Shown here one piece after another: positions 1 to 64,000 of a stretch of DNA of 64,000 nucleotides. The DNA is from Microcaldota archaeon. Its GTDB lineage: Archaea; Micrarchaeota; Micrarchaeia; Micrarchaeales; Micrarchaeaceae. Under the pieces are notes generated by a model. That model was not told where the DNA came from, searched no databases, and saw nothing but the letters and a program-made list of their open reading frames with translations. Made by a program: the position numbers and the translations under genes. The stretch is from NCBI GenBank assembly GCA_021818545.1, contig JAKATX010000013.1, positions 62,001 to 126,000 of the forward strand. The letters are read 5' to 3'. How positions within the stretch are numbered: the stretch's first letter is position 1; each line of letters starts with the position of its first letter.

Positions 1-44
1 AGGGCTAAAAGCATATAAATTATTAAAGGAGCTTGAACAAGATG

Positions 45-395
45 TTAAACGCGAGTAGAAACTTTACGTATAAGCCTATCTATTAACATGCCTTTAATGC
101 CCAAAATACCAGCGACGAGCAGGAGTGCTAAACCTATCAAAAGAGACACGGTTCCTGGCAGTAGCAAGTAATTTGCAGATATTTGTAGTGAAGACTGACT
201 TAATTGTATTATCCCAAAAGCTAATATAACAAAAGCAGTGCCAGTTGAAGTTATATTACTGATTTTATTACCTTTTGTTTCTTTTATGTGATAATGTCTT
301 TCACTAGCGCTATACTCCCTTAGCTGTGAATTTATATTCGCCAGTTCATTTCGAATCGATTCTAATAATTCCTTGTCATCTTTAGTCGCCATCAT
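45..395 (-). CDS. hypothetical membrane protein (two predicted TM segments)
   Basis: 116-aa ORF with two hydrophobic stretches; no recognised family. Confidence 0.5.
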   Translation of the reverse strand: MMATKDDKELLESIRNELANINSQLREYSASERHYHIKETKGNKISNITSTGTAFVILAFGIIQLSQSSLQISANYLLLPGTVSLLIGLALLLVAGILGIKGMLIDRLIRKVSTRV

Positions 396-510
396 ATCAC
401 ATAAAACATTCTTACTAAAGGTTTTTGATACGCTAGGTATCTCAATATCAATCCATTACTTTGACAAAGCCTATAATATAGATAAGCTAAAAATAAAAAA
501 TCTTACAACT

Positions 511-534
511 GTTCGGATCTAGCCGTGTCCGAAC
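511..534. repeat. perfect 7-bp inverted repeat GTTCGGA-N10-TCCGAAC
   Basis: read directly: gttcggatctagccgtgtccgaac. Confidence 0.7.
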
Positions 535-646
535 GATATGTGCTTATAAAGCTTAGCCACGCTAAAGATGTGTTCGATTCCGAGCTTTTTTGGCTTGGGA
601 TTTTATTGTTTTTGTCGTGAGAAAATGGAGCTAGAAACGAGTGAAG

Positions 647-706
647 CTAGGCCAAGGACAGCGGGCTTTGGACCCGCGAACATCGGTTCGAATCCGGTCG
701 GGGCTA
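647..706 (+). tRNA. tRNA-Gln(UUG), 3' portion (D-loop to discriminator); 5' end unresolved
   Basis: anticodon arm gcggg-ctttgga-cccgc, T-arm atcgg-ttcgaat-ccggt, acceptor 3' strand cggggct+A; no matching 5' acceptor (agccccg-like) at normal distance. Confidence 0.6.
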
Positions 707-712
707 AGTTCA

Positions 713-1120
713 TCAAAGTAATTTCAATAAGTCGCTGGTCCCGAATATCCTTATTCCTCTCTTACCTTTATAATCGGAGTCGTTAGTCCATATGCCATCG
801 CATTTGAATGCTAAGTAACAGGCAACATATGGGGCATCTTTAATATCCTCTTTCATCAATTCCTTTGCATTCTTAAGCTCAGCCTCATAATCCTCTATAG
901 GTATTGTTTGTATCTCTTGAAATACAAAAGTAACAAGCAGATTCAGAGTGTCTTCCTCCATGCCGGATTTTTGCCTTACGTATTCCAAGTATTTGGATGT
1001 CTCTTCCTTTACGAAATCTGGTGCTAAGAACTTGAAGTTTCCACTAAGCAATATTTCCCGTGCTTTGCTGTTCTTAATAAGAGCCGCAATGATAACATTC
1101 GCATCTACAATAAGGATCAT
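713..1120 (-). CDS. PIN-domain (VapC-like) ribonuclease toxin
   Basis: MILIVDANVIIAAL start, internal acidic residues and C-terminal WTNDSDYKG, typical of PIN domains; overlaps upstream small ORF. Confidence 0.8.
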   Translation of the reverse strand: MILIVDANVIIAALIKNSKAREILLSGNFKFLAPDFVKEETSKYLEYVRQKSGMEEDTLNLLVTFVFQEIQTIPIEDYEAELKNAKELMKEDIKDAPYVACYLAFKCDGIWTNDSDYKGKRGIRIFGTSDLLKLL

Positions 1121-1371
1121 AGCAACCCATGCCTTCTTGCCACTGCTTCATTTATCTTTCTGCCTATCTCCACTGCATCCTTTTCAGTAAGTTTGCTCTT
1201 CGAAGTTAGTTTATCCATGAGTTCCAATACCTTAGCCTTATCCCAAAGAGCCTCTCTAGCAACTGCACTCCACTTTATATCCTTGTGCTTCTTCATAACA
1301 ACCATTAGCTCGTTCGGTATGGCGAGCGTCATATTAGTCATTCCATCATCTAAGTATATTATGTAGAACAA
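1117..1371 (-). CDS. putative VapB-like antitoxin
   Basis: small ORF overlapping the PIN gene by 4 nt; MTLAIPNELMVVMKKHKDIKWSAVAREAL resembles RHH antitoxins. Confidence 0.7.
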   Translation of the reverse strand: MFYIIYLDDGMTNMTLAIPNELMVVMKKHKDIKWSAVAREALWDKAKVLELMDKLTSKSKLTEKDAVEIGRKINEAVARRHGLL

Positions 1372-1409
1372 GTATAAATACTTATTTATCAGCGAAAGAA
1401 CTGTTTGAT

Positions 1410-2100
1410 TCTGAGCCGTATCCTTTATGTTTCTGAATGCATTGTAAGGCTCTTGCCTGCTGCAAGCTGCTTTATCGCCTCTATTTTCTGCTTATCAAAT
1501 GCGAAGTCTATGCTCTTGTATAGCTCTTCGTTGTCCTTCGCTATGTACCTCATTGTAGTCGCCCTGCGCGGCCTCTATCTCTTTTGCGTGGCAATTGATG
1601 AACTCCACGATCCCCGTGAATAAGTCCAACGGTATTATCAGCGAATCCATCCTGTGCGACTTCTCGCTCTGTATGATCAGCTCGCGCTTGTCGAAGTCAA
1701 TGTTGCCCAGGTGCAACTGGCAGACTTCACCGATGCGTAAGCCTAGATAAGCCTGGTACTCGAAGAGAAGGTGAAACTTCGCTTCTGCACGTTCCGTAGG
1801 AACTGCTGCAACTCAATCTCTGTGAAGCCCTTGTTCATCGAGCCGTACTTCGGCTCTCTCTTGAACTTGAAGCGCGTGTAGCGCGCCTTCGTGAATACGG
1901 TGGTGACCTGCTCCAACTGATGCTTGGAAGCGGTCTTGCCGACTTGCGCGGCAAGTTGAAGGAAGCTCTGGAAATCCAACCCCGAACCCTGGTTCCCATC
2001 GCTTCCTTTCTTGCTTGGGAACGTCCTGGAAACGCACCCCGAACCCGCGTTTCCTTTGCCGTTCCGCTTGCGCACATGCTCGGAAACGGACCCGGCGCGC
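1410..2100 (-). pseudogene. degenerate tyrosine recombinase/integrase
   Basis: continuous coding similarity split over frames: SAM-like N-terminal region, then EYQAYLGLRIGEVCQLHLGNIDFDKRELII (box I Arg motif) after a frameshift; C-terminal HxxR/Tyr region not found. Confidence 0.65.
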
Positions 2101-2119
2101 GCTGACGTAAAAACATAGG

Positions 2120-2194
2120 CGGGCTCGGTGGGATTTGGACCCACGACCTACTGGTTAAGAGCCAGCCGCTCTGACCAGCCTGAGCTACAAGCCC
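2120..2194 (-). tRNA. tRNA-Lys(CUU)
   Basis: full cloverleaf on minus strand; acceptor gggcttg/cgagccc, anticodon arm gctgg-ctcttaa-ccagt, T-arm gtggg-tccaaat-cccac. Confidence 0.9.
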
Positions 2195-2234
2195 ACTTGA
2201 AAGAGATTTAGTGAGAAAATATATAATGTTTATT

Positions 2235-3359
2235 CTACAGGGCATTCAGGAACCTGTTGACGACAGGCTTTGCCTTTGCGACGTTCCGCCCATCACAAGC
2301 AACGACAAGCCTATTGGTATCGTTCATCGTCCTCGCAAGATTTGCAATAAGTGGCGAGACCTTGGAAAGCTTGCCTATCGGTTTGTTTCCCTTGCCCAGT
2401 ATCGGCAGTTCGTAGTCCTTTATCTTGAAGTCCAGCTTTTCTGCTATGAAATCGTCGGACCCAAAGCCTGCTTTTTCCAGGGCATCGCCCAGTTCAGAGA
2501 CTGGCAGATCCCTTGGAGCTGCGCCGTCATAAACGCGTTTAAACAGTTTCCTATCCATTACTCTTCCCATCATCGCAGAAGACGTACGCTCATTCGACAG
2601 TATGCTCACTATGTCGCCGTCGTTGTAGGAGGAAAGCATCTTCGGGTCTATCTTGCCGACCTCGATGGCCGCCGTCAGCGCTTTGCCATACATGCTGCCC
2701 GCTATCACAACAGTATGGTGGTAGTAGACGGAGGAAAACATCAGGTAGCGCGCTATGAGCAATGATTCGGCGCCCGAGACGCCCTGCCTGTATAGCGCAG
2801 GTGCATCGTTGAAAAGCGTTATCTTGCTTATCAGCCTGTTGGCATCAAGCGCGCCGTACGCCACCCCTGTATAATAAGAGTCCCTGGACAGGTAGTCTAT
2901 GCGATCGGAGCCTAGTGCGCCTGTGACTATCTGGCCCTTGGTCAGCCCCCTGAAGTAGCTCAAGAATTTCTTGAACGACAATGTCGAATCTGATATTATG
3001 TCGCGTATCGCGCTGCTTCTTATTATCTCCTCGCCGACTGCTTCATGCGTCTTATCCAAGTAGTGTTCTAGGGCGAAATGCGAGAGATGGGAGAACGCAG
3101 CGTGCCCTATGTCGTGCAGCAAGCCGACGTACGGAACTTCCAATTCTACCTCGCCTGTTATGTTGCGCATCATCATGCTGGCCACATGATAAGTGCCCAG
3201 AGAGTGCTCGAAACGCGTGTGGTTGGCTCCAGGGTACACGAGATACGCAAAAGCAAGCTGCTTCACATACCTCAGCCTCTGCATGTGCGGATCCTCGAGT
3301 ATCTTCTGCGCGATTTTATCAACGTATATGTCGGAGAATATCGGATCCCTTATGTTCAT
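2235..3359 (-). CDS. HD-domain phosphohydrolase
   Basis: MNIRDPIFSDIYVDKIAQKILEDPHMQRLRYVKQL...HTRFEHSLGTYHVA...LLHDIGHAAFSH; start at internal Met of the ORF. Confidence 0.88.
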   Translation of the reverse strand: MNIRDPIFSDIYVDKIAQKILEDPHMQRLRYVKQLAFAYLVYPGANHTRFEHSLGTYHVASMMMRNITGEVELEVPYVGLLHDIGHAAFSHLSHFALEHYLDKTHEAVGEEIIRSSAIRDIISDSTLSFKKFLSYFRGLTKGQIVTGALGSDRIDYLSRDSYYTGVAYGALDANRLISKITLFNDAPALYRQGVSGAESLLIARYLMFSSVYYHHTVVIAGSMYGKALTAAIEVGKIDPKMLSSYNDGDIVSILSNERTSSAMMGRVMDRKLFKRVYDGAAPRDLPVSELGDALEKAGFGSDDFIAEKLDFKIKDYELPILGKGNKPIGKLSKVSPLIANLARTMNDTNRLVVACDGRNVAKAKPVVNRFLNAL

Positions 3360-3372
3360 GAAACCACCACTT

Positions 3373-3774
3373 TTACGTATGTTGCTGCACCTTGTATAGC
3401 AGCACAAGGGAAGCTATTACAAGGATGTCTAGCACAGAGCAGTATATGCATATCTCGCGGAGGCTGTACATTGCGGTGAACGAATACGCTACGCCCACTA
3501 TCCCTGCGGCGAACCATAATGTAGTCTGTATTTTATCGCGCATGTAATACGACAGCGCAATCGCAGCAATGACCCAAACAAAGCCGAGCAGCGCCAATGG
3601 CACCCCGAATACCTTTGAGAATACGCTCTCCACTACGGAAGCGCAGTTGATAATGCCCGTGTCTGGACATGCCAGCGTTTGCGGCGCGAGGGCGACCAGC
3701 AATAGGTACGCTGAGTCCAGAAGTGCCATTAACAATATGACGAACAGCAGGCGCTCGGTTTTATGCACATTCAT
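3373..3774 (-). CDS. vitamin K epoxide reductase (VKOR) family membrane protein
   Basis: multi-TM, CPDTGIINCASVVES...FGVPLALLGF...EICIYCSVLD motif. Confidence 0.85.
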   Translation of the reverse strand: MNVHKTERLLFVILLMALLDSAYLLLVALAPQTLACPDTGIINCASVVESVFSKVFGVPLALLGFVWVIAAIALSYYMRDKIQTTLWFAAGIVGVAYSFTAMYSLREICIYCSVLDILVIASLVLLYKVQQHT

Positions 3775-5105
3775 CTGGTCCTCCGTTTTGAGGCTTTGCT
3801 CGCGAAGGCCTTCACTATGCTGTCGAACCTGCTGTTGCGCGGCTTCAGCTCATAGCCTACCTGGACTATGGGCTTGTCAACGACTATCAGCTTCCTTATG
3901 TCTATCGGAGTAGCTGATATGACGAGATCGCAATCCACGTTGTTTACCGTGTTCTGCAGGTCGTTTATCTGCTTTGGCGAGTATCCCACTGCTGGAAGCT
4001 CGGCACCCAGATTTGGGTATTTGTCGTACATGTCCCTTATTGTGCCCAATGCTTTCGGCTTTGCGTCCACTATCTGTTTTGCGCCGAACTCCTTGGCCAC
4101 TACAGTGCCTGCGCCGAACTTCATGCCGCCGTGGGTTATTGTAGGTCCATCTTCTATCACAAGCACACGCTTGCCGCTTATTATCCTCTTGTTGTCAGGT
4201 ATGACAACCGAGTCCGCCATTATTATTTCGGCCTTTTTGTTTATCTCTTTGAGATTGTGGTTAAGCTGTGCAAGCTGCTCCTTGGTTGCGGTGTTTGACT
4301 TGTTTACTACAATCACATCCGCTATTCTGGCGGCCGTTTCTCCTGGATAGTAGGTGAGTTCGTCGCCTACACGCAATGGATCCGCTATGGTTATGAGCAT
4401 ATCGGGTTTTATGAATGGCGTGTCGTTGTTGCCGCCGTCCCACAGCACCACATCCGCCTCCTTCTCCGCGGCTCTCAGTATCTTTTCATAGTCTACGCCG
4501 GCGAATACAGTGAAGCCGTTCTTTATGTGGGGCTCGTACTCCTCCCTTTCCTCTATGGTGCACTTGTTCTTGGCCAAATCCTGCATAGTGGCGAATCTTT
4601 GCACTATCTGGTCCTTTAGCAGGCCGTATGGCATTGGATGCCTTATCACTGCAACCCTCAGGCCGCTTTCACGCAATATATTTGATATGTATCTTGTTGT
4701 CTGGCTCTTGCCTGCCCCTGTCCTAACAGCGCATATCGCGATCACCGGCTTCTTGGACTTTATCATAGTGCGCTCCGGAGCTATAAGCAAGAAATCTGCA
4801 CCGCTGGCGTTTACAACGCTCGACTTTTCCATCACAGTGTTGTACGATAGGTCGCTATAAGCCTGGACGCATAAATCCGCCTTGAACCTCTTTATCAGAT
4901 TGGGAAGCTCGGATTCGTTGAATATCTTTATGCCTTTCGGATACCTCTTCCCGCTAAGCTCCTTCGGGTATATCCTGCCTGCTATCCCAGGGATCTGGCT
5001 GGCGGTAAACGCGACCACTTCATACTCCGGATCCTCCCTGAAAAGGACGTTAAAGTCATGGAAGTCCCTGCCAGCCGCACCTATTATTATGACTTTCTTT
5101 GCCAT
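3771..5105 (-). CDS. cyclic 2,3-diphosphoglycerate synthetase-like GTPase
   Basis: 444 aa, P-loop AVRTGAGKSQTTRYI and family-typical N-terminus; overlaps VKOR gene by 4 nt. Confidence 0.8.
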   Translation of the reverse strand: MAKKVIIIGAAGRDFHDFNVLFREDPEYEVVAFTASQIPGIAGRIYPKELSGKRYPKGIKIFNESELPNLIKRFKADLCVQAYSDLSYNTVMEKSSVVNASGADFLLIAPERTMIKSKKPVIAICAVRTGAGKSQTTRYISNILRESGLRVAVIRHPMPYGLLKDQIVQRFATMQDLAKNKCTIEEREEYEPHIKNGFTVFAGVDYEKILRAAEKEADVVLWDGGNNDTPFIKPDMLITIADPLRVGDELTYYPGETAARIADVIVVNKSNTATKEQLAQLNHNLKEINKKAEIIMADSVVIPDNKRIISGKRVLVIEDGPTITHGGMKFGAGTVVAKEFGAKQIVDAKPKALGTIRDMYDKYPNLGAELPAVGYSPKQINDLQNTVNNVDCDLVISATPIDIRKLIVVDKPIVQVGYELKPRNSRFDSIVKAFASKASKRRTR

Positions 5106-5154
5106 TCAATCACACGAAGCTTATAATTGCAGCACTTCTATTTATTTTTTTGTT

Positions 5155-6375
5155 TTATTGGACGAACATCGCAGCAAAAACCTTGGCACACTTCACAATG
5201 TCGCTTATGTACGCGAACTCGTTTGGCTGATGCGCTATGTCTTCGCCAACGCCCCATACTACCGATGGCCAACCCTCTCTCCTGAAGTATGCTGCACACG
5301 TACCTCCTCCTATCCCAACCGCCTTTGGTTTTACTTTCATCTGCCTACTTATCGCACTGGAAATGACAGCGAAAATCTCTGATTTTGGATCCGTGGGCTG
5401 CGGTGCGTCTTCCCTCTGCATGACCTCGAATTCTATCCTTACTTTGCTGAACTCATTGCTTTTCGCTATCTTCTTTATATCGTCCAGCACGTCCTGTGTC
5501 CTGTAGGTAGGCAGGATCCTGGAATCCATGTAGAATACCTCCTTGCCGGGTATTATGTTTATGCTGTCCACATTCTTTTCATGCTTTGTCATCTCAAAAG
5601 TCGAGGAGGGTGGCTCAAACGCCTTGCTCCTTGCTTCGTATTTCTTGTGCAGGAAGTCGTCCATTGCCACCATCAATCTCGCCGCGTAGATGCCTGCATT
5701 AACGCCCATCCCCGGAGTGCTGGCATGGACCTGCTGGCCGTGCACCGTGACCTTCAGCCACAGTATGCTTTTTTCTGCCACCTCTACCTCATCGCCGTTC
5801 TTCGTGTTTGAATCAGGCACAATGAACATGTCGTCTTTGATGAATATGCCCTCCTTTATCAGTTTCTGTATGCCGAACTTGCTGCCCAGCTCCTCGTCCG
5901 CCACCAGAACCAATCCATAATTGTATTTCAGTTTGGAGCCGCTTCTGGAAAGGGCCTTAAGCGCAAACATCGCACCTATTAAGGCCTCGCCATTGTCGTT
6001 GGTACCGCGGCCGAATATCCTGTCGCCCTCAATGTGGGCATTGAACGGGTCATGGCGCCAAAGCGCAAGGTCGCCCTCGGCAACCGTATCCATGTGCGCC
6101 ACTATCCACAGGGTACGTTCGCTCTTGCCAAGAACGGATATAAGATTAGAGCGCACGGAAGAGCTATCGTCCTTATAATCATAGCGCTTTACCTTGAGTC
6201 CCCAACCCTTAAGCGTCTTTTCCAGGAAATCCGCGCGCGCTGACTCGCCTGTGCCTCCGCTGGCCGGGGATACTGCCTTTATCCCCACCATCCCTGCCAT
6301 CGCCTTGACCATTTCTTCCCGCATAGAGTCTATGCGTAGATTCAACTGCGAAAGAGGATCTGTAGATTGAGCCAT
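5155..6375 (-). CDS. M20 family metallopeptidase (dipeptidase/deacylase)
   Basis: LWIVAHMDTVAEGD, GRGTNDNGEAL, LVADEELGS motifs; likely start at internal Met. Confidence 0.88.
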   Translation of the reverse strand: MAQSTDPLSQLNLRIDSMREEMVKAMAGMVGIKAVSPASGGTGESARADFLEKTLKGWGLKVKRYDYKDDSSSVRSNLISVLGKSERTLWIVAHMDTVAEGDLALWRHDPFNAHIEGDRIFGRGTNDNGEALIGAMFALKALSRSGSKLKYNYGLVLVADEELGSKFGIQKLIKEGIFIKDDMFIVPDSNTKNGDEVEVAEKSILWLKVTVHGQQVHASTPGMGVNAGIYAARLMVAMDDFLHKKYEARSKAFEPPSSTFEMTKHEKNVDSINIIPGKEVFYMDSRILPTYRTQDVLDDIKKIAKSNEFSKVRIEFEVMQREDAPQPTDPKSEIFAVISSAISRQMKVKPKAVGIGGGTCAAYFRREGWPSVVWGVGEDIAHQPNEFAYISDIVKCAKVFAAMFVQ

Positions 6376-6413
6376 AGAAACCGCTAATAGATGCAAGATA
6401 AATTATAAGAAAG

Positions 6414-7025
6414 CTACCTGGTCCATAGATCGGTGAAGTGGTCGGACAGCTCCTTTATCCTGGCTTTATCGGTCATTATCTCTATATGCTCTACGTTTTT
6501 GTGGGTGCCGCTGTACGTGAGGTTCGCGCTGCCCGTTATTGCCTCATCTCCAGATATGTACAGTTTTTCGTGTATGAACTTGGCAGTGACCACCTTGACA
6601 TGCAGGTTCAGCAAGCTTGTTGGGTATTTCTTGTGGAAAAGCTCCATGTAAAGGACGGCTGCCAGGGTCAATGCGATTATCACGGCAGCCTGATAGTAAT
6701 TAAGCCATATTGATATGACCAGCATTGCGGCCACGTAAAGTATGAGCGACTTGTCCGCCTTCCTGATCCCTGCATTCTGCAGTATGCGCACGGAATTCTC
6801 AGTGCTCTCGTTCTGGTGATTGCCGGGCGAGGTTATCACATAGACTTTCCTGTGCTTGGATACGTCAACCAACATCTTTGCGTAGTACGGACCGAGGAAA
6901 GGCGATATGACCATCAGCGGCGCGCCACGGCGCTTTATGAGCGGATCTATGTACTTGTAGCTCTCGGTGCCGCTGTAGCCATCCTGAGTGCTTCGCTTGA
7001 AACCGAACAACGTCAAACACCGCAT
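6414..7025 (-). CDS. phospholipase D-like nuclease-family membrane protein
   Basis: C-terminal HEKLYISGDEAITGSANLTYSG (HKD motif); two TM helices in the middle. Confidence 0.75.
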   Translation of the reverse strand: MRCLTLFGFKRSTQDGYSGTESYKYIDPLIKRRGAPLMVISPFLGPYYAKMLVDVSKHRKVYVITSPGNHQNESTENSVRILQNAGIRKADKSLILYVAAMLVISIWLNYYQAAVIIALTLAAVLYMELFHKKYPTSLLNLHVKVVTAKFIHEKLYISGDEAITGSANLTYSGTHKNVEHIEIMTDKARIKELSDHFTDLWTR

Positions 7026-7147
7026 ACATATGCGCGCATTAAATAATTAAGAGTTGGTTTAGGGTCAGATGGCGCTCACGCTATGCATCTGAATTGGAAT
7101 AAATAAGAAAATAAGAAGAAATTAAAAAAAGAAAAAAGATGGGCTTT

Positions 7148-7540
7148 TTACATTGAGCCCATCATCCCTCCTATATATGTCAGGAGGAATCCGACGATCG
7201 CATATAGGAAGTATGCACCCATCCCGCTCAATATGAATAGCGTAATTGCGCCAAGCATTATGAACTTCCAGAGGATGTTGCCCTTCATCTTCTTATGAGC
7301 CTCGTCCATCATCTTGTTGGACATCATGCCTATGCTCAGGAAGAATAGCGAAAATGAGCTAATGATCGCCAAAGCGATTACAAACGGAGCAAAAAATGAG
7401 GCCATGTTAAGCCACGTTCCCATCGCACCGCCTTGCCCATACCATGTAAACACTACGTACAGGTATATCAACGATCCTAGAAATACTAGGATTCCTCCAA
7501 CTGGTCCAGACGATTCTTTTTTCGCCGCCATAATTTTCAC
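7148..7540 (-). CDS. hypothetical membrane protein
   Basis: 130-aa multi-TM ORF. Confidence 0.6.
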   Translation of the reverse strand: MKIMAAKKESSGPVGGILVFLGSLIYLYVVFTWYGQGGAMGTWLNMASFFAPFVIALAIISSFSLFFLSIGMMSNKMMDEAHKKMKGNILWKFIMLGAITLFILSGMGAYFLYAIVGFLLTYIGGMMGSM

Positions 7541-7698
7541 CTGGTAAACACTTTGATAGTAAAGTTTTTAAAGCTAACCACGGCATACGTAGGTTGTAGA
7601 ACTTATGTATAATTAGTAAATGGCAGCTTATTCTAACAATATCTTAGAAGACATTTGTGTGGCTGACGCTACGATGCAAAAGATCAAGCCGCAACTGT

Positions 7699-9228
7699 TC
7701 AGATTTGGCTTGTGCTCTTCGACTTGGTCTTCTCCCCTTTCCTAAGCAACTCAAAGAGCTCTATGGCGCCCTTGTCATTCGGCTTTACAACCATGTATGA
7801 GTCGGATATGCGCTTAAGCGTCTCGTTGTTCCCGTCTATCATTACTGTAACGAGCTTGCACTTGCCCTGTTTCACCAGTTGCTCTAACTCTGGGGACACT
7901 TGATCCTCGCCGTCCGTAATCAGTATTATAGTGTTTGCGCTCTTTGACAGCTTCCTGTCGTTCTGCATGTCGCTGAGTGCAACTAGTATGGCATCGTTTA
8001 TTGTGGTGCCGCCGCCGGATTGCACGCTCTTTATGGCTGCCTTTATCTCGTCGGGCTTGTCCAACCTCTCTGTATATTCATCGTCGAACAGCCTCAGGTA
8101 GTACTTGCGCCCTTTCGCCTGCGCCTTCTCCAGAAGTGCGAGCGCAACGCTCCTTGCCCAGATATTCTTCTTTCCTCCGGCGTCATCCATAGAGCCTGAC
8201 TTGTCTATAAGGACATAGTACGCCCCCTTGAATGAAGTGTATTTATCGAATGAAAGCCATCCCTGGAAGGCCTTCGCAATCATGATCTCCTCTGGCATTG
8301 CCAATTCCCTAAGAAGCGCCTTGCTTATGTCCCTTGTCTGCCTGAATCCGGCTATCCTGTCTCCCACCGGGGATGTTATCTTCTTGTTGGATAATTCCGG
8401 CATCGCTTTTATTAGCTTGTGTGTGAGTGACTCTATGAGCTTAACTTCCTTCACCGGCAGCGTCGGATATTCGGTCAGCCCCTTTCCTTTGGCTGCGCCG
8501 CCCTTGCCTGACCCCTTGCCTTGCCCTTTCTGGCCCTGCTGGCCTTGCTGACCCTGCTTGCCTTGCTGACCTTGGCCCTGACCCTGACCTTGCTGCTGGG
8601 CCTGGCGTTCCTGCTCCTCCTTCTCCATCTGCTCTATTTCCTTGTCCAATCCGGACTTGCCCTTTGAAAGCAGGTCCTTTATCTTCTGCGCCAGCTTGTC
8701 TCCCTCGCCGCTCTCGGACAACTCCTTCAGCTTACGCTGAAGCTCCTCCTGCGAGTACTTGTCCCCCTGCATTGCCTTCCTTATTATGTCCTTTAGATCC
8801 TCCTGCTGGCCGTAACCATACGGATCATGCTGCTTTGACTGCTGCTCCAACTGTTTCTGGAGATCCCTGAGGAGCTCCCTCATTATGGCAGCCGCATAAG
8901 CAGTGGATTTTTCCTCGTTAAGCATCGTCTCTTTCCTGAGGGCCTGGAATTCCTGCGAATTTATGACCTGCTCCATCATCTGCCTCATTGATTCCAGGAA
9001 TTCGTTGTCATTGTGATCCACGACCTTAGGACTTAGTGAATATAAAGAGTAGAAAAGGTCTGCCGATACGATCGGAGCCTCCTGCAGAGACTTGAACAGC
9101 GCCTTCATCTCCTGGCTGAGGTACCTCTCCATGCGGTCCGATTCTGATTTGTAGATATCGTTGTCCTTGCGCATGTTTGTTAGATTGTTAGATAGCTTTT
9201 GCTGCTCCTCATCATTTATACCAGACAT
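7699..9228 (-). CDS. von Willebrand factor A domain protein with Q/G low-complexity linker
   Basis: VLIDKSGSMDDAGG MIDAS motif, ILITDGEDQVS; QQQGQGQGQGQQGKQGQQGQQGQKGQGKG linker. Confidence 0.85.
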   Translation of the reverse strand: MSGINDEEQQKLSNNLTNMRKDNDIYKSESDRMERYLSQEMKALFKSLQEAPIVSADLFYSLYSLSPKVVDHNDNEFLESMRQMMEQVINSQEFQALRKETMLNEEKSTAYAAAIMRELLRDLQKQLEQQSKQHDPYGYGQQEDLKDIIRKAMQGDKYSQEELQRKLKELSESGEGDKLAQKIKDLLSKGKSGLDKEIEQMEKEEQERQAQQQGQGQGQGQQGKQGQQGQQGQKGQGKGSGKGGAAKGKGLTEYPTLPVKEVKLIESLTHKLIKAMPELSNKKITSPVGDRIAGFRQTRDISKALLRELAMPEEIMIAKAFQGWLSFDKYTSFKGAYYVLIDKSGSMDDAGGKKNIWARSVALALLEKAQAKGRKYYLRLFDDEYTERLDKPDEIKAAIKSVQSGGGTTINDAILVALSDMQNDRKLSKSANTIILITDGEDQVSPELEQLVKQGKCKLVTVMIDGNNETLKRISDSYMVVKPNDKGAIELFELLRKGEKTKSKSTSQI

Positions 9229-9288
9229 TTAATCATCGCTCTTATTTTCTTATCCTCCTAATAGTATTTAATCTTTGTGTATATTTTG

Positions 9289-9372
9289 GCGTTGCTCATA
9301 AAGTCGATTCTGCTCATAAAGTCGTAAGTCTGCCCATAAAGTATACTTAATGAGCTACTTCTTGAGCAACGC
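9289..9372. repeat. three imperfect ~18-20 bp direct repeats (tgctcataaagtcg) bounded by a 10-bp inverted repeat
   Basis: units at 9293, 9311, 9331; gcgttgctca (9289-9298) versus tgagcaacgc (9363-9372). Confidence 0.75.
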
Positions 9373-9692
9373 TGCATATGTTTGTGTTGGATGCACAACC
9401 TTAGAAATCGCGTGCATTGTAGCCAAAAAGAGGCCATGCTGCAAATATCAAAAATAGGAGTGTTTAAATATTTATTTGGGCCTTATCTCAGCTTCAGAGT
9501 GAGAATACGGAGATTTACAAGAGCAAACCAAGAGGGTCGTCTGAGGCTTTAATTAGGGAGAGCTCTGATGCAGAAGCACAGAAGGCAAAAGTTAACGCTT
9601 TAGAAGACGTTGCCAGGAAGTCCGCCAAGGAGGAAGAGAAAAAGAGGAGCGACATAACGAAGGAAGAGCTCAAACTGGCACACAACTGCACT

Positions 9693-10325
9693 ATGAAGAA
9701 GATAGGCGCGTATGTTGGTGCTGCTGCGATTTTCGGCGGAGCCGTAGTGATCGGCTTGACCAGCGTAGTCGGGATAGGCGCAATAGCTGCAGGCATAGGT
9801 TTCTTGAGTTTATCACAATTGATGGCAAGCGATGAGAGGGAGCACAAGAAGATTGCAGGAGAGCCGCTCCAGGACATGCTTAAGGACCGCGAGAAGAGGA
9901 GCAAACTAGAAGTTGCCAAGAACACAAACGGGACAGAAAAGCTTCTTTATACAATAGAGCATATAATAGGCATGCAGGACAGGCCGCGTTCAAGCGACTT
10001 GAAGGAGCGCGTATATGGCGTTGCTGAGTACTTATGCGGAATGCAGGAAACCGCTGATCCGGATACGCTAGAAAAGAAGATTGAGAAGGAGACGGTGCTT
10101 GCAAGCGCACTTGAGAGGAAGGCACGCATGTTCTTTTCGATGATAACTGCGGAGTCTTTTGCGATTGGAGCGGGACTGGCGCTGGGCATAGTTTCTGGTG
10201 GATTCCTTGCTCTTACGTTCGTTGGAGTACCACTGGCCTACGGAATCACGTGCGAGGCACTCGGAAAGAGGCACAGAAGGATAGCTAACGAGATGGAAGC
10301 AAAGGCCAAAGTGGAAAATAAGTGA
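9693..10325 (+). CDS. hypothetical membrane protein, possibly extending upstream with a non-ATG start
   Basis: 210-aa ORF with paired TM hairpins; same frame stays open upstream (DAEAQKAKVNALEDVARKSAKEEEKKRSDITKEEL...). Confidence 0.6.
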   Translation: MKKIGAYVGAAAIFGGAVVIGLTSVVGIGAIAAGIGFLSLSQLMASDEREHKKIAGEPLQDMLKDREKRSKLEVAKNTNGTEKLLYTIEHIIGMQDRPRSSDLKERVYGVAEYLCGMQETADPDTLEKKIEKETVLASALERKARMFFSMITAESFAIGAGLALGIVSGGFLALTFVGVPLAYGITCEALGKRHRRIANEMEAKAKVENK

Positions 10326-10491
10326 TCGCGGCGCTTCAACCTTTTTAAGTGCTGCAAGTTCTGGGCCTTTCTTGTTTTTACGTCGTATCTTAGCCAGAAA
10401 ATAGCAAATACTGTGCCAAAATGGCAATAGACAACTTTTATATACTATAAGGTTGATAATGGATTATTGGTAATGCTTAAAGGTAATTTAA

Positions 10492-11994
10492 ATGAGCGAA
10501 AAAAATGCCGAATTCGGTACGATGCTGAGAAAAATAGGTGAAGCGGCGCTATATGGCGACGAATTCACTGAACAGAACGTGGACTCTGCCGAAAAGCCCG
10601 ATATATATAGGGAGGTTCTAAGGAGCCTGATACAAGATAACGGCAGCACAAGCACTGCGCTATTTGAAAAGGCGCAGAAACTGAAGCAGTCATTGGAGGG
10701 CAGATTCATAGAGAGGGAGCCTGAGATACTAGGTGTGCTGGCAGGATTATTCTCTAACGAACCTGTGCTGCTCATAGGGCCGCCAGGAACGGGCAAGACG
10801 AAGCTAGTAGAGAAGCTTGGGGAGGCGATAAACGGCAAGTACTTCTATGCTTTGATGCACCAGTTCATGGAGCCGGACGAACTGCTGGGTCCGCCCGATT
10901 TCGATAAGCTTATACACCCGCCGCACAAGTACGAAAGGCCGGCCACGGGACCATTGCAGCAGGCTAACATAGCCTTCTTCGACGAGCCGTTCAAGGCATC
11001 GTCACCGGTAAGGAACATGCTGCTGGACATAATGCTGTACAAGCGTTACAAGGCAGGGGATCAGGAGCTTAAGCTTCCAATACTCGGATTGTTCATGGCA
11101 GCCAACGAGATGCCTGACGACAGCGAGGACGATGCGTTCAAGGACAGGCTGGTCATAAAGGTCTACGTAAGGAAGCTTTCAAGGGAAGGGAGGATGAAGA
11201 TGCTCCTGACTCAAGGAGAGAAGGACGCTGACAGGGCAACTACCACCGCCCAGACGGGCATAATGAGCGTAGACGAGGTCAAGGCGCTCCAGCAGGAGGT
11301 AGATAGGCGCCTGATAGCCGCAAAGAGCGACAAGGCGCTGACGGACAGCTTCGACAAGGCCATGGCTGATGTCCAGGCTGGCGGATTGGAGGTGTCTGAC
11401 AGAACCTTCAAGAAGGTGTGGAAGGTAGCCGCTGCGTGCTCGGTAATATTCAACGAGCCTGCAGTAAGTTCTGAGGATATAGCAGCAGCGCTTTATCTAT
11501 GCGCGCCTAGCTCTGAGAGCGACTACGGCGTAATAGAGGATGCGATATCGAAGAACAAGCTCAGCCCATCATACGAGGCCACCAAGGTGGTGATTTCAGT
11601 AGCAACTGAGGTATACAACAAGTTTGATGATGCCCAGAAGGCAGCTACTAGGAAGGACCACATGGATAGATACGTAAGGGCGCTTGAGGATCTCGATGAG
11701 ACTTCGAAGCAGGCCAAGGAAGTCGCCAAATCATACAATGGCAACTCCAAGGTAGCAAGCCTGGTAACCCAGCTCAACCAGCTCATCACAAAAGTGGATG
11801 AGTATGTAAGCAAGGAGAAAGAGCCGGCGAAGAAGGAACTGGAGAGGCAGGAGGCTGAACGCGACAGGCTGAGGAGGCAGAGCGGAAGGAGGGATGCAGA
11901 GGTCGACAGCAATGGCAACACATTGCCAGCTACAACCACATCAACCCAAGAGCGGCCCCAGACCAGCCAGCAGGAAAAGCTGCCGATGTCCTGA
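10492..11994 (+). CDS. MoxR-family AAA+ ATPase
   Basis: LLIGPPGTGKTKLVEKLGEAI Walker A, NIAFFDEPFKASSPV Walker B, MAANEMPDDSEDDAFKDRL. Confidence 0.87.
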   Translation: MSEKNAEFGTMLRKIGEAALYGDEFTEQNVDSAEKPDIYREVLRSLIQDNGSTSTALFEKAQKLKQSLEGRFIEREPEILGVLAGLFSNEPVLLIGPPGTGKTKLVEKLGEAINGKYFYALMHQFMEPDELLGPPDFDKLIHPPHKYERPATGPLQQANIAFFDEPFKASSPVRNMLLDIMLYKRYKAGDQELKLPILGLFMAANEMPDDSEDDAFKDRLVIKVYVRKLSREGRMKMLLTQGEKDADRATTTAQTGIMSVDEVKALQQEVDRRLIAAKSDKALTDSFDKAMADVQAGGLEVSDRTFKKVWKVAAACSVIFNEPAVSSEDIAAALYLCAPSSESDYGVIEDAISKNKLSPSYEATKVVISVATEVYNKFDDAQKAATRKDHMDRYVRALEDLDETSKQAKEVAKSYNGNSKVASLVTQLNQLITKVDEYVSKEKEPAKKELERQEAERDRLRRQSGRRDAEVDSNGNTLPATTTSTQERPQTSQQEKLPMS

Positions 11995-12018
11995 ATGAGT
12001 TAGTTTTATTGTGAACAA

Positions 12019-12058
12019 CGGGTTTTGGCTTTTGCCAGAACCCGCTAAATTTTTATTT
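12019..12058. terminator. hairpin followed by T-rich tract between convergent genes
   Basis: cgggttttggcttttgccagaacccgctaaatttttatttta. Confidence 0.55.
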
Positions 12059-12084
12059 TAAAAACAGGATAGCGCGAGCGGTGC

Positions 12085-13140
12085 TCAGTACAGCGACTCT
12101 ATTCCCCTATATCCTAGTCTTCTGGGTCTGCCACCCACTATAGGTATGGAATGGCCGCAGTCATTGCACTTTGAATCCTTGCTTATGTTCCACTCAGTAA
12201 GCTGGAATCCGTACCTACCTATAGCCATGTTGCCGCAGCCGGGGCAGTACGTGCTTTCGTATGGATTCCCTTCCATGTTGCCTATATATACATACTCCAA
12301 GTCATTCTTCTTCGCGATTTTGTAGTGCTCCAGCAGGCTGGAATACGATGTAGTGGGATAATCAAGCATCTTGTAATCAGGATGGAACTGGGTGAAGTGT
12401 ATCGGCGTATCGCTGCCGATATGCTCCGATACCCACATGGTGAGGCGGTCACATGCTGACGGCGAATCGCCCACGCGAGGTATTACCAGGTCTGTGATTT
12501 CAAGGTGGATGCCGGAATGTTTTATGGCCACCATGGCATCCTTTATGGCTTCATTTGAAACAACAGCCTCGAAGCCATTTGCAAACTTCTGGTCTCCGTT
12601 CCCCTTGTAATCCACCACTACTGCGTCTATATTGCCCTTCATCTCTTTGACTGCATCCGGAGTCATGTAACCATTTGATACGAATATGGTGTGCAAGCCG
12701 CGTTTGTGTGCCAGTTTCGCGATGTCTAAAGCGTACTCTATGAATATTGTAGGCTCGTTGTATGTGAATGCTATGGACTCCGCTGCCCTGCCCAATGCTA
12801 TGTCCACTATCTCTTCCGGGCTCTTTTCAATTCCGGCTATCTCCCTTTGTTTTGATATGTTGTGGTTCTGGCAGAACAGGCAGCCCCAGTTGCAGGAGGA
12901 CGTGCCTATTCCAAGGACATAAGTGCCAGGCATGAAGTGATTGAACGGCTTCTTTTCTATCGGATCGAGCTGCATTGCCGCAACTACGCCGTAATCCACC
13001 AGCTTCAGCTTGCCCCCATGGTTCTGCCTGACGAAACAGAAACCATGCGATCCATGCGGGATTTTGCATCTTCTCGAGCATGCTATGCATTCGGCCCTGC
13101 CATCTGCAGTTGGCCACCATAGTCTCGCGTCCTTTATCAT
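12085..13140 (-). CDS. amrS: AmmeMemoRadiSam system radical SAM enzyme (PflA-like)
   Basis: CNWGCLFCQNHNISK radical SAM motif, extra CysX2Cys sites, overall AmrS-like sequence. Confidence 0.85.
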   Translation of the reverse strand: MIKDARLWWPTADGRAECIACSRRCKIPHGSHGFCFVRQNHGGKLKLVDYGVVAAMQLDPIEKKPFNHFMPGTYVLGIGTSSCNWGCLFCQNHNISKQREIAGIEKSPEEIVDIALGRAAESIAFTYNEPTIFIEYALDIAKLAHKRGLHTIFVSNGYMTPDAVKEMKGNIDAVVVDYKGNGDQKFANGFEAVVSNEAIKDAMVAIKHSGIHLEITDLVIPRVGDSPSACDRLTMWVSEHIGSDTPIHFTQFHPDYKMLDYPTTSYSSLLEHYKIAKKNDLEYVYIGNMEGNPYESTYCPGCGNMAIGRYGFQLTEWNISKDSKCNDCGHSIPIVGGRPRRLGYRGIESLY

Positions 13141-13258
13141 ATCGTGCTATTGGCGCTGACTTAATATTTATATTTTATCGACTCTGAAGCGCGTATTTAA
13201 ATGGCGTTAACGACGCATGCAGTTTATTTCATTTATGAAATTGCGGTAGGAGCCGCAG

Positions 13259-14071
13259 TCATTTGTATGTCATGCCTTTCTTTATGAGCAGATTCACTAT
13301 GTCTTTATTGTGCTCCGTCTGCGCAATCTTGAAGACGTTGTCCCCATTCATATCCTCGATTTTGGCGTTAGCACGCTTCTTTATGAGGAATTTCGCTACC
13401 TGGAATCTGCCTTTTATTGTTGCCCACATCAGGGCGGTCTGGCCATATGGTGTCTGCGCATTTATGTCAGCACCGTTATCCACCAGAAGCTTGACCATTT
13501 CGTAGTTTCCATTCGCAGCCGCAAGCATGAGAGGGGTCAGATTGACTATTATGTCGCCTGATTCTATGTCTGCCCCATTGCTTATCAGGAGTTTGGCGAT
13601 TTCGATGCTGCCGCTTTGAACTGCCATGAGCAAAGCACTTTGGCCATTCCGGCCAACCGCTCTTGTATCGGCGCCTTTGCTTATCAGGAGTTTGGCGATC
13701 TCCAATCTGCCGTACTTGGCTGCCCACATCAACGGCGTAGTGCTATCGCATTTTTCACGCATGCTGACCTTGGCACCAGAGCCTATTAATATGGCAGCTA
13801 TATCTGCCCTGCCAATCTCTATTGACGCCATGAGCGCGATCCATCCGCGCGATGACAAGCTGTCTAAATCAGCGCCCTTGCTTATCAGGAGCTTCACTAT
13901 GTCGGCTTTGCCCACACACACTGCCTGCTGCAGCGGCGTAAGGCCGTTTGCGTCTTGCATGTTAATTATGTCGTGCATCTCCCCTAGAAATCCGTCCGTG
14001 CGCCTAAAATCGCCTTGTTTTATGGCTTCGAACAGGTCGCTTATATGTTTCTGCTTGGGATCTTGCTCCAT
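13259..14071 (-). CDS. ankyrin repeat protein
   Basis: about seven tandem ANK units such as GQTALMWATIKGRFQVAKFLIKKRANAK. Confidence 0.92.
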   Translation of the reverse strand: MEQDPKQKHISDLFEAIKQGDFRRTDGFLGEMHDIINMQDANGLTPLQQAVCVGKADIVKLLISKGADLDSLSSRGWIALMASIEIGRADIAAILIGSGAKVSMREKCDSTTPLMWAAKYGRLEIAKLLISKGADTRAVGRNGQSALLMAVQSGSIEIAKLLISNGADIESGDIIVNLTPLMLAAANGNYEMVKLLVDNGADINAQTPYGQTALMWATIKGRFQVAKFLIKKRANAKIEDMNGDNVFKIAQTEHNKDIVNLLIKKGMTYK

Positions 14072-14285
14072 CTGGTCAACTTCTTTTATCTGATATTTCC
14101 GTATATTAAATTTGAATGAATCTTGATTATTAAAGCTTGCTGGGCGAAGAGGTTGTGGCGTGGTAGAAGGGATGTGTGCACAAAAGGCAAGTTAATTGTA
14201 TTATTCGTTTATTGAGCCGTAGCAACTGCTATCCTCTATTTTCTAATCTTGAATCCGGGCCTTTCAGCTAAGATGTAAAAACAAA

Positions 14286-14374
14286 TGGGCCTGGTGAGAT
14301 TTGAACTCACGACCTACGGCTTTCTTATCAAGTATTATAAGACCGCCGCTCTGACCAGGCTGAGCTACAAGCCC
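14286..14374 (-). tRNA. tRNA-Ile(UAU) with 14-nt intron at 37/38 (intron 14322-14335)
   Basis: cloverleaf on minus strand; acceptor gggcttg/caggccc; BHB with central helix cttA/taag and two 3-nt bulges; spliced loop c-t-TAT-a-a. Confidence 0.82.
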
Positions 14375-14420
14375 ACTTTTGTAATTTCGCAATTAAGGTA
14401 TTAAACGCTTTCTGTGGCGC

Positions 14421-17400
14421 TCACGGCATAGTGTAATTGTTTGACACGTATGGCGGTTTTTGCGGCACCGAGACGTTGCCACCGGTGTAATTGTCCAGCT
14501 TGTATATCCTGACGCCGTAAGTATAGTTGACGAAGTTCACTCCAGTAGCAGACGCATTCACAGGGTATACCTCAGTGAACCCAGGCAACGCGCCGAGGAA
14601 GAAAGCCTTGTAGTAGTTTGAGTTGTAGAACTGGGTAGGCGCATTCGTTATCGTGCCATTAGGGCCATTAGGAGTGTATATTATCGGGAAATCCAGGAAT
14701 GTGGTGTTGGCTATAGTCACTAAACCGAGGTCAAATGAGGCCTGTATCGCGGCGTTCATCCTCTGTCCCGAAGTAGCGTATAAGCTTAGCGCACCATTGG
14801 CGTTAGTGCTCGTGTCAAGGCATACTGATTGGTTGGACGCCGACTGCCCTATCAGTGTGAATGACCTTATATATGTAGTATTTGGAGTCGATATGCTGCA
14901 GTAATAGTTGAGGTTAGGGGAGCAGCCTTGCGCTTGTGGATCTATAGCGCAGTATGGCACCAACAGGTCCTGCGGGTCGTGGTTTATCTCGCATTGCGAG
15001 TAGCCCAGCAGGAACGGCTGCGTAGAGCCAAGTATTTTTGATTCTGCTATCGCCTGCGCCCTAGATGTCTCGTTTACGTTGACGCATGCCAGGAAATCCA
15101 GGGCCCCCCACTTGCTCACGAGCTGTTGGTCGAACAGCGCGTACTCTGTCTGGTTTGTGTTCATCAGGTTTGCCAGTGTATTTGGCGTGTAGCCATCAGC
15201 AGAGCCTAGCACATAAGCCGCAGCCACGGCATAATCCTCCTTGGGCACAGAATTATCGCCCCTTAAGACAGCATTGGTGTTGCCGAACCAGTTTATCCAG
15301 TCTCCGTAATCCCACCATGCCAATACCCTAGATCCGTTGGGACCGACGTTGGCCTTTACCCACGCCATCGAAAGCAGCCAGTACTGCGGTATAGTATTGC
15401 AGAACATCGAAGCGCCAAGGCTGCTGGTTATCGTATAGGTGTCTGTCGGCGATGATACGCATGCCAGCGTGGAATTGGCCGCATATGATGATGCGGCACC
15501 CACAACATTGAAGAATGATACGCCCTCGCCCTGCACCAGACCGGAGTTGCCGGTGACTAGGCCGATGACCAAAAGTATAATGAACAGCACAAGGAGTGCG
15601 GCTAGGTATATCGTGTGCTCGCACCTGTTCGCGAATATTAGTATGAGTATCAGGAAAACCAGCGCCAGCGCGGGTATGAAGAAGAACAGCCCTATGGCTA
15701 TTATAGCATACGCGAAGATTGACTTGTCGCCCTTCATGTACATGTCAGCGGTTATGCCGAGCTCGTGGCCTCCTGGTGACGGTTCCTTGTTTAGGTTGAA
15801 GTCTATCTTCGCCAGGTATATTAGCTCGCCCAGCATTATGCCGAAAAGCATTATGTATGCAACCCCCATGTGCGGAAGGTATTTGACCTCGGACATGCCG
15901 GCAGCCATGAGCGGCACTGCAATTGATATGTACAGTATGGCGGTCTTGCTGTTCCTGTATATTATGCTGATGATTATGAGAACTATCGATATAACTATGA
16001 CTGCCCACATCAGCAGCGGAATGCCGCCTATGTTGGCTGCTATAACGCCTAGGCCCTGCTGGCCGAAGTCGTATAGCGGGCCGGTAGGTATGTACTCCTC
16101 AACGGTCATGAATAGAGCGCTGGATGGGGTTGTGAACTTGACGCTGAGGTTAGCGTAGCTCGCTATGGGCGCACCTAATGGCGTGAAAAATATCACGAGG
16201 GCCACAAGCACAAGGAGTATCGCTAGGACACCTATCCTGAAGGCTTGTGCGCTGCTCAGCATGCTCGTATCCTTTGCCTTTGTATCGCTGACCTTTATTT
16301 TCAGCAGCGATGGAAGCCTGCCGATTATAAGCTCCGCGGCTGCCACGCCTATAAGCGAGAAGAGCGCGAAGCTGATTGTCGTAGGTATGCCAAGCAGGCT
16401 AGGTATCCTGCCGCTTAGCGTTGCATTGTACGGATCGTAAAGCGCCAGGAATATCGCTATGACTATTATCACTATGCCGTTCATCCTATAGAATTCGCTT
16501 TTTATCTTGCCGTCCCTTATGAGGTCCAGCACGCCTTGTACCACTATGTATATGGCCAGTATGCCTGCGTCCACAGTGTAATAGTGGGCGCCCAGGAAGG
16601 TGGAGGCGAACGCTATGCCTGCGAATATCGCCAGCCTCGTGCTTTTCATGTTCCTTACGGCCAGCATGTATGCGGCGAAGAAGAAGAACAACGAGAATAT
16701 CCCCCATGGCTCAAGAAGCTGCTCGCCTGCTATGAACGTTGTTATCAGTACGGGCATTGCGGCAGTGAGAGCCGCGCCGATCAGGCCGACGTACGGATCG
16801 TATTCATGGTAAAGCAGCACGAATATTACGAAAACCAGCAGCGCCGCGGTTATGGGCGGGTAGAAGCTGCCGACATAGCTCATCAATGATGTATTGAATA
16901 CGTGGTAGTTAGGGCCGAACATATTGGCCAGGTCGTACCAGTACGATTCCAGGTATGGCAGCAGGGGCTGCACCCTCATCACTGTGCCTAGTGCAGAGAC
17001 CGGCCACGCTGAAGGCGATAGGTAGAACTGCTGGCCGTAGACAAGTATCGACTGCGTAGCTATCATGTCGAAGTACGGATCGAATTCGAAGAAGTTAGGC
17101 GCAGTGCCTATGTTGGCTATTCGTGTGTAGAACGTAAAAAGCATGAGGATTAGGAGTATGGTCCATATCCACCACGCAGCGTGCTTCTTGTGCGACCCGT
17201 GTGATGCGTGTTCATCTGAAGGCTTAGACGTAAGTGATGAGATCCATGCGCTGAGATCCACAAAGACGCCCTGCTTGTAGCAGAGAACCGCGCCTATTAC
17301 GGACAAAAGCGCTGCATTGAGCTCGAAAAGCGATACGGAGAAAGTGAAGAAGCTCGAATACCCTATCAGGAAAGATTCCACCCATGTTACTGTCGCTGGG

Positions 17401-17543
17401 GCGATTAGGCCGAAGATGAACCCTGTGACAACTATCTCAAAAGTGTGCAACTCTGTCTTGCGCAATAACGCGAAAGCCAGGAGTATGCCAGGTATGAACA
17501 TTGAGAAGAAGGCTATAAGTATTGGTAAAAGTATCCCGCTCAT
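14421..17543 (-). CDS. aglB: oligosaccharyltransferase STT3/AglB
   Basis: 1040 aa, N-terminal multi-TM, WWDYGDWINWFGN motif. Confidence 0.92.
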   Translation of the reverse strand: MSGILLPILIAFFSMFIPGILLAFALLRKTELHTFEIVVTGFIFGLIAPATVTWVESFLIGYSSFFTFSVSLFELNAALLSVIGAVLCYKQGVFVDLSAWISSLTSKPSDEHASHGSHKKHAAWWIWTILLILMLFTFYTRIANIGTAPNFFEFDPYFDMIATQSILVYGQQFYLSPSAWPVSALGTVMRVQPLLPYLESYWYDLANMFGPNYHVFNTSLMSYVGSFYPPITAALLVFVIFVLLYHEYDPYVGLIGAALTAAMPVLITTFIAGEQLLEPWGIFSLFFFFAAYMLAVRNMKSTRLAIFAGIAFASTFLGAHYYTVDAGILAIYIVVQGVLDLIRDGKIKSEFYRMNGIVIIVIAIFLALYDPYNATLSGRIPSLLGIPTTISFALFSLIGVAAAELIIGRLPSLLKIKVSDTKAKDTSMLSSAQAFRIGVLAILLVLVALVIFFTPLGAPIASYANLSVKFTTPSSALFMTVEEYIPTGPLYDFGQQGLGVIAANIGGIPLLMWAVIVISIVLIIISIIYRNSKTAILYISIAVPLMAAGMSEVKYLPHMGVAYIMLFGIMLGELIYLAKIDFNLNKEPSPGGHELGITADMYMKGDKSIFAYAIIAIGLFFFIPALALVFLILILIFANRCEHTIYLAALLVLFIILLVIGLVTGNSGLVQGEGVSFFNVVGAASSYAANSTLACVSSPTDTYTITSSLGASMFCNTIPQYWLLSMAWVKANVGPNGSRVLAWWDYGDWINWFGNTNAVLRGDNSVPKEDYAVAAAYVLGSADGYTPNTLANLMNTNQTEYALFDQQLVSKWGALDFLACVNVNETSRAQAIAESKILGSTQPFLLGYSQCEINHDPQDLLVPYCAIDPQAQGCSPNLNYYCSISTPNTTYIRSFTLIGQSASNQSVCLDTSTNANGALSLYATSGQRMNAAIQASFDLGLVTIANTTFLDFPIIYTPNGPNGTITNAPTQFYNSNYYKAFFLGALPGFTEVYPVNASATGVNFVNYTYGVRIYKLDNYTGGNVSVPQKPPYVSNNYTMP

Positions 17544-17584
17544 CTTATCAACGGCCTACGGCCTTCCATTCTAGGCAAACTTAT

Positions 17585-18208
17585 TCAACTGCTCAATATT
17601 GCCCTTGGAATCTCAAGTTGCTTTACCTCCCTGTCCGGGAATACGGTGCCGGGAGGCACTATCCTGACCTTTATCCCTATGGCGCCGTACTTCGGGTACG
17701 CCGCACATGCAGCCTCCCTGACCAGACTCGTGACGTCTCCGGACTTTGGTATATAACCTATGCTTTTCCTTATGGACTTCGCCCTTGCACCCTTCGCGGC
17801 AAGCTTGCCGCATGCTATTATCTCGGCACCCAGGGCACCGTTCTCTATTATGTTGTGCAGGGTTGACTGTATTATCTTCCTCGCATTTATGCCGCGCTCA
17901 AGTCTGTCCGCTATGTCCTTTGCGACAAGCAGAGGTTCAAGCATCTTGTTTTCAACTTCCATGACACTTATCTGCGGATTTTCAATGCTAAATCTGTTTC
18001 TAATCGTTTCGGTTAAGGTATCTATGGTTCTTCCTGCCCTGCCTATGACCCTGCCTGGGCTCAGCACAAAGACAGTTATCCTAGTTATGACCGGTGTCTT
18101 CTGTATGTCTACCCTAGAGAAGCCTGCCCTTGAGAGGGACTTAATTAGATACTGGGAGATGTTCTCCTTTATTATCGCGTCATCTATGAATTTCCTTTCT
18201 ATTGCCAA
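17585..18208 (-). CDS. rps3: 30S ribosomal protein S3
   Basis: KH domain VLSPGRVIGRAGRTIDTLTETI; position in S10-type operon. Confidence 0.93.
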   Translation of the reverse strand: MAIERKFIDDAIIKENISQYLIKSLSRAGFSRVDIQKTPVITRITVFVLSPGRVIGRAGRTIDTLTETIRNRFSIENPQISVMEVENKMLEPLLVAKDIADRLERGINARKIIQSTLHNIIENGALGAEIIACGKLAAKGARAKSIRKSIGYIPKSGDVTSLVREAACAAYPKYGAIGIKVRIVPPGTVFPDREVKQLEIPRAILSS

Positions 18209-18937
18209 TCAAGCACCTTTCTTATTTTCAGTTTCCTCACTCTTGGCTGCCGCAGGACTCTGCGCTGCAGTTGCGTTAGCGTCTTTCTTGCCGACATCCT
18301 TGGGCTTCTCCGCCGCTGGCTGGGCTTTCTTAGCTTCCTTTGCCTGCTTGTCTAGCGGCTGCTTTGGCTGGGCCTTCTTCGGCGAAGCCTTTGGCTTTGA
18401 CCTTGCATCCCTCGCCTTCGAAGCCTTTATGCTGGCTGCGATGTTTTTGCTGAGGCCTTCAATCTCAGCGTTTCCGACCCCTATCTCCACTCTTGCGAGC
18501 TCGAGATCGCTGTGCCTCGTCGCACCATAACCATAACCGTGCCCTATGGATATTATGCCCTTTGACGGGTACCTGGGCACTATGACTGTCTTGTTTGCCG
18601 CTGCATGTATAACGTAAAGGTCATCGTCCATAACTCCCTTGTTGCTCGCATTGGCGCGCGCGTTGACGAGCACCTTTCTCACCAATTCGGCGCACTTCTG
18701 CGGGTACCTTCCCTTCCTGCCATGTAGCTCATGCCTCGAACCCATGTGCGTATTGTGGTTCCTGTAGAGTATTGGCACCTCGCCGTTGGCGACAGATTCC
18801 AGCAGGTCGAGCGCGCTCTGCACGCTCTTGTACCTTATCGCATCGCAGACGGCGCCGAGATCCTTGGAGCTTGCGTTTATATCGCTCATCCTGGCGAAAA
18901 CGACGTCCTTTGCCTTTTGATTGAAAGAGTATCTCAA
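18209..18937 (-). CDS. rpl22: 50S ribosomal protein L22 with long C-terminal K/A/P extension
   Basis: MGSRHELHGRKGRYPQKCAELVRKVLVNARANA; operon context. Confidence 0.9.
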   Translation of the reverse strand: MRYSFNQKAKDVVFARMSDINASSKDLGAVCDAIRYKSVQSALDLLESVANGEVPILYRNHNTHMGSRHELHGRKGRYPQKCAELVRKVLVNARANASNKGVMDDDLYVIHAAANKTVIVPRYPSKGIISIGHGYGYGATRHSDLELARVEIGVGNAEIEGLSKNIAASIKASKARDARSKPKASPKKAQPKQPLDKQAKEAKKAQPAAEKPKDVGKKDANATAAQSPAAAKSEETENKKGA

Positions 18938-19330
18938 TTACTTCACCGCTAGGAACTTGCTTCCACGTGTGGCCCTTATTCCAGGAGCCGAGTGCAGCAC
19001 GCGCTTTGTTGAGTATGCGAACTCGCCGAGCCTATGCCCAAGCATGCCGGCGGATATCTCGAACGGCTGGAACTCCTTGCCGTTGTAGACAGAGAATGTC
19101 AAGCCTATCCACGAAGGCAATATAACTGCCTCGCGCACATGGGTCTTTATCGGCTTCTTGTTGGCCGACTTCTTCATCTCCTCTATCTTGGCCAGCAACT
19201 CCCTGTACTGCATTGAGTTGCGACTTATGCTGCGCCTCTGCCTCGACTTTATCAGCTTTATGTACTGCTCATTGCTGAGGTTGGCCGCATCTCCTGCCAG
19301 CATCCCGTTAAAAGCTATCCTCTCTACCAT
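18938..19330 (-). CDS. rps19: 30S ribosomal protein S19
   Basis: KTHVREAVILPSWIGLTFSVYNGKEFQPFEISAGMLGHRLGEFAYSTKRV. Confidence 0.95.
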   Translation of the reverse strand: MVERIAFNGMLAGDAANLSNEQYIKLIKSRQRRSISRNSMQYRELLAKIEEMKKSANKKPIKTHVREAVILPSWIGLTFSVYNGKEFQPFEISAGMLGHRLGEFAYSTKRVLHSAPGIRATRGSKFLAVK

Positions 19331-19334
19331 TTAG

Positions 19335-20048
19335 TCATCCCTTCTTTTTCCTTCCGACGCGCCTGGCTGCTATGTGACCTACTTTCCTTCCTGGCGGGGC
19401 GTTCCTTGAAGTCATGCTGCTCTTACCCTTGTGGTGCTGCTTGCCGCCGAATGGGTGGTCGACTGGGTTGCTCTTCACGCCCCTGTTCCTAGGCCACATC
19501 TTATTGATTGCATGATTAATATAAAAGTTCTTGCCTGCTTTCACCAGGGGTGCCTCTTCCATGCCCCCTCCGGCAACTATGCCCAACTGTGCCCTGCACT
19601 CGCTGCGCACCGTTATGGATGTCTTGGAAGGCAGCTGCACCGTTGCAAACCCGCCATCATGGGATACCAAGAGCCCTGAGCTGCCCGCACTCCTAGCGTA
19701 CTTGCCGCCGTCGCCTGGCGATGATTCTATATTGTATATCGGAGTGCCATCCGGTATTTTGGAAAGCTCCGCGACTGTGCCAAGACCCAGTACACTGCCG
19801 TTCAAATGTATCTTATCGCCAACCTTTATGCCTTCAGGGGCCAGAAGATAACCGCTAGAAAAATTACCATATAGCACCTCCATTAACGGGGCAGTATGGC
19901 CCGTGTGGTTGAATATGCCTATCACTTCGCCAACCATTACGTTCTTCCTGTCGCTCGGGAAACTGATGTCAATGTCAAATGTGCCTGGCAGCTTGGAGTA
20001 GGCATTAGTGCCCTTTCCTCTCCTTTGCTGCTTTAGTCTCTTTCCCAT
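19335..20048 (-). CDS. rpl2: 50S ribosomal protein L2
   Basis: GVKSNPVDHPFGGKQHHKGKSSMTSRNAPPGRKVGHIAARRVGR. Confidence 0.96.
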   Translation of the reverse strand: MGKRLKQQRRGKGTNAYSKLPGTFDIDISFPSDRKNVMVGEVIGIFNHTGHTAPLMEVLYGNFSSGYLLAPEGIKVGDKIHLNGSVLGLGTVAELSKIPDGTPIYNIESSPGDGGKYARSAGSSGLLVSHDGGFATVQLPSKTSITVRSECRAQLGIVAGGGMEEAPLVKAGKNFYINHAINKMWPRNRGVKSNPVDHPFGGKQHHKGKSSMTSRNAPPGRKVGHIAARRVGRKKKG

Positions 20049-20058
20049 GCTCCCACCT

Positions 20059-20310
20059 TTATACCAGCTTCAACTTGACTGCAACGTCGCTTGCGTTGTA
20101 GCCCTTTGACAGCTTTATGAACGCCTTCTTTGCATTTGCCGGAGTGTTCAGCGTGCGTACCGCGCTCACCTTTACGTTGAACGTGCTCTCAAACTCCTTC
20201 TTTATCTCTGGTTTAGTGGCCCTGAAGTCCACAATGTAGACTATCACGTTGTCCCTTTCTATCATACCAACGGACTTTTCTGTTGCAAGCGGATATTTCA
20301 ATATTCCCAT
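20059..20310 (-). CDS. rpl23: 50S ribosomal protein L23
   Basis: YPLATEKSVGMIERDNVIVYIVDFRATKPEIKKEFE. Confidence 0.94.
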   Translation of the reverse strand: MGILKYPLATEKSVGMIERDNVIVYIVDFRATKPEIKKEFESTFNVKVSAVRTLNTPANAKKAFIKLSKGYNASDVAVKLKLV

Positions 20311-20314
20311 ATGA

Positions 20315-21112
20315 TCACTTGAGACTTAATTTGCTTATGTCCTGATCAAGGCTCTTGACTGCGGACTCGCTCCATACCACAAGCCTGCCTGGCTTGCCGC
20401 CAGGAGCCAATAAGCACACGCGCAACTGATCAACCTTGCATATGTCGAATCCCGGTATGTTCCTTGCAGCCTTTGATATGCCGCTGTCCTCCTTCACCAC
20501 GAAGAGCACAGACCTTTTGTACTTCCTCTGTGAAGCAGAGCGCCTTATCCCCTTCTTTATCCTTGCTGCGGCCCCTACTTTATTATCGGAAAGGCCAAGG
20601 CTTTCAATCATGCTGATTACATCTTTTGTCTTCTTAAGGGCCTGGACCTCGTCCGAAAGCACTATCGGAAGGGCCTTTGATGACTTAACATGATCGCTTA
20701 ATACAGTGGCCGCTATCGCAGACGCAATCGCCTTCTGGTATTCCCTCTTGTTTATCTGCTCTATTATCGTCTTCTCTATCATGTGCGGGTGGGCGCGTTT
20801 TCCCTTGACTGCAGATGGTATGCGCCTTACATCTCCCTGCCTGCCGCCGCCCAGCTTCTGCCTGGGCCTTATCGCTATTCCCATGTGCCTGCCTGTTCTG
20901 TATGAACCCATGGCGCCATAATATCTAGCGCTTGTCTGCATGCCTGCAAGTGGGAAGTGGCCCTGGGGCTGGAATTCCCTTGTCTGTTCGGCAATGGCCG
21001 CCCTGAGTATTATCTCCGGCCTTACCGACTCGCTGAAGGCAGACGGCTTCTGCACGCTGCCCTTGACCGAGCCTTTTAGGTCGAGCACGTTAAATGTACT
21101 TTGTTCCTGCAA
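20315..21112 (-). CDS. rpl4: 50S ribosomal protein L4 (L1e/L4 family)
   Basis: GIAIRPRQKLGGGRQGDVRRIPSAVKGKRAHPHMIEK; operon context. Confidence 0.93.
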   Translation of the reverse strand: MQEQSTFNVLDLKGSVKGSVQKPSAFSESVRPEIILRAAIAEQTREFQPQGHFPLAGMQTSARYYGAMGSYRTGRHMGIAIRPRQKLGGGRQGDVRRIPSAVKGKRAHPHMIEKTIIEQINKREYQKAIASAIAATVLSDHVKSSKALPIVLSDEVQALKKTKDVISMIESLGLSDNKVGAAARIKKGIRRSASQRKYKRSVLFVVKEDSGISKAARNIPGFDICKVDQLRVCLLAPGGKPGRLVVWSESAVKSLDQDISKLSLK

Positions 21113-21125
21113 GCTAATCTAACCT

Positions 21126-22109
21126 TTAAAACATCACATCGTTTATCTTCGGCTCCTTTATCCCCTTGACGTTTATGTTGGTTACCGACTTCCTTATCCT
21201 TACGAGCCTCTTTGACGGGCCGGGAACCGAGCCGTCTATTATTATGAAATTATTCCTGACCAAGCCGTAATTAAGGAACCCGGAGCTAGGGTTTATCGAG
21301 TCCGAGTCGGCCTTCGAGCCTATCTTAAGTATGCGCTTGTTCTGTTCTATCCTGTAATTGAATCCTGTCTGACCGGCATGCGGCACTGAGTACAGGACCT
21401 TGCCCGGCTTGAATGGACCTAAAGTTCCTACGTGCCTTATCTTCTGCGTTGCCTTGTGCGATACCCTCGCCACCCCGAAACGCTTTATGACCCCCTGCCA
21501 TCCCTTGCCCTTTGTTATTGAGGCGACGTCTACGTACTCGCCAGGCTTGAAGAAGTCCTGGAGCCCGGCTTCCTTGCCAAGCTTCTGGGTTATAGCGGTG
21601 AATTTCTCCTCCATGCTCTTGCCACCTATCGGGGATTCGAACCTGTTGGGGTGATGCTGGCCTGAAGCTACGCCCTTTGGATATGTTACGAGAAGCGCAG
21701 TCACGTCGATGAACTCTGAAAGCTTCTGCTTTATCTCCGGTATCTTGCTCTCGTCTGTTTTTATCTTCTTTATGCCCAGCTTCTGCACGGACGCCTTGTC
21801 AAGTATCTCCTTGGAAACCGTCCTGTATCCGGTAAGCGGATCCTTTGAGTAAAGCCTGATGCCATATACCAGCATTGGCGGCGCCTCCAGCAGCGTGCAT
21901 GCCCTATTGACCTCCTGCTGCTTTGCCGCAGGATTCATGTCGTTTATCATTGCGACGTGACCAGTTGCTACCTTGAAGGCTATCATGTTGCCCATGCTGC
22001 CTGTGTCTATGCCGCCAGATTGATTGCGCAGCCTAGGCAAACGCGTCTGTGCGCGCCTTTTATGCCAGTACTGCATTGATCCTCTTCGCATACTCACACA
22101 CTCGCTCAT
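21126..22109 (-). CDS. rpl3: 50S ribosomal protein L3
   Basis: MRRGSMQYWHKRRAQTRLPRLRNQ...GKGWQGVIKRFGV; start at 22109 or 22091. Confidence 0.93.
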   Translation of the reverse strand: MSECVSMRRGSMQYWHKRRAQTRLPRLRNQSGGIDTGSMGNMIAFKVATGHVAMINDMNPAAKQQEVNRACTLLEAPPMLVYGIRLYSKDPLTGYRTVSKEILDKASVQKLGIKKIKTDESKIPEIKQKLSEFIDVTALLVTYPKGVASGQHHPNRFESPIGGKSMEEKFTAITQKLGKEAGLQDFFKPGEYVDVASITKGKGWQGVIKRFGVARVSHKATQKIRHVGTLGPFKPGKVLYSVPHAGQTGFNYRIEQNKRILKIGSKADSDSINPSSGFLNYGLVRNNFIIIDGSVPGPSKRLVRIRKSVTNINVKGIKEPKINDVMF

Positions 22110-22228
22110 GACTAATAGAGCGTTAAAGGTAATGTTGTTTTTCTCCTTCAGCACCAGATGAGAATGGCCACATTGCTTATGAATCACAAAAAGCCAGACA
22201 TTACGAAGTATTTATCATGGGTTTACAT

Positions 22229-22498
22229 TTATATATTTTTACTTTTAGCACCGATTTGTGGAATTTTTACTCTGCTTACGCTTTCTATCACTTGTATGTC
22301 CTTTAATATGGCATTCAGCGATGCCTTCAGCGCCGTGGCGTCTTTCGCTTCTATCCTGATCTTAAGCATGGTCGGCTTTTCGGACATGCTGACCGTGCTC
22401 CTTTTGTACTGCGAAGTTTTGCCTATTAGCTCAATGTAACTCATTCCTGATGGCTTCTTAATGGATATTATTGCGGTGAGATCGTAATGGTCCGCCAT
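22229..22498 (-). CDS. pcc1: KEOPS complex subunit Pcc1-like protein
   Basis: small ORF, LKIRIEAKDATALKASLNAILKDIQVIESV pattern. Confidence 0.65.
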   Translation of the reverse strand: MADHYDLTAIISIKKPSGMSYIELIGKTSQYKRSTVSMSEKPTMLKIRIEAKDATALKASLNAILKDIQVIESVSRVKIPQIGAKSKNI

Positions 22499-22502
22499 TC
22501 AA

Positions 22503-22820
22503 TCATTCCTGTTCTGCGATTTTTGCATGGGTGCGCGAACCCAGTGATACGCTGCCAATCCATGAGTACGCCCCGTCGATACCGTTAACCTTTAGCTTAT
22601 CCGCACGCATCTTGGCACCTCCGCGTGAAGGCACTAGCCTTATGATTAGTGCACTGTCGAAACCGCGCCTTATGGCGTCTTTGACCACGTCCCTTATCGT
22701 CTTAGACCCCCTGCAGACTACCACGGAATCATCAGCGCCCAGCTTAGCGGCTAGCCGCTCTGATTCATTGAAAAGCATACGCGCATTCCGATGGCAGCGC
22801 GAATAAGTAATGTAGGGCAT
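22503..22820 (-). CDS. Brix-domain-like ribosome biogenesis protein
   Basis: ITYSRCHRNARMLFNESERLAAKLGADDSVVVCRGSKTIRDVVKDAIRRGFDSALII resembles archaeal Brix N-terminus. Confidence 0.6.
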   Translation of the reverse strand: MPYITYSRCHRNARMLFNESERLAAKLGADDSVVVCRGSKTIRDVVKDAIRRGFDSALIIRLVPSRGGAKMRADKLKVNGIDGAYSWIGSVSLGSRTHAKIAEQE

Positions 22821-22832
22821 TTGCCTACCGAA

Positions 22833-23405
22833 TCACGCAGCGCTTCTCTCCACTGCCCTCTTGCTCGGCCTTGTCTTGCCGGTTCCGAAGCCCTTGTTCA
22901 TCATGCCGCGGTGCCTCCTTCCGGAAACCGTGAGACCCCTGGATGCCCTTTGCTTCTGCATTATAACGCCGGAGTAGTTCCGGTCCGCAAGCAGCACCGG
23001 GCTGCTCTTATCCAGAAGTATCACCTCATAGAACTTCTCGTAGCCGTTAGTTCCGACGAAATATGAATTCAGGATCTCGCAGTTCGAGAACTTCTGGGCG
23101 GCCCTGCCTTCCGCTATGGACTGCATAGAACTTACCCTTGAGAAGTATCTGCCGCTCTTGGATGGTTTTCGGCCTCCGCCTGGCCTTGCGCGCTTGCTCT
23201 TTCCAGACCTTACGCGCACGCGGGCCAGCAGTATGCCTTGCTTCGCCTTGTAACCGAGCTCCCTGGCCCTGACCAGATTTGTAGGGCGGATTACCCTGAT
23301 CACCGTAGGCTCTGCGTGCCACTGTGCAAGCCTATCCTTGTATGCCTGCGGCACCTCCTTGAACTCCCTCTGCATCGTTTCTTTTATAGCCTTATAACCG
23401 CTCAT
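22833..23405 (-). CDS. rpl15e: 50S ribosomal protein L15e
   Basis: PTNLVRARELGYKAKQGILLARVRVRSGKSKRARPGGGRKP...GLTVSGRRHRGMMNKG. Confidence 0.95.
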   Translation of the reverse strand: MSGYKAIKETMQREFKEVPQAYKDRLAQWHAEPTVIRVIRPTNLVRARELGYKAKQGILLARVRVRSGKSKRARPGGGRKPSKSGRYFSRVSSMQSIAEGRAAQKFSNCEILNSYFVGTNGYEKFYEVILLDKSSPVLLADRNYSGVIMQKQRASRGLTVSGRRHRGMMNKGFGTGKTRPSKRAVERSAA

Positions 23406-23541
23406 GAAAACCACTAATCTGAAATAGTACTAATGATTGGTTACCCAAAATATAAAAATATGTGGCAGCCGCCGCTGTCCATCAATATTTCCGCTGCAGC
23501 AATACTTTAATCCCTTGCGTTCGATTAATAAGCGTGCTAAA

Positions 23542-24189
23542 ATGAGCGCCGTTGACATAGCACCATCCATACTCTCCGCTGACTTCGGAAACATGAGAAA
23601 CGAGATAAAGCGGCTAGAGCGCGGAGGGGCGGACAGAGTCCACATAGACGTTATGGACGGACACTTCGTACCGAACATCACCTTTGGGCAGGAGTTGATA
23701 AGATCCGTAAGGGATGCCACCGGATTGCACTTCGAAACGCACCTTATGATAGAGAAGCCCGAACGATATATAAAGCAGTTTGCAGAGGCAGGATCTGATA
23801 CGCTGATAGTGCATTATGAGGCGATCAAATCCGCAAGCAAGGTGCTGGAATCGATAAGGGGGCTTGGGAAAGAAGCGGGCATAGCAGTAAATCCGGAGAC
23901 CCCGATGGATGGCGTGCTCGGATGCATGAAGCACGCCGACATGCTGCTTGTCATGGGCGTCCACCCGGGGTTCGGAGGCCAGAAGTTCATGCCGGTAGCA
24001 TTAAGGAAGATACAGCAGGGGAGAGAACACGCAAAGGCGGATTTCAGGATAGGCGTGGACGGCGGCATAAATCTTGAAACAGGGCTGATGGCGATGCGGG
24101 CTGGTGCGAACGAACTCATAGCAGGCAGCGCGATATTTAATTCCGACAACTTGACCAAAGCAATTAGGGATTTCAAGCGCCTGAGGTAG
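23542..24189 (+). CDS. rpe: ribulose-phosphate 3-epimerase
   Basis: IAPSILSADFGNM...VHIDVMDGHFVPNITFG...VHPGFGGQKF...VDGGIN. Confidence 0.94.
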   Translation: MSAVDIAPSILSADFGNMRNEIKRLERGGADRVHIDVMDGHFVPNITFGQELIRSVRDATGLHFETHLMIEKPERYIKQFAEAGSDTLIVHYEAIKSASKVLESIRGLGKEAGIAVNPETPMDGVLGCMKHADMLLVMGVHPGFGGQKFMPVALRKIQQGREHAKADFRIGVDGGINLETGLMAMRAGANELIAGSAIFNSDNLTKAIRDFKRLR

Positions 24190-24233
24190 GTAGATGTAAG
24201 CATTAGCGGCTGGCGCTGGTTTTCAGAACTGCG

Positions 24234-24722
24234 TCACGGAAGTTTTGTGATGCTGGTCACATTTATGTAATAGTACGTATTTGTGCAGTTGACCTGCGTT
24301 ACGCACTGATTGCTTGTGGAACTTTCTGCCTGTATGGTGCAATTTGATTCCTGGGTGGTGCATGCCGCAGTAGAAACCGCGGAACCGAATAGCCCGAAAG
24401 CGGTGTAATTGCCTCCGTATATGAGCTGTGCTGAAGAGACATTGTTCAGCGCCACAAAACCGCCTGCAAAGTTGTATAAATTGTATACGGCATAGTTGTT
24501 CCTTGCCAATGTGCCAGTTACCTGTATGCTCTTGCCGTAATAGCCGGATGGATTCTGAAGCAACTTTGAAATTCGTATTACGTTAGCGTTTATTGAATTG
24601 TCATAAACCAGCTTGTTGAGGAAACCGGATTGCAGCAGATAAAGGAAAAGTACTACTACAATTACAATGATGATTATGCCTTTAAGCAGTGCATCGAAAA
24701 CTGACATGAAATTATAGCGCAC
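24234..24722 (-). CDS. hypothetical membrane-anchored secreted protein
   Basis: single N-terminal TM, Cys-containing extracellular region. Confidence 0.5.
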   Translation of the reverse strand: MRYNFMSVFDALLKGIIIIVIVVVLFLYLLQSGFLNKLVYDNSINANVIRISKLLQNPSGYYGKSIQVTGTLARNNYAVYNLYNFAGGFVALNNVSSAQLIYGGNYTAFGLFGSAVSTAACTTQESNCTIQAESSTSNQCVTQVNCTNTYYYINVTSITKLP

Positions 24723-24761
24723 ACAAACAATAAATCCTTTGCTGATTTGATGGGAGCACGG

Positions 24762-25841
24762 TCAGAGTCTCAGCCCTGTCGGCCCTATGTACTTGGAATC
24801 AGGCCGTATCAGCTTGTTATTTGCCACTTGCTCCATGTAATGCGCACACCAGCCGAAGGACCTCGCGGATGCAAATAGCGGCAAGTAGAATGCATGATCT
24901 ATTCCGAGTAGGTGCATGCAAAGCGCAGCATAAAAGTCGAGGTTAGCCGGAAGCTTCTTCCTATCCCATACTGTTTCCTCTATGGCAGCGGCCAAATCGT
25001 ACAGCTTCTCTTCATGCTTGAGTTTAGACAGCACCTTTAGTTCATTTTTCATGAACTGCGCACGTGGATCCGCATTTTTGTATATGCGGTGGCCGAATCC
25101 CATAATCTTTTCCTTGCGCGCCAACTTTTCATCCACTAATTTTATTGCCTCCTCTCTGCTGTCCATCTTAAGCATGTAATTGAGTATCTGGTCGTTCGCG
25201 CCCCCGTGTAGCGGGCCTTTTATGGTTGCCAATGCAGTCGTCATGGCGGCCCTCGGATCGGCAAGAGTGGAAGCAGTGACTCTCAATGCGAATGTAGATG
25301 CGTTGAGCTCATGCTCCATGTACAGTATAAGCAGTTTCTCCAAATGCTCCGCCATTTCTGAGTCCTTATTTCCAGTTAATAAGTAATAAAACCTCTCGGA
25401 ATATGTGCCTTCCGCCTTGCCCAGAACAGCGGTGCCGGATAATGCGTTTCGGCCGTCAGAAGCTATCCGAGGCATCTTCGCGGCGATCTCTAGCAACGCC
25501 TTGTCGGTTTTTGCCTCGTCCAGCGGAATGAGCGAGACCACAGAGCGCATCAGGTCTATCAACTCCGTGTGTTTAGGGATGAGCTTCATTATGCTCTCTG
25601 TGTTCTGGTCTATGTCAGAATTTTTAATGAGGAAATCCGAAAACCCTGAAAGTTCCTGCTCATTTGGCATGTGACCATACACAACGATGTACGCTGCCTG
25701 TTCAAATGTCGCTTTTTCTGCAAGATCGGTCGCGCTGTAGCCCCTGTACAGCAGCTTCCCCGTTTCGTTGTCTGCAGTGCATATCGCGCTCTCGTCCGCT
25801 ATGACACCTGCAAGCCCTTTTGGAACTATTATTGGATCCAT
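24762..25841 (-). CDS. citrate/2-methylcitrate synthase
   Basis: KGLAGVIADESAICTADNETGKLLYRGYSATDLAE...GPLHGGANDQILNYM...GFGHRIYKNADPRA. Confidence 0.93.
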   Translation of the reverse strand: MDPIIVPKGLAGVIADESAICTADNETGKLLYRGYSATDLAEKATFEQAAYIVVYGHMPNEQELSGFSDFLIKNSDIDQNTESIMKLIPKHTELIDLMRSVVSLIPLDEAKTDKALLEIAAKMPRIASDGRNALSGTAVLGKAEGTYSERFYYLLTGNKDSEMAEHLEKLLILYMEHELNASTFALRVTASTLADPRAAMTTALATIKGPLHGGANDQILNYMLKMDSREEAIKLVDEKLARKEKIMGFGHRIYKNADPRAQFMKNELKVLSKLKHEEKLYDLAAAIEETVWDRKKLPANLDFYAALCMHLLGIDHAFYLPLFASARSFGWCAHYMEQVANNKLIRPDSKYIGPTGLRL

Positions 25842-25860
25842 AATAAAACCCGTGCTGCAC

Positions 25861-26775
25861 TCATCGCCGCTTGGCTGTTTTGCCGGGCATTTTAGATTTT
25901 GAAAGCAGCGCGTCTTCATCAGCGTAATCCTTATAGCCTATCACTTTGTAGAATTCATCCCTTGTCATCAGGCGCTGCAGGACCTTTCTCTGCGTTCCGC
26001 TTTGGCGCAGCTCTTTATATATGGTGTCCATTGATGATAACGCGGCCCTGAACCCGGTAAGCGGAAATATTATTATCTTGTACCCTAGCCTCGCCAAGTC
26101 CTCCGAGCTTAGGAGTGGGCTTTTCCCGAATTCCGTCATATTGGCAAGAAGCGGAGCCCTTACTTTCTTTGCATACTCCTTGAATTCATCCTCGCTTTCC
26201 AGCGCTTCAGGAAATATTACGTCCGCCCCTGCCTTTAGGTACAGCCTGCCCCTCTCTATGGCCCCATCAAGACCCTCTATCGCCCTGGAGTCCGTCCTTG
26301 CTATTATGATGAAAGCTTTGTCCTTTCTGCTGCCCACTGCGACTTTCACCTTCTGGGCCATGGCATCCGCCGGTATTATCTTCTTGCCGGAGAGATGGCC
26401 ACATTTTTTAGGAAGGTCTTGATCCTCCATGTGTATTGCAGCCGCACCTGCCGCTTCCATCGTCCTTATCGTGCGCACCACATTCAACGTCTCGCCGAAT
26501 CCAGTATCTATGTCAACTATAAGCGGGAGCCCGGACATAGAAGTTATTTTGCGCGTCTCTGCGGCAACCTCATCGAGGGTTGTCAATGACAAGTCGGGAA
26601 GTCCCATAGACCCTGCGACTCCAGATCCAGATAAGTATAACGCTCTGAAGCCCGCCCGTTGGGCAAGGAGCGCAGATATGCCGCTGAACACGCCTGGCGC
26701 TACCACGTAGCCATTCCTTATTATCTTGCGCAGCTCTTTCGGCCCGGAATTTATGTTGTCTTTAAGAATCGACAT
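25861..26775 (-). CDS. prpB: methylisocitrate lyase / PEP mutase family
   Basis: VAPGVFSGISALLAQRAGFRALYLSGSGVAGSMGLPDLSL...VDIDTGFGE...HMEDQDLPKKCGHL. Confidence 0.92.
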   Translation of the reverse strand: MSILKDNINSGPKELRKIIRNGYVVAPGVFSGISALLAQRAGFRALYLSGSGVAGSMGLPDLSLTTLDEVAAETRKITSMSGLPLIVDIDTGFGETLNVVRTIRTMEAAGAAAIHMEDQDLPKKCGHLSGKKIIPADAMAQKVKVAVGSRKDKAFIIIARTDSRAIEGLDGAIERGRLYLKAGADVIFPEALESEDEFKEYAKKVRAPLLANMTEFGKSPLLSSEDLARLGYKIIIFPLTGFRAALSSMDTIYKELRQSGTQRKVLQRLMTRDEFYKVIGYKDYADEDALLSKSKMPGKTAKRR

Positions 26776-28129
26776 TTGATACCACTTCAAACATATCAGA
26801 AACATCGCGCTTGTCTAATTCCTTTCCTACCTTTATTATGCCGTCGACCTTGGATTCGTCTCCCATTATGGATACGCCCTTGGCCCTCAGCTCATCCCAT
26901 GAGTAGGGGTTCTTGAAATGGCCCTTTGGCACAACGACCTCGCTTTCTGCGCTTGATTCGGATGCAGTTACCTTTATCTTTATTGGCAGGTATTCCGGAT
27001 ACATCGAATCGAACTTTTGCGATACACTGAACTTCATTTTATCTATCAAATCAAGTATACGCACATCGCTTAGATATTTATCTTCGTAAGAATCAAGTTT
27101 TGGCCTTCCGTACAGCAGTGAATATGCTATTATATAAGGCAGGCTGTGGTCCGCAGTCTCCTTTGTTTTGGGCCTCAGCTTTTCGGGATCCTTTACAATT
27201 ATTTTGTTGGCGACTGAGAATGTCTCTACGTTTATCTCCTTTATCGCGCCGGTGACCTTGCCCTTGAGTTCCAGTGCTGCCTCGACGCCACTCATCGCGT
27301 GGTATTCCACAGGATAGTTCTTTATCATTGTCTTCCTTACCCTGTCCTCCGCGAGGTTGAGGTCGAACGCCCCTGAGACCTGCTTGAAGAATCCCATTTC
27401 CCCTTCGAATATTGGTGCCGGCCCGGTCAGGCCCTTCTGCGCCAACAAGGCGGCAAAAATGCTGTTTCTGGATGCATTGGCGGCAGTGCAGCCCTTCCAC
27501 ATGCTCAGTTCGCCTGCGCGGGTCTGTCTTAAGCTTATGTTGTTGTTTATGGCGAGATTCAATGCATGCACGAAGCGGCCGTTTTCGAGGCCCATAAGGC
27601 TGCCAAGACCTGCAGCTGAGGAAATCGATATGTAGGTTACGTGATCCCAGCCCCGATCCCTTATTGAGACGGCATCTGAAAGCGAACATACCACCTGATA
27701 CGCGACCTTTATGGCCTTTATCGCATCTGCGCCCTTGCTGCCAAGCGCGTAGGAAAGCGATAATATAGGCGGTATGTTATCGGATGGGTGCAGCGCCTCC
27801 TTTGAAAGGTAGGTATCATTGTAATCCAGATATCTAGTCATAGAGCCGTTTATGAATGCGGACGTCTCAACTGACGCTTCCTGGCCTGAGAAGTATATGG
27901 GTGAATTGTGCGGCCCTTGGGATGGCAGCAGCGCGGATTGCATCAGCTTTATGGGCACCGCATCCTTTGCACCATATGCCACGAATATGGAGTCAACTAT
28001 GCGCTTTTTAATCTCGTCCGAATCCGCATTATCTACTCCTGTCTTGTCCAACGCCTTGGAATACTCGTATATTTCCTGTGCTATAGCCATATTCAATGCC
28101 TGCAATCCTATTACCGACCTGATGTGCAT
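26762..28129 (-). CDS. prpD: MmgE/PrpD family (2-methylcitrate dehydratase-like)
   Basis: FINGSMTRYLDYNDTYL...HPSDNIPPILSLSYALG; operon with prpB and citrate synthase. Confidence 0.9.
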   Translation of the reverse strand: MHIRSVIGLQALNMAIAQEIYEYSKALDKTGVDNADSDEIKKRIVDSIFVAYGAKDAVPIKLMQSALLPSQGPHNSPIYFSGQEASVETSAFINGSMTRYLDYNDTYLSKEALHPSDNIPPILSLSYALGSKGADAIKAIKVAYQVVCSLSDAVSIRDRGWDHVTYISISSAAGLGSLMGLENGRFVHALNLAINNNISLRQTRAGELSMWKGCTAANASRNSIFAALLAQKGLTGPAPIFEGEMGFFKQVSGAFDLNLAEDRVRKTMIKNYPVEYHAMSGVEAALELKGKVTGAIKEINVETFSVANKIIVKDPEKLRPKTKETADHSLPYIIAYSLLYGRPKLDSYEDKYLSDVRILDLIDKMKFSVSQKFDSMYPEYLPIKIKVTASESSAESEVVVPKGHFKNPYSWDELRAKGVSIMGDESKVDGIIKVGKELDKRDVSDMFEVVSNVDS

Positions 28130-28269
28130 TTTTCCACACTGCCAGGAAGGAAAACGGGGTGTATGTTTGACTATTAATTCATTAATAATTTATAACTGCC
28201 ATTATGCACGCTGGTCCTTTATTCTTGCTTTGTACGGCCTCTAGCTAAGTTTTTTATCGCTTTAATGCG

Positions 28270-29592
28270 TTGATTATGACCATGGACAGCAAAAAATATG
28301 GGGATGATGAAGTAATAAACAAGCTAATGAATGGCGAACTCTCATTATCGGGCTTATCGATGTTTCTAGAGGATGAGAGCCAGTCTTCAAGGATAAGGAG
28401 GCTTTACCTCGAGAAGAAATACGGCATAAAGTTCCAGTATATAGTTTCGGGAAACATGGACAACGAGGATGCCGGCAAGAGGAATATAGAGAACATGATA
28501 GGAGCCACCCAGAGGCCTCTTGGTTTCGTTGAAGCCAAGATAAATGGGGAACACCTGAGCGGCATAAAACCGATTTTCCTTTCCACCACTGAAGGCAGGC
28601 TCGTCGCAGGGGTTGCAAGGGGCCTTAAAGCAATCAATAGCGGCGCAGGGGCAACGACAACCATAATAGATGACAAAATGACAAGGAGCATAATAATAGA
28701 GACTTCGGGCGCCAGGGAGTCTAAGCGCATAATGTCATTTGTCAAAAGCAATGAGGGCTTCAAGTTCATCAAGGCGGAATTCTCAAACCATACGAAACAC
28801 GGAGAACTGCTGGGCATAGACTGCTACACCACAGGCAGGAACCTATTCATCGTCTACAAGGCAAAGACCGGAGCCGCAATGGGCATGAACATGGTCACCA
28901 TCGCATCCAACAACACCACTGCGAAATTGGTAGACAGACTTAATGAAGAGAGGAAGAAGCAAAATGCGTTCGAAAAGGAGTTAGAGCGGTCATCGCTATC
29001 ATCTACGAAAAAGCTGCTGCACGTGCTGAGCGAAAGCGGGAATCTGTGTATCGACAAGAAGCCTGCGATGAAGAATGTCCTGGTAGGCAGAGGGGTGTCC
29101 ATAATAGCTGAAGCAGTCATACCAAAGGAAGTGGTGAAGGCTACGCTAAAGACAGATCCTGAAAGCATGGCGAAGATAAATTACGTCAAGAATTACGTTG
29201 GGTCCGGATTGGCCGGCTCCCTCGCGCATAACGCACAAGTGGCGAATGTACTGAATGCGGCTTTCGACGCGTATGGGCAGGACGTCGCGCAGATAGTGGA
29301 CGGGGTCAATGCATTCGACGACGTTGCGGTGACTGAAGCGGGGGATTTGTACGTCTCAATATACATTCCTGCTTTGGAGGTAGGGACGTATGGCGGCGGC
29401 ACCATCAGGGAGACGCCAAAAGAGCTGCTTTTTGCTTCGGGCGTGTACGGCGAAGGGGATAACGAAGGAAAGACGAAGTACATGCTTGCGGAACTCATAG
29501 CCACAGTATGCCTAGCCGGTGAGCTGAACCTTCTCGCGGCCGAATCTTCCGGACAGCTAACCAAGGCGCATGCCAGCATAAAGCGCGGGTAA
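28270..29592 (+). CDS. hmgA: hydroxymethylglutaryl-CoA reductase
   Basis: ENMIGATQRPLG, TTEGRLVAGVARGLKAI, KTGAAMGMNMV, CIDKKPAMKNVLVGRG, GTYGGGTIRET, LAGELNLLAAESSGQLTKAH. Confidence 0.94.
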   Translation: MIMTMDSKKYGDDEVINKLMNGELSLSGLSMFLEDESQSSRIRRLYLEKKYGIKFQYIVSGNMDNEDAGKRNIENMIGATQRPLGFVEAKINGEHLSGIKPIFLSTTEGRLVAGVARGLKAINSGAGATTTIIDDKMTRSIIIETSGARESKRIMSFVKSNEGFKFIKAEFSNHTKHGELLGIDCYTTGRNLFIVYKAKTGAAMGMNMVTIASNNTTAKLVDRLNEERKKQNAFEKELERSSLSSTKKLLHVLSESGNLCIDKKPAMKNVLVGRGVSIIAEAVIPKEVVKATLKTDPESMAKINYVKNYVGSGLAGSLAHNAQVANVLNAAFDAYGQDVAQIVDGVNAFDDVAVTEAGDLYVSIYIPALEVGTYGGGTIRETPKELLFASGVYGEGDNEGKTKYMLAELIATVCLAGELNLLAAESSGQLTKAHASIKRG

Positions 29593-29594
29593 AC

Positions 29595-30945
29595 GTGACA
29601 TCCTCCCACCCGTGAACGGCGTGGGCTTCCTCTGCGTTCATGCAATCGCTGCATCCCGCAAAGGATGTGTTTTATCGGTTCTCAGTTCGCCGAGTCCGTT
29701 TGCATTCCCTGTTGGAACGTATTGACGATTCTCTCCCTGAGCGTGACTTTCCCTCTGTCCGAGGGTAGCTCTGTTGAGTATGTTTATTGATGCGTTTATG
29801 TCCCTGTCCTTTGACATTCCGCATCTCTGGCAGATGTACGTTCTTTCCGAGAGTGGCATCTCCTGAATGTTGCCGCAATTACTGCACTCCTTTGAGGTGT
29901 TCCTTGCATCCACTTTGACTACACTCAAACCAGCACTTTCAGCCTTGTATGAGAGGAGTTGGATGAACCTGTTCCATGAAGCGTCATGTATCGAACTTGC
30001 CAACCTATGATTCTTTACCATGTTTTGGATACGGAGGTCTTCTACTGCGAATGAAGTGTATCCTGAATTGACGAGAGCGTCTGAAAGTTTATGCAGGTAG
30101 TCGCCAGATTGATTTGCGGAATATTCGTATGTTTTTTGGAGATGCGCCTTTGCCCTCTGCCTTCTCCTTGAGCCTTTGTTCCTCCTTGCGACTATTCTCT
30201 GCCAATGTGCAATCCTCTTTCTGTTCTGTTGCATGAACTTCGGTTTTTCTATCTTAGTTCCATCTGACAGTGCAACAAATGAATCCAGCCCCAAATCTAT
30301 CCCTACTGGATTGGTATCTTCCACTTTGGGAATTTTGACATTTGTTATCGTTGTGAAAACTGCATAATAACTCTTTCCTTCCCTCTTTATCGAAAGAGTC
30401 TTTATTGCACCTTCTATCTTCCTATGCAACTCTATCGGCATTGTTCCTATTCTTGAGACCCTTAGCCTGCCCTTCCTTATCGAGAAAGAACCGTTGTCCT
30501 GTGGATATGTTATTGACTTGTATCTGTCCCGTGACCTGAATCTCGGGAATCCTGCCTTTCTGTTTCCTTCCTTGATCCTTCTGAAGAAGTTCTGGTATGC
30601 TTTTAGAAGCCTGAATTCTATCTCGCATCTTGTCTGCGAATAGAGTTTCAGGTATCTCTTGTCATCTTGGATTGCCTCTTTTACGAATCTGTTGAATTGA
30701 GCCATCGAGACCTTGGTCTTTCCATTTTTATAGGACTCGATTGACTTCTCAAGAATCTTGTTGTAGAACTGTTGTGCAATAATCAGCCTTTCGTCTATCT
30801 CTCCCTGCCTTGTAGCGTCAGGGTGGATTCTGAACTTGTAGGCTCTTGTCAGTTCCATGCAACCTATATTTCCATCCATATTTATACGCCTTACTACGGT
30901 TCGCTTTCATCCCACCCATGAATGGTGTGGGATTTCCCGCTCACT
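29595..30945 (-). mobile_element. TnpB-only IS200/IS605-type element (no TnpA)
   Basis: left-end hairpin tcccacccatgaatggtgtggga (30909-30933), right end GGAAGCC-hairpin-GGAGGATGTCAC shared with copy 2. Confidence 0.8.
29638..30855 (-). CDS. tnpB: TnpB RNA-guided endonuclease-like transposase
   Basis: RuvC D/E/D in VGIDLGLDSF, FAVEDL, DRDINASINIL; zinc finger CSNCG...CQRCG; start MELTRAYKFRIHPDATRQ. Confidence 0.93.
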   Translation of the reverse strand, partial: ELTRAYKFRIHPDATRQGEIDERLIIAQQFYNKILEKSIESYKNGKTKVSMAQFNRFVKEAIQDDKRYLKLYSQTRCEIEFRLLKAYQNFFRRIKEGNRKAGFPRFRSRDRYKSITYPQDNGSFSIRKGRLRVSRIGTMPIELHRKIEGAIKTLSIKREGKSYYAVFTTITNVKIPKVEDTNPVGIDLGLDSFVALSDGTKIEKPKFMQQNRKRIAHWQRIVARRNKGSRRRQRAKAHLQKTYEYSANQSGDYLHKLSDALVNSGYTSFAVEDLRIQNMVKNHRLASSIHDASWNRFIQLLSYKAESAGLSVVKVDARNTSKECSNCGNIQEMPLSERTYICQRCGMSKDRDINASINILNRATLGQRESHAQGENRQYVPTGNANGLGELRTDKTHPLRDAAIA

Positions 30946-31048
30946 TTGTTAATACGTCAGAATAGCAGCCGATAAATTGCCTGCGCTTTAGGAGTGTTTA
31001 GGCCAGACGATGACGCGCAGTGCAGGCAGGTTTGCCCGTGAACAGTAT

Positions 31049-31849
31049 TCACTTGGCAAGGCGCATGGCGGCCCCCTTGGACATCAAAGAGCTTAGCTTC
31101 GACTGCAGTTCCAACTCCTTCCGCAATTCTTCCAACGCCACGGGCGCTTCGTATTTGCTGCTCATAAACCGCGAGTCGTAGATTTTATCGAGCTCCGCAG
31201 TGGCGCCGTCAAGATCCAGTATATGAGTGCTTATGCCTGCAAGCTTTTCCGGTTTACGCAACGTACGCCTTAGAAACTTGGGCATGTTCATTCCCTTATT
31301 CGCCTTCAGCGCTTGGGCGAACCCCAGCTTGGCATAGTCGTAGGAGAAGCACTGCGTAGCCCATCTTATGTTGCGCTGCGCATCGGCTAGTTCATTTCCT
31401 TCCAGAGAACCTAGACTCGTGGCCAGCAGGCGATTGCGCTCGTTTATTGACTCCTGCCTTTGCTTTACGGCTTCAAGCATTGCGTCCGCAATGGCGCCAT
31501 TGTCAAAGGGCTTGCCGTTAACCTTTTGGGTTACGTAGAACCCTATCAGCTCCGCGAGCCCTTCCGCCAGCCTCCTGTCCCGCGGGCGGCTGTACGAGAA
31601 TTCCAAGAACGGCATGGCATCAAATGATATCTTGAACGTCAGGGCGTGCGCCAGCTCATGGCTTATGAGCTGGTCTATGTGATATCCTGTTTTCTCTGCA
31701 GCATAAGAGTCACCATTCGCCTCGGCCTTTTCCATTGTCTTGAACAGATTGTATGCGGGCTTGTAGAATATTATTGAACCTTTTTCATAGCAGGCAGCCG
31801 CACCGATGTACTCCTTGTCGCACTGGAATACCAATGGTATGCCGTCCAA
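31049..31849 (-). CDS. putative HExxH zinc metallopeptidase, possibly the 3' part of a frameshifted longer gene
   Basis: ISHELAHALTF motif; coding-like sequence continues upstream in other frames to about 32114. Confidence 0.6.
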   Translation of the reverse strand: MDGIPLVFQCDKEYIGAAACYEKGSIIFYKPAYNLFKTMEKAEANGDSYAAEKTGYHIDQLISHELAHALTFKISFDAMPFLEFSYSRPRDRRLAEGLAELIGFYVTQKVNGKPFDNGAIADAMLEAVKQRQESINERNRLLATSLGSLEGNELADAQRNIRWATQCFSYDYAKLGFAQALKANKGMNMPKFLRRTLRKPEKLAGISTHILDLDGATAELDKIYDSRFMSSKYEAPVALEELRKELELQSKLSSLMSKGAAMRLAK

Positions 31850-32198
31850 TTCCTTTGGGGGCTTCTCTAATGTTAGGTTTGAAGTTCGTTACGCAGGCCG
31901 GAGTAAAGTTCATTGTACAAATCAGCGTAAATCGTTCTTGTCTCATTGACAATCGCTTTTGCACGGATATCGATGTATGTACGAAAATTTGCGTATTTGT
32001 CTTCGCTGGACTGGAGCTTTGTGGAAGGCCTTTCGGCATCGGACGCAGCGCCCTTGTCAATTGTCTTTTGTGCCGTAATATCACACTATCTGCTTTTCTG
32101 CGTCTGCTATATGACATGGTGCGGGACAATGTATATGGAGCTTTTTATATGCGGTTTTATCAGAGCATGCAATTGGGCGCTGAAAACCCATTATGCAG

Positions 32199-33377
32199 TT
32201 ATGGCTGCATCCAGTCTATCTCGTAGTACTCGTAGTCGCTCTTTGGAAGCTCTATCATCCTGGCCTTGTAGTACGTGACTGCGGTTTCCCTGTCGGCTAT
32301 TGCGATTATCAGCTCAAGCTTGTGCGCCTTTGCCTCGCTTATTATGGCTGACAGCTCGGCTCCGCCTATGTACTCGTCCTCGCTCAGCGATAGCATGGCG
32401 AACCTCGGGCTGTCGATGCCCGGTATCTCTATGTCATTGCCCTTCCTGTGGTAAAGCACGAAATCCATGCCCAGCTTTTTCTTCCTGCTCCTGCCGGGTA
32501 TTGCAAGTATGAAAGTTTTCCTAACTGAATGCGCCACTCTTATGGCCCTGGCCCATTCAGATATCAGCAGCTTTGCGTCCCTGGGGAACACGTGCACCAC
32601 GTGCTTGGAGTGCACCCATGCTGGGTCGTCCTTCACAGGGCGGGCCCCGGGGAAGTATATCCTGAAATGAGTGCCGAACTTGAAACCCGTCTTGACCACA
32701 TAGCCCTTGCTGCGCCAGTCCTTGTAGACGTCGTACAGCTTAGGGAAGTCAGACCGTCTCTTTGTCGCAGTATCCAGTATATTGGCTTTTGTCGAATTCT
32801 TGACATCCAGCATGCCTGCCTCGATCAGGAACACCGTCTCGTATATGTCAAGCTTGTTGAGCATGCCGTGGTCGCTCAGCTTGTAGGTGCCGTACTGCCC
32901 TAACCAGCTCTCTAGGTATATCTTCTTGCCGTCCTCAGGGTCATCGACCACTGTGATCATGTCCTCCGGGAAGAATACACCGCTGAGCTTGCGGCCCTTT
33001 GCCTTGAATCCGGATTGGGGATACTTCTTTGACGGCAGACGGCCGGCGGACTCCCTGAAGCTATCGGACATGCTCCTTATGGCCAGGCCCCTATCGCGCC
33101 AATCCTTGTAGGTGAAGTACCGCGCCATGAATTTGTGGCTGTGGCTGAACCGCTCCGCTACCTGATTAAAGTGCATCAAGGAGCCCGTTGATGCATACCT
33201 GCACTCCGCATTTCGCACATCCATAAGGAATAGGGCCTCCTCTGGCATGAGGAACAATCCATCCTTTGTGATGGTGCCTATGTTGCCGTTCCTTAGCGTG
33301 TCTATGCCTGATTGATCAGTTACGCAGAACGTCTTCGCCTTATGATCGAATTTTATAGTTAGCAATGCGGACACCAT
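32199..33377 (-). CDS. endA: tRNA-splicing endonuclease, three-unit (epsilon2-like) architecture
   Basis: two YKDWRxxG units, catalytic-type YKDWRSKGYVVKTGFKFGTHFRIY...SKHVVHV in the middle unit, C-terminal beta-type unit. Confidence 0.9.
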   Translation of the reverse strand: MVSALLTIKFDHKAKTFCVTDQSGIDTLRNGNIGTITKDGLFLMPEEALFLMDVRNAECRYASTGSLMHFNQVAERFSHSHKFMARYFTYKDWRDRGLAIRSMSDSFRESAGRLPSKKYPQSGFKAKGRKLSGVFFPEDMITVVDDPEDGKKIYLESWLGQYGTYKLSDHGMLNKLDIYETVFLIEAGMLDVKNSTKANILDTATKRRSDFPKLYDVYKDWRSKGYVVKTGFKFGTHFRIYFPGARPVKDDPAWVHSKHVVHVFPRDAKLLISEWARAIRVAHSVRKTFILAIPGRSRKKKLGMDFVLYHRKGNDIEIPGIDSPRFAMLSLSEDEYIGGAELSAIISEAKAHKLELIIAIADRETAVTYYKARMIELPKSDYEYYEIDWMQP

Positions 33378-33381
33378 TTAA

Positions 33382-34143
33382 TTAAGTTGCTACATTTAGC
33401 AGAGTCTCAGATTCTATGTCGGCAAGTTTGGCAGGCATCATCATGAGCGTAGGGCCGTTGCTGAACTTGATATCCTTCAGCTCGCCCAGCTTGGCGTATC
33501 TTATCACCTTGCCATCAAGCGCTATGTTGTGCAACAGGAGCATTTTGGTGTCCCAGCCCACCAGGTCCGATTTGTGCTGCTGCGCCGCATTGACCAGTGT
33601 CTCTGCAGCCTCCTCTGGTTGCAGTGACGAACCGGAAGGGCCGTCATAGTCCAATAGCAGCATGGTGTGCAGGTTCCTCTTTGCGTTGCCCTCTATTATG
33701 TCAAAGAATGAAATGGGCTTGTAGTGCTCGCTCCAACGGGGTATCGTTATTATCTGACCGAACCTGTAGAAGTCCAGACCGCTCTCCCCTATAGCGGCAG
33801 AAAGTATTGATGGGGCGTGCAACATGCTAGTTTTTATGCCGCGCTTGGCAGCTGCGTTGAGTATCACCTTGTGCGTCGTAGCGACCAGCGGGTCGCCGCC
33901 GACCAGCAACGATATGTCGGTGCCGGCAGCCTTAGAGACGAAGCCATCCACGCCGTCCTCAAGATCCTGCCTGGAAAGCTCAGTCACCCCGCTTGGGGAA
34001 GCCGCCTTTATTAGCTCTATGGTGCTTTCAGGTATGAAGCTTGTGTACCGCTCTATGTAAGACCCGGAACTTTCCCTCACCAGCTCCAATGCCCTTTGGG
34101 ACACGTCGCTGCTGCAGAGGCCCAGACCTATTATGTAAAGCAT
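33382..34143 (-). CDS. dphB: diphthine synthase
   Basis: MLYIIGLGLCSSDVSQRAL...LLVGGDPLVATTH...GESGLDFYRFG. Confidence 0.93.
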   Translation of the reverse strand: MLYIIGLGLCSSDVSQRALELVRESSGSYIERYTSFIPESTIELIKAASPSGVTELSRQDLEDGVDGFVSKAAGTDISLLVGGDPLVATTHKVILNAAAKRGIKTSMLHAPSILSAAIGESGLDFYRFGQIITIPRWSEHYKPISFFDIIEGNAKRNLHTMLLLDYDGPSGSSLQPEEAAETLVNAAQQHKSDLVGWDTKMLLLHNIALDGKVIRYAKLGELKDIKFSNGPTLMMMPAKLADIESETLLNVAT

Positions 34144-34153
34144 TTGACCAGCA

Positions 34154-35113
34154 TCATTCCGCTATGCCGTTCGGCGTTATCTTTATGACGCACTCGCCTT
34201 CCGGCACGGCGGGCGAATCGACCAGCCTCACTATGCGCTTCTCCTCCTTGCTTTTTCTGAGATAGAGCCTTGTAGTGGCAGCATGCGCAAGAACGTTGCC
34301 TCCGATTGGCGTGGTAGGGTCGCCGAACAGTATGCCGGGGTTATCCATGACCTGGTTCGAGACGTAGACCGCCAGGCTGTACTTGTCTGCAAGCATCTGC
34401 AGCCTGTGGATGTGAACATTGAGCTTTTGCTGCCTCTCGCCAAGGGCGCCCCTGCCTATGAACTCAGACCTGAACAGCGCCATGAGGGAATCTACTATGA
34501 TCAGCTTTATGTTCTTCTCCTGTATCAGCTTGTCGGCCCGCTCTATAGTGAGTATCTGCTGGTCCGTGGTTATGGCGCGAACGACCAGTATGTTTTCTAA
34601 TGCGGTCTTTGGATCAATGCCCTTTGCCTTCGCTATGCTTTCTATGCGCTCCGGCCTGAAAGTCCCTTCAGTGTCTATGAACAGGACGGCGCCTTCTAGG
34701 CCGCCATCCTTACGGGGAAGCTGCACATCTACAGCAAGCTGAAAGCCTAATTGCGATTTGCCGCTTGCGAATTTTCCGTACGCTTCAGTTATGGCGTTTG
34801 TTTCCACGCCGCCGCCTATAAGGTCATCCAGGTCCTTCGAATTGGTGGTTATCTTGCCTATCTCTTTGCGCTTCTCGGAGATCGCCTCTGCGGTCTCATA
34901 TACTACAGTGGTAGACTCCTGCGCCGCCTGGATCGCCTTCTTGGCGTTATCCACGCTTATACCGGCTATCTCTGAAAGCTCATGCGGTGCAGCGGTAGCG
35001 ATTTTCTCTATAGAATCTATGCCCGAGGCCCTAAGTTTTTCTGCTGTGGTCTCCCCTATGCCCGGCAAATCCTCCAGATCATGGATTCCCTTGTCCTTCG
35101 CCATTTGTATCAA
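34154..35113 (-). CDS. radA: DNA repair and recombination protein RadA
   Basis: HhH domain, EAYGKFASGKSQLGFQLAV, LIIVDSLMALFRSEFIGRGAL. Confidence 0.96.
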   Translation of the reverse strand: MIQMAKDKGIHDLEDLPGIGETTAEKLRASGIDSIEKIATAAPHELSEIAGISVDNAKKAIQAAQESTTVVYETAEAISEKRKEIGKITTNSKDLDDLIGGGVETNAITEAYGKFASGKSQLGFQLAVDVQLPRKDGGLEGAVLFIDTEGTFRPERIESIAKAKGIDPKTALENILVVRAITTDQQILTIERADKLIQEKNIKLIIVDSLMALFRSEFIGRGALGERQQKLNVHIHRLQMLADKYSLAVYVSNQVMDNPGILFGDPTTPIGGNVLAHAATTRLYLRKSKEEKRIVRLVDSPAVPEGECVIKITPNGIAE

Positions 35114-35225
35114 CTAGGTTATGCATGAATAGTAATAAATAAGTTTGATAAGTAATAATGCATTGGAATTCAAGCCAGCTGTAATGCATTTTTACGTCGT
35201 AATTGGCAATGAGATAAGAATAAGT

Positions 35226-35249
35226 GCCAGCGTGCAGATGCACGCTGGC
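35226..35249. repeat. perfect 11-bp inverted repeat GCCAGCGTGCA-GA-TGCACGCTGGC
   Basis: read directly between divergent radA and DUF92 genes. Confidence 0.9.
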
Positions 35250-35360
35250 AAGGCGACCAGTTCTACGACCTTCTTTACAGTAGAGAACCCGTGATATTAT
35301 AGCGGCAAATAGATTTTTAAATCTTTGTTAATAGCGGAATAATTTCATAAAAATGGTCGC

Positions 35361-36068
35361 ATGGCGTTCCTCACTCTCGACAAGATGGGATTGGCAGTAT
35401 CCTTGATTATGGCCCTTGCGCTGCTGCTTCTAGGGCAGGGACTGGGCATTTTCTTTGTGGCCATGATGATCTATTTCCTTGTCCTGTCGGCGTTGGCTAC
35501 GTGGGCGGGGAAGCCGCGGAAGAAGGTGCTCAAGCTATATCAGCGCGATAGAGGGGTAAGCAACGTGATAGCGAATGGTGGTTGCCCTACTATCATTGCC
35601 GTTATATTCTTCCTGCTGAGCAACTACCTGCATGCGCCCGGGCTCGCGTTGTTGGCGGTGGTAGGCTTCATGGGCAGCGTGGCTGCCATAATGGCGGATA
35701 AGTTTAGCAGCGAGCTGGGAGTGCTTGACGGGATGCCGCGCCTCATATTCACGTTCAGGAAGGTCAAGAGGGGCGTATCAGGCGGCGTAACCTCGCTGGG
35801 ATTGGCAGCCGGGCTATTGGGATCCCTGCTCATAGCGGCAGGCGTTTTCCTGATATGGGATTATGTCTCTGCCATAGGGGGCTATGGAGCGTATGGCATA
35901 GTGGTGGTTTTCTTAAGCATAGCCATCGCAGGGTTCGCAGGTACGGTAATAGATTCCATGCTGGGTTATTATGAGGAGAAGGGCCTAGGCAATAAGTTTA
36001 CATCCAACTTCCTGTGCAGCGTGTGCGGTGCTATCATTAGCGTTCTCCTTGCCCTTGCGTTTGTATGA
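35361..36068 (+). CDS. DUF92/TIGR00297 family membrane protein
   Basis: GVSGGVTSLGLAAGLLGSLLIA and GTVIDSMLGYYEEKG motifs. Confidence 0.8.
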   Translation: MAFLTLDKMGLAVSLIMALALLLLGQGLGIFFVAMMIYFLVLSALATWAGKPRKKVLKLYQRDRGVSNVIANGGCPTIIAVIFFLLSNYLHAPGLALLAVVGFMGSVAAIMADKFSSELGVLDGMPRLIFTFRKVKRGVSGGVTSLGLAAGLLGSLLIAAGVFLIWDYVSAIGGYGAYGIVVVFLSIAIAGFAGTVIDSMLGYYEEKGLGNKFTSNFLCSVCGAIISVLLALAFV

Positions 36069-36173
36069 GCATCTCGTTTGTCACCACATCGCGTATGAAG
36101 ACGGCGTACATTGCAGTTAAGCTTAAATATCGGGAAACCCATAATACAATATGCGTTAAGCATCGGTCATACA

Positions 36174-37058
36174 ATGGCAAAGAAGAGCAACAAGCGGGCT
36201 GCGGTCAAGTCTAAAGTCGGGTATAACCTTAAGTCAGTGAAACATAAAAAAGCAGCCAGACCGCAGCAGCGCAAGGCGCAAGTGCATAAGGCAGCGACGC
36301 GTCCGCTCCCTGTCAGCAAAGCAGCCATTAGGCGCAGCGCGAAGTCCCCAAAAGCAGCAGTAGGGAAGAGCGCGAATAATGAAACGGAAGTCAAGAGCGC
36401 GGAACAGAAGACCAAGCAGATAAAGGACATAAACAAGCTGCTCGATAAGGATTATACCGGCTACGAGATGGCGAAGAGCAAGAAACTGAAGAACATGAAC
36501 ATAGGCAAGCCGGAAGAGGTTAAGAACGCCATAAACATGCTGCTGAACAACGAGCAGATAATAGATTACCTAAAGAAGAACGTAAGCAGGGTTGCGCCGG
36601 AGGTCATAAGCATGCTAAGCGTGCCGAGGACGGATGAGTACATCGCGGTCCAGCTGGACCTTAAGATAAATGCCATAAGGAGGATCCTCAACATACTGCA
36701 GGGATACGGGATAACCAATTATTATGTGGCAAAGAACACCAATGGGTGGCTATCGTTCGCATGGTTCATAAACATTGACAAGGTGGAACCTTTCCTGGAG
36801 TACGTTAACAGAATGGGCAACGGCAATTCCATAATAAATGATGAATGCAACGACTATTTCGTGTGCAGGAAGTGCTATGACACAGACAAGCTCATATTCA
36901 CGTTCGACTCTGCATACGAATCAGGATTCCGGTGCTCATGTGGCGGTACGCTTGAGAGGATAGGGAAGGCAGAGGCGGAGAAGCTGATGAGGCCCGCCGC
37001 GGAGGTTAAGAAGAACAATCAGGATTATGCGGCCTCCTCTGGGTATTCGGGGGAGTAA
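36174..37058 (+). CDS. tfe: transcription factor E alpha subunit with basic N-terminal extension
   Basis: winged-helix region VPRTDEYIAVQLDLKINAIRRILNILQGYGI and C-terminal zinc ribbon VCRKCYD...FRCSCGGTLE. Confidence 0.8.
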   Translation: MAKKSNKRAAVKSKVGYNLKSVKHKKAARPQQRKAQVHKAATRPLPVSKAAIRRSAKSPKAAVGKSANNETEVKSAEQKTKQIKDINKLLDKDYTGYEMAKSKKLKNMNIGKPEEVKNAINMLLNNEQIIDYLKKNVSRVAPEVISMLSVPRTDEYIAVQLDLKINAIRRILNILQGYGITNYYVAKNTNGWLSFAWFINIDKVEPFLEYVNRMGNGNSIINDECNDYFVCRKCYDTDKLIFTFDSAYESGFRCSCGGTLERIGKAEAEKLMRPAAEVKKNNQDYAASSGYSGE

Positions 37059-37130
37059 GTGCCGTTTACGTTATTATTTGCAACTCCCGCAAAACTATTT
37101 ATAGCGTTGCAGTAGATTATTTGTTAACAA

Positions 37131-37205
37131 AGCGAGGTAGGGTAGTCTGGAGTGCCCGCCGGGCTCATAACCCGGAGATCGATGGTTCAAATCCATTCCT
37201 CGCTA
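37131..37205 (+). tRNA. initiator tRNA-Met(CAU)
   Basis: acceptor agcgagg/cctcgct, anticodon arm ccggg-ctcataa-cccgg with three G-C pairs typical of initiators. Confidence 0.93.
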
Positions 37206-37344
37206 TACACCCCTCACTTCCACTATTCGCGTTGTTGTTATATATATATGAATAATAAAAGAGAAAAATAAATGTAAGTAATGTGCAAAAATTCAGGATT
37301 TACAGCACAGAATAGCGGAACTCTGGGGTACTGGGCGGACTAAC

Positions 37345-37842
37345 ATGGCGGACAACATAACATATGACCTTCTATGGCAAATCCTCCAACGCGAGAAACA
37401 GACCAATGAGATACAGATGGTGCCGAAAACGTTCTTTCACGACATCGCCGGGCTGATAAAAGAGCTGGAAAAGGAAAAGACCGAAGAGAGCGAGCAGACA
37501 AAGCGCAACATGATAAAACTTTCCAACGACATGTACGAAAGGCGGAAGCAAAAGATACTGATATACATAGCATACGGAAGGCAGTTGCCGCAGCCGCTCC
37601 CGCAAGTGGAGGTTGATTTTTACGGCAAGGTGATTGGCGCTTTCAAGTCTAACGTGTTCTCGTCTCATCTGTCCGGCGAAAGCAAGGACTCAATGCTGGA
37701 GTCGCTTTATGACATACCTGAGATGCTGCTTCCATCCGGCAACAAGATAGGCCCGCTGGCGAAAGCCCAGACCGTCAGCGTTGAAAACACTGATGACGCT
37801 ACATTCCTGATTAACAATGCATTATGCAAGAAAATAGGCTGA
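37345..37842 (+). CDS. GINS complex subunit
   Basis: YDLLWQILQREKQTNEIQMVPKTFF...; context before L44e. Confidence 0.75.
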   Translation: MADNITYDLLWQILQREKQTNEIQMVPKTFFHDIAGLIKELEKEKTEESEQTKRNMIKLSNDMYERRKQKILIYIAYGRQLPQPLPQVEVDFYGKVIGAFKSNVFSSHLSGESKDSMLESLYDIPEMLLPSGNKIGPLAKAQTVSVENTDDATFLINNALCKKIG

Positions 37843-37847
37843 TTGGC

Positions 37848-38132
37848 ATGAAGATATCAAAAGAAATACGTGTATTTTGCCCCAAATGCAACAAGCACAC
37901 CCCGCATAAGGTCAAGATATACTCTAAGAAGCAGGAAAGCGGCCTTAACATAGGTAACAGGAGGCGCGCCAGGAAGCTGAAGGGATATATTGGCAAGGTA
38001 AAAGGTGCTGCAACTAGCAAGAAGGCGGGCAAGCACCAGAAGGCCATGCTGGAGTGCGCGCAGTGCGGATATATAGTCGAGCGCGTGCTGGGCACGAGGA
38101 CGAAGAAGAAGTTGGAGCTTAAGACAGGGTGA
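37848..38132 (+). CDS. rpl44e: 50S ribosomal protein L44e
   Basis: CPKCNKHTPHKVKIYSKKQESGLNIGNRR...CAQCGYIVER. Confidence 0.93.
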   Translation: MKISKEIRVFCPKCNKHTPHKVKIYSKKQESGLNIGNRRRARKLKGYIGKVKGAATSKKAGKHQKAMLECAQCGYIVERVLGTRTKKKLELKTG

Positions 38133-38950
38133 ACAGCATTCCTTCTGAAATCGAAAGTGAAACAAAAAGGATACCTAAGATAGGCGAACTAGTAATAGCC
38201 AACATAGCCAAGATAATGCAGTTCGGCGCCTACTGCAGGCTGCTCGAATACAACGATCTTGAGGTCTTCCTGCCGATAAGGGAGGTCTCCTCCGGATGGA
38301 TAAAGAACATACACGAGTTCATACATGAAGGGCAGAAGGTCGTATGCAAGGTCGTGTACTACGACAGGGAGCGCGGCTCGATAGACGTTTCGCTCAAGAA
38401 GGTAACCGCAAAGGAAACAAAAGAAAAGATAGGGAGCTACAATCTTGAGAAGAGGCTGGAGGCCCTGTTCACGCAGTCCATAAAGGTTAGCAAGCTGCAG
38501 GCCACGAATGAGAGCATCGAGGACAAGGTGCGCTCGGAGTTCGGCAGCTACACTAACATGATGCGCAGCATAATGGACGACGATGAGCGTGCACAGAAGA
38601 GCAGCATACCAAAGAAGCTAAGGAGCATGATGGTAAAACTGTACGAGGCCAACAAACCAGAGAAGAAGTTCATAGTTTCATACATAATGACTCTGTCATC
38701 ATACAACACGAGGACCGGTGCGCAGGAGCTCAGGGGCATATTGTCCGCTGTCAAGGAAAAAGGCGTGGATGTAAAGTACATAAGCGCGCCGAAGTACAGG
38801 CTCGTATCGCAGGGCGAGAACTACGCCCAAGCCGAAGCAAAGGTGAAATCCGCCACGGAGATAGTCCAGTCAAGGCTAAAGAAAGGCCTTTTTGCGATAG
38901 AAAAGGAGAAGCTGGCCAAGAAGAAAGAGAGCGTGATGGAAGCTCTATAA
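38129..38950 (+). CDS. translation initiation factor aIF2 alpha (GTG start)
   Basis: S1 domain LEVFLPIREVSSGWIKNIHEFIHEGQKVVCKVVYYDRERGSIDVSLKKV. Confidence 0.94.
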   Translation: MNSIPSEIESETKRIPKIGELVIANIAKIMQFGAYCRLLEYNDLEVFLPIREVSSGWIKNIHEFIHEGQKVVCKVVYYDRERGSIDVSLKKVTAKETKEKIGSYNLEKRLEALFTQSIKVSKLQATNESIEDKVRSEFGSYTNMMRSIMDDDERAQKSSIPKKLRSMMVKLYEANKPEKKFIVSYIMTLSSYNTRTGAQELRGILSAVKEKGVDVKYISAPKYRLVSQGENYAQAEAKVKSATEIVQSRLKKGLFAIEKEKLAKKKESVMEAL

Positions 38951-38964
38951 AGAATGGGTTTGCT

Positions 38965-39750
38965 ATGAAAGAGACCGTAATAAAGATGGACAAGAAGGTT
39001 AAGCTCAACAAGCCGATACTTATAGTCGGATTGCCGGGCATAGGCAGCGTGGGCAAGCTGGTCGCAGGGCACCTGATAAAAGAATTCAAGGCCAAAAGGT
39101 TTGCAATGCTTTACTCGCCCCACTTTCCGCACCAGGTAGTGATGCGCAGCGACGGCGGCATAAGGCTCGTAAGCAACAGGTTCTACGTGATAAAGGCGCA
39201 GAAGCGCGGCGGAAGCGATCTTGTGCTGCTGACGGGCGATGTGCAGGCGGTAACGCCAGAGGGGCAATATCAAGTCAACAGCAAGATAGTCGATTTCTTC
39301 AAGAAAGAGCTCGGCGGCAAGTTCATATACACCGTAGGTGGATATAGCATAGGCCAAGGCGTGGTGAGCAGGCCAAGGGTATTCGGCAATACCACTAGGA
39401 CGAAGGTCATATCCCAATTCAGGGACTCGAACATACTTTTCGGCCAATCGAAGGGATTGATTTGGGGCTCCGCCGGCCTAATCCTGGCATTTGCCAAGAT
39501 GAGCGGCATAGACGGAATCTGCCTCATGGGCGAGACGAGCTTCCTGGAAGTCGATGCTTCCGCGGCCAAGGCCGTCCTCACAGTCCTCGCCAAAAAACTC
39601 GAGTTGAAGGTCGACATGACGGGCATGGACGCCAAGATAACAAAGGCTGCCACTGCGATTCACGCATTTGAGCAGCAGGTAGCGACAGGGTTCGGCGGCG
39701 CATCCGGTCCGGCCGGCAACGAGGCTTCGCATCCAACTTACATAAGGTAA
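38965..39750 (+). CDS. PAC2 family (proteasome assembly chaperone-like) protein
   Basis: PILIVGLPGIGSVGKLVAGHLI; follows aIF2 alpha. Confidence 0.85.
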   Translation: MKETVIKMDKKVKLNKPILIVGLPGIGSVGKLVAGHLIKEFKAKRFAMLYSPHFPHQVVMRSDGGIRLVSNRFYVIKAQKRGGSDLVLLTGDVQAVTPEGQYQVNSKIVDFFKKELGGKFIYTVGGYSIGQGVVSRPRVFGNTTRTKVISQFRDSNILFGQSKGLIWGSAGLILAFAKMSGIDGICLMGETSFLEVDASAAKAVLTVLAKKLELKVDMTGMDAKITKAATAIHAFEQQVATGFGGASGPAGNEASHPTYIR

Positions 39751-39808
39751 TCTTTCAGGACGTTGCACAACAATTAAAACAGTTGACAAAATAATAGGTA
39801 CGCTGGAT

Positions 39809-39881
39809 GCGGGCATAGTCTAGCCTGGTAGGACGCGAGCTTCCCAAGCTTGCAGCCCGGGTTCAAATCCCGGTACCCGCA
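39809..39881 (+). tRNA. tRNA-Gly(CCC)
   Basis: acceptor gcgggca/tacccgc, loop ttCCCaa, T-arm cccgg-gttcaaat-ccgg. Confidence 0.92.
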
Positions 39882-39920
39882 CATTCATCCTCATGCAAAG
39901 AAAGGCGATCCGGAGAGGCG

Positions 39921-40634
39921 ATGCCAACGGAACCAGACACCAAACCGATAACGAGCAAGGAAGTGCCATTGGGCATAACCACCACATTGTTTTTCCTGAT
40001 AATGGCATCCACGTTAATCACGTACATAATACCGCGTGGCGACGCGGCTGCCATATACTACTTCCAGATACTCACCGGTCCTTTCAACATATCCAGAGAG
40101 GGCAACATATTCGGAAACGTAATAATCCTACTCTTGATATTTGCCGCAGCAGAGCTATACCTAAAAATTACCAATAGGGGCGTCGAAGTCCTGGCTGCTT
40201 TCATGTCCAGCGTCGTGGCAACATACATGGTGGATTTCTACCTTACAATTACCTCCTCCAGCACGATGATAATCGGCGGTTCCGGGACCTCCATAATCGG
40301 AGCGAGCATGCTTCTTCTGCTTATAACGGTCATAATACTTGACATGATAAAATGGTCCAAACGGCTTGTAAAATTGAAGCCGAATCCCATATTCGCCGGA
40401 TTGAAAATAGGGATCGCATTCGTCATAATGTTCGCCGTGGTCCAGTACCTAATCCGGCTTTACATAAACTTCTATGTGATAGACAACCAGTCGCTTTATT
40501 ATCACGTGTTCGGCAGCATATTCACCGTATTGTTGACCGGAGTTATCCTTGTTTTCAGGAGCTGGATACTTCCGCGAGATAGACATGCCAATTCACGGCG
40601 CGGCGGGAACGGCACGCTGCCAAACGGCTTCTGA
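39921..40634 (+). CDS. hypothetical multi-pass membrane protein
   Basis: 237 aa with several hydrophobic segments. Confidence 0.6.
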   Translation: MPTEPDTKPITSKEVPLGITTTLFFLIMASTLITYIIPRGDAAAIYYFQILTGPFNISREGNIFGNVIILLLIFAAAELYLKITNRGVEVLAAFMSSVVATYMVDFYLTITSSSTMIIGGSGTSIIGASMLLLLITVIILDMIKWSKRLVKLKPNPIFAGLKIGIAFVIMFAVVQYLIRLYINFYVIDNQSLYYHVFGSIFTVLLTGVILVFRSWILPRDRHANSRRGGNGTLPNGF

Positions 40635-40725
40635 TACGACTGCATTTCGCATCTTCGGAAGAGGCTTCCATGACTGCCAACAACAAAGATAATAAATACC
40701 GGAGACAATCTAATCACGTGATACC

Positions 40726-41184
40726 ATGGTTGAAGTAGGAGAGAGGATACCTGACCTGACGTTGATAGATACCGGACTGAAACCCGTAAATTTAATGGAG
40801 GCGACAAAGGGCAAGACCGTAATGGCGTTCTTTCCTGGTGCATTCACTTCGGTTTGCACGAAGGAACTGTGCACATTCAAGGATGACATGTCAAAATTCT
40901 CTTCGCTGAATGCAAACGTCTTGGGCATAAGCGTAGACGGCCCATTTGCCAACAAGGGCTTCAAGGAGAAGAATAGCCTGAATTTCACTTTATTGAGCGA
41001 CTTCAACAGGACCGCAGTGAAAGCGTTCGGGATAGAGTTGGCCGACTTCGCAGGGATCAAGGGCTACACCGCAGCTAAAAGGGCGGTATTCATAGTAGCA
41101 GGCGGCGTCGTGAAGTACAAATGGGTGTCGGACGATCCCGGAGTGGAGCCAAAGTACCAAGAGATAGAGGCCGCGTTGGCCTGA
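40726..41184 (+). CDS. peroxiredoxin (AhpC/TSA family)
   Basis: FFPGAFTSVCTKELCTFKDDM. Confidence 0.93.
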   Translation: MVEVGERIPDLTLIDTGLKPVNLMEATKGKTVMAFFPGAFTSVCTKELCTFKDDMSKFSSLNANVLGISVDGPFANKGFKEKNSLNFTLLSDFNRTAVKAFGIELADFAGIKGYTAAKRAVFIVAGGVVKYKWVSDDPGVEPKYQEIEAALA

Positions 41185-41216
41185 TTAAGACAGGATGCAG
41201 GGTTGGTGATGCTTTT

Positions 41217-42161
41217 ATGGCGAAAAAAGATATGCTGGAAAGAGGCGTGAAGGACATAAAGCTAAAGAAGGGGATGAGCGTATCGAACCTGATAAGCTCG
41301 ATGGACTCCGTGGGCGGTTTCTCTGCGCAGCACATGGTGGACGGCATAAAAATAATGAAGGAGATGCTGGCCGACAAGGACTCATTCAATTTCTTGTCGT
41401 TCCCTGCGGACATAGTATCGACGGGCATCCGCGGAGTATTGGCAAGCGCGGTGAAATATTTCGACGCGATAATAACGACCGGCGGGACCCTTGATCACGA
41501 CCTTGCAAGGGCATTCGGCGGCAAATACAGCGTAGGCAGTTTCTATGCGGATGATGCGAAGCTGCACAGGCTTGGGGTTTACAGGCTTGGCAACGTATTC
41601 ATAGAGAACAGGGAGTACGGCCTAAAGGTAGAGGATGAATTCACAAGGATAATGAATGACATCTACAAGTCAAAGGATTACAAGCATGAATACAGCGCGA
41701 GCGAACTGATATCGGAATTCGGCAAGCGCATGAAGGACGATGGATCCATAATAAGGCAGGCATACCTGCACAAGGTCCCCATATTCAATCCGGGCATACT
41801 TGACGGTGCGTTCGGCACCCAGCTTACCATATTCTCGCAGAACCATGATTTCAAGCTAAATCTCATAAAGGACGAATTGGCCCTCAGCAACATATCATTC
41901 GACAACAAGGTCACCGGAGCCTTCATGGTTGGAGGGGGCATAAGCAAGCACCACGTCATATGGTGGAACCAGTTCAAGGGCGGGCTCGACTACGCGGTCT
42001 ACATAACCACCGCAACGCAGTTCGATGGCAGCTTGTCCGGTGCCAGGCTAAGCGAGGCGGTTTCGTGGGGCAAGATAAAGGAGAAGGCAAAGTACACCAC
42101 CATAGACGGCGATGCAACCATAATAATGCCGATGATGTTCGCTGCGTCGGATATCGTCTAG
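41217..42161 (+). CDS. dys: deoxyhypusine synthase
   Basis: FPADIVSTGIRGVLASAVKYFDAIITTGGTLDHDLAR. Confidence 0.93.
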   Translation: MAKKDMLERGVKDIKLKKGMSVSNLISSMDSVGGFSAQHMVDGIKIMKEMLADKDSFNFLSFPADIVSTGIRGVLASAVKYFDAIITTGGTLDHDLARAFGGKYSVGSFYADDAKLHRLGVYRLGNVFIENREYGLKVEDEFTRIMNDIYKSKDYKHEYSASELISEFGKRMKDDGSIIRQAYLHKVPIFNPGILDGAFGTQLTIFSQNHDFKLNLIKDELALSNISFDNKVTGAFMVGGGISKHHVIWWNQFKGGLDYAVYITTATQFDGSLSGARLSEAVSWGKIKEKAKYTTIDGDATIIMPMMFAASDIV

Positions 42162-42682
42162 CCGGCAGTCTTGGAAAAGCCCTTGTAAATCCTTCTATAC
42201 AGTGCAAACGCTGTAATGGTGAAAACTGCCGCGGTTGCGATTATAACCGGGAGTATGGGCCTGTCCGCTATGCTTCCTACCTGCAGCACCGCAGGGGTGA
42301 TTAGGAGGTTCAGCACCGATACATAAAAGATGGCCAGCGAGTAAACGGTGAATACCTTGCTTATCACCATTGACTGGACTTCGCGATTCCTCTCTGTGCC
42401 GAACTTGTACACGAAGGACGGGAGGTTCAGCATATACGGGTACTTTTCCATTATGGTGTACCTGAAATGCAGCGCCGCGAGAAGCGTTGCCAGCACGATC
42501 AGGAACACCGCAGGCACCACGAGCAGGTCTGTCTTGGGTCCATACGAAGCGGGCGCGCCGCTTGCTCCATAATGCGTTGCTACAGTGTTCGGCAGCATCG
42601 GATAATAATGAGCAAACGTCAGGAACACCGCTGCGTCTATCAAAAGTGATATTACTATCAGCGCCTTGGCGTTGGCCGACAA
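42158..42682 (-). CDS. DUF1648-like membrane protein
   Basis: HYYPMLPNTVATHYGASGAPASYGPKTDLL. Confidence 0.75.
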   Translation of the reverse strand: MSANAKALIVISLLIDAAVFLTFAHYYPMLPNTVATHYGASGAPASYGPKTDLLVVPAVFLIVLATLLAALHFRYTIMEKYPYMLNLPSFVYKFGTERNREVQSMVISKVFTVYSLAIFYVSVLNLLITPAVLQVGSIADRPILPVIIATAAVFTITAFALYRRIYKGFSKTAG

Positions 42683-42724
42683 TTGATAGCGCCCTTCTTT
42701 TGCATGGTAGTCAACAATGTAAAA

Positions 42725-43378
42725 TCAAGATACGACGGTGCCGCTGTGCGATGTGTCCGCTATTGCCTTCTTAAGGTCAGAGATTCCCATGCCTATGAAA
42801 TGCAGTTTTATTCCGGCTCTCTTGGCCAGCTTGCACGCGACTATGTCGAATATGAAATTGGAGCGTGCGACCCTCTGGTCATGCCTGGTGCCGTATTCTA
42901 TCAGGGTGTTATAAGTCATCTTTGGCATTACCTTGTTCTTGTGGTGCTCTTCGTATATGCCGCCCACTCTGCTTACGTTGATAAGGAGCTTGGCATCAGC
43001 GGCTTCTGCGGAAAGGGCTGCAACTGAGTCGGTAGTTATACCAGGCATTATGCCGCCAAGCACCACTACATTGTTGTGCTTGATAAGCTCTGCAGCCGAA
43101 TCGATGCCATTCGCCACTACCGCATCCTCCCCGAAGGAAGCGCATACGAGCAGCGCGTTCATCCTGGTGGTTGCTATGGCTATCCGGTCCTTGGTGTAGT
43201 TGGATTTCGTGAACTCGCTCGCCGCATTCACATACTGCTTGCTTACATAGCCGCCTCCGCACGTTATTATGAACCTGTTGTTCTTGGTCTCTGATTTTAT
43301 CAGCTTGGAGAAGTTGCGCAGGAAAGCGGTGTTCAGCAGTTTTTCCTGGCTTACCACGCTGCCCCCGAGCGATATCAC
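42725..43378 (-). CDS. pyrH: UMP kinase (archaeal type); true start may be slightly upstream
   Basis: ISLGGSVVS...FIITCGGGYVSKQYVNAA...amino acid kinase pattern. Confidence 0.85.
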   Translation of the reverse strand: MISLGGSVVSQEKLLNTAFLRNFSKLIKSETKNNRFIITCGGGYVSKQYVNAASEFTKSNYTKDRIAIATTRMNALLVCASFGEDAVVANGIDSAAELIKHNNVVVLGGIMPGITTDSVAALSAEAADAKLLINVSRVGGIYEEHHKNKVMPKMTYNTLIEYGTRHDQRVARSNFIFDIVACKLAKRAGIKLHFIGMGISDLKKAIADTSHSGTVVS

Positions 43379-43390
43379 GATTATGCCTAT

Positions 43391-44644
43391 TCAATCACCA
43401 AGCTTTATTGTGTCGCCGACCTTTGGCGCATGCGCCTCAAAGCCCTCGCCCCTAAGCGTATCCGCGAGCGCCTCCGCGTTGCCCTTGTCGCCATGCACGC
43501 ACACAACGACGTTCGGCGAGCTTTTATTCACGTACTCATAGAGCTCGTTCATCCCTGCATGAGCTGAGAAATCATAAAAACTTACCGGTGTGCGTATATT
43601 TACCTCCATCTCGTCTATAAATATGCTCTTACCCTCGAGGAGCCTCCTGCCGTTCGTCCCCTCAACCTGATAGCCTGTCAGTATTATCTTCGAGTTCTCG
43701 TTCAGCCTGTTGATGTAGTGAAGCACCGGCCCGCCGTTAAGCATGCCTGCTGTAGTGAGTATTATGGACGGTCCGCTAAGCGCCTCCTTCCTGGTGCCGG
43801 CATCCTCTATGAGCGTCGATTCCCTGAGGCCGCCGCTCAGCAGGTTATGGTTCCTGATGAACTTGGGGTGCCGCGTGACTATCTTGGTCGCGGTCCTTGC
43901 CATGCCGTCTACGTATGTGGCGCTTGCGAGCCCGTTTTTCTGCAGTATGGCCAATATCTCCTGGCTTCTGCCTACCGCGAACACCGGGACAAGTGCAGTG
44001 CCTCCTGCCTCCAATACGCCGTTTATCTCCTCGATGAAATTCCTCGTCAGTTCATCCCTATCGGGATGATGCCTGGTGGCATAAGTGGATTCCATTATGA
44101 GCACATCCGACTCAACCACATCCGCACCATTGTGCAGCAGCTGCTCATGCAGCTTGAAGTCTCCCGTATAGACTATCCTCTTGTTCTCATGCGCATCCCG
44201 TCTCTCTATCAGCGTTATTGCGCTGCCGGCTATGTGACCAGCATCATGCAGGGTTATATCATAGTTGCCGAATGACTGCGTGGCGTTGTAGTTGAGCCCC
44301 ACGAACTTGTTCTCGAACGTCCTTATCTGCCTCTTGTGGAATTTGGGCTGCAGATGCTCCTTCTTGGCGATGCTCAGAGAGTCTTCCAGCAGCAGCTTGG
44401 AAAGCTCCAGTGTAGGATGCGTGCCGAATGTCGGCACGAGCTGCTCATTGTACACCCCTGGGAGGAATCCGCTATGGTCCAAATGTGCATGGCTTACCAC
44501 GCACGCATCAACGTTGGGCAGCCCTATCGGATATTCCGTCTTCTCGTCAAGCTTTACCCCATAGTCCAGCATAAAGGATTTCTGGTCCTTGAGGAATATG
44601 GCGGATCTGCCTACTTCCTGGGCTCCCCCTAAGAATTCCAACAA
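43391..44644 (-). CDS. beta-CASP metallo-beta-lactamase RNA-processing nuclease (CPSF/RNase J-like)
   Basis: VVSHAHLDHSGFLP, YTGDFKLHEQLL, IILTTAGMLNGGPVLHYI, FSAHAGMNEL. Confidence 0.92.
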   Translation of the reverse strand: MLEFLGGAQEVGRSAIFLKDQKSFMLDYGVKLDEKTEYPIGLPNVDACVVSHAHLDHSGFLPGVYNEQLVPTFGTHPTLELSKLLLEDSLSIAKKEHLQPKFHKRQIRTFENKFVGLNYNATQSFGNYDITLHDAGHIAGSAITLIERRDAHENKRIVYTGDFKLHEQLLHNGADVVESDVLIMESTYATRHHPDRDELTRNFIEEINGVLEAGGTALVPVFAVGRSQEILAILQKNGLASATYVDGMARTATKIVTRHPKFIRNHNLLSGGLRESTLIEDAGTRKEALSGPSIILTTAGMLNGGPVLHYINRLNENSKIILTGYQVEGTNGRRLLEGKSIFIDEMEVNIRTPVSFYDFSAHAGMNELYEYVNKSSPNVVVCVHGDKGNAEALADTLRGEGFEAHAPKVGDTIKLGD

Positions 44645-45032
44645 CATAATTAACACTGCGGCGTCCCCGAATGCACCAAAGGTCGCATCGATAATCGCCT
44701 AAATAACTGTTTTTCCGAGCATATATAAAAAACAGAGCCTTGGGACTAACGGATACCTCCTCATTGTGCGCCCAGCCAATGCATCGCCAAAACATCCAGA
44801 TGCAGGTTCGCTGCCTTTGGCAAAAGCCGTGCATAAAACGGCGCAAACCGCTTAATCCATAGCAGGACGGCCCGAGGCGCCATAGACCATGCCGCAGCGC
44901 AACTGTAATCGCACGGCATAATCCGCATTTTGTCGTATCTCAACTGATTCGCAGGCACGAAGCAGAAGTACAACCAATATAACAAAACAATAAAAAGATG
45001 AATGTAATAAGATAGGAACAAGGCGCAGTCAA

Positions 45033-46082
45033 ATGGTGCAAATAAGCTCTGGCACTGTAAATCAGCTATACAACTTGATACAGCCTCTGGTCTCAAACCT
45101 TGTGGCAAACGCCACGCTATCATCAATAATATCCATGATAATAGGCATAATCATATTCGCCATAGCCCTCTCAATATTCTTCAGCCTTTTCTCATACATA
45201 TTCGGATGGCTTGAGAGAAAGCTCATAGCAAGGGCGCAGAGGAGGCACGGCCCGACTTACGTGGGCAAATACGGCATACTGCAAAACCTGGCCGATCTGA
45301 TAAAGCTGGTGACAAAGGAGCACATAATACCGAAGGAGGCGGACAACCCCCTGTTCCAGATGATGATACCAATGATGGTGGCTACGTTCGTAGTCATGCT
45401 TGCATTCATACCTTTCACGGCCAACTTCGTGGCCATAAACTCTAGCTTGAGCCTGGTTGTCGTATTCCTTCTGGTGTCGGTCGTGCCGATACTGGTGTTC
45501 CTGGCAGGATGGACCAGCGGAAACAAGTTCGGCTCCATAGCTGCGTCCAGGTCAGTCATAATGCTCCTCAGCTACGAAATACCGCTAATACTCGTGGTCG
45601 CCACTGTGGCTCTCCTGGCCGGTGGATTCAGCATAACCAACATCGTGTTGGCGCAGCAGAGCAGCACATGGTACTTCGTGCTCATGCCGATAGGGGCGGT
45701 GCTCTTCTTCATAGTGATGCTGGCGGAGACAGAGAGGCCGCCTTTTGACATAAGGGAGGCCGACAGCGAGCTTATAGCCGGCTGGCTTACTGACGTGAGC
45801 GCACCATACTACAGCCTGGTGCTGCTGCTCGACTACATAAGGATGCTCGCGGGCGTCGTGCTCATAGTGGTGCTATTCTTCGGCGGATGGCTTGGGCCGA
45901 GCTTCCTGCCGCCGTTCGTGTGGCTCATGATAAAGGTTGTTATATTTACGCTGTTCATAATAGTGATAAGGGCAACTACGGTCAGGATGCGCCTGGACAG
46001 GCTCATAAGGATAGGGTGGGTGTACATGATGCCGCTCGCCGTGTTGAACCTTCTTGTGACGTTCATATTGTTCATAAAATGA
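45033..46082 (+). CDS. nuoH: NADH-quinone oxidoreductase subunit H-like
   Basis: FGWLERKLIARAQRRHGPTYVGKYGILQNLADLIKL; AETERPPFDIREADSELIAG. Confidence 0.95.
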   Translation: MVQISSGTVNQLYNLIQPLVSNLVANATLSSIISMIIGIIIFAIALSIFFSLFSYIFGWLERKLIARAQRRHGPTYVGKYGILQNLADLIKLVTKEHIIPKEADNPLFQMMIPMMVATFVVMLAFIPFTANFVAINSSLSLVVVFLLVSVVPILVFLAGWTSGNKFGSIAASRSVIMLLSYEIPLILVVATVALLAGGFSITNIVLAQQSSTWYFVLMPIGAVLFFIVMLAETERPPFDIREADSELIAGWLTDVSAPYYSLVLLLDYIRMLAGVVLIVVLFFGGWLGPSFLPPFVWLMIKVVIFTLFIIVIRATTVRMRLDRLIRIGWVYMMPLAVLNLLVTFILFIK

Positions 46083-46092
46083 AGTGATTACA

Positions 46093-46455
46093 ATGATAGT
46101 CAAATCGATTGAGACTGTTATGAAGGAGATGGTCAAGAAGCCGGCCACCCTCGAGTACCCCGACGAGAAGGAGGAGCTTACCGACAACTACCGCGGCGTG
46201 CACAAACTCGACATGAAGACATGCATAAGCTGCGCAGCCTGCGCAAGGATATGCCCGAACCAGACGATAACTATGGTAGATGTTGACACGGAGAAGGGTG
46301 TGAAGAAGATGCCGGAGATAAACCTGGAGCGATGCCTGTATTGCGCCCTGTGCGAAGAGGTGTGCCCAACAAAATGCCTCTCCCTTACAAAGGATTATGA
46401 TTTTGTCAAGTACGACAGGAGGGAGTACGTAAAGAGGCCCGAGGATCTGGAATGA
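46093..46455 (+). CDS. nuoI: NADH-quinone oxidoreductase subunit I-like (2x 4Fe-4S)
   Basis: CISCAACARICPNQTI and CLYCALCEEVCPTKCL. Confidence 0.93.
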   Translation: MIVKSIETVMKEMVKKPATLEYPDEKEELTDNYRGVHKLDMKTCISCAACARICPNQTITMVDVDTEKGVKKMPEINLERCLYCALCEEVCPTKCLSLTKDYDFVKYDRREYVKRPEDLE

Positions 46456-46467
46456 ATTGTGGTCTAA

Positions 46468-46965
46468 ATGGTCAGCCCAGACACATTGGTTTTTGGAATA
46501 ATAGCGGTCCTTGAGGTATTCGCTGCTTATTCAATATTCTTCTTCAAGAACCTCATGCATTCCGCCATAGCGCTGACATCCGTTTTTGCGATAAATTCGC
46601 TAATGTTCGCATTCCTGTCGCAGCCTCTGCTTGCCGCCTTCCAGATATTCATAATGATAGGGGGCATATCCGTCTACATATTCGTAGGGGTGGCAGCGCC
46701 AGGTCTAGCTCGCTTCAAGCACGCAAGAATCAATATACTAATACCATTATCGATAGTCATGTTCGCCGTGCTCTCATATCCGCTCATCTCAATCATGTTT
46801 GCATCTCCTGCAAGCAACGTGCTGCAGTCCAGCGGAATAGCCGGCACCTTCTCTTCATGGCTGCCTGTGTTCTATATAATCATGCTGCTGCTTTTCGCGG
46901 TTTCGCTAGGTGCGATACTCCTCATAAAGATGGCCAAAGTCCATCATCATGGTGCTGATAAATGA
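46468..46965 (+). CDS. nuoJ: NADH-quinone oxidoreductase subunit J-like
   Basis: position and NLMHSAIALTSVFAINSLMFAFL. Confidence 0.88.
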   Translation: MVSPDTLVFGIIAVLEVFAAYSIFFFKNLMHSAIALTSVFAINSLMFAFLSQPLLAAFQIFIMIGGISVYIFVGVAAPGLARFKHARINILIPLSIVMFAVLSYPLISIMFASPASNVLQSSGIAGTFSSWLPVFYIIMLLLFAVSLGAILLIKMAKVHHHGADK

Positions 46966-47261
46966 TCCCTATATTAGTAATATTGCTTGCGATGCTCGTG
47001 TTCGCCATAGGAGCCGCAGGAGTGGTATCCAGCAAGCACTTCGTTATGATAATACTTTCGATGGAGGTGATGCTTGTTGCAGCCACGCTCCTGGCCGTGG
47101 GCTTCTTCTACTACTATGCAAACGGACAGATAGTCCTGCTGCTCTTCGCCATATGGGCGATAGCCGCTGTTGAGGTGATAGCACTCATAGCTTTCTATCA
47201 ATACATGCTTAAGGAGGAATCAACGATGGATATAACTAACCTTTCCGGGTTGAGGGACTGA
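46962..47261 (+). CDS. nuoK: NADH-quinone oxidoreductase subunit K-like
   Basis: SMEVMLVAATLLAVGF...FAIWAIAAVEVIALIAFY. Confidence 0.9.
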   Translation: MIPILVILLAMLVFAIGAAGVVSSKHFVMIILSMEVMLVAATLLAVGFFYYYANGQIVLLLFAIWAIAAVEVIALIAFYQYMLKEESTMDITNLSGLRD

Positions 47262-47262
47262 T

Positions 47263-49056
47263 ATGCTAGCCCTTTTGGTCATAGTGCCGCTCATCATTGC
47301 CGCGTTCCTAGCATTGATACTCAGGTCCAGGACCGACATCGTGAAGTACATAGCGCTTGCGGGCAGCCTACTCTCACTTCTTATCGCAGCGTTGCTGTTT
47401 TTCACGACATCCAATGCCGTTCAATCGTTCACATGGTTCACCGCGGGCCAGTATGCCCTCCATATAACGACCACAACGGCGCCTCTGAACATGATGCTGC
47501 TGCTCATAGTGGCGTTCATAGCCCCGCTCATCTTCGCGTATTCATTCGGCTACCTAAAGACCCCGTCCGAGCAGGGCAGGTATTACTTCGAGATATGCAT
47601 ATTCGCGGCTTCGATGATGCTGTTCTCAATATCCGCAAACTTCATATCGCTTTTCATAGCATGGGAGATGCTGGGCATAACAAGCTACCTGCTCATAGGG
47701 TTCTGGCAGCACAAGCCAAAAGCACAGCTAGCCGCGCGCAAGGCCATAACCACGATAATAATAGGCGACGTGTCGATGCTCATCGGCATGCTGCTCATAT
47801 GGAGCACCTACCACACGTTCGAATTCTCCGCGCTCTCTTTCGTTGCGGTCACACCGGCGCTCTACGCCGCTATGCTTCTGATCGCCGTAGCAGCATTCAC
47901 CAAGTCCGCGCAGTTCCCGTTCACCGAGTGGCTTGCAGACGCCATGGAAGGTCCTACCCCGGTGTCCGCATTCCTTCACTCATCTACCATGGTAAAGGCA
48001 GGAGTGTTCCTAATATTGGTTCTGGCGCCCATATACGCTGAACTCCACATGCTTGGCATATTCATAATCTTCGGCATAGTCAGCGCCCTGGTGGGGGCCC
48101 TGAACGCGCTGTCCGAGCACCACATAAAGAGGATACTTGCATATTCCACGATAGAGGATCTCGCGCTGATGTTCATAGCAATAGGCTTCAATGCGCTCTA
48201 CGCCGCAGTGCTCCTATTCATCGTGCAGGCATTCTACAAGGCGCTCCTGTTCATGAGCGCAGGCTCCATCATGACAGCCGGCGACCACGAAGAGGACCTT
48301 TTCGAGAGCTTCAATTCGACTAAGAACAGAGGGCTTTTCATAACTACTGTGATAGGCACGCTCTCGCTGGCCGGGGTGTTCCCGCTCAGCGGCTTCTTCG
48401 GTAAGGTGGCCATCGACTCCGCAGCTGCTAATTTCTCATCGCTGCCACACATACTTCTGTACATCCTGCTATCCATCGTTGACCTGCTGAGCAGCATCTA
48501 CATATTCAGGTGGCTGTTCGTTCCGATGAGGAAAGCGCCCCTTGAAAAGGCATTCACGCTCAACATAAACTACAGGACGCTGCCTAAGTCCATGCTCATA
48601 CCGCCGACAATACTGGCTGCATTTGTGATAATAGGGTCAGTGTTCTATGTGACTCTTACAAACCTCCTGCCTCTGCCCGGCGCGCCTGCATCTGTAACAT
48701 TGCTAGATACAATCATAGAGACGATACTCGTGGTGATCGGATTCGCCATCGCTTACATGCTTTATGTAAAGCTGAAGCTCAGCGGCTTCACAGAGAAGCA
48801 CGAGATACTGCACGGTGTCGCCAATAGCGGCGCAGAAATCAACGGCTTCTACAATCACTTCACGGCATTCGTGGGGCTTATAGCCAACATAGTGTGGCAC
48901 TTCGACCATTACTGCGACATGGCGCTATACTATTCCAGCAAGGGGTTGGTTAAGATAGGCACTATCCTCAGGAAGCTGCAGAACGGCCAGACAAGCCTCT
49001 ACGTAGCAGCTTTCATGATGGGGCTCCTTGCCCTGATACTGCTTTTCGCATTGTGA
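47263..49056 (+). CDS. nuoL: NADH-quinone oxidoreductase subunit L-like
   Basis: AAFTKSAQFPFTEWLADAMEGPTPVSAFLHSSTMVKAGVFL. Confidence 0.95.
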   Translation: MLALLVIVPLIIAAFLALILRSRTDIVKYIALAGSLLSLLIAALLFFTTSNAVQSFTWFTAGQYALHITTTTAPLNMMLLLIVAFIAPLIFAYSFGYLKTPSEQGRYYFEICIFAASMMLFSISANFISLFIAWEMLGITSYLLIGFWQHKPKAQLAARKAITTIIIGDVSMLIGMLLIWSTYHTFEFSALSFVAVTPALYAAMLLIAVAAFTKSAQFPFTEWLADAMEGPTPVSAFLHSSTMVKAGVFLILVLAPIYAELHMLGIFIIFGIVSALVGALNALSEHHIKRILAYSTIEDLALMFIAIGFNALYAAVLLFIVQAFYKALLFMSAGSIMTAGDHEEDLFESFNSTKNRGLFITTVIGTLSLAGVFPLSGFFGKVAIDSAAANFSSLPHILLYILLSIVDLLSSIYIFRWLFVPMRKAPLEKAFTLNINYRTLPKSMLIPPTILAAFVIIGSVFYVTLTNLLPLPGAPASVTLLDTIIETILVVIGFAIAYMLYVKLKLSGFTEKHEILHGVANSGAEINGFYNHFTAFVGLIANIVWHFDHYCDMALYYSSKGLVKIGTILRKLQNGQTSLYVAAFMMGLLALILLFAL

Positions 49057-49060
49057 TACT

Positions 49061-50473
49061 ATGACTATATTGATAGGGTTGATGTTGCTCGTCTCCGCCC
49101 TAGCGTCAGTGTTCATACTGGCCCTGGACAGCAAACTGAGCAAGCGCCTAGCTATCGCAGGCTCCGGAATAGTGCTGGCCATAGCGATATTGATACTTGT
49201 CTCATCGCTGCTGCAGGGCAGCCTAAGCATGAATGAATCATACCCATACATCAATGCGTTCAACATCAGCCTGCAGTTGCAGATGACGCCGATAAACTTC
49301 ATACTGGTCCTGATGACCGCGATAGTGGCCTTCGCAGCCATACTCTCGGGCAATCCGGAGCGCGCTGGAGTGAAGACGGCAAACACGCTTATCATGCTAT
49401 TCGAGTTCTCCGCCATAGGCCTTTTCACGTCGGCAAACCTGTTCATATTCTTCATATTCTGGGACATAGGGGTAATCGCGTTGTTCTTCATGATAAATGT
49501 CCTGGGCTCCGCAAACAGGCGATATGCATCTATAAAGTTCATAATATACGAGATATTCGCCAGCTCCCTCCTTCTGCTTGGCATAATGATGATATACTTC
49601 TATACGCCGGTCCATTCGTTCAATATAAGTTCAATAACTGCAGCGGCGTCTAGCATACCGCAGTCCACGCAGGAGCTGATATTCATACTGCTGTTCGCTG
49701 CATTCGCGGTCAACATGCCGTTGTTCCCTGTGCACTTCTGGCTGCCCGATGCCCATACGGAAGCGTCCACCCAGGGCTCGATGCTGCTTTCCGGGGTGCT
49801 GACAAAGTTCGGTGCGTATGGCATGCTGCTGATATTCACAATGCTCCCGATAGCGAACAAGCTCGCGGTGCCCATAGCGGTGCTCGCTGGATTCTCCACG
49901 ATATACGCGGCATTCGTAACTATGATGCAGCACGACATAAAGCGCGTCATAGCTTACACTACAATAATAGACATGGGGATAATATTGGTGGCCATAGCCG
50001 CAATGAACGCCTTCGGGACGTATGGTGCCGTATACGCCATGTTCGCCCACGGAGTCACCATAGCGTTAATGTTCCTGTCTGTCGGTTGCCTGCACCACAT
50101 ATTCGGTTCTAGGGACATGAAGGTGGTGAAGGGCGTGGTGAGCAAGGCTGCGTCCACCGGTTATTCGTTCATAATGGGGGTCTTCGGAATAACTGGAGTG
50201 CCGCTCACTGCTGGCTTCATAGCCGACGTCCTTATATTCATAGGCGCGATACAGGCATTCGGCCTAGCCGGGGCTCTGCCGCTTGTGGGATTGCTCATGA
50301 TAGGCGCGTTCTTCTATCTTGTGGTAAACCGCTCCTTCATGATGACCAAAGACCCATCGCAGCCCATCGAATACATAGGCATGGAAGAGAAGGCCGGCTA
50401 TGCGATACTCATGGGCTCGATGCTGCTTTTCGGTATATTCCCGTTCCTTCTGCTTGGTTTCTCCAATTTGTAG
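49061..50473 (+). CDS. nuoM: NADH-quinone oxidoreductase subunit M-like
   Basis: MPLFPVHFWLPDAHTEASTQGSMLLSGVLTKFGAYGML. Confidence 0.95.
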   Translation: MTILIGLMLLVSALASVFILALDSKLSKRLAIAGSGIVLAIAILILVSSLLQGSLSMNESYPYINAFNISLQLQMTPINFILVLMTAIVAFAAILSGNPERAGVKTANTLIMLFEFSAIGLFTSANLFIFFIFWDIGVIALFFMINVLGSANRRYASIKFIIYEIFASSLLLLGIMMIYFYTPVHSFNISSITAAASSIPQSTQELIFILLFAAFAVNMPLFPVHFWLPDAHTEASTQGSMLLSGVLTKFGAYGMLLIFTMLPIANKLAVPIAVLAGFSTIYAAFVTMMQHDIKRVIAYTTIIDMGIILVAIAAMNAFGTYGAVYAMFAHGVTIALMFLSVGCLHHIFGSRDMKVVKGVVSKAASTGYSFIMGVFGITGVPLTAGFIADVLIFIGAIQAFGLAGALPLVGLLMIGAFFYLVVNRSFMMTKDPSQPIEYIGMEEKAGYAILMGSMLLFGIFPFLLLGFSNL

Positions 50474-50482
50474 GTGTTATGA

Positions 50483-51907
50483 ATGTTGATAGGTCCGTTC
50501 TACGTTGCGCATGCGATCATCGTTCTTATGCTGGCACTGATAATCGTTCCGCTAGCAACAATACCGCGAAAGCTTTCGTATGCGGCATTCCTCGCAAGCA
50601 GCGCGCTGCTCGCGCTCATACTGCTACTGTCAATTTATGCATTCCTAGCCGGCGTCGACGTCACCGTATTCACGATATTCCATCTGTACAGCTTCTCGGA
50701 ATTCTTCCTAGGGCTGTTCGCATTTGCACTTCTGCTGATAAACGCGCTGTCATACGAGCACTATCCTAACTTCACCAGGTTCCTGCTGTTCTTCAGCTTC
50801 GCCATAGTGGGCATGTTCGTAGTGGCTATGGCCAACTCATTGGTGACCATACTCCTCGGATTGGAGCTGATGACGCTGCCTACCGCATTCATGATAATGA
50901 CGAGCGGCAGGCATCACATAGAGGCGGCAGTGAAGCTCTTCATACTAAGCGCCATAGCAATCGGTGCGCTTTCGTTCGCCATAGCGCTGCTGTTCCCATA
51001 CGACCTGCAGCTGACTCTTTCCCCTGTGTCCGCGATTTCGCTGTTCACGGGCGCAACCGCGGCTTCAGGCAACTACTTGCTCATACTGTCAATAATACTC
51101 GTCGCAGCTGCGATGGGATTCGAGGTCGCGGCATTCCCGTTCAACCTGTGGGTGCCGGACGTCTATCAGGGCGCGCCGGGCAACGTTACCGCGCTTCTGG
51201 CAGGAATAAACAAGAAGGTGGCGTTCGTAGCACTAATGGAGATATTTTTCGTCGTTTTCATACAGTTCAAACCGATATTCTCCCCAATACTTGTTCTGCT
51301 CTCGATAGCGACTATGTTCTACGGTAACATACTTGCTCTTGTGCAGACTAACGTGAAGAGGCTGCTCGCCTATTCATCAATATCCCAGGCCGGCTACATA
51401 CTCATAGGGCTTGCCGTTGCCACGCAGTTCGGCATAGAGGCGAGCATACTGCAGATCGTAGCGCACCTTTTCATGGTAATAGGTGCATTCGCCATAGTGC
51501 TATGGCTGGAGTCCAATAACCTAAGGACGCTGGACGATTATAACGCCCTAGGCTCCAGAAACAGGTTTGCCGCCATATCCCTAGCAATACTCATGCTTTC
51601 GATGGCCGGCGTGCCTCCGCTGATAGGTTTCATAGGGAAGTTCCTTGTGTTCTCTAGCGCGATAGACTCGCAAACGCTGCTTTATCTGGCGGTCTTCGGC
51701 ATAATAAACAGCTTCATATCGATATACTATTATGCGAAAGTCATAGACCGCATGTACAGCGGCAAGTCCCACGACATGCTTGCGATGGGCAAGTACACCT
51801 ATGCAGTTGTCGTAATAGCGCTCGCGGCTACAATACTGCTTGGCTTATACCCCGGCCCGCTGATAAGCGCAGCCACTGTCGCAAGCAAGGCCTTGCTTGC
51901 GATATGA
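50483..51907 (+). CDS. nuoN: NADH-quinone oxidoreductase subunit N-like
   Basis: AAFPFNLWVPDVYQGAPGNVTALLAGINKKVAFVAL. Confidence 0.94.
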   Translation: MLIGPFYVAHAIIVLMLALIIVPLATIPRKLSYAAFLASSALLALILLLSIYAFLAGVDVTVFTIFHLYSFSEFFLGLFAFALLLINALSYEHYPNFTRFLLFFSFAIVGMFVVAMANSLVTILLGLELMTLPTAFMIMTSGRHHIEAAVKLFILSAIAIGALSFAIALLFPYDLQLTLSPVSAISLFTGATAASGNYLLILSIILVAAAMGFEVAAFPFNLWVPDVYQGAPGNVTALLAGINKKVAFVALMEIFFVVFIQFKPIFSPILVLLSIATMFYGNILALVQTNVKRLLAYSSISQAGYILIGLAVATQFGIEASILQIVAHLFMVIGAFAIVLWLESNNLRTLDDYNALGSRNRFAAISLAILMLSMAGVPPLIGFIGKFLVFSSAIDSQTLLYLAVFGIINSFISIYYYAKVIDRMYSGKSHDMLAMGKYTYAVVVIALAATILLGLYPGPLISAATVASKALLAI

Positions 51908-51923
51908 GTAAGCAATAATCCGA

Positions 51924-53033
51924 TTATCCGGAGATGCCGCGCAGGAAGAACCTCTTTATCATGATGGTCGGCCTGTCCATATCGCCATACTTGCTGAAGA
52001 AGCTTTCCGCTCCAAACAGCTTGGAAAACATGAAAAGCATGTCCAGGCTCCTGCTGCCTAACGAGGCGTAGTATCCATGGATCATCTTGTGCATCGTTAA
52101 GTCCAGCCCATACGCCTTCCTCCATGCTTTCTCATAGCGCTCCAAAGGCTTTCCATTCCTTATATGGTCATCAATGGCCCCGGCAGCTATCCTGGCGCAC
52201 GACGCGCCGAATATTATCCCGCCTCCAGTTGTCGCCTTCACCTGGCCCGCCGCATCACCTACGAGCAGAACATTGTCCTTCACTGTGCGCTTTCGTGTAG
52301 ATACAGGTATCATGCTGGCATGCCCAGAAACGGGATTGGCCCCATCAAGCATGCGATGTAGGGTCTCATTCTTAAGGAACTGCTTAAATGCGCTGGAGCT
52401 GCTGCTCCTTGCGAAGCTGCTTATCCCTATACCTGCCTCTACAAGGCTTTTAGAGTAAGGCGCCGTCCATCCGAAAAAGCGGTTGGACACTTTGTTCGAG
52501 AAAAACAGGTCCACCGAATGAGGATCGTCCAGCCGTGCGCCATTGTATTCAGCTTTGTATGTGAGTATGTACTCCTTTATCTGTGGGAATCCGCATGTGC
52601 TTGCCACATTCGAGACAGAGCCGTCGGCGCCAACAAGCACCGTATCGCTGTCGTTTTTCATCAGTCTTATATCTTCTCTTTGTACGCTCTTTCCAAGCAC
52701 CACATCCGCACCTGCGCTCCTCGCTTCTGACAGGCACTCCTCGACTAGCTTCCCTCTGTCCAGTATGTAAGCCTTGGTGTCCGCGGCCTTTATCTTGAGG
52801 AGTTCCTTCCCTGCATGCAGCACAGCTCCATCAAGGGTGTTCACTACTGCGCTCTTATAATTCACGCCTATTGTCGCAAGCCCTTCTTTCGAGAGTATGC
52901 CCGAGGCCTTGGCGGATCCTTCCTTAATATCATTTTTGGCGTCGTATACGGTGACATAATGTCCCAGCCTGCACAGTTCCTTTGCAAGCACTAAGCCGAC
53001 TACTCCGGCTCCTACGATAACCACCTTTTTCAT
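51924..53033 (-). CDS. geranylgeranyl reductase family FAD protein
   Basis: VVIVGAGVVGLVLAKELCRLGHYVTVYD, LLVGDAAGQVKATTGGGIIFG. Confidence 0.9.
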   Translation of the reverse strand: MKKVVIVGAGVVGLVLAKELCRLGHYVTVYDAKNDIKEGSAKASGILSKEGLATIGVNYKSAVVNTLDGAVLHAGKELLKIKAADTKAYILDRGKLVEECLSEARSAGADVVLGKSVQREDIRLMKNDSDTVLVGADGSVSNVASTCGFPQIKEYILTYKAEYNGARLDDPHSVDLFFSNKVSNRFFGWTAPYSKSLVEAGIGISSFARSSSSSAFKQFLKNETLHRMLDGANPVSGHASMIPVSTRKRTVKDNVLLVGDAAGQVKATTGGGIIFGASCARIAAGAIDDHIRNGKPLERYEKAWRKAYGLDLTMHKMIHGYYASLGSRSLDMLFMFSKLFGAESFFSKYGDMDRPTIMIKRFFLRGISG

Positions 53034-53104
53034 CACCGCACCGGCCAAATCCAAAGAGTATGAGTTCCTAAGCTTTTATTACTTTGTCAGCCAATCTCAT
53101 GATA

Positions 53105-54429
53105 AATGACTCGCCCCGCAAACCCATCATTTCAATGGTGGGTTAAGGGCGTAAGAAGGTATATAAAAATACAAAATAAAACAGGGAACATTGGAACAAT
53201 CCGTGCCTACAAGTTCAGGATATATCCTGACGCAAAGAGGCAGAAGGAGATAGACGATGCCATTTACATTTCACAGAGACTGTACAACAAACTGCTGGAG
53301 AAGACGATAAATGCACATAGGAGCAATCCCGACTCAAAAATATCACAGAGAATAATAAACCAACTCCTTAATGAGATAATAAAAGAGGACAAGACATACT
53401 TGCAACTCTACGCCCATATCAGAGTCGACATACGCAACAAACTCCTTCAAACTTACCAAAACTTCTTCGAAGATGTCATCAGAAGAAATCAGGAGCAAGG
53501 ATAAATGCAGGATTCCCACGCTTCAAGTCAAAGGACAGGTTCAACTCAATAACCCACATAGAAAATAACGGTTCATTTAGGATAGATAAAGGCAGGCTAA
53601 GAATATCAAAAATAGGCACGATGAAGATAGAACAGCACAGGAACATTATCGGAAACGTGAAGACACTGACGATAAAAAGGGAGGGAAGAGACTATTATGC
53701 AATCTTCACCGCGGAGCAGGTGACCAATCCAAAGAAGACCGAGGACACAAACCCAGTCGGCATCGACATGGGACCCAACAATTTCATAGCCCTTTCGGAC
53801 GGAAAGACAATCCAGAAGCCAAAATTCTTCAGGAAGAAGGAAAAGAGGATTGCACATTGGCAACGCATAATTGCAAGGAGAGACAAAGGCTCGAAAAGAA
53901 GGGAAAAGGCAAAATTCCACCTTCAATAGGAATGGAAGAGGGTAAAAAACCAGTCAAACGACTTCATGCACAAACTTTCAACCGAACTCGCCAAGGCAGG
54001 ATACACCTCATTCGCAGTGGAAAACCTTCACATCCAAAACATGGAAAAGAACCATCGTCTTGCGCAATCAATCCATAACGCTTCATGGAACAGGTTCATA
54101 AACTTCCTTTCATACAAGGCCGAAAGTGCCGGCATGAAGGTAATTAAGGTGGACGCAAGGAACACGACAAAGGAATGCAGTAATTGTGGCAATATGCTGG
54201 AAATGCCATTATCCGTGAGGGAGTACAACTGCGGGCTATGCGGCCTACGGTTGGACAGGGACGTAAACGCATCCATAAATATACTCAACAGAGCTAGGGA
54301 GGGACACTCTCGAAGTCACGCTCAGGGAGAGGATGTAAGACCCCAACGGGAGGCAGCCCTCGGAGAACTGATAACATACCCTGCAAACGCAGGGGAAGCC
54401 AACTACCTTTAGTCGTTGGAGGATGTCAC
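53105..54429 (+). mobile_element. second, decayed TnpB-only IS605-type element
   Basis: left hairpin aacccatcatttcaatggtgggtt (53120-53144); right end AACGCAGGGGAAGCC-hairpin-GGAGGATGTCAC matches copy 1. Confidence 0.78.
53190..54412 (+). pseudogene. tnpB: tnpB pseudogene with two frameshifts
   Basis: three consecutive ORFs (to 53504; 53621-53929; 53966-54412) align to successive segments of the intact TnpB. Confidence 0.9.
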
Positions 54430-54542
54430 ACCACATGGGATCCGCAACAAGACAGCGGGAAATCACCAGACATCGCAAATGTCCGCAAATCGCCTATCTT
54501 CCTATCCCACTTATTTAAACCTTTTCATCCTAATTCATAAAG

Positions 54543-54923
54543 GTGATTGAAACGCCATCAAAGAGCACGCAGGCACGTCAAAGCAATGACATAATAAAAC
54601 CAACAATAAAGATACAGAATATCGTTGTCAGTGCAGACCTGCATGCCATAATAGATCTTTATTCTCTGTCAAGAGACGTCAAGGCCGTTGATTATGAGCC
54701 GGAACAGTTTCCAGGTGCAATTTTCAAGATAGCCGAGCCAAAGGCCGTAATAATACTTTTCAAGAATGGCAAAATGATATGCACCGGTGCCAACACTGAG
54801 TCTAATATAAAGAAAGTGCTGGACTACGCATCAAAGATAATATCCAAGTACGTGATAGAAGTAATGCCTGCCACTAAGCCCGGCGATGCAAAGAAGCCTG
54901 ATTCAAAGAAGGCGCCTGAATAA
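54543..54923 (+). CDS. tbp: single-repeat (half-length) TATA-box binding protein (GTG start)
   Basis: one TBP repeat only: IKIQNIVVSADLHAIIDLYSLSRDVKAVDYEPEQFPGAIFKIAEPKAVIILFKNGKMICTGANTESNIKKVLDYASKII; then a K/P tail and stop. Confidence 0.88.
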   Translation: MIETPSKSTQARQSNDIIKPTIKIQNIVVSADLHAIIDLYSLSRDVKAVDYEPEQFPGAIFKIAEPKAVIILFKNGKMICTGANTESNIKKVLDYASKIISKYVIEVMPATKPGDAKKPDSKKAPE

Positions 54924-54928
54924 GGATG

Positions 54929-56062
54929 TCACTTCTTAGATACTTCCTTTAGGTACCTATCAAATTCATTGAAGAATCTGCCCCATGAGTACTCTTTCTT
55001 TACGCATGCTACCCCATTCTTTCCGATTTGCTCTGCCGTGGCGGGATTTTCTGCTACCTCCACCATCTTTGATGCCATCTCCGCCTCATTGTTTACAAGG
55101 AAGCCGGTATCGCCGTTCCGTACGGTCATCCTCGGGCCACCCTCATTTACCGATATTATTGGCTTGCCACTTGCCATAGATTCCAATGGCACAAGGCCGT
55201 AATCTTCATCTATTGGGGCGTAGAGCACAGCAGTGGCTTTGGAGTAGTAATCCCTTAACCTTTCCTCGTTTACCGCCTCGACTATCTCTACATCGCCCAC
55301 CCTCTTTGACAGTTCAAGCACCTTCATATAGAAATCCAGGTAGAAACCATCCTTGGATACCGGCCCTACAAGAACAAGCTTGTAGCCCTTTACCCTCCTT
55401 TTAAAAAGTTCAAAAGCCCTGATGGCATAGTCTTGCCTCTTGTTCGGTGACATCCTGGACGGATAAAGGAAATACTTTCCGTCGCCTTTGTCCTTGTACT
55501 TCTCGTACTCCACTCCCCCGCCCAATACCCTCGCATCGTCTCTGCCTAGGTATTTAGCTATCCTAGATTGCGTGTTGCTGCTGTTGGCTACTATCATCTC
55601 TATATTCTTGACTATCTTCCGATCCATGCGCCTGACTGCTGCAGCTCCTATCCTGTATACAGGCCTCTGATAACGCTTTTTTATGCTAAGTCTGTAATTG
55701 TAAAGGTCGTACACGTCCCTGAGCGGAGTGTGACAATACCACAGCACGCGCTCGTTCTTGTTTCGTATCCAATGGCTAGGTGCTATATGTGCGTTTATAA
55801 CGTCGTAATCACCTTTCATCACGAAATTATAGAACCCGAGGCCATAGCTCAATCCTTGCGAAACCCTGCCGTACGGCATGATCCTCTGTAATCTGCCATT
55901 GCCTATTACTTCAATGTCAATGTCCGAGAATTCGCTGAAAGTGGTTTTCTTGTTATATTCAGCAGTATAAATTTTGGCCTTGTAATGCTGCGCTATCTTG
56001 AGTACCACACGTTCGGCACCGCCCTTGAGCGTAAGATTTGACTGCGCCATCACAATATTCAT
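54929..56062 (-). CDS. glycosyltransferase family 4
   Basis: FLYPSRMSPNKRQDYAIRAFELFK...DEDYGLVPLESMASGKPIISVNEGGPRMTV. Confidence 0.92.
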   Translation of the reverse strand: MNIVMAQSNLTLKGGAERVVLKIAQHYKAKIYTAEYNKKTTFSEFSDIDIEVIGNGRLQRIMPYGRVSQGLSYGLGFYNFVMKGDYDVINAHIAPSHWIRNKNERVLWYCHTPLRDVYDLYNYRLSIKKRYQRPVYRIGAAAVRRMDRKIVKNIEMIVANSSNTQSRIAKYLGRDDARVLGGGVEYEKYKDKGDGKYFLYPSRMSPNKRQDYAIRAFELFKRRVKGYKLVLVGPVSKDGFYLDFYMKVLELSKRVGDVEIVEAVNEERLRDYYSKATAVLYAPIDEDYGLVPLESMASGKPIISVNEGGPRMTVRNGDTGFLVNNEAEMASKMVEVAENPATAEQIGKNGVACVKKEYSWGRFFNEFDRYLKEVSKK

Positions 56063-56156
56063 AAAATTCTACCAGCTGCAAAAACACGTACAAGCTAATT
56101 TGGTGAAACATCAAATATAAAGCTTGCTCGTCAATATAAACTACTGACTGGTTTGC

Positions 56157-57452
56157 ATGGATTTGGGAGAAGGATTGAGGCAGGCAATCGCAAAGCTCAC
56201 GCGCTCCGCGATAATAGACGCCAAAACAATAAAAGAATTCAACAAGGAGCTTCAGAAGACACTTCTGGGTGCAGATGTAGAGGTAGAGCTTGTACTGAAA
56301 TTTACCAAGGATATAGAGGAAAAGGCGCTTAAGGTTAAACCCCCTTCTGGCGTGGCGCCTACTGATTACATAACTAACATAGTCTATGACGAGCTCGTAA
56401 GCCTAATGGGCCCCACGTACCAGCCGCAGCTTAAGAAGCAGAGAATACTAATGATGGGTCTTTACGGATCCGGAAAAACGACATCTACTGCAAAGCTGGC
56501 GAAATTCTATCAGGACAGGGGCCTTAGCGCAGCTGTGATATGCTGCGATGTAACTAGGCCTGCGGCATATGAACAGCTAGAGACATTGGCCAAGCAAGCT
56601 AACGTGGGCTTCTTCGGCATAAAAGGGGAGACCAACGCAGCAAAGATTGCAAAGGAAGGATATGCGTTGTTCCATGACAAGCAGATAATAATATGTGATA
56701 CTAGCGGAAGGAATGCGCTCGATGAGAACTTGATAGGTGAACTGAAGAGAGTAGCAGATGCTTTCAAACCAGACGAGAAGGTATTAGTAATTAGCGCGGA
56801 TACTGGGCAGGTAGCCGGTAAGCAGGCGCGCGAATTCGACAGCGCAGTCAGGATATCCGGAGTCATCGTAACGAAAATGGATGGCTCTGGCAAAGGCGGC
56901 GGCGCGCTCAGCGCAGCAAATGCCGCCAATACAAAAATAATGTTCATAGGTGTAGGCGAGAAGCTAAGCAACCTACAGCCCTACGATGCGAACAAGTTCA
57001 TCGGGGGCTTGCTTGGCATACCCGATATAGAATCCCTTATCGATCATGTGCAGAGCGCAGTTAAGGAAGCAGGCCTGAGTCCCGAAGATATGCAGACCGA
57101 AGAACTGAATTTCGAAACATTCTATACGCAATTGAAGGCGATGAACAAGATGGGGCCGCTTAAAAATCTGTTCGGCATGATGGGTGCGCCTGATGTGCCC
57201 AAGGAAATAGCCGAGAAAGGCGAAGAGAAGCTGAAGAAATACAAGGTCATAATCGCGTCCATGACAAAAGAAGAACGGGTGAACGAGAAAGAGCTTAGAG
57301 ATTCCGGCAGGATAAAGCGCATAGCCATGGGAAGTGGAACAACTGAAAAGGATGTCCATGAATTGATATCTGATTTCAGCAAGATGAAGAAAATGTTCGG
57401 CACGCTTAAAAACGACCGCAACTTTAAGAAGAGATTCTCCAATATGATGTAA
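56157..57452 (+). CDS. srp54: signal recognition particle protein SRP54
   Basis: MMGLYGSGKTTSTAKLAKFYQDRG, DTSGRNALDENLI, TKMDGSGKGGGALSAA. Confidence 0.95.
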   Translation: MDLGEGLRQAIAKLTRSAIIDAKTIKEFNKELQKTLLGADVEVELVLKFTKDIEEKALKVKPPSGVAPTDYITNIVYDELVSLMGPTYQPQLKKQRILMMGLYGSGKTTSTAKLAKFYQDRGLSAAVICCDVTRPAAYEQLETLAKQANVGFFGIKGETNAAKIAKEGYALFHDKQIIICDTSGRNALDENLIGELKRVADAFKPDEKVLVISADTGQVAGKQAREFDSAVRISGVIVTKMDGSGKGGGALSAANAANTKIMFIGVGEKLSNLQPYDANKFIGGLLGIPDIESLIDHVQSAVKEAGLSPEDMQTEELNFETFYTQLKAMNKMGPLKNLFGMMGAPDVPKEIAEKGEEKLKKYKVIIASMTKEERVNEKELRDSGRIKRIAMGSGTTEKDVHELISDFSKMKKMFGTLKNDRNFKKRFSNMM

Positions 57453-57489
57453 CAAGTATAAAAAATAAAATATTTAAAATAAAAAAGAC

Positions 57490-57546
57490 CTAGCGCTTTC
57501 GAGGTTTCGCCTTCTTTGTCTTTTTCTTCACTGTTTTTTTTGGCAT
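57490..57546 (-). CDS. 18-aa highly basic micropeptide candidate MPKKTVKKKTKKAKPRKR
   Basis: ATG preceded by ggtgataaa, TATA-like tttaaatata about 50 nt upstream; below ORF-track size cutoff. Confidence 0.4.
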   Translation of the reverse strand: MPKKTVKKKTKKAKPRKR

Positions 57547-57683
57547 TTTATCACCGCAATACGTCTCTAAACATTTTTAATTTGTCATACCATATATTTA
57601 AATATGGTTGGTAATGTCCTACACGCTGGTTTACATCATGACATGGTGGATTTTGCGGTCGAATACAAATAATCTCGATTTTT

Positions 57684-58787
57684 ATGGAAACAAAAAGTGA
57701 AGCTCTATCAAACAAGCTGCAGGAGCTCGAGGGGGAATATTCGAAGACAAAGATAAACAAGGCAACGAACAAACACGTAGGTGCTTTGCGGGCTAAGATA
57801 GCCAAGGTAAAGCATGAAATAATAGAGTCCGGAAAACGGGCGGCAGGATCCGGATTCTTTGTAAGAAAAAGCGGCGATGCTACTGTTGCACTCATGGGTT
57901 TTCCAAATGTCGGCAAATCTTCACTCCTGAATGCCATATCAAACGCAAAATCGAAGACGTCAAACTATGCGTTCACCACGCTCACTGTGATACCGGGCAT
58001 GATGCTCTACAATGACGCGCACATACAGATATTTGACCTTCCCGGGATTATAGAGAACGCCCATAAAGGTCTTGGCGGCGGTCGTACAGTCATTTCTGCA
58101 ATGAAGTCAACAGATTTAATCGTCTTCGTAATAGACGTCAGATACCCTGATCAATTGGGCATACTACTCAACGAGCTTCGCGCCCTGAATGTTTTTGTCA
58201 ACAAGAAAAAACCAAGCGTCTACATAAGGCAATCCGCGTCATATCCCAAAGTTGTCGTCGAGATAAACAAGTCTAAGATTAGCAGCAGGGATATAGAAAC
58301 AATATGCAATGGATTTGGGATATACCAGGCGCACGTTAAAATAGAGAGCGACCTAGGCGAGGATGAGTTAATATCGCTTGTTGCCGGCCGTTCATTTTAT
58401 ATGAACGCTATAGTGTTGCTAAACAAGATAGATCTGAACCCGAAGTACGCAGATGTGGCAAGATATATCAATTCCAAGTACGGTACAAAAATAATATCGA
58501 TAAGCGCCACAAACATGACAAATCTGGAAGAGGTGCGTGCCGCAATATACAGAAACCTCAGCATAATGACAGTGTATTTAAAGCCAAAAGCGCCCCATGA
58601 ACCAATAACCCCAATGATACTGCATAGCAATTCCACTGTGAGGGACGCTGCGAGCAAGATACATACGGAAATTGCGGAGTCTATAAAAGTGGCATACGTT
58701 ACCGGCCCAAGCGTCAAGTTCTCTAATCAGAAAGTCGGTGCGGATCACATCTTGCAGGGAGGGGACACAATAACGTTCATAAAATGA
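57684..58787 (+). CDS. Obg/DRG-family GTPase with C-terminal TGS domain
   Basis: ALMGFPNVGKSSLLNAIS, FDLPGIIENAHKGLGGG, NKID, C-terminal DHILQGGDTITFIK. Confidence 0.93.
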   Translation: METKSEALSNKLQELEGEYSKTKINKATNKHVGALRAKIAKVKHEIIESGKRAAGSGFFVRKSGDATVALMGFPNVGKSSLLNAISNAKSKTSNYAFTTLTVIPGMMLYNDAHIQIFDLPGIIENAHKGLGGGRTVISAMKSTDLIVFVIDVRYPDQLGILLNELRALNVFVNKKKPSVYIRQSASYPKVVVEINKSKISSRDIETICNGFGIYQAHVKIESDLGEDELISLVAGRSFYMNAIVLLNKIDLNPKYADVARYINSKYGTKIISISATNMTNLEEVRAAIYRNLSIMTVYLKPKAPHEPITPMILHSNSTVRDAASKIHTEIAESIKVAYVTGPSVKFSNQKVGADHILQGGDTITFIK

Positions 58788-58800
58788 TTCCTGCTCTCTA

Positions 58801-59325
58801 ATGCCTGAAACCGGAGAAAGTAATAAATGCTTTGTCGGGGATATTGGACTCATGGCGATTAAATATTGGGAATTCGAAGACGCACCACTAAAGGAGAAGC
58901 TCAAAAACGTAACGGCAAGGGAAGTCGCCAAGGTATTCTTTGACAATGAAACCGAAGCGTACAGACTCGCCGCCCTTTTGCTTCAGGTGAAAAAAGACGG
59001 GCAAATGAGGTTAAAGGATGTTCCAGGATCGATACCAATCGCAACTGCCAAAAGATACTTGGATTTCGCGGTGCAGGTGGGATTGCTTAAACACGAAGAT
59101 AATGCGTATTCGCTCACTGATAGATTCTCAAAGCCTTTCAAGAACATAGCAATTTACATAAAAGCATGGATGGAAAGCGCTTCAGAGGAGGATTTGGCCA
59201 TAGAATTCCCCAACGCGAGGACTGACAAGCAGCAAAAAAGAGGTGGAAAACAGATACCTAAAAATCTGGACACCACAGCTACTGCGTCGCAGCCGGCTCC
59301 TGACATGCAGCAGCCTGTATCATAA
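58801..59325 (+). CDS. hypothetical winged-helix-like protein
   Basis: 174-aa ORF; DVPGSIPIATAKRYLDFAVQVGLLKHEDNAYSLTDR suggests wHTH. Confidence 0.5.
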   Translation: MPETGESNKCFVGDIGLMAIKYWEFEDAPLKEKLKNVTAREVAKVFFDNETEAYRLAALLLQVKKDGQMRLKDVPGSIPIATAKRYLDFAVQVGLLKHEDNAYSLTDRFSKPFKNIAIYIKAWMESASEEDLAIEFPNARTDKQQKRGGKQIPKNLDTTATASQPAPDMQQPVS

Positions 59326-59349
59326 TAGTGTAAATTACTGCGCGATAAT

Positions 59350-59451
59350 CGGGCCCGGCGGGATTTTCATGCTTCTATGAAGAAACCCATTTTGAACCCG
59401 CGACCATCAGATTAGAAGTCTGCCGCTCTATCCAACCTGAGCTACGGGCCC
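59350..59451 (-). tRNA. tRNA-Arg(UCU) with 27-nt intron in the T-loop (intron 59364-59390)
   Basis: cloverleaf on minus strand; T-loop ttcaa-a|intron|t; BHB with ttca/tgaa central helix and aaa/aat bulges; splicing restores gcggg-ttcaaat-cccgc. Confidence 0.88.
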
Positions 59452-60248
59452 TAATAACGCATAAACCCTTTTTCCTTGTTAATATTAAAGAACTTCTTTG
59501 CATTGGCAGTAAGTGCCTGGGCGGCCCTCTCATAATCTATGCCCTTTATCCCGCCTATCATCCTTACGGATCGCTCTACATCGCTAGGGCTAGCACCCAC
59601 GACCGGAGCATCTGATTCGGTAAGCATCATGTCTATGCCAATCTCCTTTATCACGCGTTTCCTCCTCCCTGATTCTACAGGGGGGATTGATATCATGTAA
59701 CCACGCTCTACCGCGGTTTTAGCCTCCTCTACATCCCCATCAAAATAGTGCATCTGTACGCGCAGCCCGTCCCTCTTCCCAAGGATCTCAAGCACATCAC
59801 TTATCGCCTTCCTGGCATGCACGCTTACGGGAAGATCCAACTGCTCTGCCAAATCAAGGAAGCGGCCAAACGCGGTTTTCTGCCTGGATCTCTTCTTTGC
59901 ATCTGTGGCTACCATATAATCCAAGCCTATCTCGCCTATAGCTACTATGCGCTCCGCGTTGTCCTTGATAAGTTTGAAATTGAACTCGAGCTCATCATCT
60001 CCAATGGTGATTATATTGTGCGGGTCAATGCCCAATGCAGGGAAGATATTCTTATAATCGCTCAATTCTAGCGACTTTAAATTGGATTTGGTGTCCACTC
60101 CATCAGTTATTATGGTGGAAACGCCGTATTCGATCGCTTCGTTTATCTGATGCATACCCTCAATCAAATCGAGGTGGGAGTGCGCATCAGCTAGCTCGAC
60201 TTTGGTTTTTTGCAGCATCCCAAGCTCCTTTACCATTGTTGTCTGCAT
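59451..60248 (-). CDS. TatD family hydrolase
   Basis: ADAHSHLD, IGEIGLDYM, VHARKA, HYFDG, LTESDAPVV. Confidence 0.9.
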   Translation of the reverse strand: MQTTMVKELGMLQKTKVELADAHSHLDLIEGMHQINEAIEYGVSTIITDGVDTKSNLKSLELSDYKNIFPALGIDPHNIITIGDDELEFNFKLIKDNAERIVAIGEIGLDYMVATDAKKRSRQKTAFGRFLDLAEQLDLPVSVHARKAISDVLEILGKRDGLRVQMHYFDGDVEEAKTAVERGYMISIPPVESGRRKRVIKEIGIDMMLTESDAPVVGASPSDVERSVRMIGGIKGIDYERAAQALTANAKKFFNINKEKGFMRY

Positions 60249-60333
60249 TGAAGCACCCGTACTTACTGAATCGTATCTATAAATATTTAGTTGAGATTAA
60301 AACAATCAATCAATTGTAATATAAAATACTAGC

Positions 60334-60870
60334 ATGCTATGGGTCTCGATGCATATGGTGCATACATTGTATTCTGCCTTCAGGCAGGTGTACAGCATAA
60401 AATACACTGCCATTAACATAATCGTATTCCTGATCTATTACTTGGTATTCATCACACTTATTGATTTGCAGGAAGGCCCTGCTCTAATATTATCAATTCC
60501 CCAATACGCCATCTACTTGCTATTGCTCACTGCTTCAATAGCGCTAACGTTATCAATATATTCGATCAACAATACCAGGCGTAACTACGCGAAAGTCACT
60601 GCATCTGGCGTGAGCGTACTAACTACTTTTGTCGGAAGTTTGGTAGAGGGATGCGGTTGCACCGCCCCGCTAATTTTTTCCATATTTTCGGTTTTTGGAG
60701 CTACTGCCGAAGCCGTACCAATATACGCCTTCTTTGTAAACTACTCAACGCAGATATTCGCAGCAATGGTGCTCATGAATGTAATGGTGATATCATACTA
60801 TTTGCTGAGGTTTTCCACCAAGAAGTGCAAATTGCGTACAGCCCCTGCAAAGTCCCGCAAGGCAAAATAA
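60334..60870 (+). CDS. hypothetical multi-pass membrane protein
   Basis: 178 aa hydrophobic ORF with VEGCGCTAPL. Confidence 0.55.
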   Translation: MLWVSMHMVHTLYSAFRQVYSIKYTAINIIVFLIYYLVFITLIDLQEGPALILSIPQYAIYLLLLTASIALTLSIYSINNTRRNYAKVTASGVSVLTTFVGSLVEGCGCTAPLIFSIFSVFGATAEAVPIYAFFVNYSTQIFAAMVLMNVMVISYYLLRFSTKKCKLRTAPAKSRKAK

Positions 60871-60952
60871 CGCGCATTATTCCGCTATCCTTCCACAAAA
60901 GATATTAATGTTAACTTCAAAACGTATCTCTGTCTATTCGGGTGCTGCTTAG

Positions 60953-62428
60953 ATGGTACTAGAAATAATGGACACTGTGTCCAAATTCCTCCCATCGATA
61001 AGGTCTCCAGCGAAGCCGCTGTCGCTAAGGGAGAAGATGGTATGGACCGTAAGCATACTGGCCGTATATTTCCTGCTTTACAACACATATGCAATAGGGG
61101 TGAGCCCGGCCCAGATAACGCAGCCGCTTGAACAGCTCATAAGCATAATATTCGCAGCGAGGATCGGCAGTCTAATAACAGTGGGCATAAGTCCCATAGT
61201 GCTGTCCAGCATAGTGCTCCAGTTGCTTGCAGGTTCCGACCTAATAAAGGTAGACATGAACGACCCGGCGCAGAAGGCCCGCTTCCAGACGCTGCAGAAG
61301 CTTGCGGCCATAGTGATAGCGGTAATAGAAGCCGTGATATACGTCTCTACGCAGTACGTAGCCGTCACTTCGCCCTCGTACGCCATAGTGGTGATGCTGC
61401 AATTGATAGCCGGTGCGTTGATAATAATAATAATGGACGAAATGATGACGAAGTACGGGATAACGTCCGGAATAAACCTATTCATCGCGAGCGGCGTATC
61501 ATACGCTATAGTAGCAGGCACGGCAGGCATAATACTGCCCGAAGCTGCGGCTGCGATAGCTGCAGGTACTACAGCTTCATTTTCCAATGCCTTGTTGGCA
61601 TTCGGCCCGCTGTTCTTCGCCGTACTCGTGTTCCTGATCAGCATCTACGCTTATGAAACCAAGGTGGAGCTTCCGCTCGCATTTGAGCAGCTCAGGGGCA
61701 TAGGCGGAAGGCTTCCGATACCATTCCTTTACGTTAGCGTGCTTCCTGTCATATTGGCGTCCTCGCTAGAGCTGAGCCTTACGGTGTGGCTGAGGTTCCT
61801 GAACGGTATTAGCGGTTCCTTCGGCAATATAGCGAAGTTCATAGCGCTATACAGTCCAGTCAGCAGCACCGCTGGTGGCGGCACCTCGCTTCAGCTCACG
61901 GGCGGTTTGGCGTACTTAATATCACCGTCTTTTCCGCTGCCGTATTCGTCAAATTACGGCGGCGTTGGAGGTTATGCCGCTTACTTCAACTATCTCCTGA
62001 CAACCAACACTGCAAAGTTGGTGTTGCCGTGGGGCGGCTTTGTTTTAGTGCCAGAATGGATCCACGTAATAATATACACGCTGGTACTGGTCGTCCTTTG
62101 CGTGATATTCGGCAAGTTCTGGATAGAGATGACAGGCCAGAGCCCTAAGAATATGGCACAGCAACTTGCTGAAATGGGATGGCAGATACCCGGATTCAGG
62201 CGCGATCCAAGAATAGTGGAAAGCGTTCTTAACAAATACATTCCCACCATAACCGTTCTTGGCAGCATATTCGTCGGACTTCTGGCCGCATTGGCCACGC
62301 TGACAGGCGCAGTTGGCTCTGGTATGGGCATACTGCTTACAGTCGGTATAATCTACATGGTATACCAGCAACTGGAGCAGGAACGCATATACGATGCATA
62401 TCCGATACTGAACAAGATAGCAAAGTAG
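60953..62428 (+). CDS. secY: preprotein translocase subunit SecY
   Basis: multi-TM, LSLREKMVWTVSILAVYFLLYNTYAIGV, LTGGLAYLISPS. Confidence 0.95.
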   Translation: MVLEIMDTVSKFLPSIRSPAKPLSLREKMVWTVSILAVYFLLYNTYAIGVSPAQITQPLEQLISIIFAARIGSLITVGISPIVLSSIVLQLLAGSDLIKVDMNDPAQKARFQTLQKLAAIVIAVIEAVIYVSTQYVAVTSPSYAIVVMLQLIAGALIIIIMDEMMTKYGITSGINLFIASGVSYAIVAGTAGIILPEAAAAIAAGTTASFSNALLAFGPLFFAVLVFLISIYAYETKVELPLAFEQLRGIGGRLPIPFLYVSVLPVILASSLELSLTVWLRFLNGISGSFGNIAKFIALYSPVSSTAGGGTSLQLTGGLAYLISPSFPLPYSSNYGGVGGYAAYFNYLLTTNTAKLVLPWGGFVLVPEWIHVIIYTLVLVVLCVIFGKFWIEMTGQSPKNMAQQLAEMGWQIPGFRRDPRIVESVLNKYIPTITVLGSIFVGLLAALATLTGAVGSGMGILLTVGIIYMVYQQLEQERIYDAYPILNKIAK

Positions 62429-62537
62429 CTGCAGTATTCGGCGCTCAAGATACTTCCTATAAACTCAAGGAAAGATTTAGCGCAGCCGCTACCACTGACC
62501 TAGAATATCATTCAAGCAAAAGAGCAGATAGGCAAAA

Positions 62538-62612
62538 TCAGAGTTCTCCGACTCTCCTCTTCTGCGCCCTCTTTAGCCTTTTGCGCCGCTTTTTCTTCCA
62601 TTTCCAGCGCAT
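62538..62612 (-). CDS. rpl41e: 50S ribosomal protein L41e, 24 aa: MRWKWKKKRRKRLKRAQKRRVGEL
   Basis: manual minus-strand translation; characteristic MRWKWKKKRxRRLKR signature; missing from ORF track. Confidence 0.85.
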   Translation of the reverse strand: MRWKWKKKRRKRLKRAQKRRVGEL

Positions 62613-62810
62613 TCTTCCGTTTTTCTTCCACTTTCGTGGGATGCTTCCCAAAAATACACCTTCAGAATATCCAAGAAAGTTTTTCACACCAATCTATATA
62701 AGCGTTTGCAGGTTTATGCCTCTACTATTATGTATACATCCTAATTCCACGCAAAGCAGACACAACCTATAAATCCTTGATTATGCCCATTTATTCTCGT
62801 AGTTGATGTA

Positions 62811-64000
62811 ATGAAGATTTTGCAGCTTGACGTTGATAATATAACGTACGAACTCATAAAGCCAGAAGCAAAGGTCTACGAGCAGAGCGATGAAAAGAAG
62901 ATTTCAGTTGATGATGCCGTCGCGCTTCTGGTCAGCGTTGAGAGCGGGGATACGGATTCCACCGCGGAGCAGGCGATAAAGGATGTCATGGCATTCATGG
63001 AGAAGAACAAGAAAGAGAGGCTTGTCGTGTATCCTTTCGCGCACTTAAGCAACAACCTCTGCGAACCAAAGGAGGCCATGCGAATTATCGCCCTAATGCA
63101 GGAGAAGGCCGCAGCCAAGGTTTCTTCCACAAAGGCTCCGTTCGGGTGGAACAAGAAGCTAAGCGTAAACATAAAGGGCCATCCGCTTGCAGAGCTGTCA
63201 CGGTCATACGGTGCCGCTCCGGCATCCAAATCGCAAAGCAAGCCCGCGCACCAAAAGGTCGACACTTCCATAGTCACAAAGAGCGACTGGTCGGGGCTGC
63301 CGGAAAGTGATCATAGGACCATAGGCGAGAAACTGAATCTCTTCAGTTTCCAAGCCGTCTCCCCAGCCATGGTGTACTGGCACCCCAGAGGCTATACAAT
63401 CTATAAGCAACTGGTGGAGTTCATCAGGGAAAAGGAGGCGCAGTATGATTTCGAAGAGATAAGCACGCCTAGCTTGGCCAACGTCGCGCTCTGGCACATG
63501 AGCGGTCATGACGAGCATTACAAAGACAACATGTTCGCATTCGAGTCCCAGTTCGGCGAGGTAGGATTGAAGCCCATGAACTGCCCCTCTACGATACTGG
63601 TATACAAGTCCAGAAAGTGGAGCTACAGGGAGCTTCCATTCCGCACTGCGATATTCGATAAGGTATACAGGAGCGAGCTCAGTGGTGTCGCCACCGGCCT
63701 TTTCAGGGTGAAGGAGCTTACCCAAGACGACGGCCACATATTCTTGAGGGAGGACCAGATAAGCCAGGAGTTGGATTCAATTCTTCGCATGATAAAGGAA
63801 GTGTATGGCACTTTCGGCCTTAGCTTCGCAGCTAAGCTCTCCACGATGCCCGACGATCACGCGGGCGAAGACGCGATCTGGGAGAAGGCCACGCTGCAAT
63901 TGAGGAACGCGCTGGAATCACACGGCATGAAGTATGACATCAAGGAGAAGGAGGGGTCCTTCTACGCCCCCAAAATAGACTTCGACATATTCGACTCGCA
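62811..64000 (+). CDS. thrS: threonyl-tRNA synthetase (5' part, truncated by window end)
   Basis: manual translation: MKILQLDVDNITYELIKPEAK...PMNCPSTILVYKSRKWSYRELPFRTAIFDKVYRSELSG...GLFRVKELTQDDGHIFLRE. Confidence 0.94.
   Translation, partial: MKILQLDVDNITYELIKPEAKVYEQSDEKKISVDDAVALLVSVESGDTDSTAEQAIKDVMAFMEKNKKERLVVYPFAHLSNNLCEPKEAMRIIALMQEKAAAKVSSTKAPFGWNKKLSVNIKGHPLAELSRSYGAAPASKSQSKPAHQKVDTSIVTKSDWSGLPESDHRTIGEKLNLFSFQAVSPAMVYWHPRGYTIYKQLVEFIREKEAQYDFEEISTPSLANVALWHMSGHDEHYKDNMFAFESQFGEVGLKPMNCPSTILVYKSRKWSYRELPFRTAIFDKVYRSELSGVATGLFRVKELTQDDGHIFLREDQISQELDSILRMIKEVYGTFGLSFAAKLSTMPDDHAGEDAIWEKATLQLRNALESHGMKYDIKEKEGSFYAPKIDFDIFDS

What the first reader, a model, noticed from the sequence alone, without database searches (positions are those of the whole stretch)
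54543..54923. Stand-alone half TATA-binding protein: one TBP repeat instead of two
Seen: the 126-aa ORF holds a single complete TBP lobe (QNIVVSADL...YEPEQFPGAIFKI...ILFKNGKMICTGA) followed by a K/P tail and stop. No second repeat lies in the 110 bp upstream or before the next gene at 54929. Established: archaeal and eukaryotic TBPs are pseudo-symmetric tandem repeats of this lobe, and each lobe inserts two Phe into DNA. Both Phe positions (EQFPG and ILFKNGK) appear kept here. Inference: it may act as a homodimer, as proposed for the ancestral TBP, or pair with a second half elsewhere. A symmetric TBP would leave promoter direction to TFB/BRE contacts. I do not know of a described natural one-lobe general TBP, but this was not searched.
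Basis: partly seen in the sequence, partly recalled or inferred. Interest (0 to 1): 0.92.

Follow-up and report, generated by a model that had tools for sequence, protein, structure and literature searches.

The report
Half-size TATA-binding protein working in pairs
This tiny archaeon and its relatives have only half-length versions of the TATA-binding protein that starts transcription, so two halves must almost certainly pair up to do the job, and several related lineages appear to have re-joined the halves on their own, repeating the event thought to have created the normal protein.

Summary
Window 54543-54923 (+) encodes a 126-aa protein with exactly one TBP lobe, and no second lobe lies beside it. 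The genome belongs to a micrarchaeote (Micrarchaeaceae-like) and holds a second, separate single-lobe TBP (paralog B, beside rpl21e); no two-lobe TBP was found. This is not an assembly error. Of 56 family genomes at least 80% complete, 50 have exactly two lobe matches, and every such locus I read is a separate single-lobe gene. Many micrarchaeal genomes, including one on a single contig, have just one lobe in total, so a functional TBP there would have to be a homodimer. Both intercalating phenylalanines and the TFB-binding YEPE motif are kept, TFB is normal, promoters carry BRE+TATA, and the window gene is under very strong purifying selection (dN/dS about 0.01). The most likely mechanism here is an A:B heterodimer acting as the general TBP, with direction set by TFB/BRE; dimerisation itself is inferred. 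Two-lobe TBPs in related families do not inherit the usual archaeal N and C lobes: both lobes descend from one lobe, apparently by several independent fusions. Single-lobe archaeal TBPs have been mentioned in print; their role as the only TBP, and the repeated re-fusion, I did not find described.

The parts
54543..54923 (+). Single-lobe TBP, paralog A (126 aa, GTG start; includes the stop codon)
   Evidence: Pfam TBP E 1.3e-24, one stretch; dN/dS 0.006-0.014 against two relatives
54606..54851 (+). The TBP lobe itself (Pfam TBP positions 2-85; residues 22-103)
   Evidence: G000:C2:116606-116851 lies at window 54606-54851
54693..54716 (+). YEPEQFPG: TFB-contact glutamates and the first intercalating Phe
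   Evidence: residues 51-58 of the 126-aa protein; positions equivalent to C.L3.2/C.L3.4 of PMC7221094; conservation table
54756..54773 (+). LFKNGK: the second intercalating Phe; K-N in place of the usual x-S of other archaea
   Evidence: residues 72-77; invariant Phe in all groups
54511..54519 (+). TATA-like element TTATTTAAA about 24 bp before the start codon (near-leaderless arrangement)
   Evidence: read directly; a motif of this kind is enriched before genes of relatives

Best explanation
The gene encodes one of the two subunits of this archaeon's general TATA-binding protein. Each subunit is one TBP lobe. Two lobes associate non-covalently through the strand that joins the lobes in ordinary TBP, forming the usual saddle that bends the TATA box by inserting two Phe per lobe. 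In this genome the saddle is most likely an A:B heterodimer (A is the window gene, B the copy beside rpl21e-rpo4). In sister lineages with one lobe gene it would be a homodimer. TFB binds the YEPE stirrup of one lobe, and its contact with the upstream BRE sets direction. Shown here: one lobe per gene, no two-lobe TBP found, co-occurrence of A and B, conserved contact residues, normal TFB, BRE+TATA promoters, purifying selection. Inferred: dimerisation, DNA bending, and A:B pairing as opposed to A:A plus B:B. Evolution: related families with two-lobe TBPs made them by re-fusing this single lobe, apparently more than once.
For: Only two TBP lobes occur in the genome, in separate genes. 50 of 56 family genomes at least 80% complete have exactly two lobe matches; the one-contig family genomes examined (G012, G013, G028, G034) have A and B as separate genes. 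In the sister family 33 of 59 genomes have one lobe match only. G039 (one contig), G037 and other families have a single lobe even with a lineage-specific profile at E<=10, so if TBP is a saddle it must be a homodimer there. Asn, both Phe, Pro-Gly and the TFB-contact Glu pair are kept in essentially all A and B lobes, while canonical N lobes keep the first Glu in only 16 of 29. TFB with two cyclin repeats is present in all 23 genomes searched. A BRE-like AA plus TTTATATA motif precedes genes of the homodimer-only G039 (log-likelihood ratio 194 against 45 for shuffled sequence in the 14-wide run). dN/dS is about 0.01 for A. The A locus (nuoM-nuoN-reductase-TBP A-glycosyltransferase-SRP54) and the B locus (rpl21e-rpo4-DUF655) are each conserved. 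A and B distances covary, r=0.84 over 13 genomes. Lobe trees and AU tests support derivation of both lobes of related two-lobe TBPs from one lobe.
Against: No biochemical evidence of dimerisation exists. Two AlphaFold2 monomer runs gave low confidence (mean pLDDT 52 and 58), the N-terminal half being unfolded; this is neutral but gives no positive support. Multimers cannot be predicted with these tools. The A/B covariation is confounded by shared ancestry and rate. Both A and B keep a full TFB site, so nothing in sequence forces heterodimers over two homodimers. The window's own assembly is only 60% complete.
Confidence: 0.7

Rival explanations
1. A and B do not pair with each other; each forms its own homodimer and serves different promoters, as multiple TBPs are thought to do in haloarchaea.
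For: B alone must suffice in sister-family genomes with a single lobe gene. A and B each keep all DNA and TFB contact residues. Six alignment columns are fixed differently between A and B, as expected for specialised subunits of either kind.
Against: In the window's family nearly every genome keeps exactly one A and one B, and A/B distances covary, which fits obligate partners; neither point is decisive.
Confidence: 0.22
2. A single lobe binds half a TATA box as a monomer, held in place by TFB, without a second lobe.
For: A genome with one lobe gene is formally compatible with a monomer. Other proteins with a single TBP-type lobe, such as RNase HIII, bind nucleic acid with one lobe (PMC7221094).
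Against: Promoters of a one-lobe genome carry a full-length TATA box (TTTATATA, about 8 bp) and not a half site. Two-lobe fusions in the same clade keep two nearly identical complete lobes (58-81% identity in most, 49% in one family), showing that a dimer-like saddle works there.
Confidence: 0.05
3. A canonical two-lobe TBP sits in the missing 40% of this assembly, and the one-lobe genes are accessory.
For: The assembly is only 60% complete.
Against: Near-complete and single-contig relatives in the same genus and family lack any two-lobe TBP. The only two-lobe hit in the family, G014:C43, has distinct canonical lobes on an 8-kb contig with MFS, cytochrome b and transposase genes and looks like contamination from another archaeon. 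Paralog B occupies the locus that holds the two-lobe TBP in related families.
Confidence: 0.03

Closest known systems
Archaeal TBP (two-lobe; Pfam PF00352, NCBIfam PRK00394 series)
   Same: Same lobe sequence, intercalating Phe pairs, DNA-contact Asn, TFB-contact Glu pair; co-occurs with TFB and TATA/BRE promoters.
   Different: One lobe per chain instead of two; scores 66-87 bits against NCBIfam cut-offs of 181-347 because half of the protein is absent; forms a separate sequence clade with FKNGK in place of xSGK.
Single-lobe / monopartite TBP-domain proteins of archaea mentioned by Ravarani 2020 (PMC7221094), citing Brindefalk 2013
   Same: One TBP lobe in an archaeal protein.
   Different: The available text is one sentence. 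It does not say which archaea, or that such a protein is the only TBP. Brindefalk 2013 was not held. Weak 95-118-aa TBP-like proteins beside normal two-lobe TBPs in other DPANN may be what was meant.
Proposed ancestral single-lobe TBP before the internal duplication (e.g. PMC4910066, PMC12917281)
   Same: A stand-alone lobe serving a TBP role.
   Different: That is a hypothetical ancestor; here it is a living system. Most likely a secondary return to one lobe, though a never-fused relic is not excluded.
RNase HIII and DNA glycosylase TBP-type domains
   Same: Single helix-grip lobe binding nucleic acid (literature).
   Different: They are domains of enzymes; the present protein is a stand-alone lobe closest to true TBP by sequence.

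Membership tests
General TBP | TBP lobe sequence at curated threshold | tested here: met
   86-91 bits against a cut-off of 22.9 for both paralogs
General TBP | Two tandem lobes in one polypeptide | tested here: not met
   One lobe in a 126-aa ORF; second gene likewise one lobe
General TBP | Two DNA-intercalating Phe per lobe and minor-groove Asn | tested here: met
   Invariant in all A, B and other single lobes tabulated
General TBP | TFB-contact Glu pair in the stirrup (C.L3.2, C.L3.4) | tested here: met
   YEPE in 20 of 21 A and 27 of 27 B lobes, the exception YEPD; positions from PMC7221094
General TBP | TFB partner encoded in the same genome | tested here: met
   Two-cyclin TFB in G000 and 22 relatives
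General TBP | TATA/BRE promoters in the genome | tested here: met
   AA..TTTATATA in G039 and a similar motif in G012; the window sample is too small to be significant
General TBP | Binds and bends TATA DNA, recruits TFB/RNAP | not testable with these tools
   needs EMSA, FRET or in vitro transcription
General TBP | No other TBP in the genome | tested here: met
   Near-complete relatives hold only single-lobe genes; own assembly 60% complete
Monopartite TBP-domain proteins (Brindefalk 2013) | Single TBP domain, archaeal | tested here: inconclusive
   Feature met here, but the paper's list of proteins could not be read

The most novel reading that the evidence does not exclude
The single-lobe TBP of this DPANN clade was never fused: it is a living relic of the pre-duplication TBP. 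The ordinary two-lobe TBP of other archaea and eukaryotes arose after this clade split off, and the clade then replayed the fusion several times on its own.
Probability: 0.12. Interest if true: 0.97.

Novelty: new variant of a known kind. Interest (0 to 1): 0.84.

Why it matters
TBP is treated as a universal two-lobe protein, and its origin by duplication of a homodimeric lobe is a standard inference with no living example to test it on. Here are living archaea in which one-lobe subunits appear to be the only TBP, sister lineages with one subunit (homodimer) or two diverged subunits (probable heterodimer), and others in which the lobes have been fused in tandem again. That makes the dimer-to-fusion step, the origin of lobe asymmetry, and the question of what sets promoter direction (TBP asymmetry or TFB/BRE) directly testable with natural proteins of about 100 residues.

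Tried and rejected
Assembly error or deletion: rejected, since many assemblies agree and both loci have conserved neighbours. Pseudogene: rejected, dN/dS about 0.01. Split canonical TBP (N half plus C half in two genes): rejected, as A and B are sister paralogs of one lobe type, A being one clade at 100/100 beside B. Hidden divergent second lobe: not found at E<=10, apart from one 15-bit hit with an internal stop in G223. G014 two-lobe TBP as a counterexample: probable foreign contig. AlphaFold2 monomer: two runs, low confidence, not used; no fold search was made with it. Promoter symmetry as a homodimer test: the TATA core is near-palindromic in both one-lobe and two-lobe genomes, so it does not discriminate, and the M. 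jannaschii-like control gave no usable motif in my simple gene set. One shared re-duplication for all two-lobe TBPs of the clade: not rejected in a first set with single lobes included (p=0.14 overall, 0.22 for Micrarchaeota alone), rejected in the wider set of two-lobe proteins only (p=0.0005). A first RpoB tree used a wrong frame for G218 and was redone.

Full report
OBSERVATION. The ORF at window 54543-54923 (+) starts with GTG and gives 126 aa. It has one Pfam TBP match covering positions 2-85 of 85, E=1.3e-24. No second lobe lies upstream (a broken TnpB-type transposase) or downstream (a glycosyltransferase on the other strand, 54929-56062). A TATA-like element TTATTTAAA lies at 54511-54519.

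WHOLE GENOME. The assembly (711 kb, 13 contigs, 60% complete) holds exactly one other TBP lobe: a separate single-lobe gene on contig C11 (L001:1426-1770, 114 aa, 53% identical to the window lobe), next to rpl21e, DUF655 and rpo4. I call the window gene A and the C11 gene B. The organism is a micrarchaeote: all 80 best relatives of A in genome contigs come from Micrarchaeota, Micrarchaeaceae or (apparently mislabelled) Marsarchaeota MAGs, the nearest 99% identical.

DISTRIBUTION. Among 56 genomes of the same family at least 80% complete, 50 have exactly two lobe matches, and the loci read are separate single-lobe ORFs. In the sister family 33 of 59 genomes have one match and 24 have two. Families f14-f20 and f23-f27 mostly have one single-lobe ORF of about 100-180 aa. 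Families f3-f13 have one ORF of 185-264 aa with two lobes (16 loci read). A lineage-specific profile at E<=10 finds no second lobe in 17 single-lobe genomes searched, among them G039, which is one contig; the only extra hit was a 15-bit fragment with a stop in G223. Outside the phylum, a small neighbouring phylum also has mostly single-lobe TBPs, and G305 is a single-lobe genome in a mostly two-lobe phylum. Other archaea sampled have ordinary two-lobe TBPs.

FUNCTIONAL RESIDUES. The minor-groove Asn, both intercalating Phe, the Pro-Gly after the first Phe and the Gly of the FKNGK loop are invariant in all single lobes tabulated. The two Glu that contact TFB in the C lobe of ordinary TBP (positions C.L3.2 and C.L3.4 of Ravarani et al. 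2020, PMC7221094) are present in all B lobes and in 20 of 21 A lobes, the exception having Asp at the second. In canonical N lobes the first of them is Glu in only 16 of 29. TFB with two cyclin repeats is present in all 23 genomes searched.

SELECTION AND SYNTENY. For A against its two nearest usable relatives dN/dS is 0.006 and 0.014; more distant ones have saturated synonymous sites and dN below 0.1. A sits in a conserved block nuoM-nuoN-reductase-TBP A-glycosyltransferase-SRP54-GTPase (gene names by resemblance): the glycosyltransferase is near A in 79 of 91 loci and the reductase in 70. B, and the single- or two-lobe TBP of most other families of the clade, sits divergently beside rpl21e-rpo4-DUF655. 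So B is the ancestral locus and A an added copy, and the change between one and two lobes happened in place.

PROMOTERS. In G039, which has only one lobe gene, a motif AA..TTTATATA is enriched before genes, log-likelihood ratio 194 against 45 for shuffled sequence in the 14-wide run, 249 in the 22-wide run. The AA lies where a BRE is expected. G012 (A and B) and G062 (re-fused two-lobe) show related motifs. Promoters are thus full-length TATA boxes with an asymmetric upstream element. The TATA core is nearly palindromic in all, so this does not tell a homodimer from a two-lobe protein.

MECHANISM. A functional saddle needs two lobes. Where only one lobe gene exists, a homodimer is the simplest reading. 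In the window's family two diverged lobes are both kept almost everywhere and their distances covary (r=0.84, 13 genomes), which fits an A:B heterodimer, although shared ancestry alone could give that correlation. Dimerisation, bending and pairing are inferences. AlphaFold2 monomer models were of low confidence and are not used.

EVOLUTION. N and C lobes of micrarchaeal two-lobe TBPs are 58-77% identical in all families read but one (f6, 49%), against 41-58% in nearly all other archaea sampled. In trees of lobes, all lobes of the clade (single, N and C, marked by FKNGK) form one group apart from canonical N and C lobes (96* in the quick tree; 100/97* in the careful tree). Holding all N lobes on one side and all C lobes on the other is rejected (AU p=0.002). 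So these two-lobe TBPs did not inherit the ordinary N and C lobes: both lobes descend from one. Several proteins have their own N and C lobes as sisters (f9, f12, f4, the f45-f106 group, G277). One duplication for all of them is rejected in the set of two-lobe proteins (AU p=0.0005), though not in an earlier set that included single lobes (p=0.14). In the RpoB tree, single-lobe families branch first in Micrarchaeota and the states need at least five changes; with two-lobe outgroups the shortest reading is one loss of a lobe at the base and about four re-fusions, against seven losses if two lobes were ancestral (the count of seven is mine). In the neighbouring phylum two genomes among single-lobe relatives have fused lobes 80-81% identical, and others carry a second single-lobe paralog, a parallel A/B-like pair. 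Repeated gene conversion between lobes could mimic part of this, but does not explain the single-lobe genomes. A never-fused relic is not excluded: canonical N lobes as one clade is not rejected (p=0.38).

LITERATURE. Ravarani et al. [quoted passage not shown] that study, Brindefalk et al. 2013, was not held, and my memory of its abstract is only that proteins consisting of a single TBP domain occur in some archaea. Ten searches found no paper describing a one-lobe protein as the only TBP, nor re-fusion. A comparative DPANN study reports TBP as conserved without comment (PMC8407392). The library is limited to open-licence papers, so absence there is weak evidence.

VERDICT. The gene is one subunit of what is very probably a two-subunit general TBP, in a clade where TBP went back to (or never left) one lobe and was fused again, apparently more than once. 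I file it as a new variant of TBP, not as an ordinary member, because the two-lobe criterion is tested and not met.

Noticed in passing
L020 (G059, sister family f2), contig end: A partial upstream lobe runs in frame through a short linker into a complete lobe; the shared 98 nt are identical. It looks like a very fresh tandem fusion of the single-lobe TBP, but lies at a contig end and could be an assembly artefact.
   Followed up: partly
L443 (G277:C8:8500-11900): A 726-aa ORF with four divergent TBP lobes (31-68 bits) that lack the QFPG motif in part; G277 also has an ordinary re-fused two-lobe TBP.
   Followed up: no
L446-L447, L451-L452, L457-L458, L454-L455, L461-L462: In a second DPANN phylum, genomes carry two single-lobe TBPs, one usually beside rpl21e and a second of its own clade (100/98 support): a parallel to the A/B pair.
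   Followed up: partly
L283, L285, L289-L292 and others: TFB of the window's family and sister family carries a K/S/A-rich N-terminal extension of some 60-100 aa before the zinc ribbon; most other Micrarchaeota lack it, G126 being an exception. Start codons were not verified.
   Followed up: no
window 53106-54412: A TnpB-type transposase gene broken into three ORFs has inserted between the reductase and TBP A, just upstream of the TATA-like element; the near relatives L034 and L035 lack it.
   Followed up: partly
L190:2991- (G001:C3): A divergent third TBP-like domain (YDPNISNA in place of YEPEQFPG, 27 bits) in a same-genus genome.
   Followed up: no
G249, G268, G337, G366, G380, G393: Weak TBP-like matches (20-24 bits) in ORFs of 95-118 aa beside normal two-lobe TBPs; possibly the single-domain proteins mentioned in the literature.
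   Followed up: no
L206 (G014:C43): Canonical two-lobe TBP on an 8-kb contig with MFS, cytochrome b and transposase genes in a micrarchaeal MAG; probably contamination from a Thermoplasmata-like archaeon.
   Followed up: partly
L134-L136 (G136), L116 and L203 (G140): Family f15 genomes with three single-lobe TBP genes each, two nearly identical.
   Followed up: no
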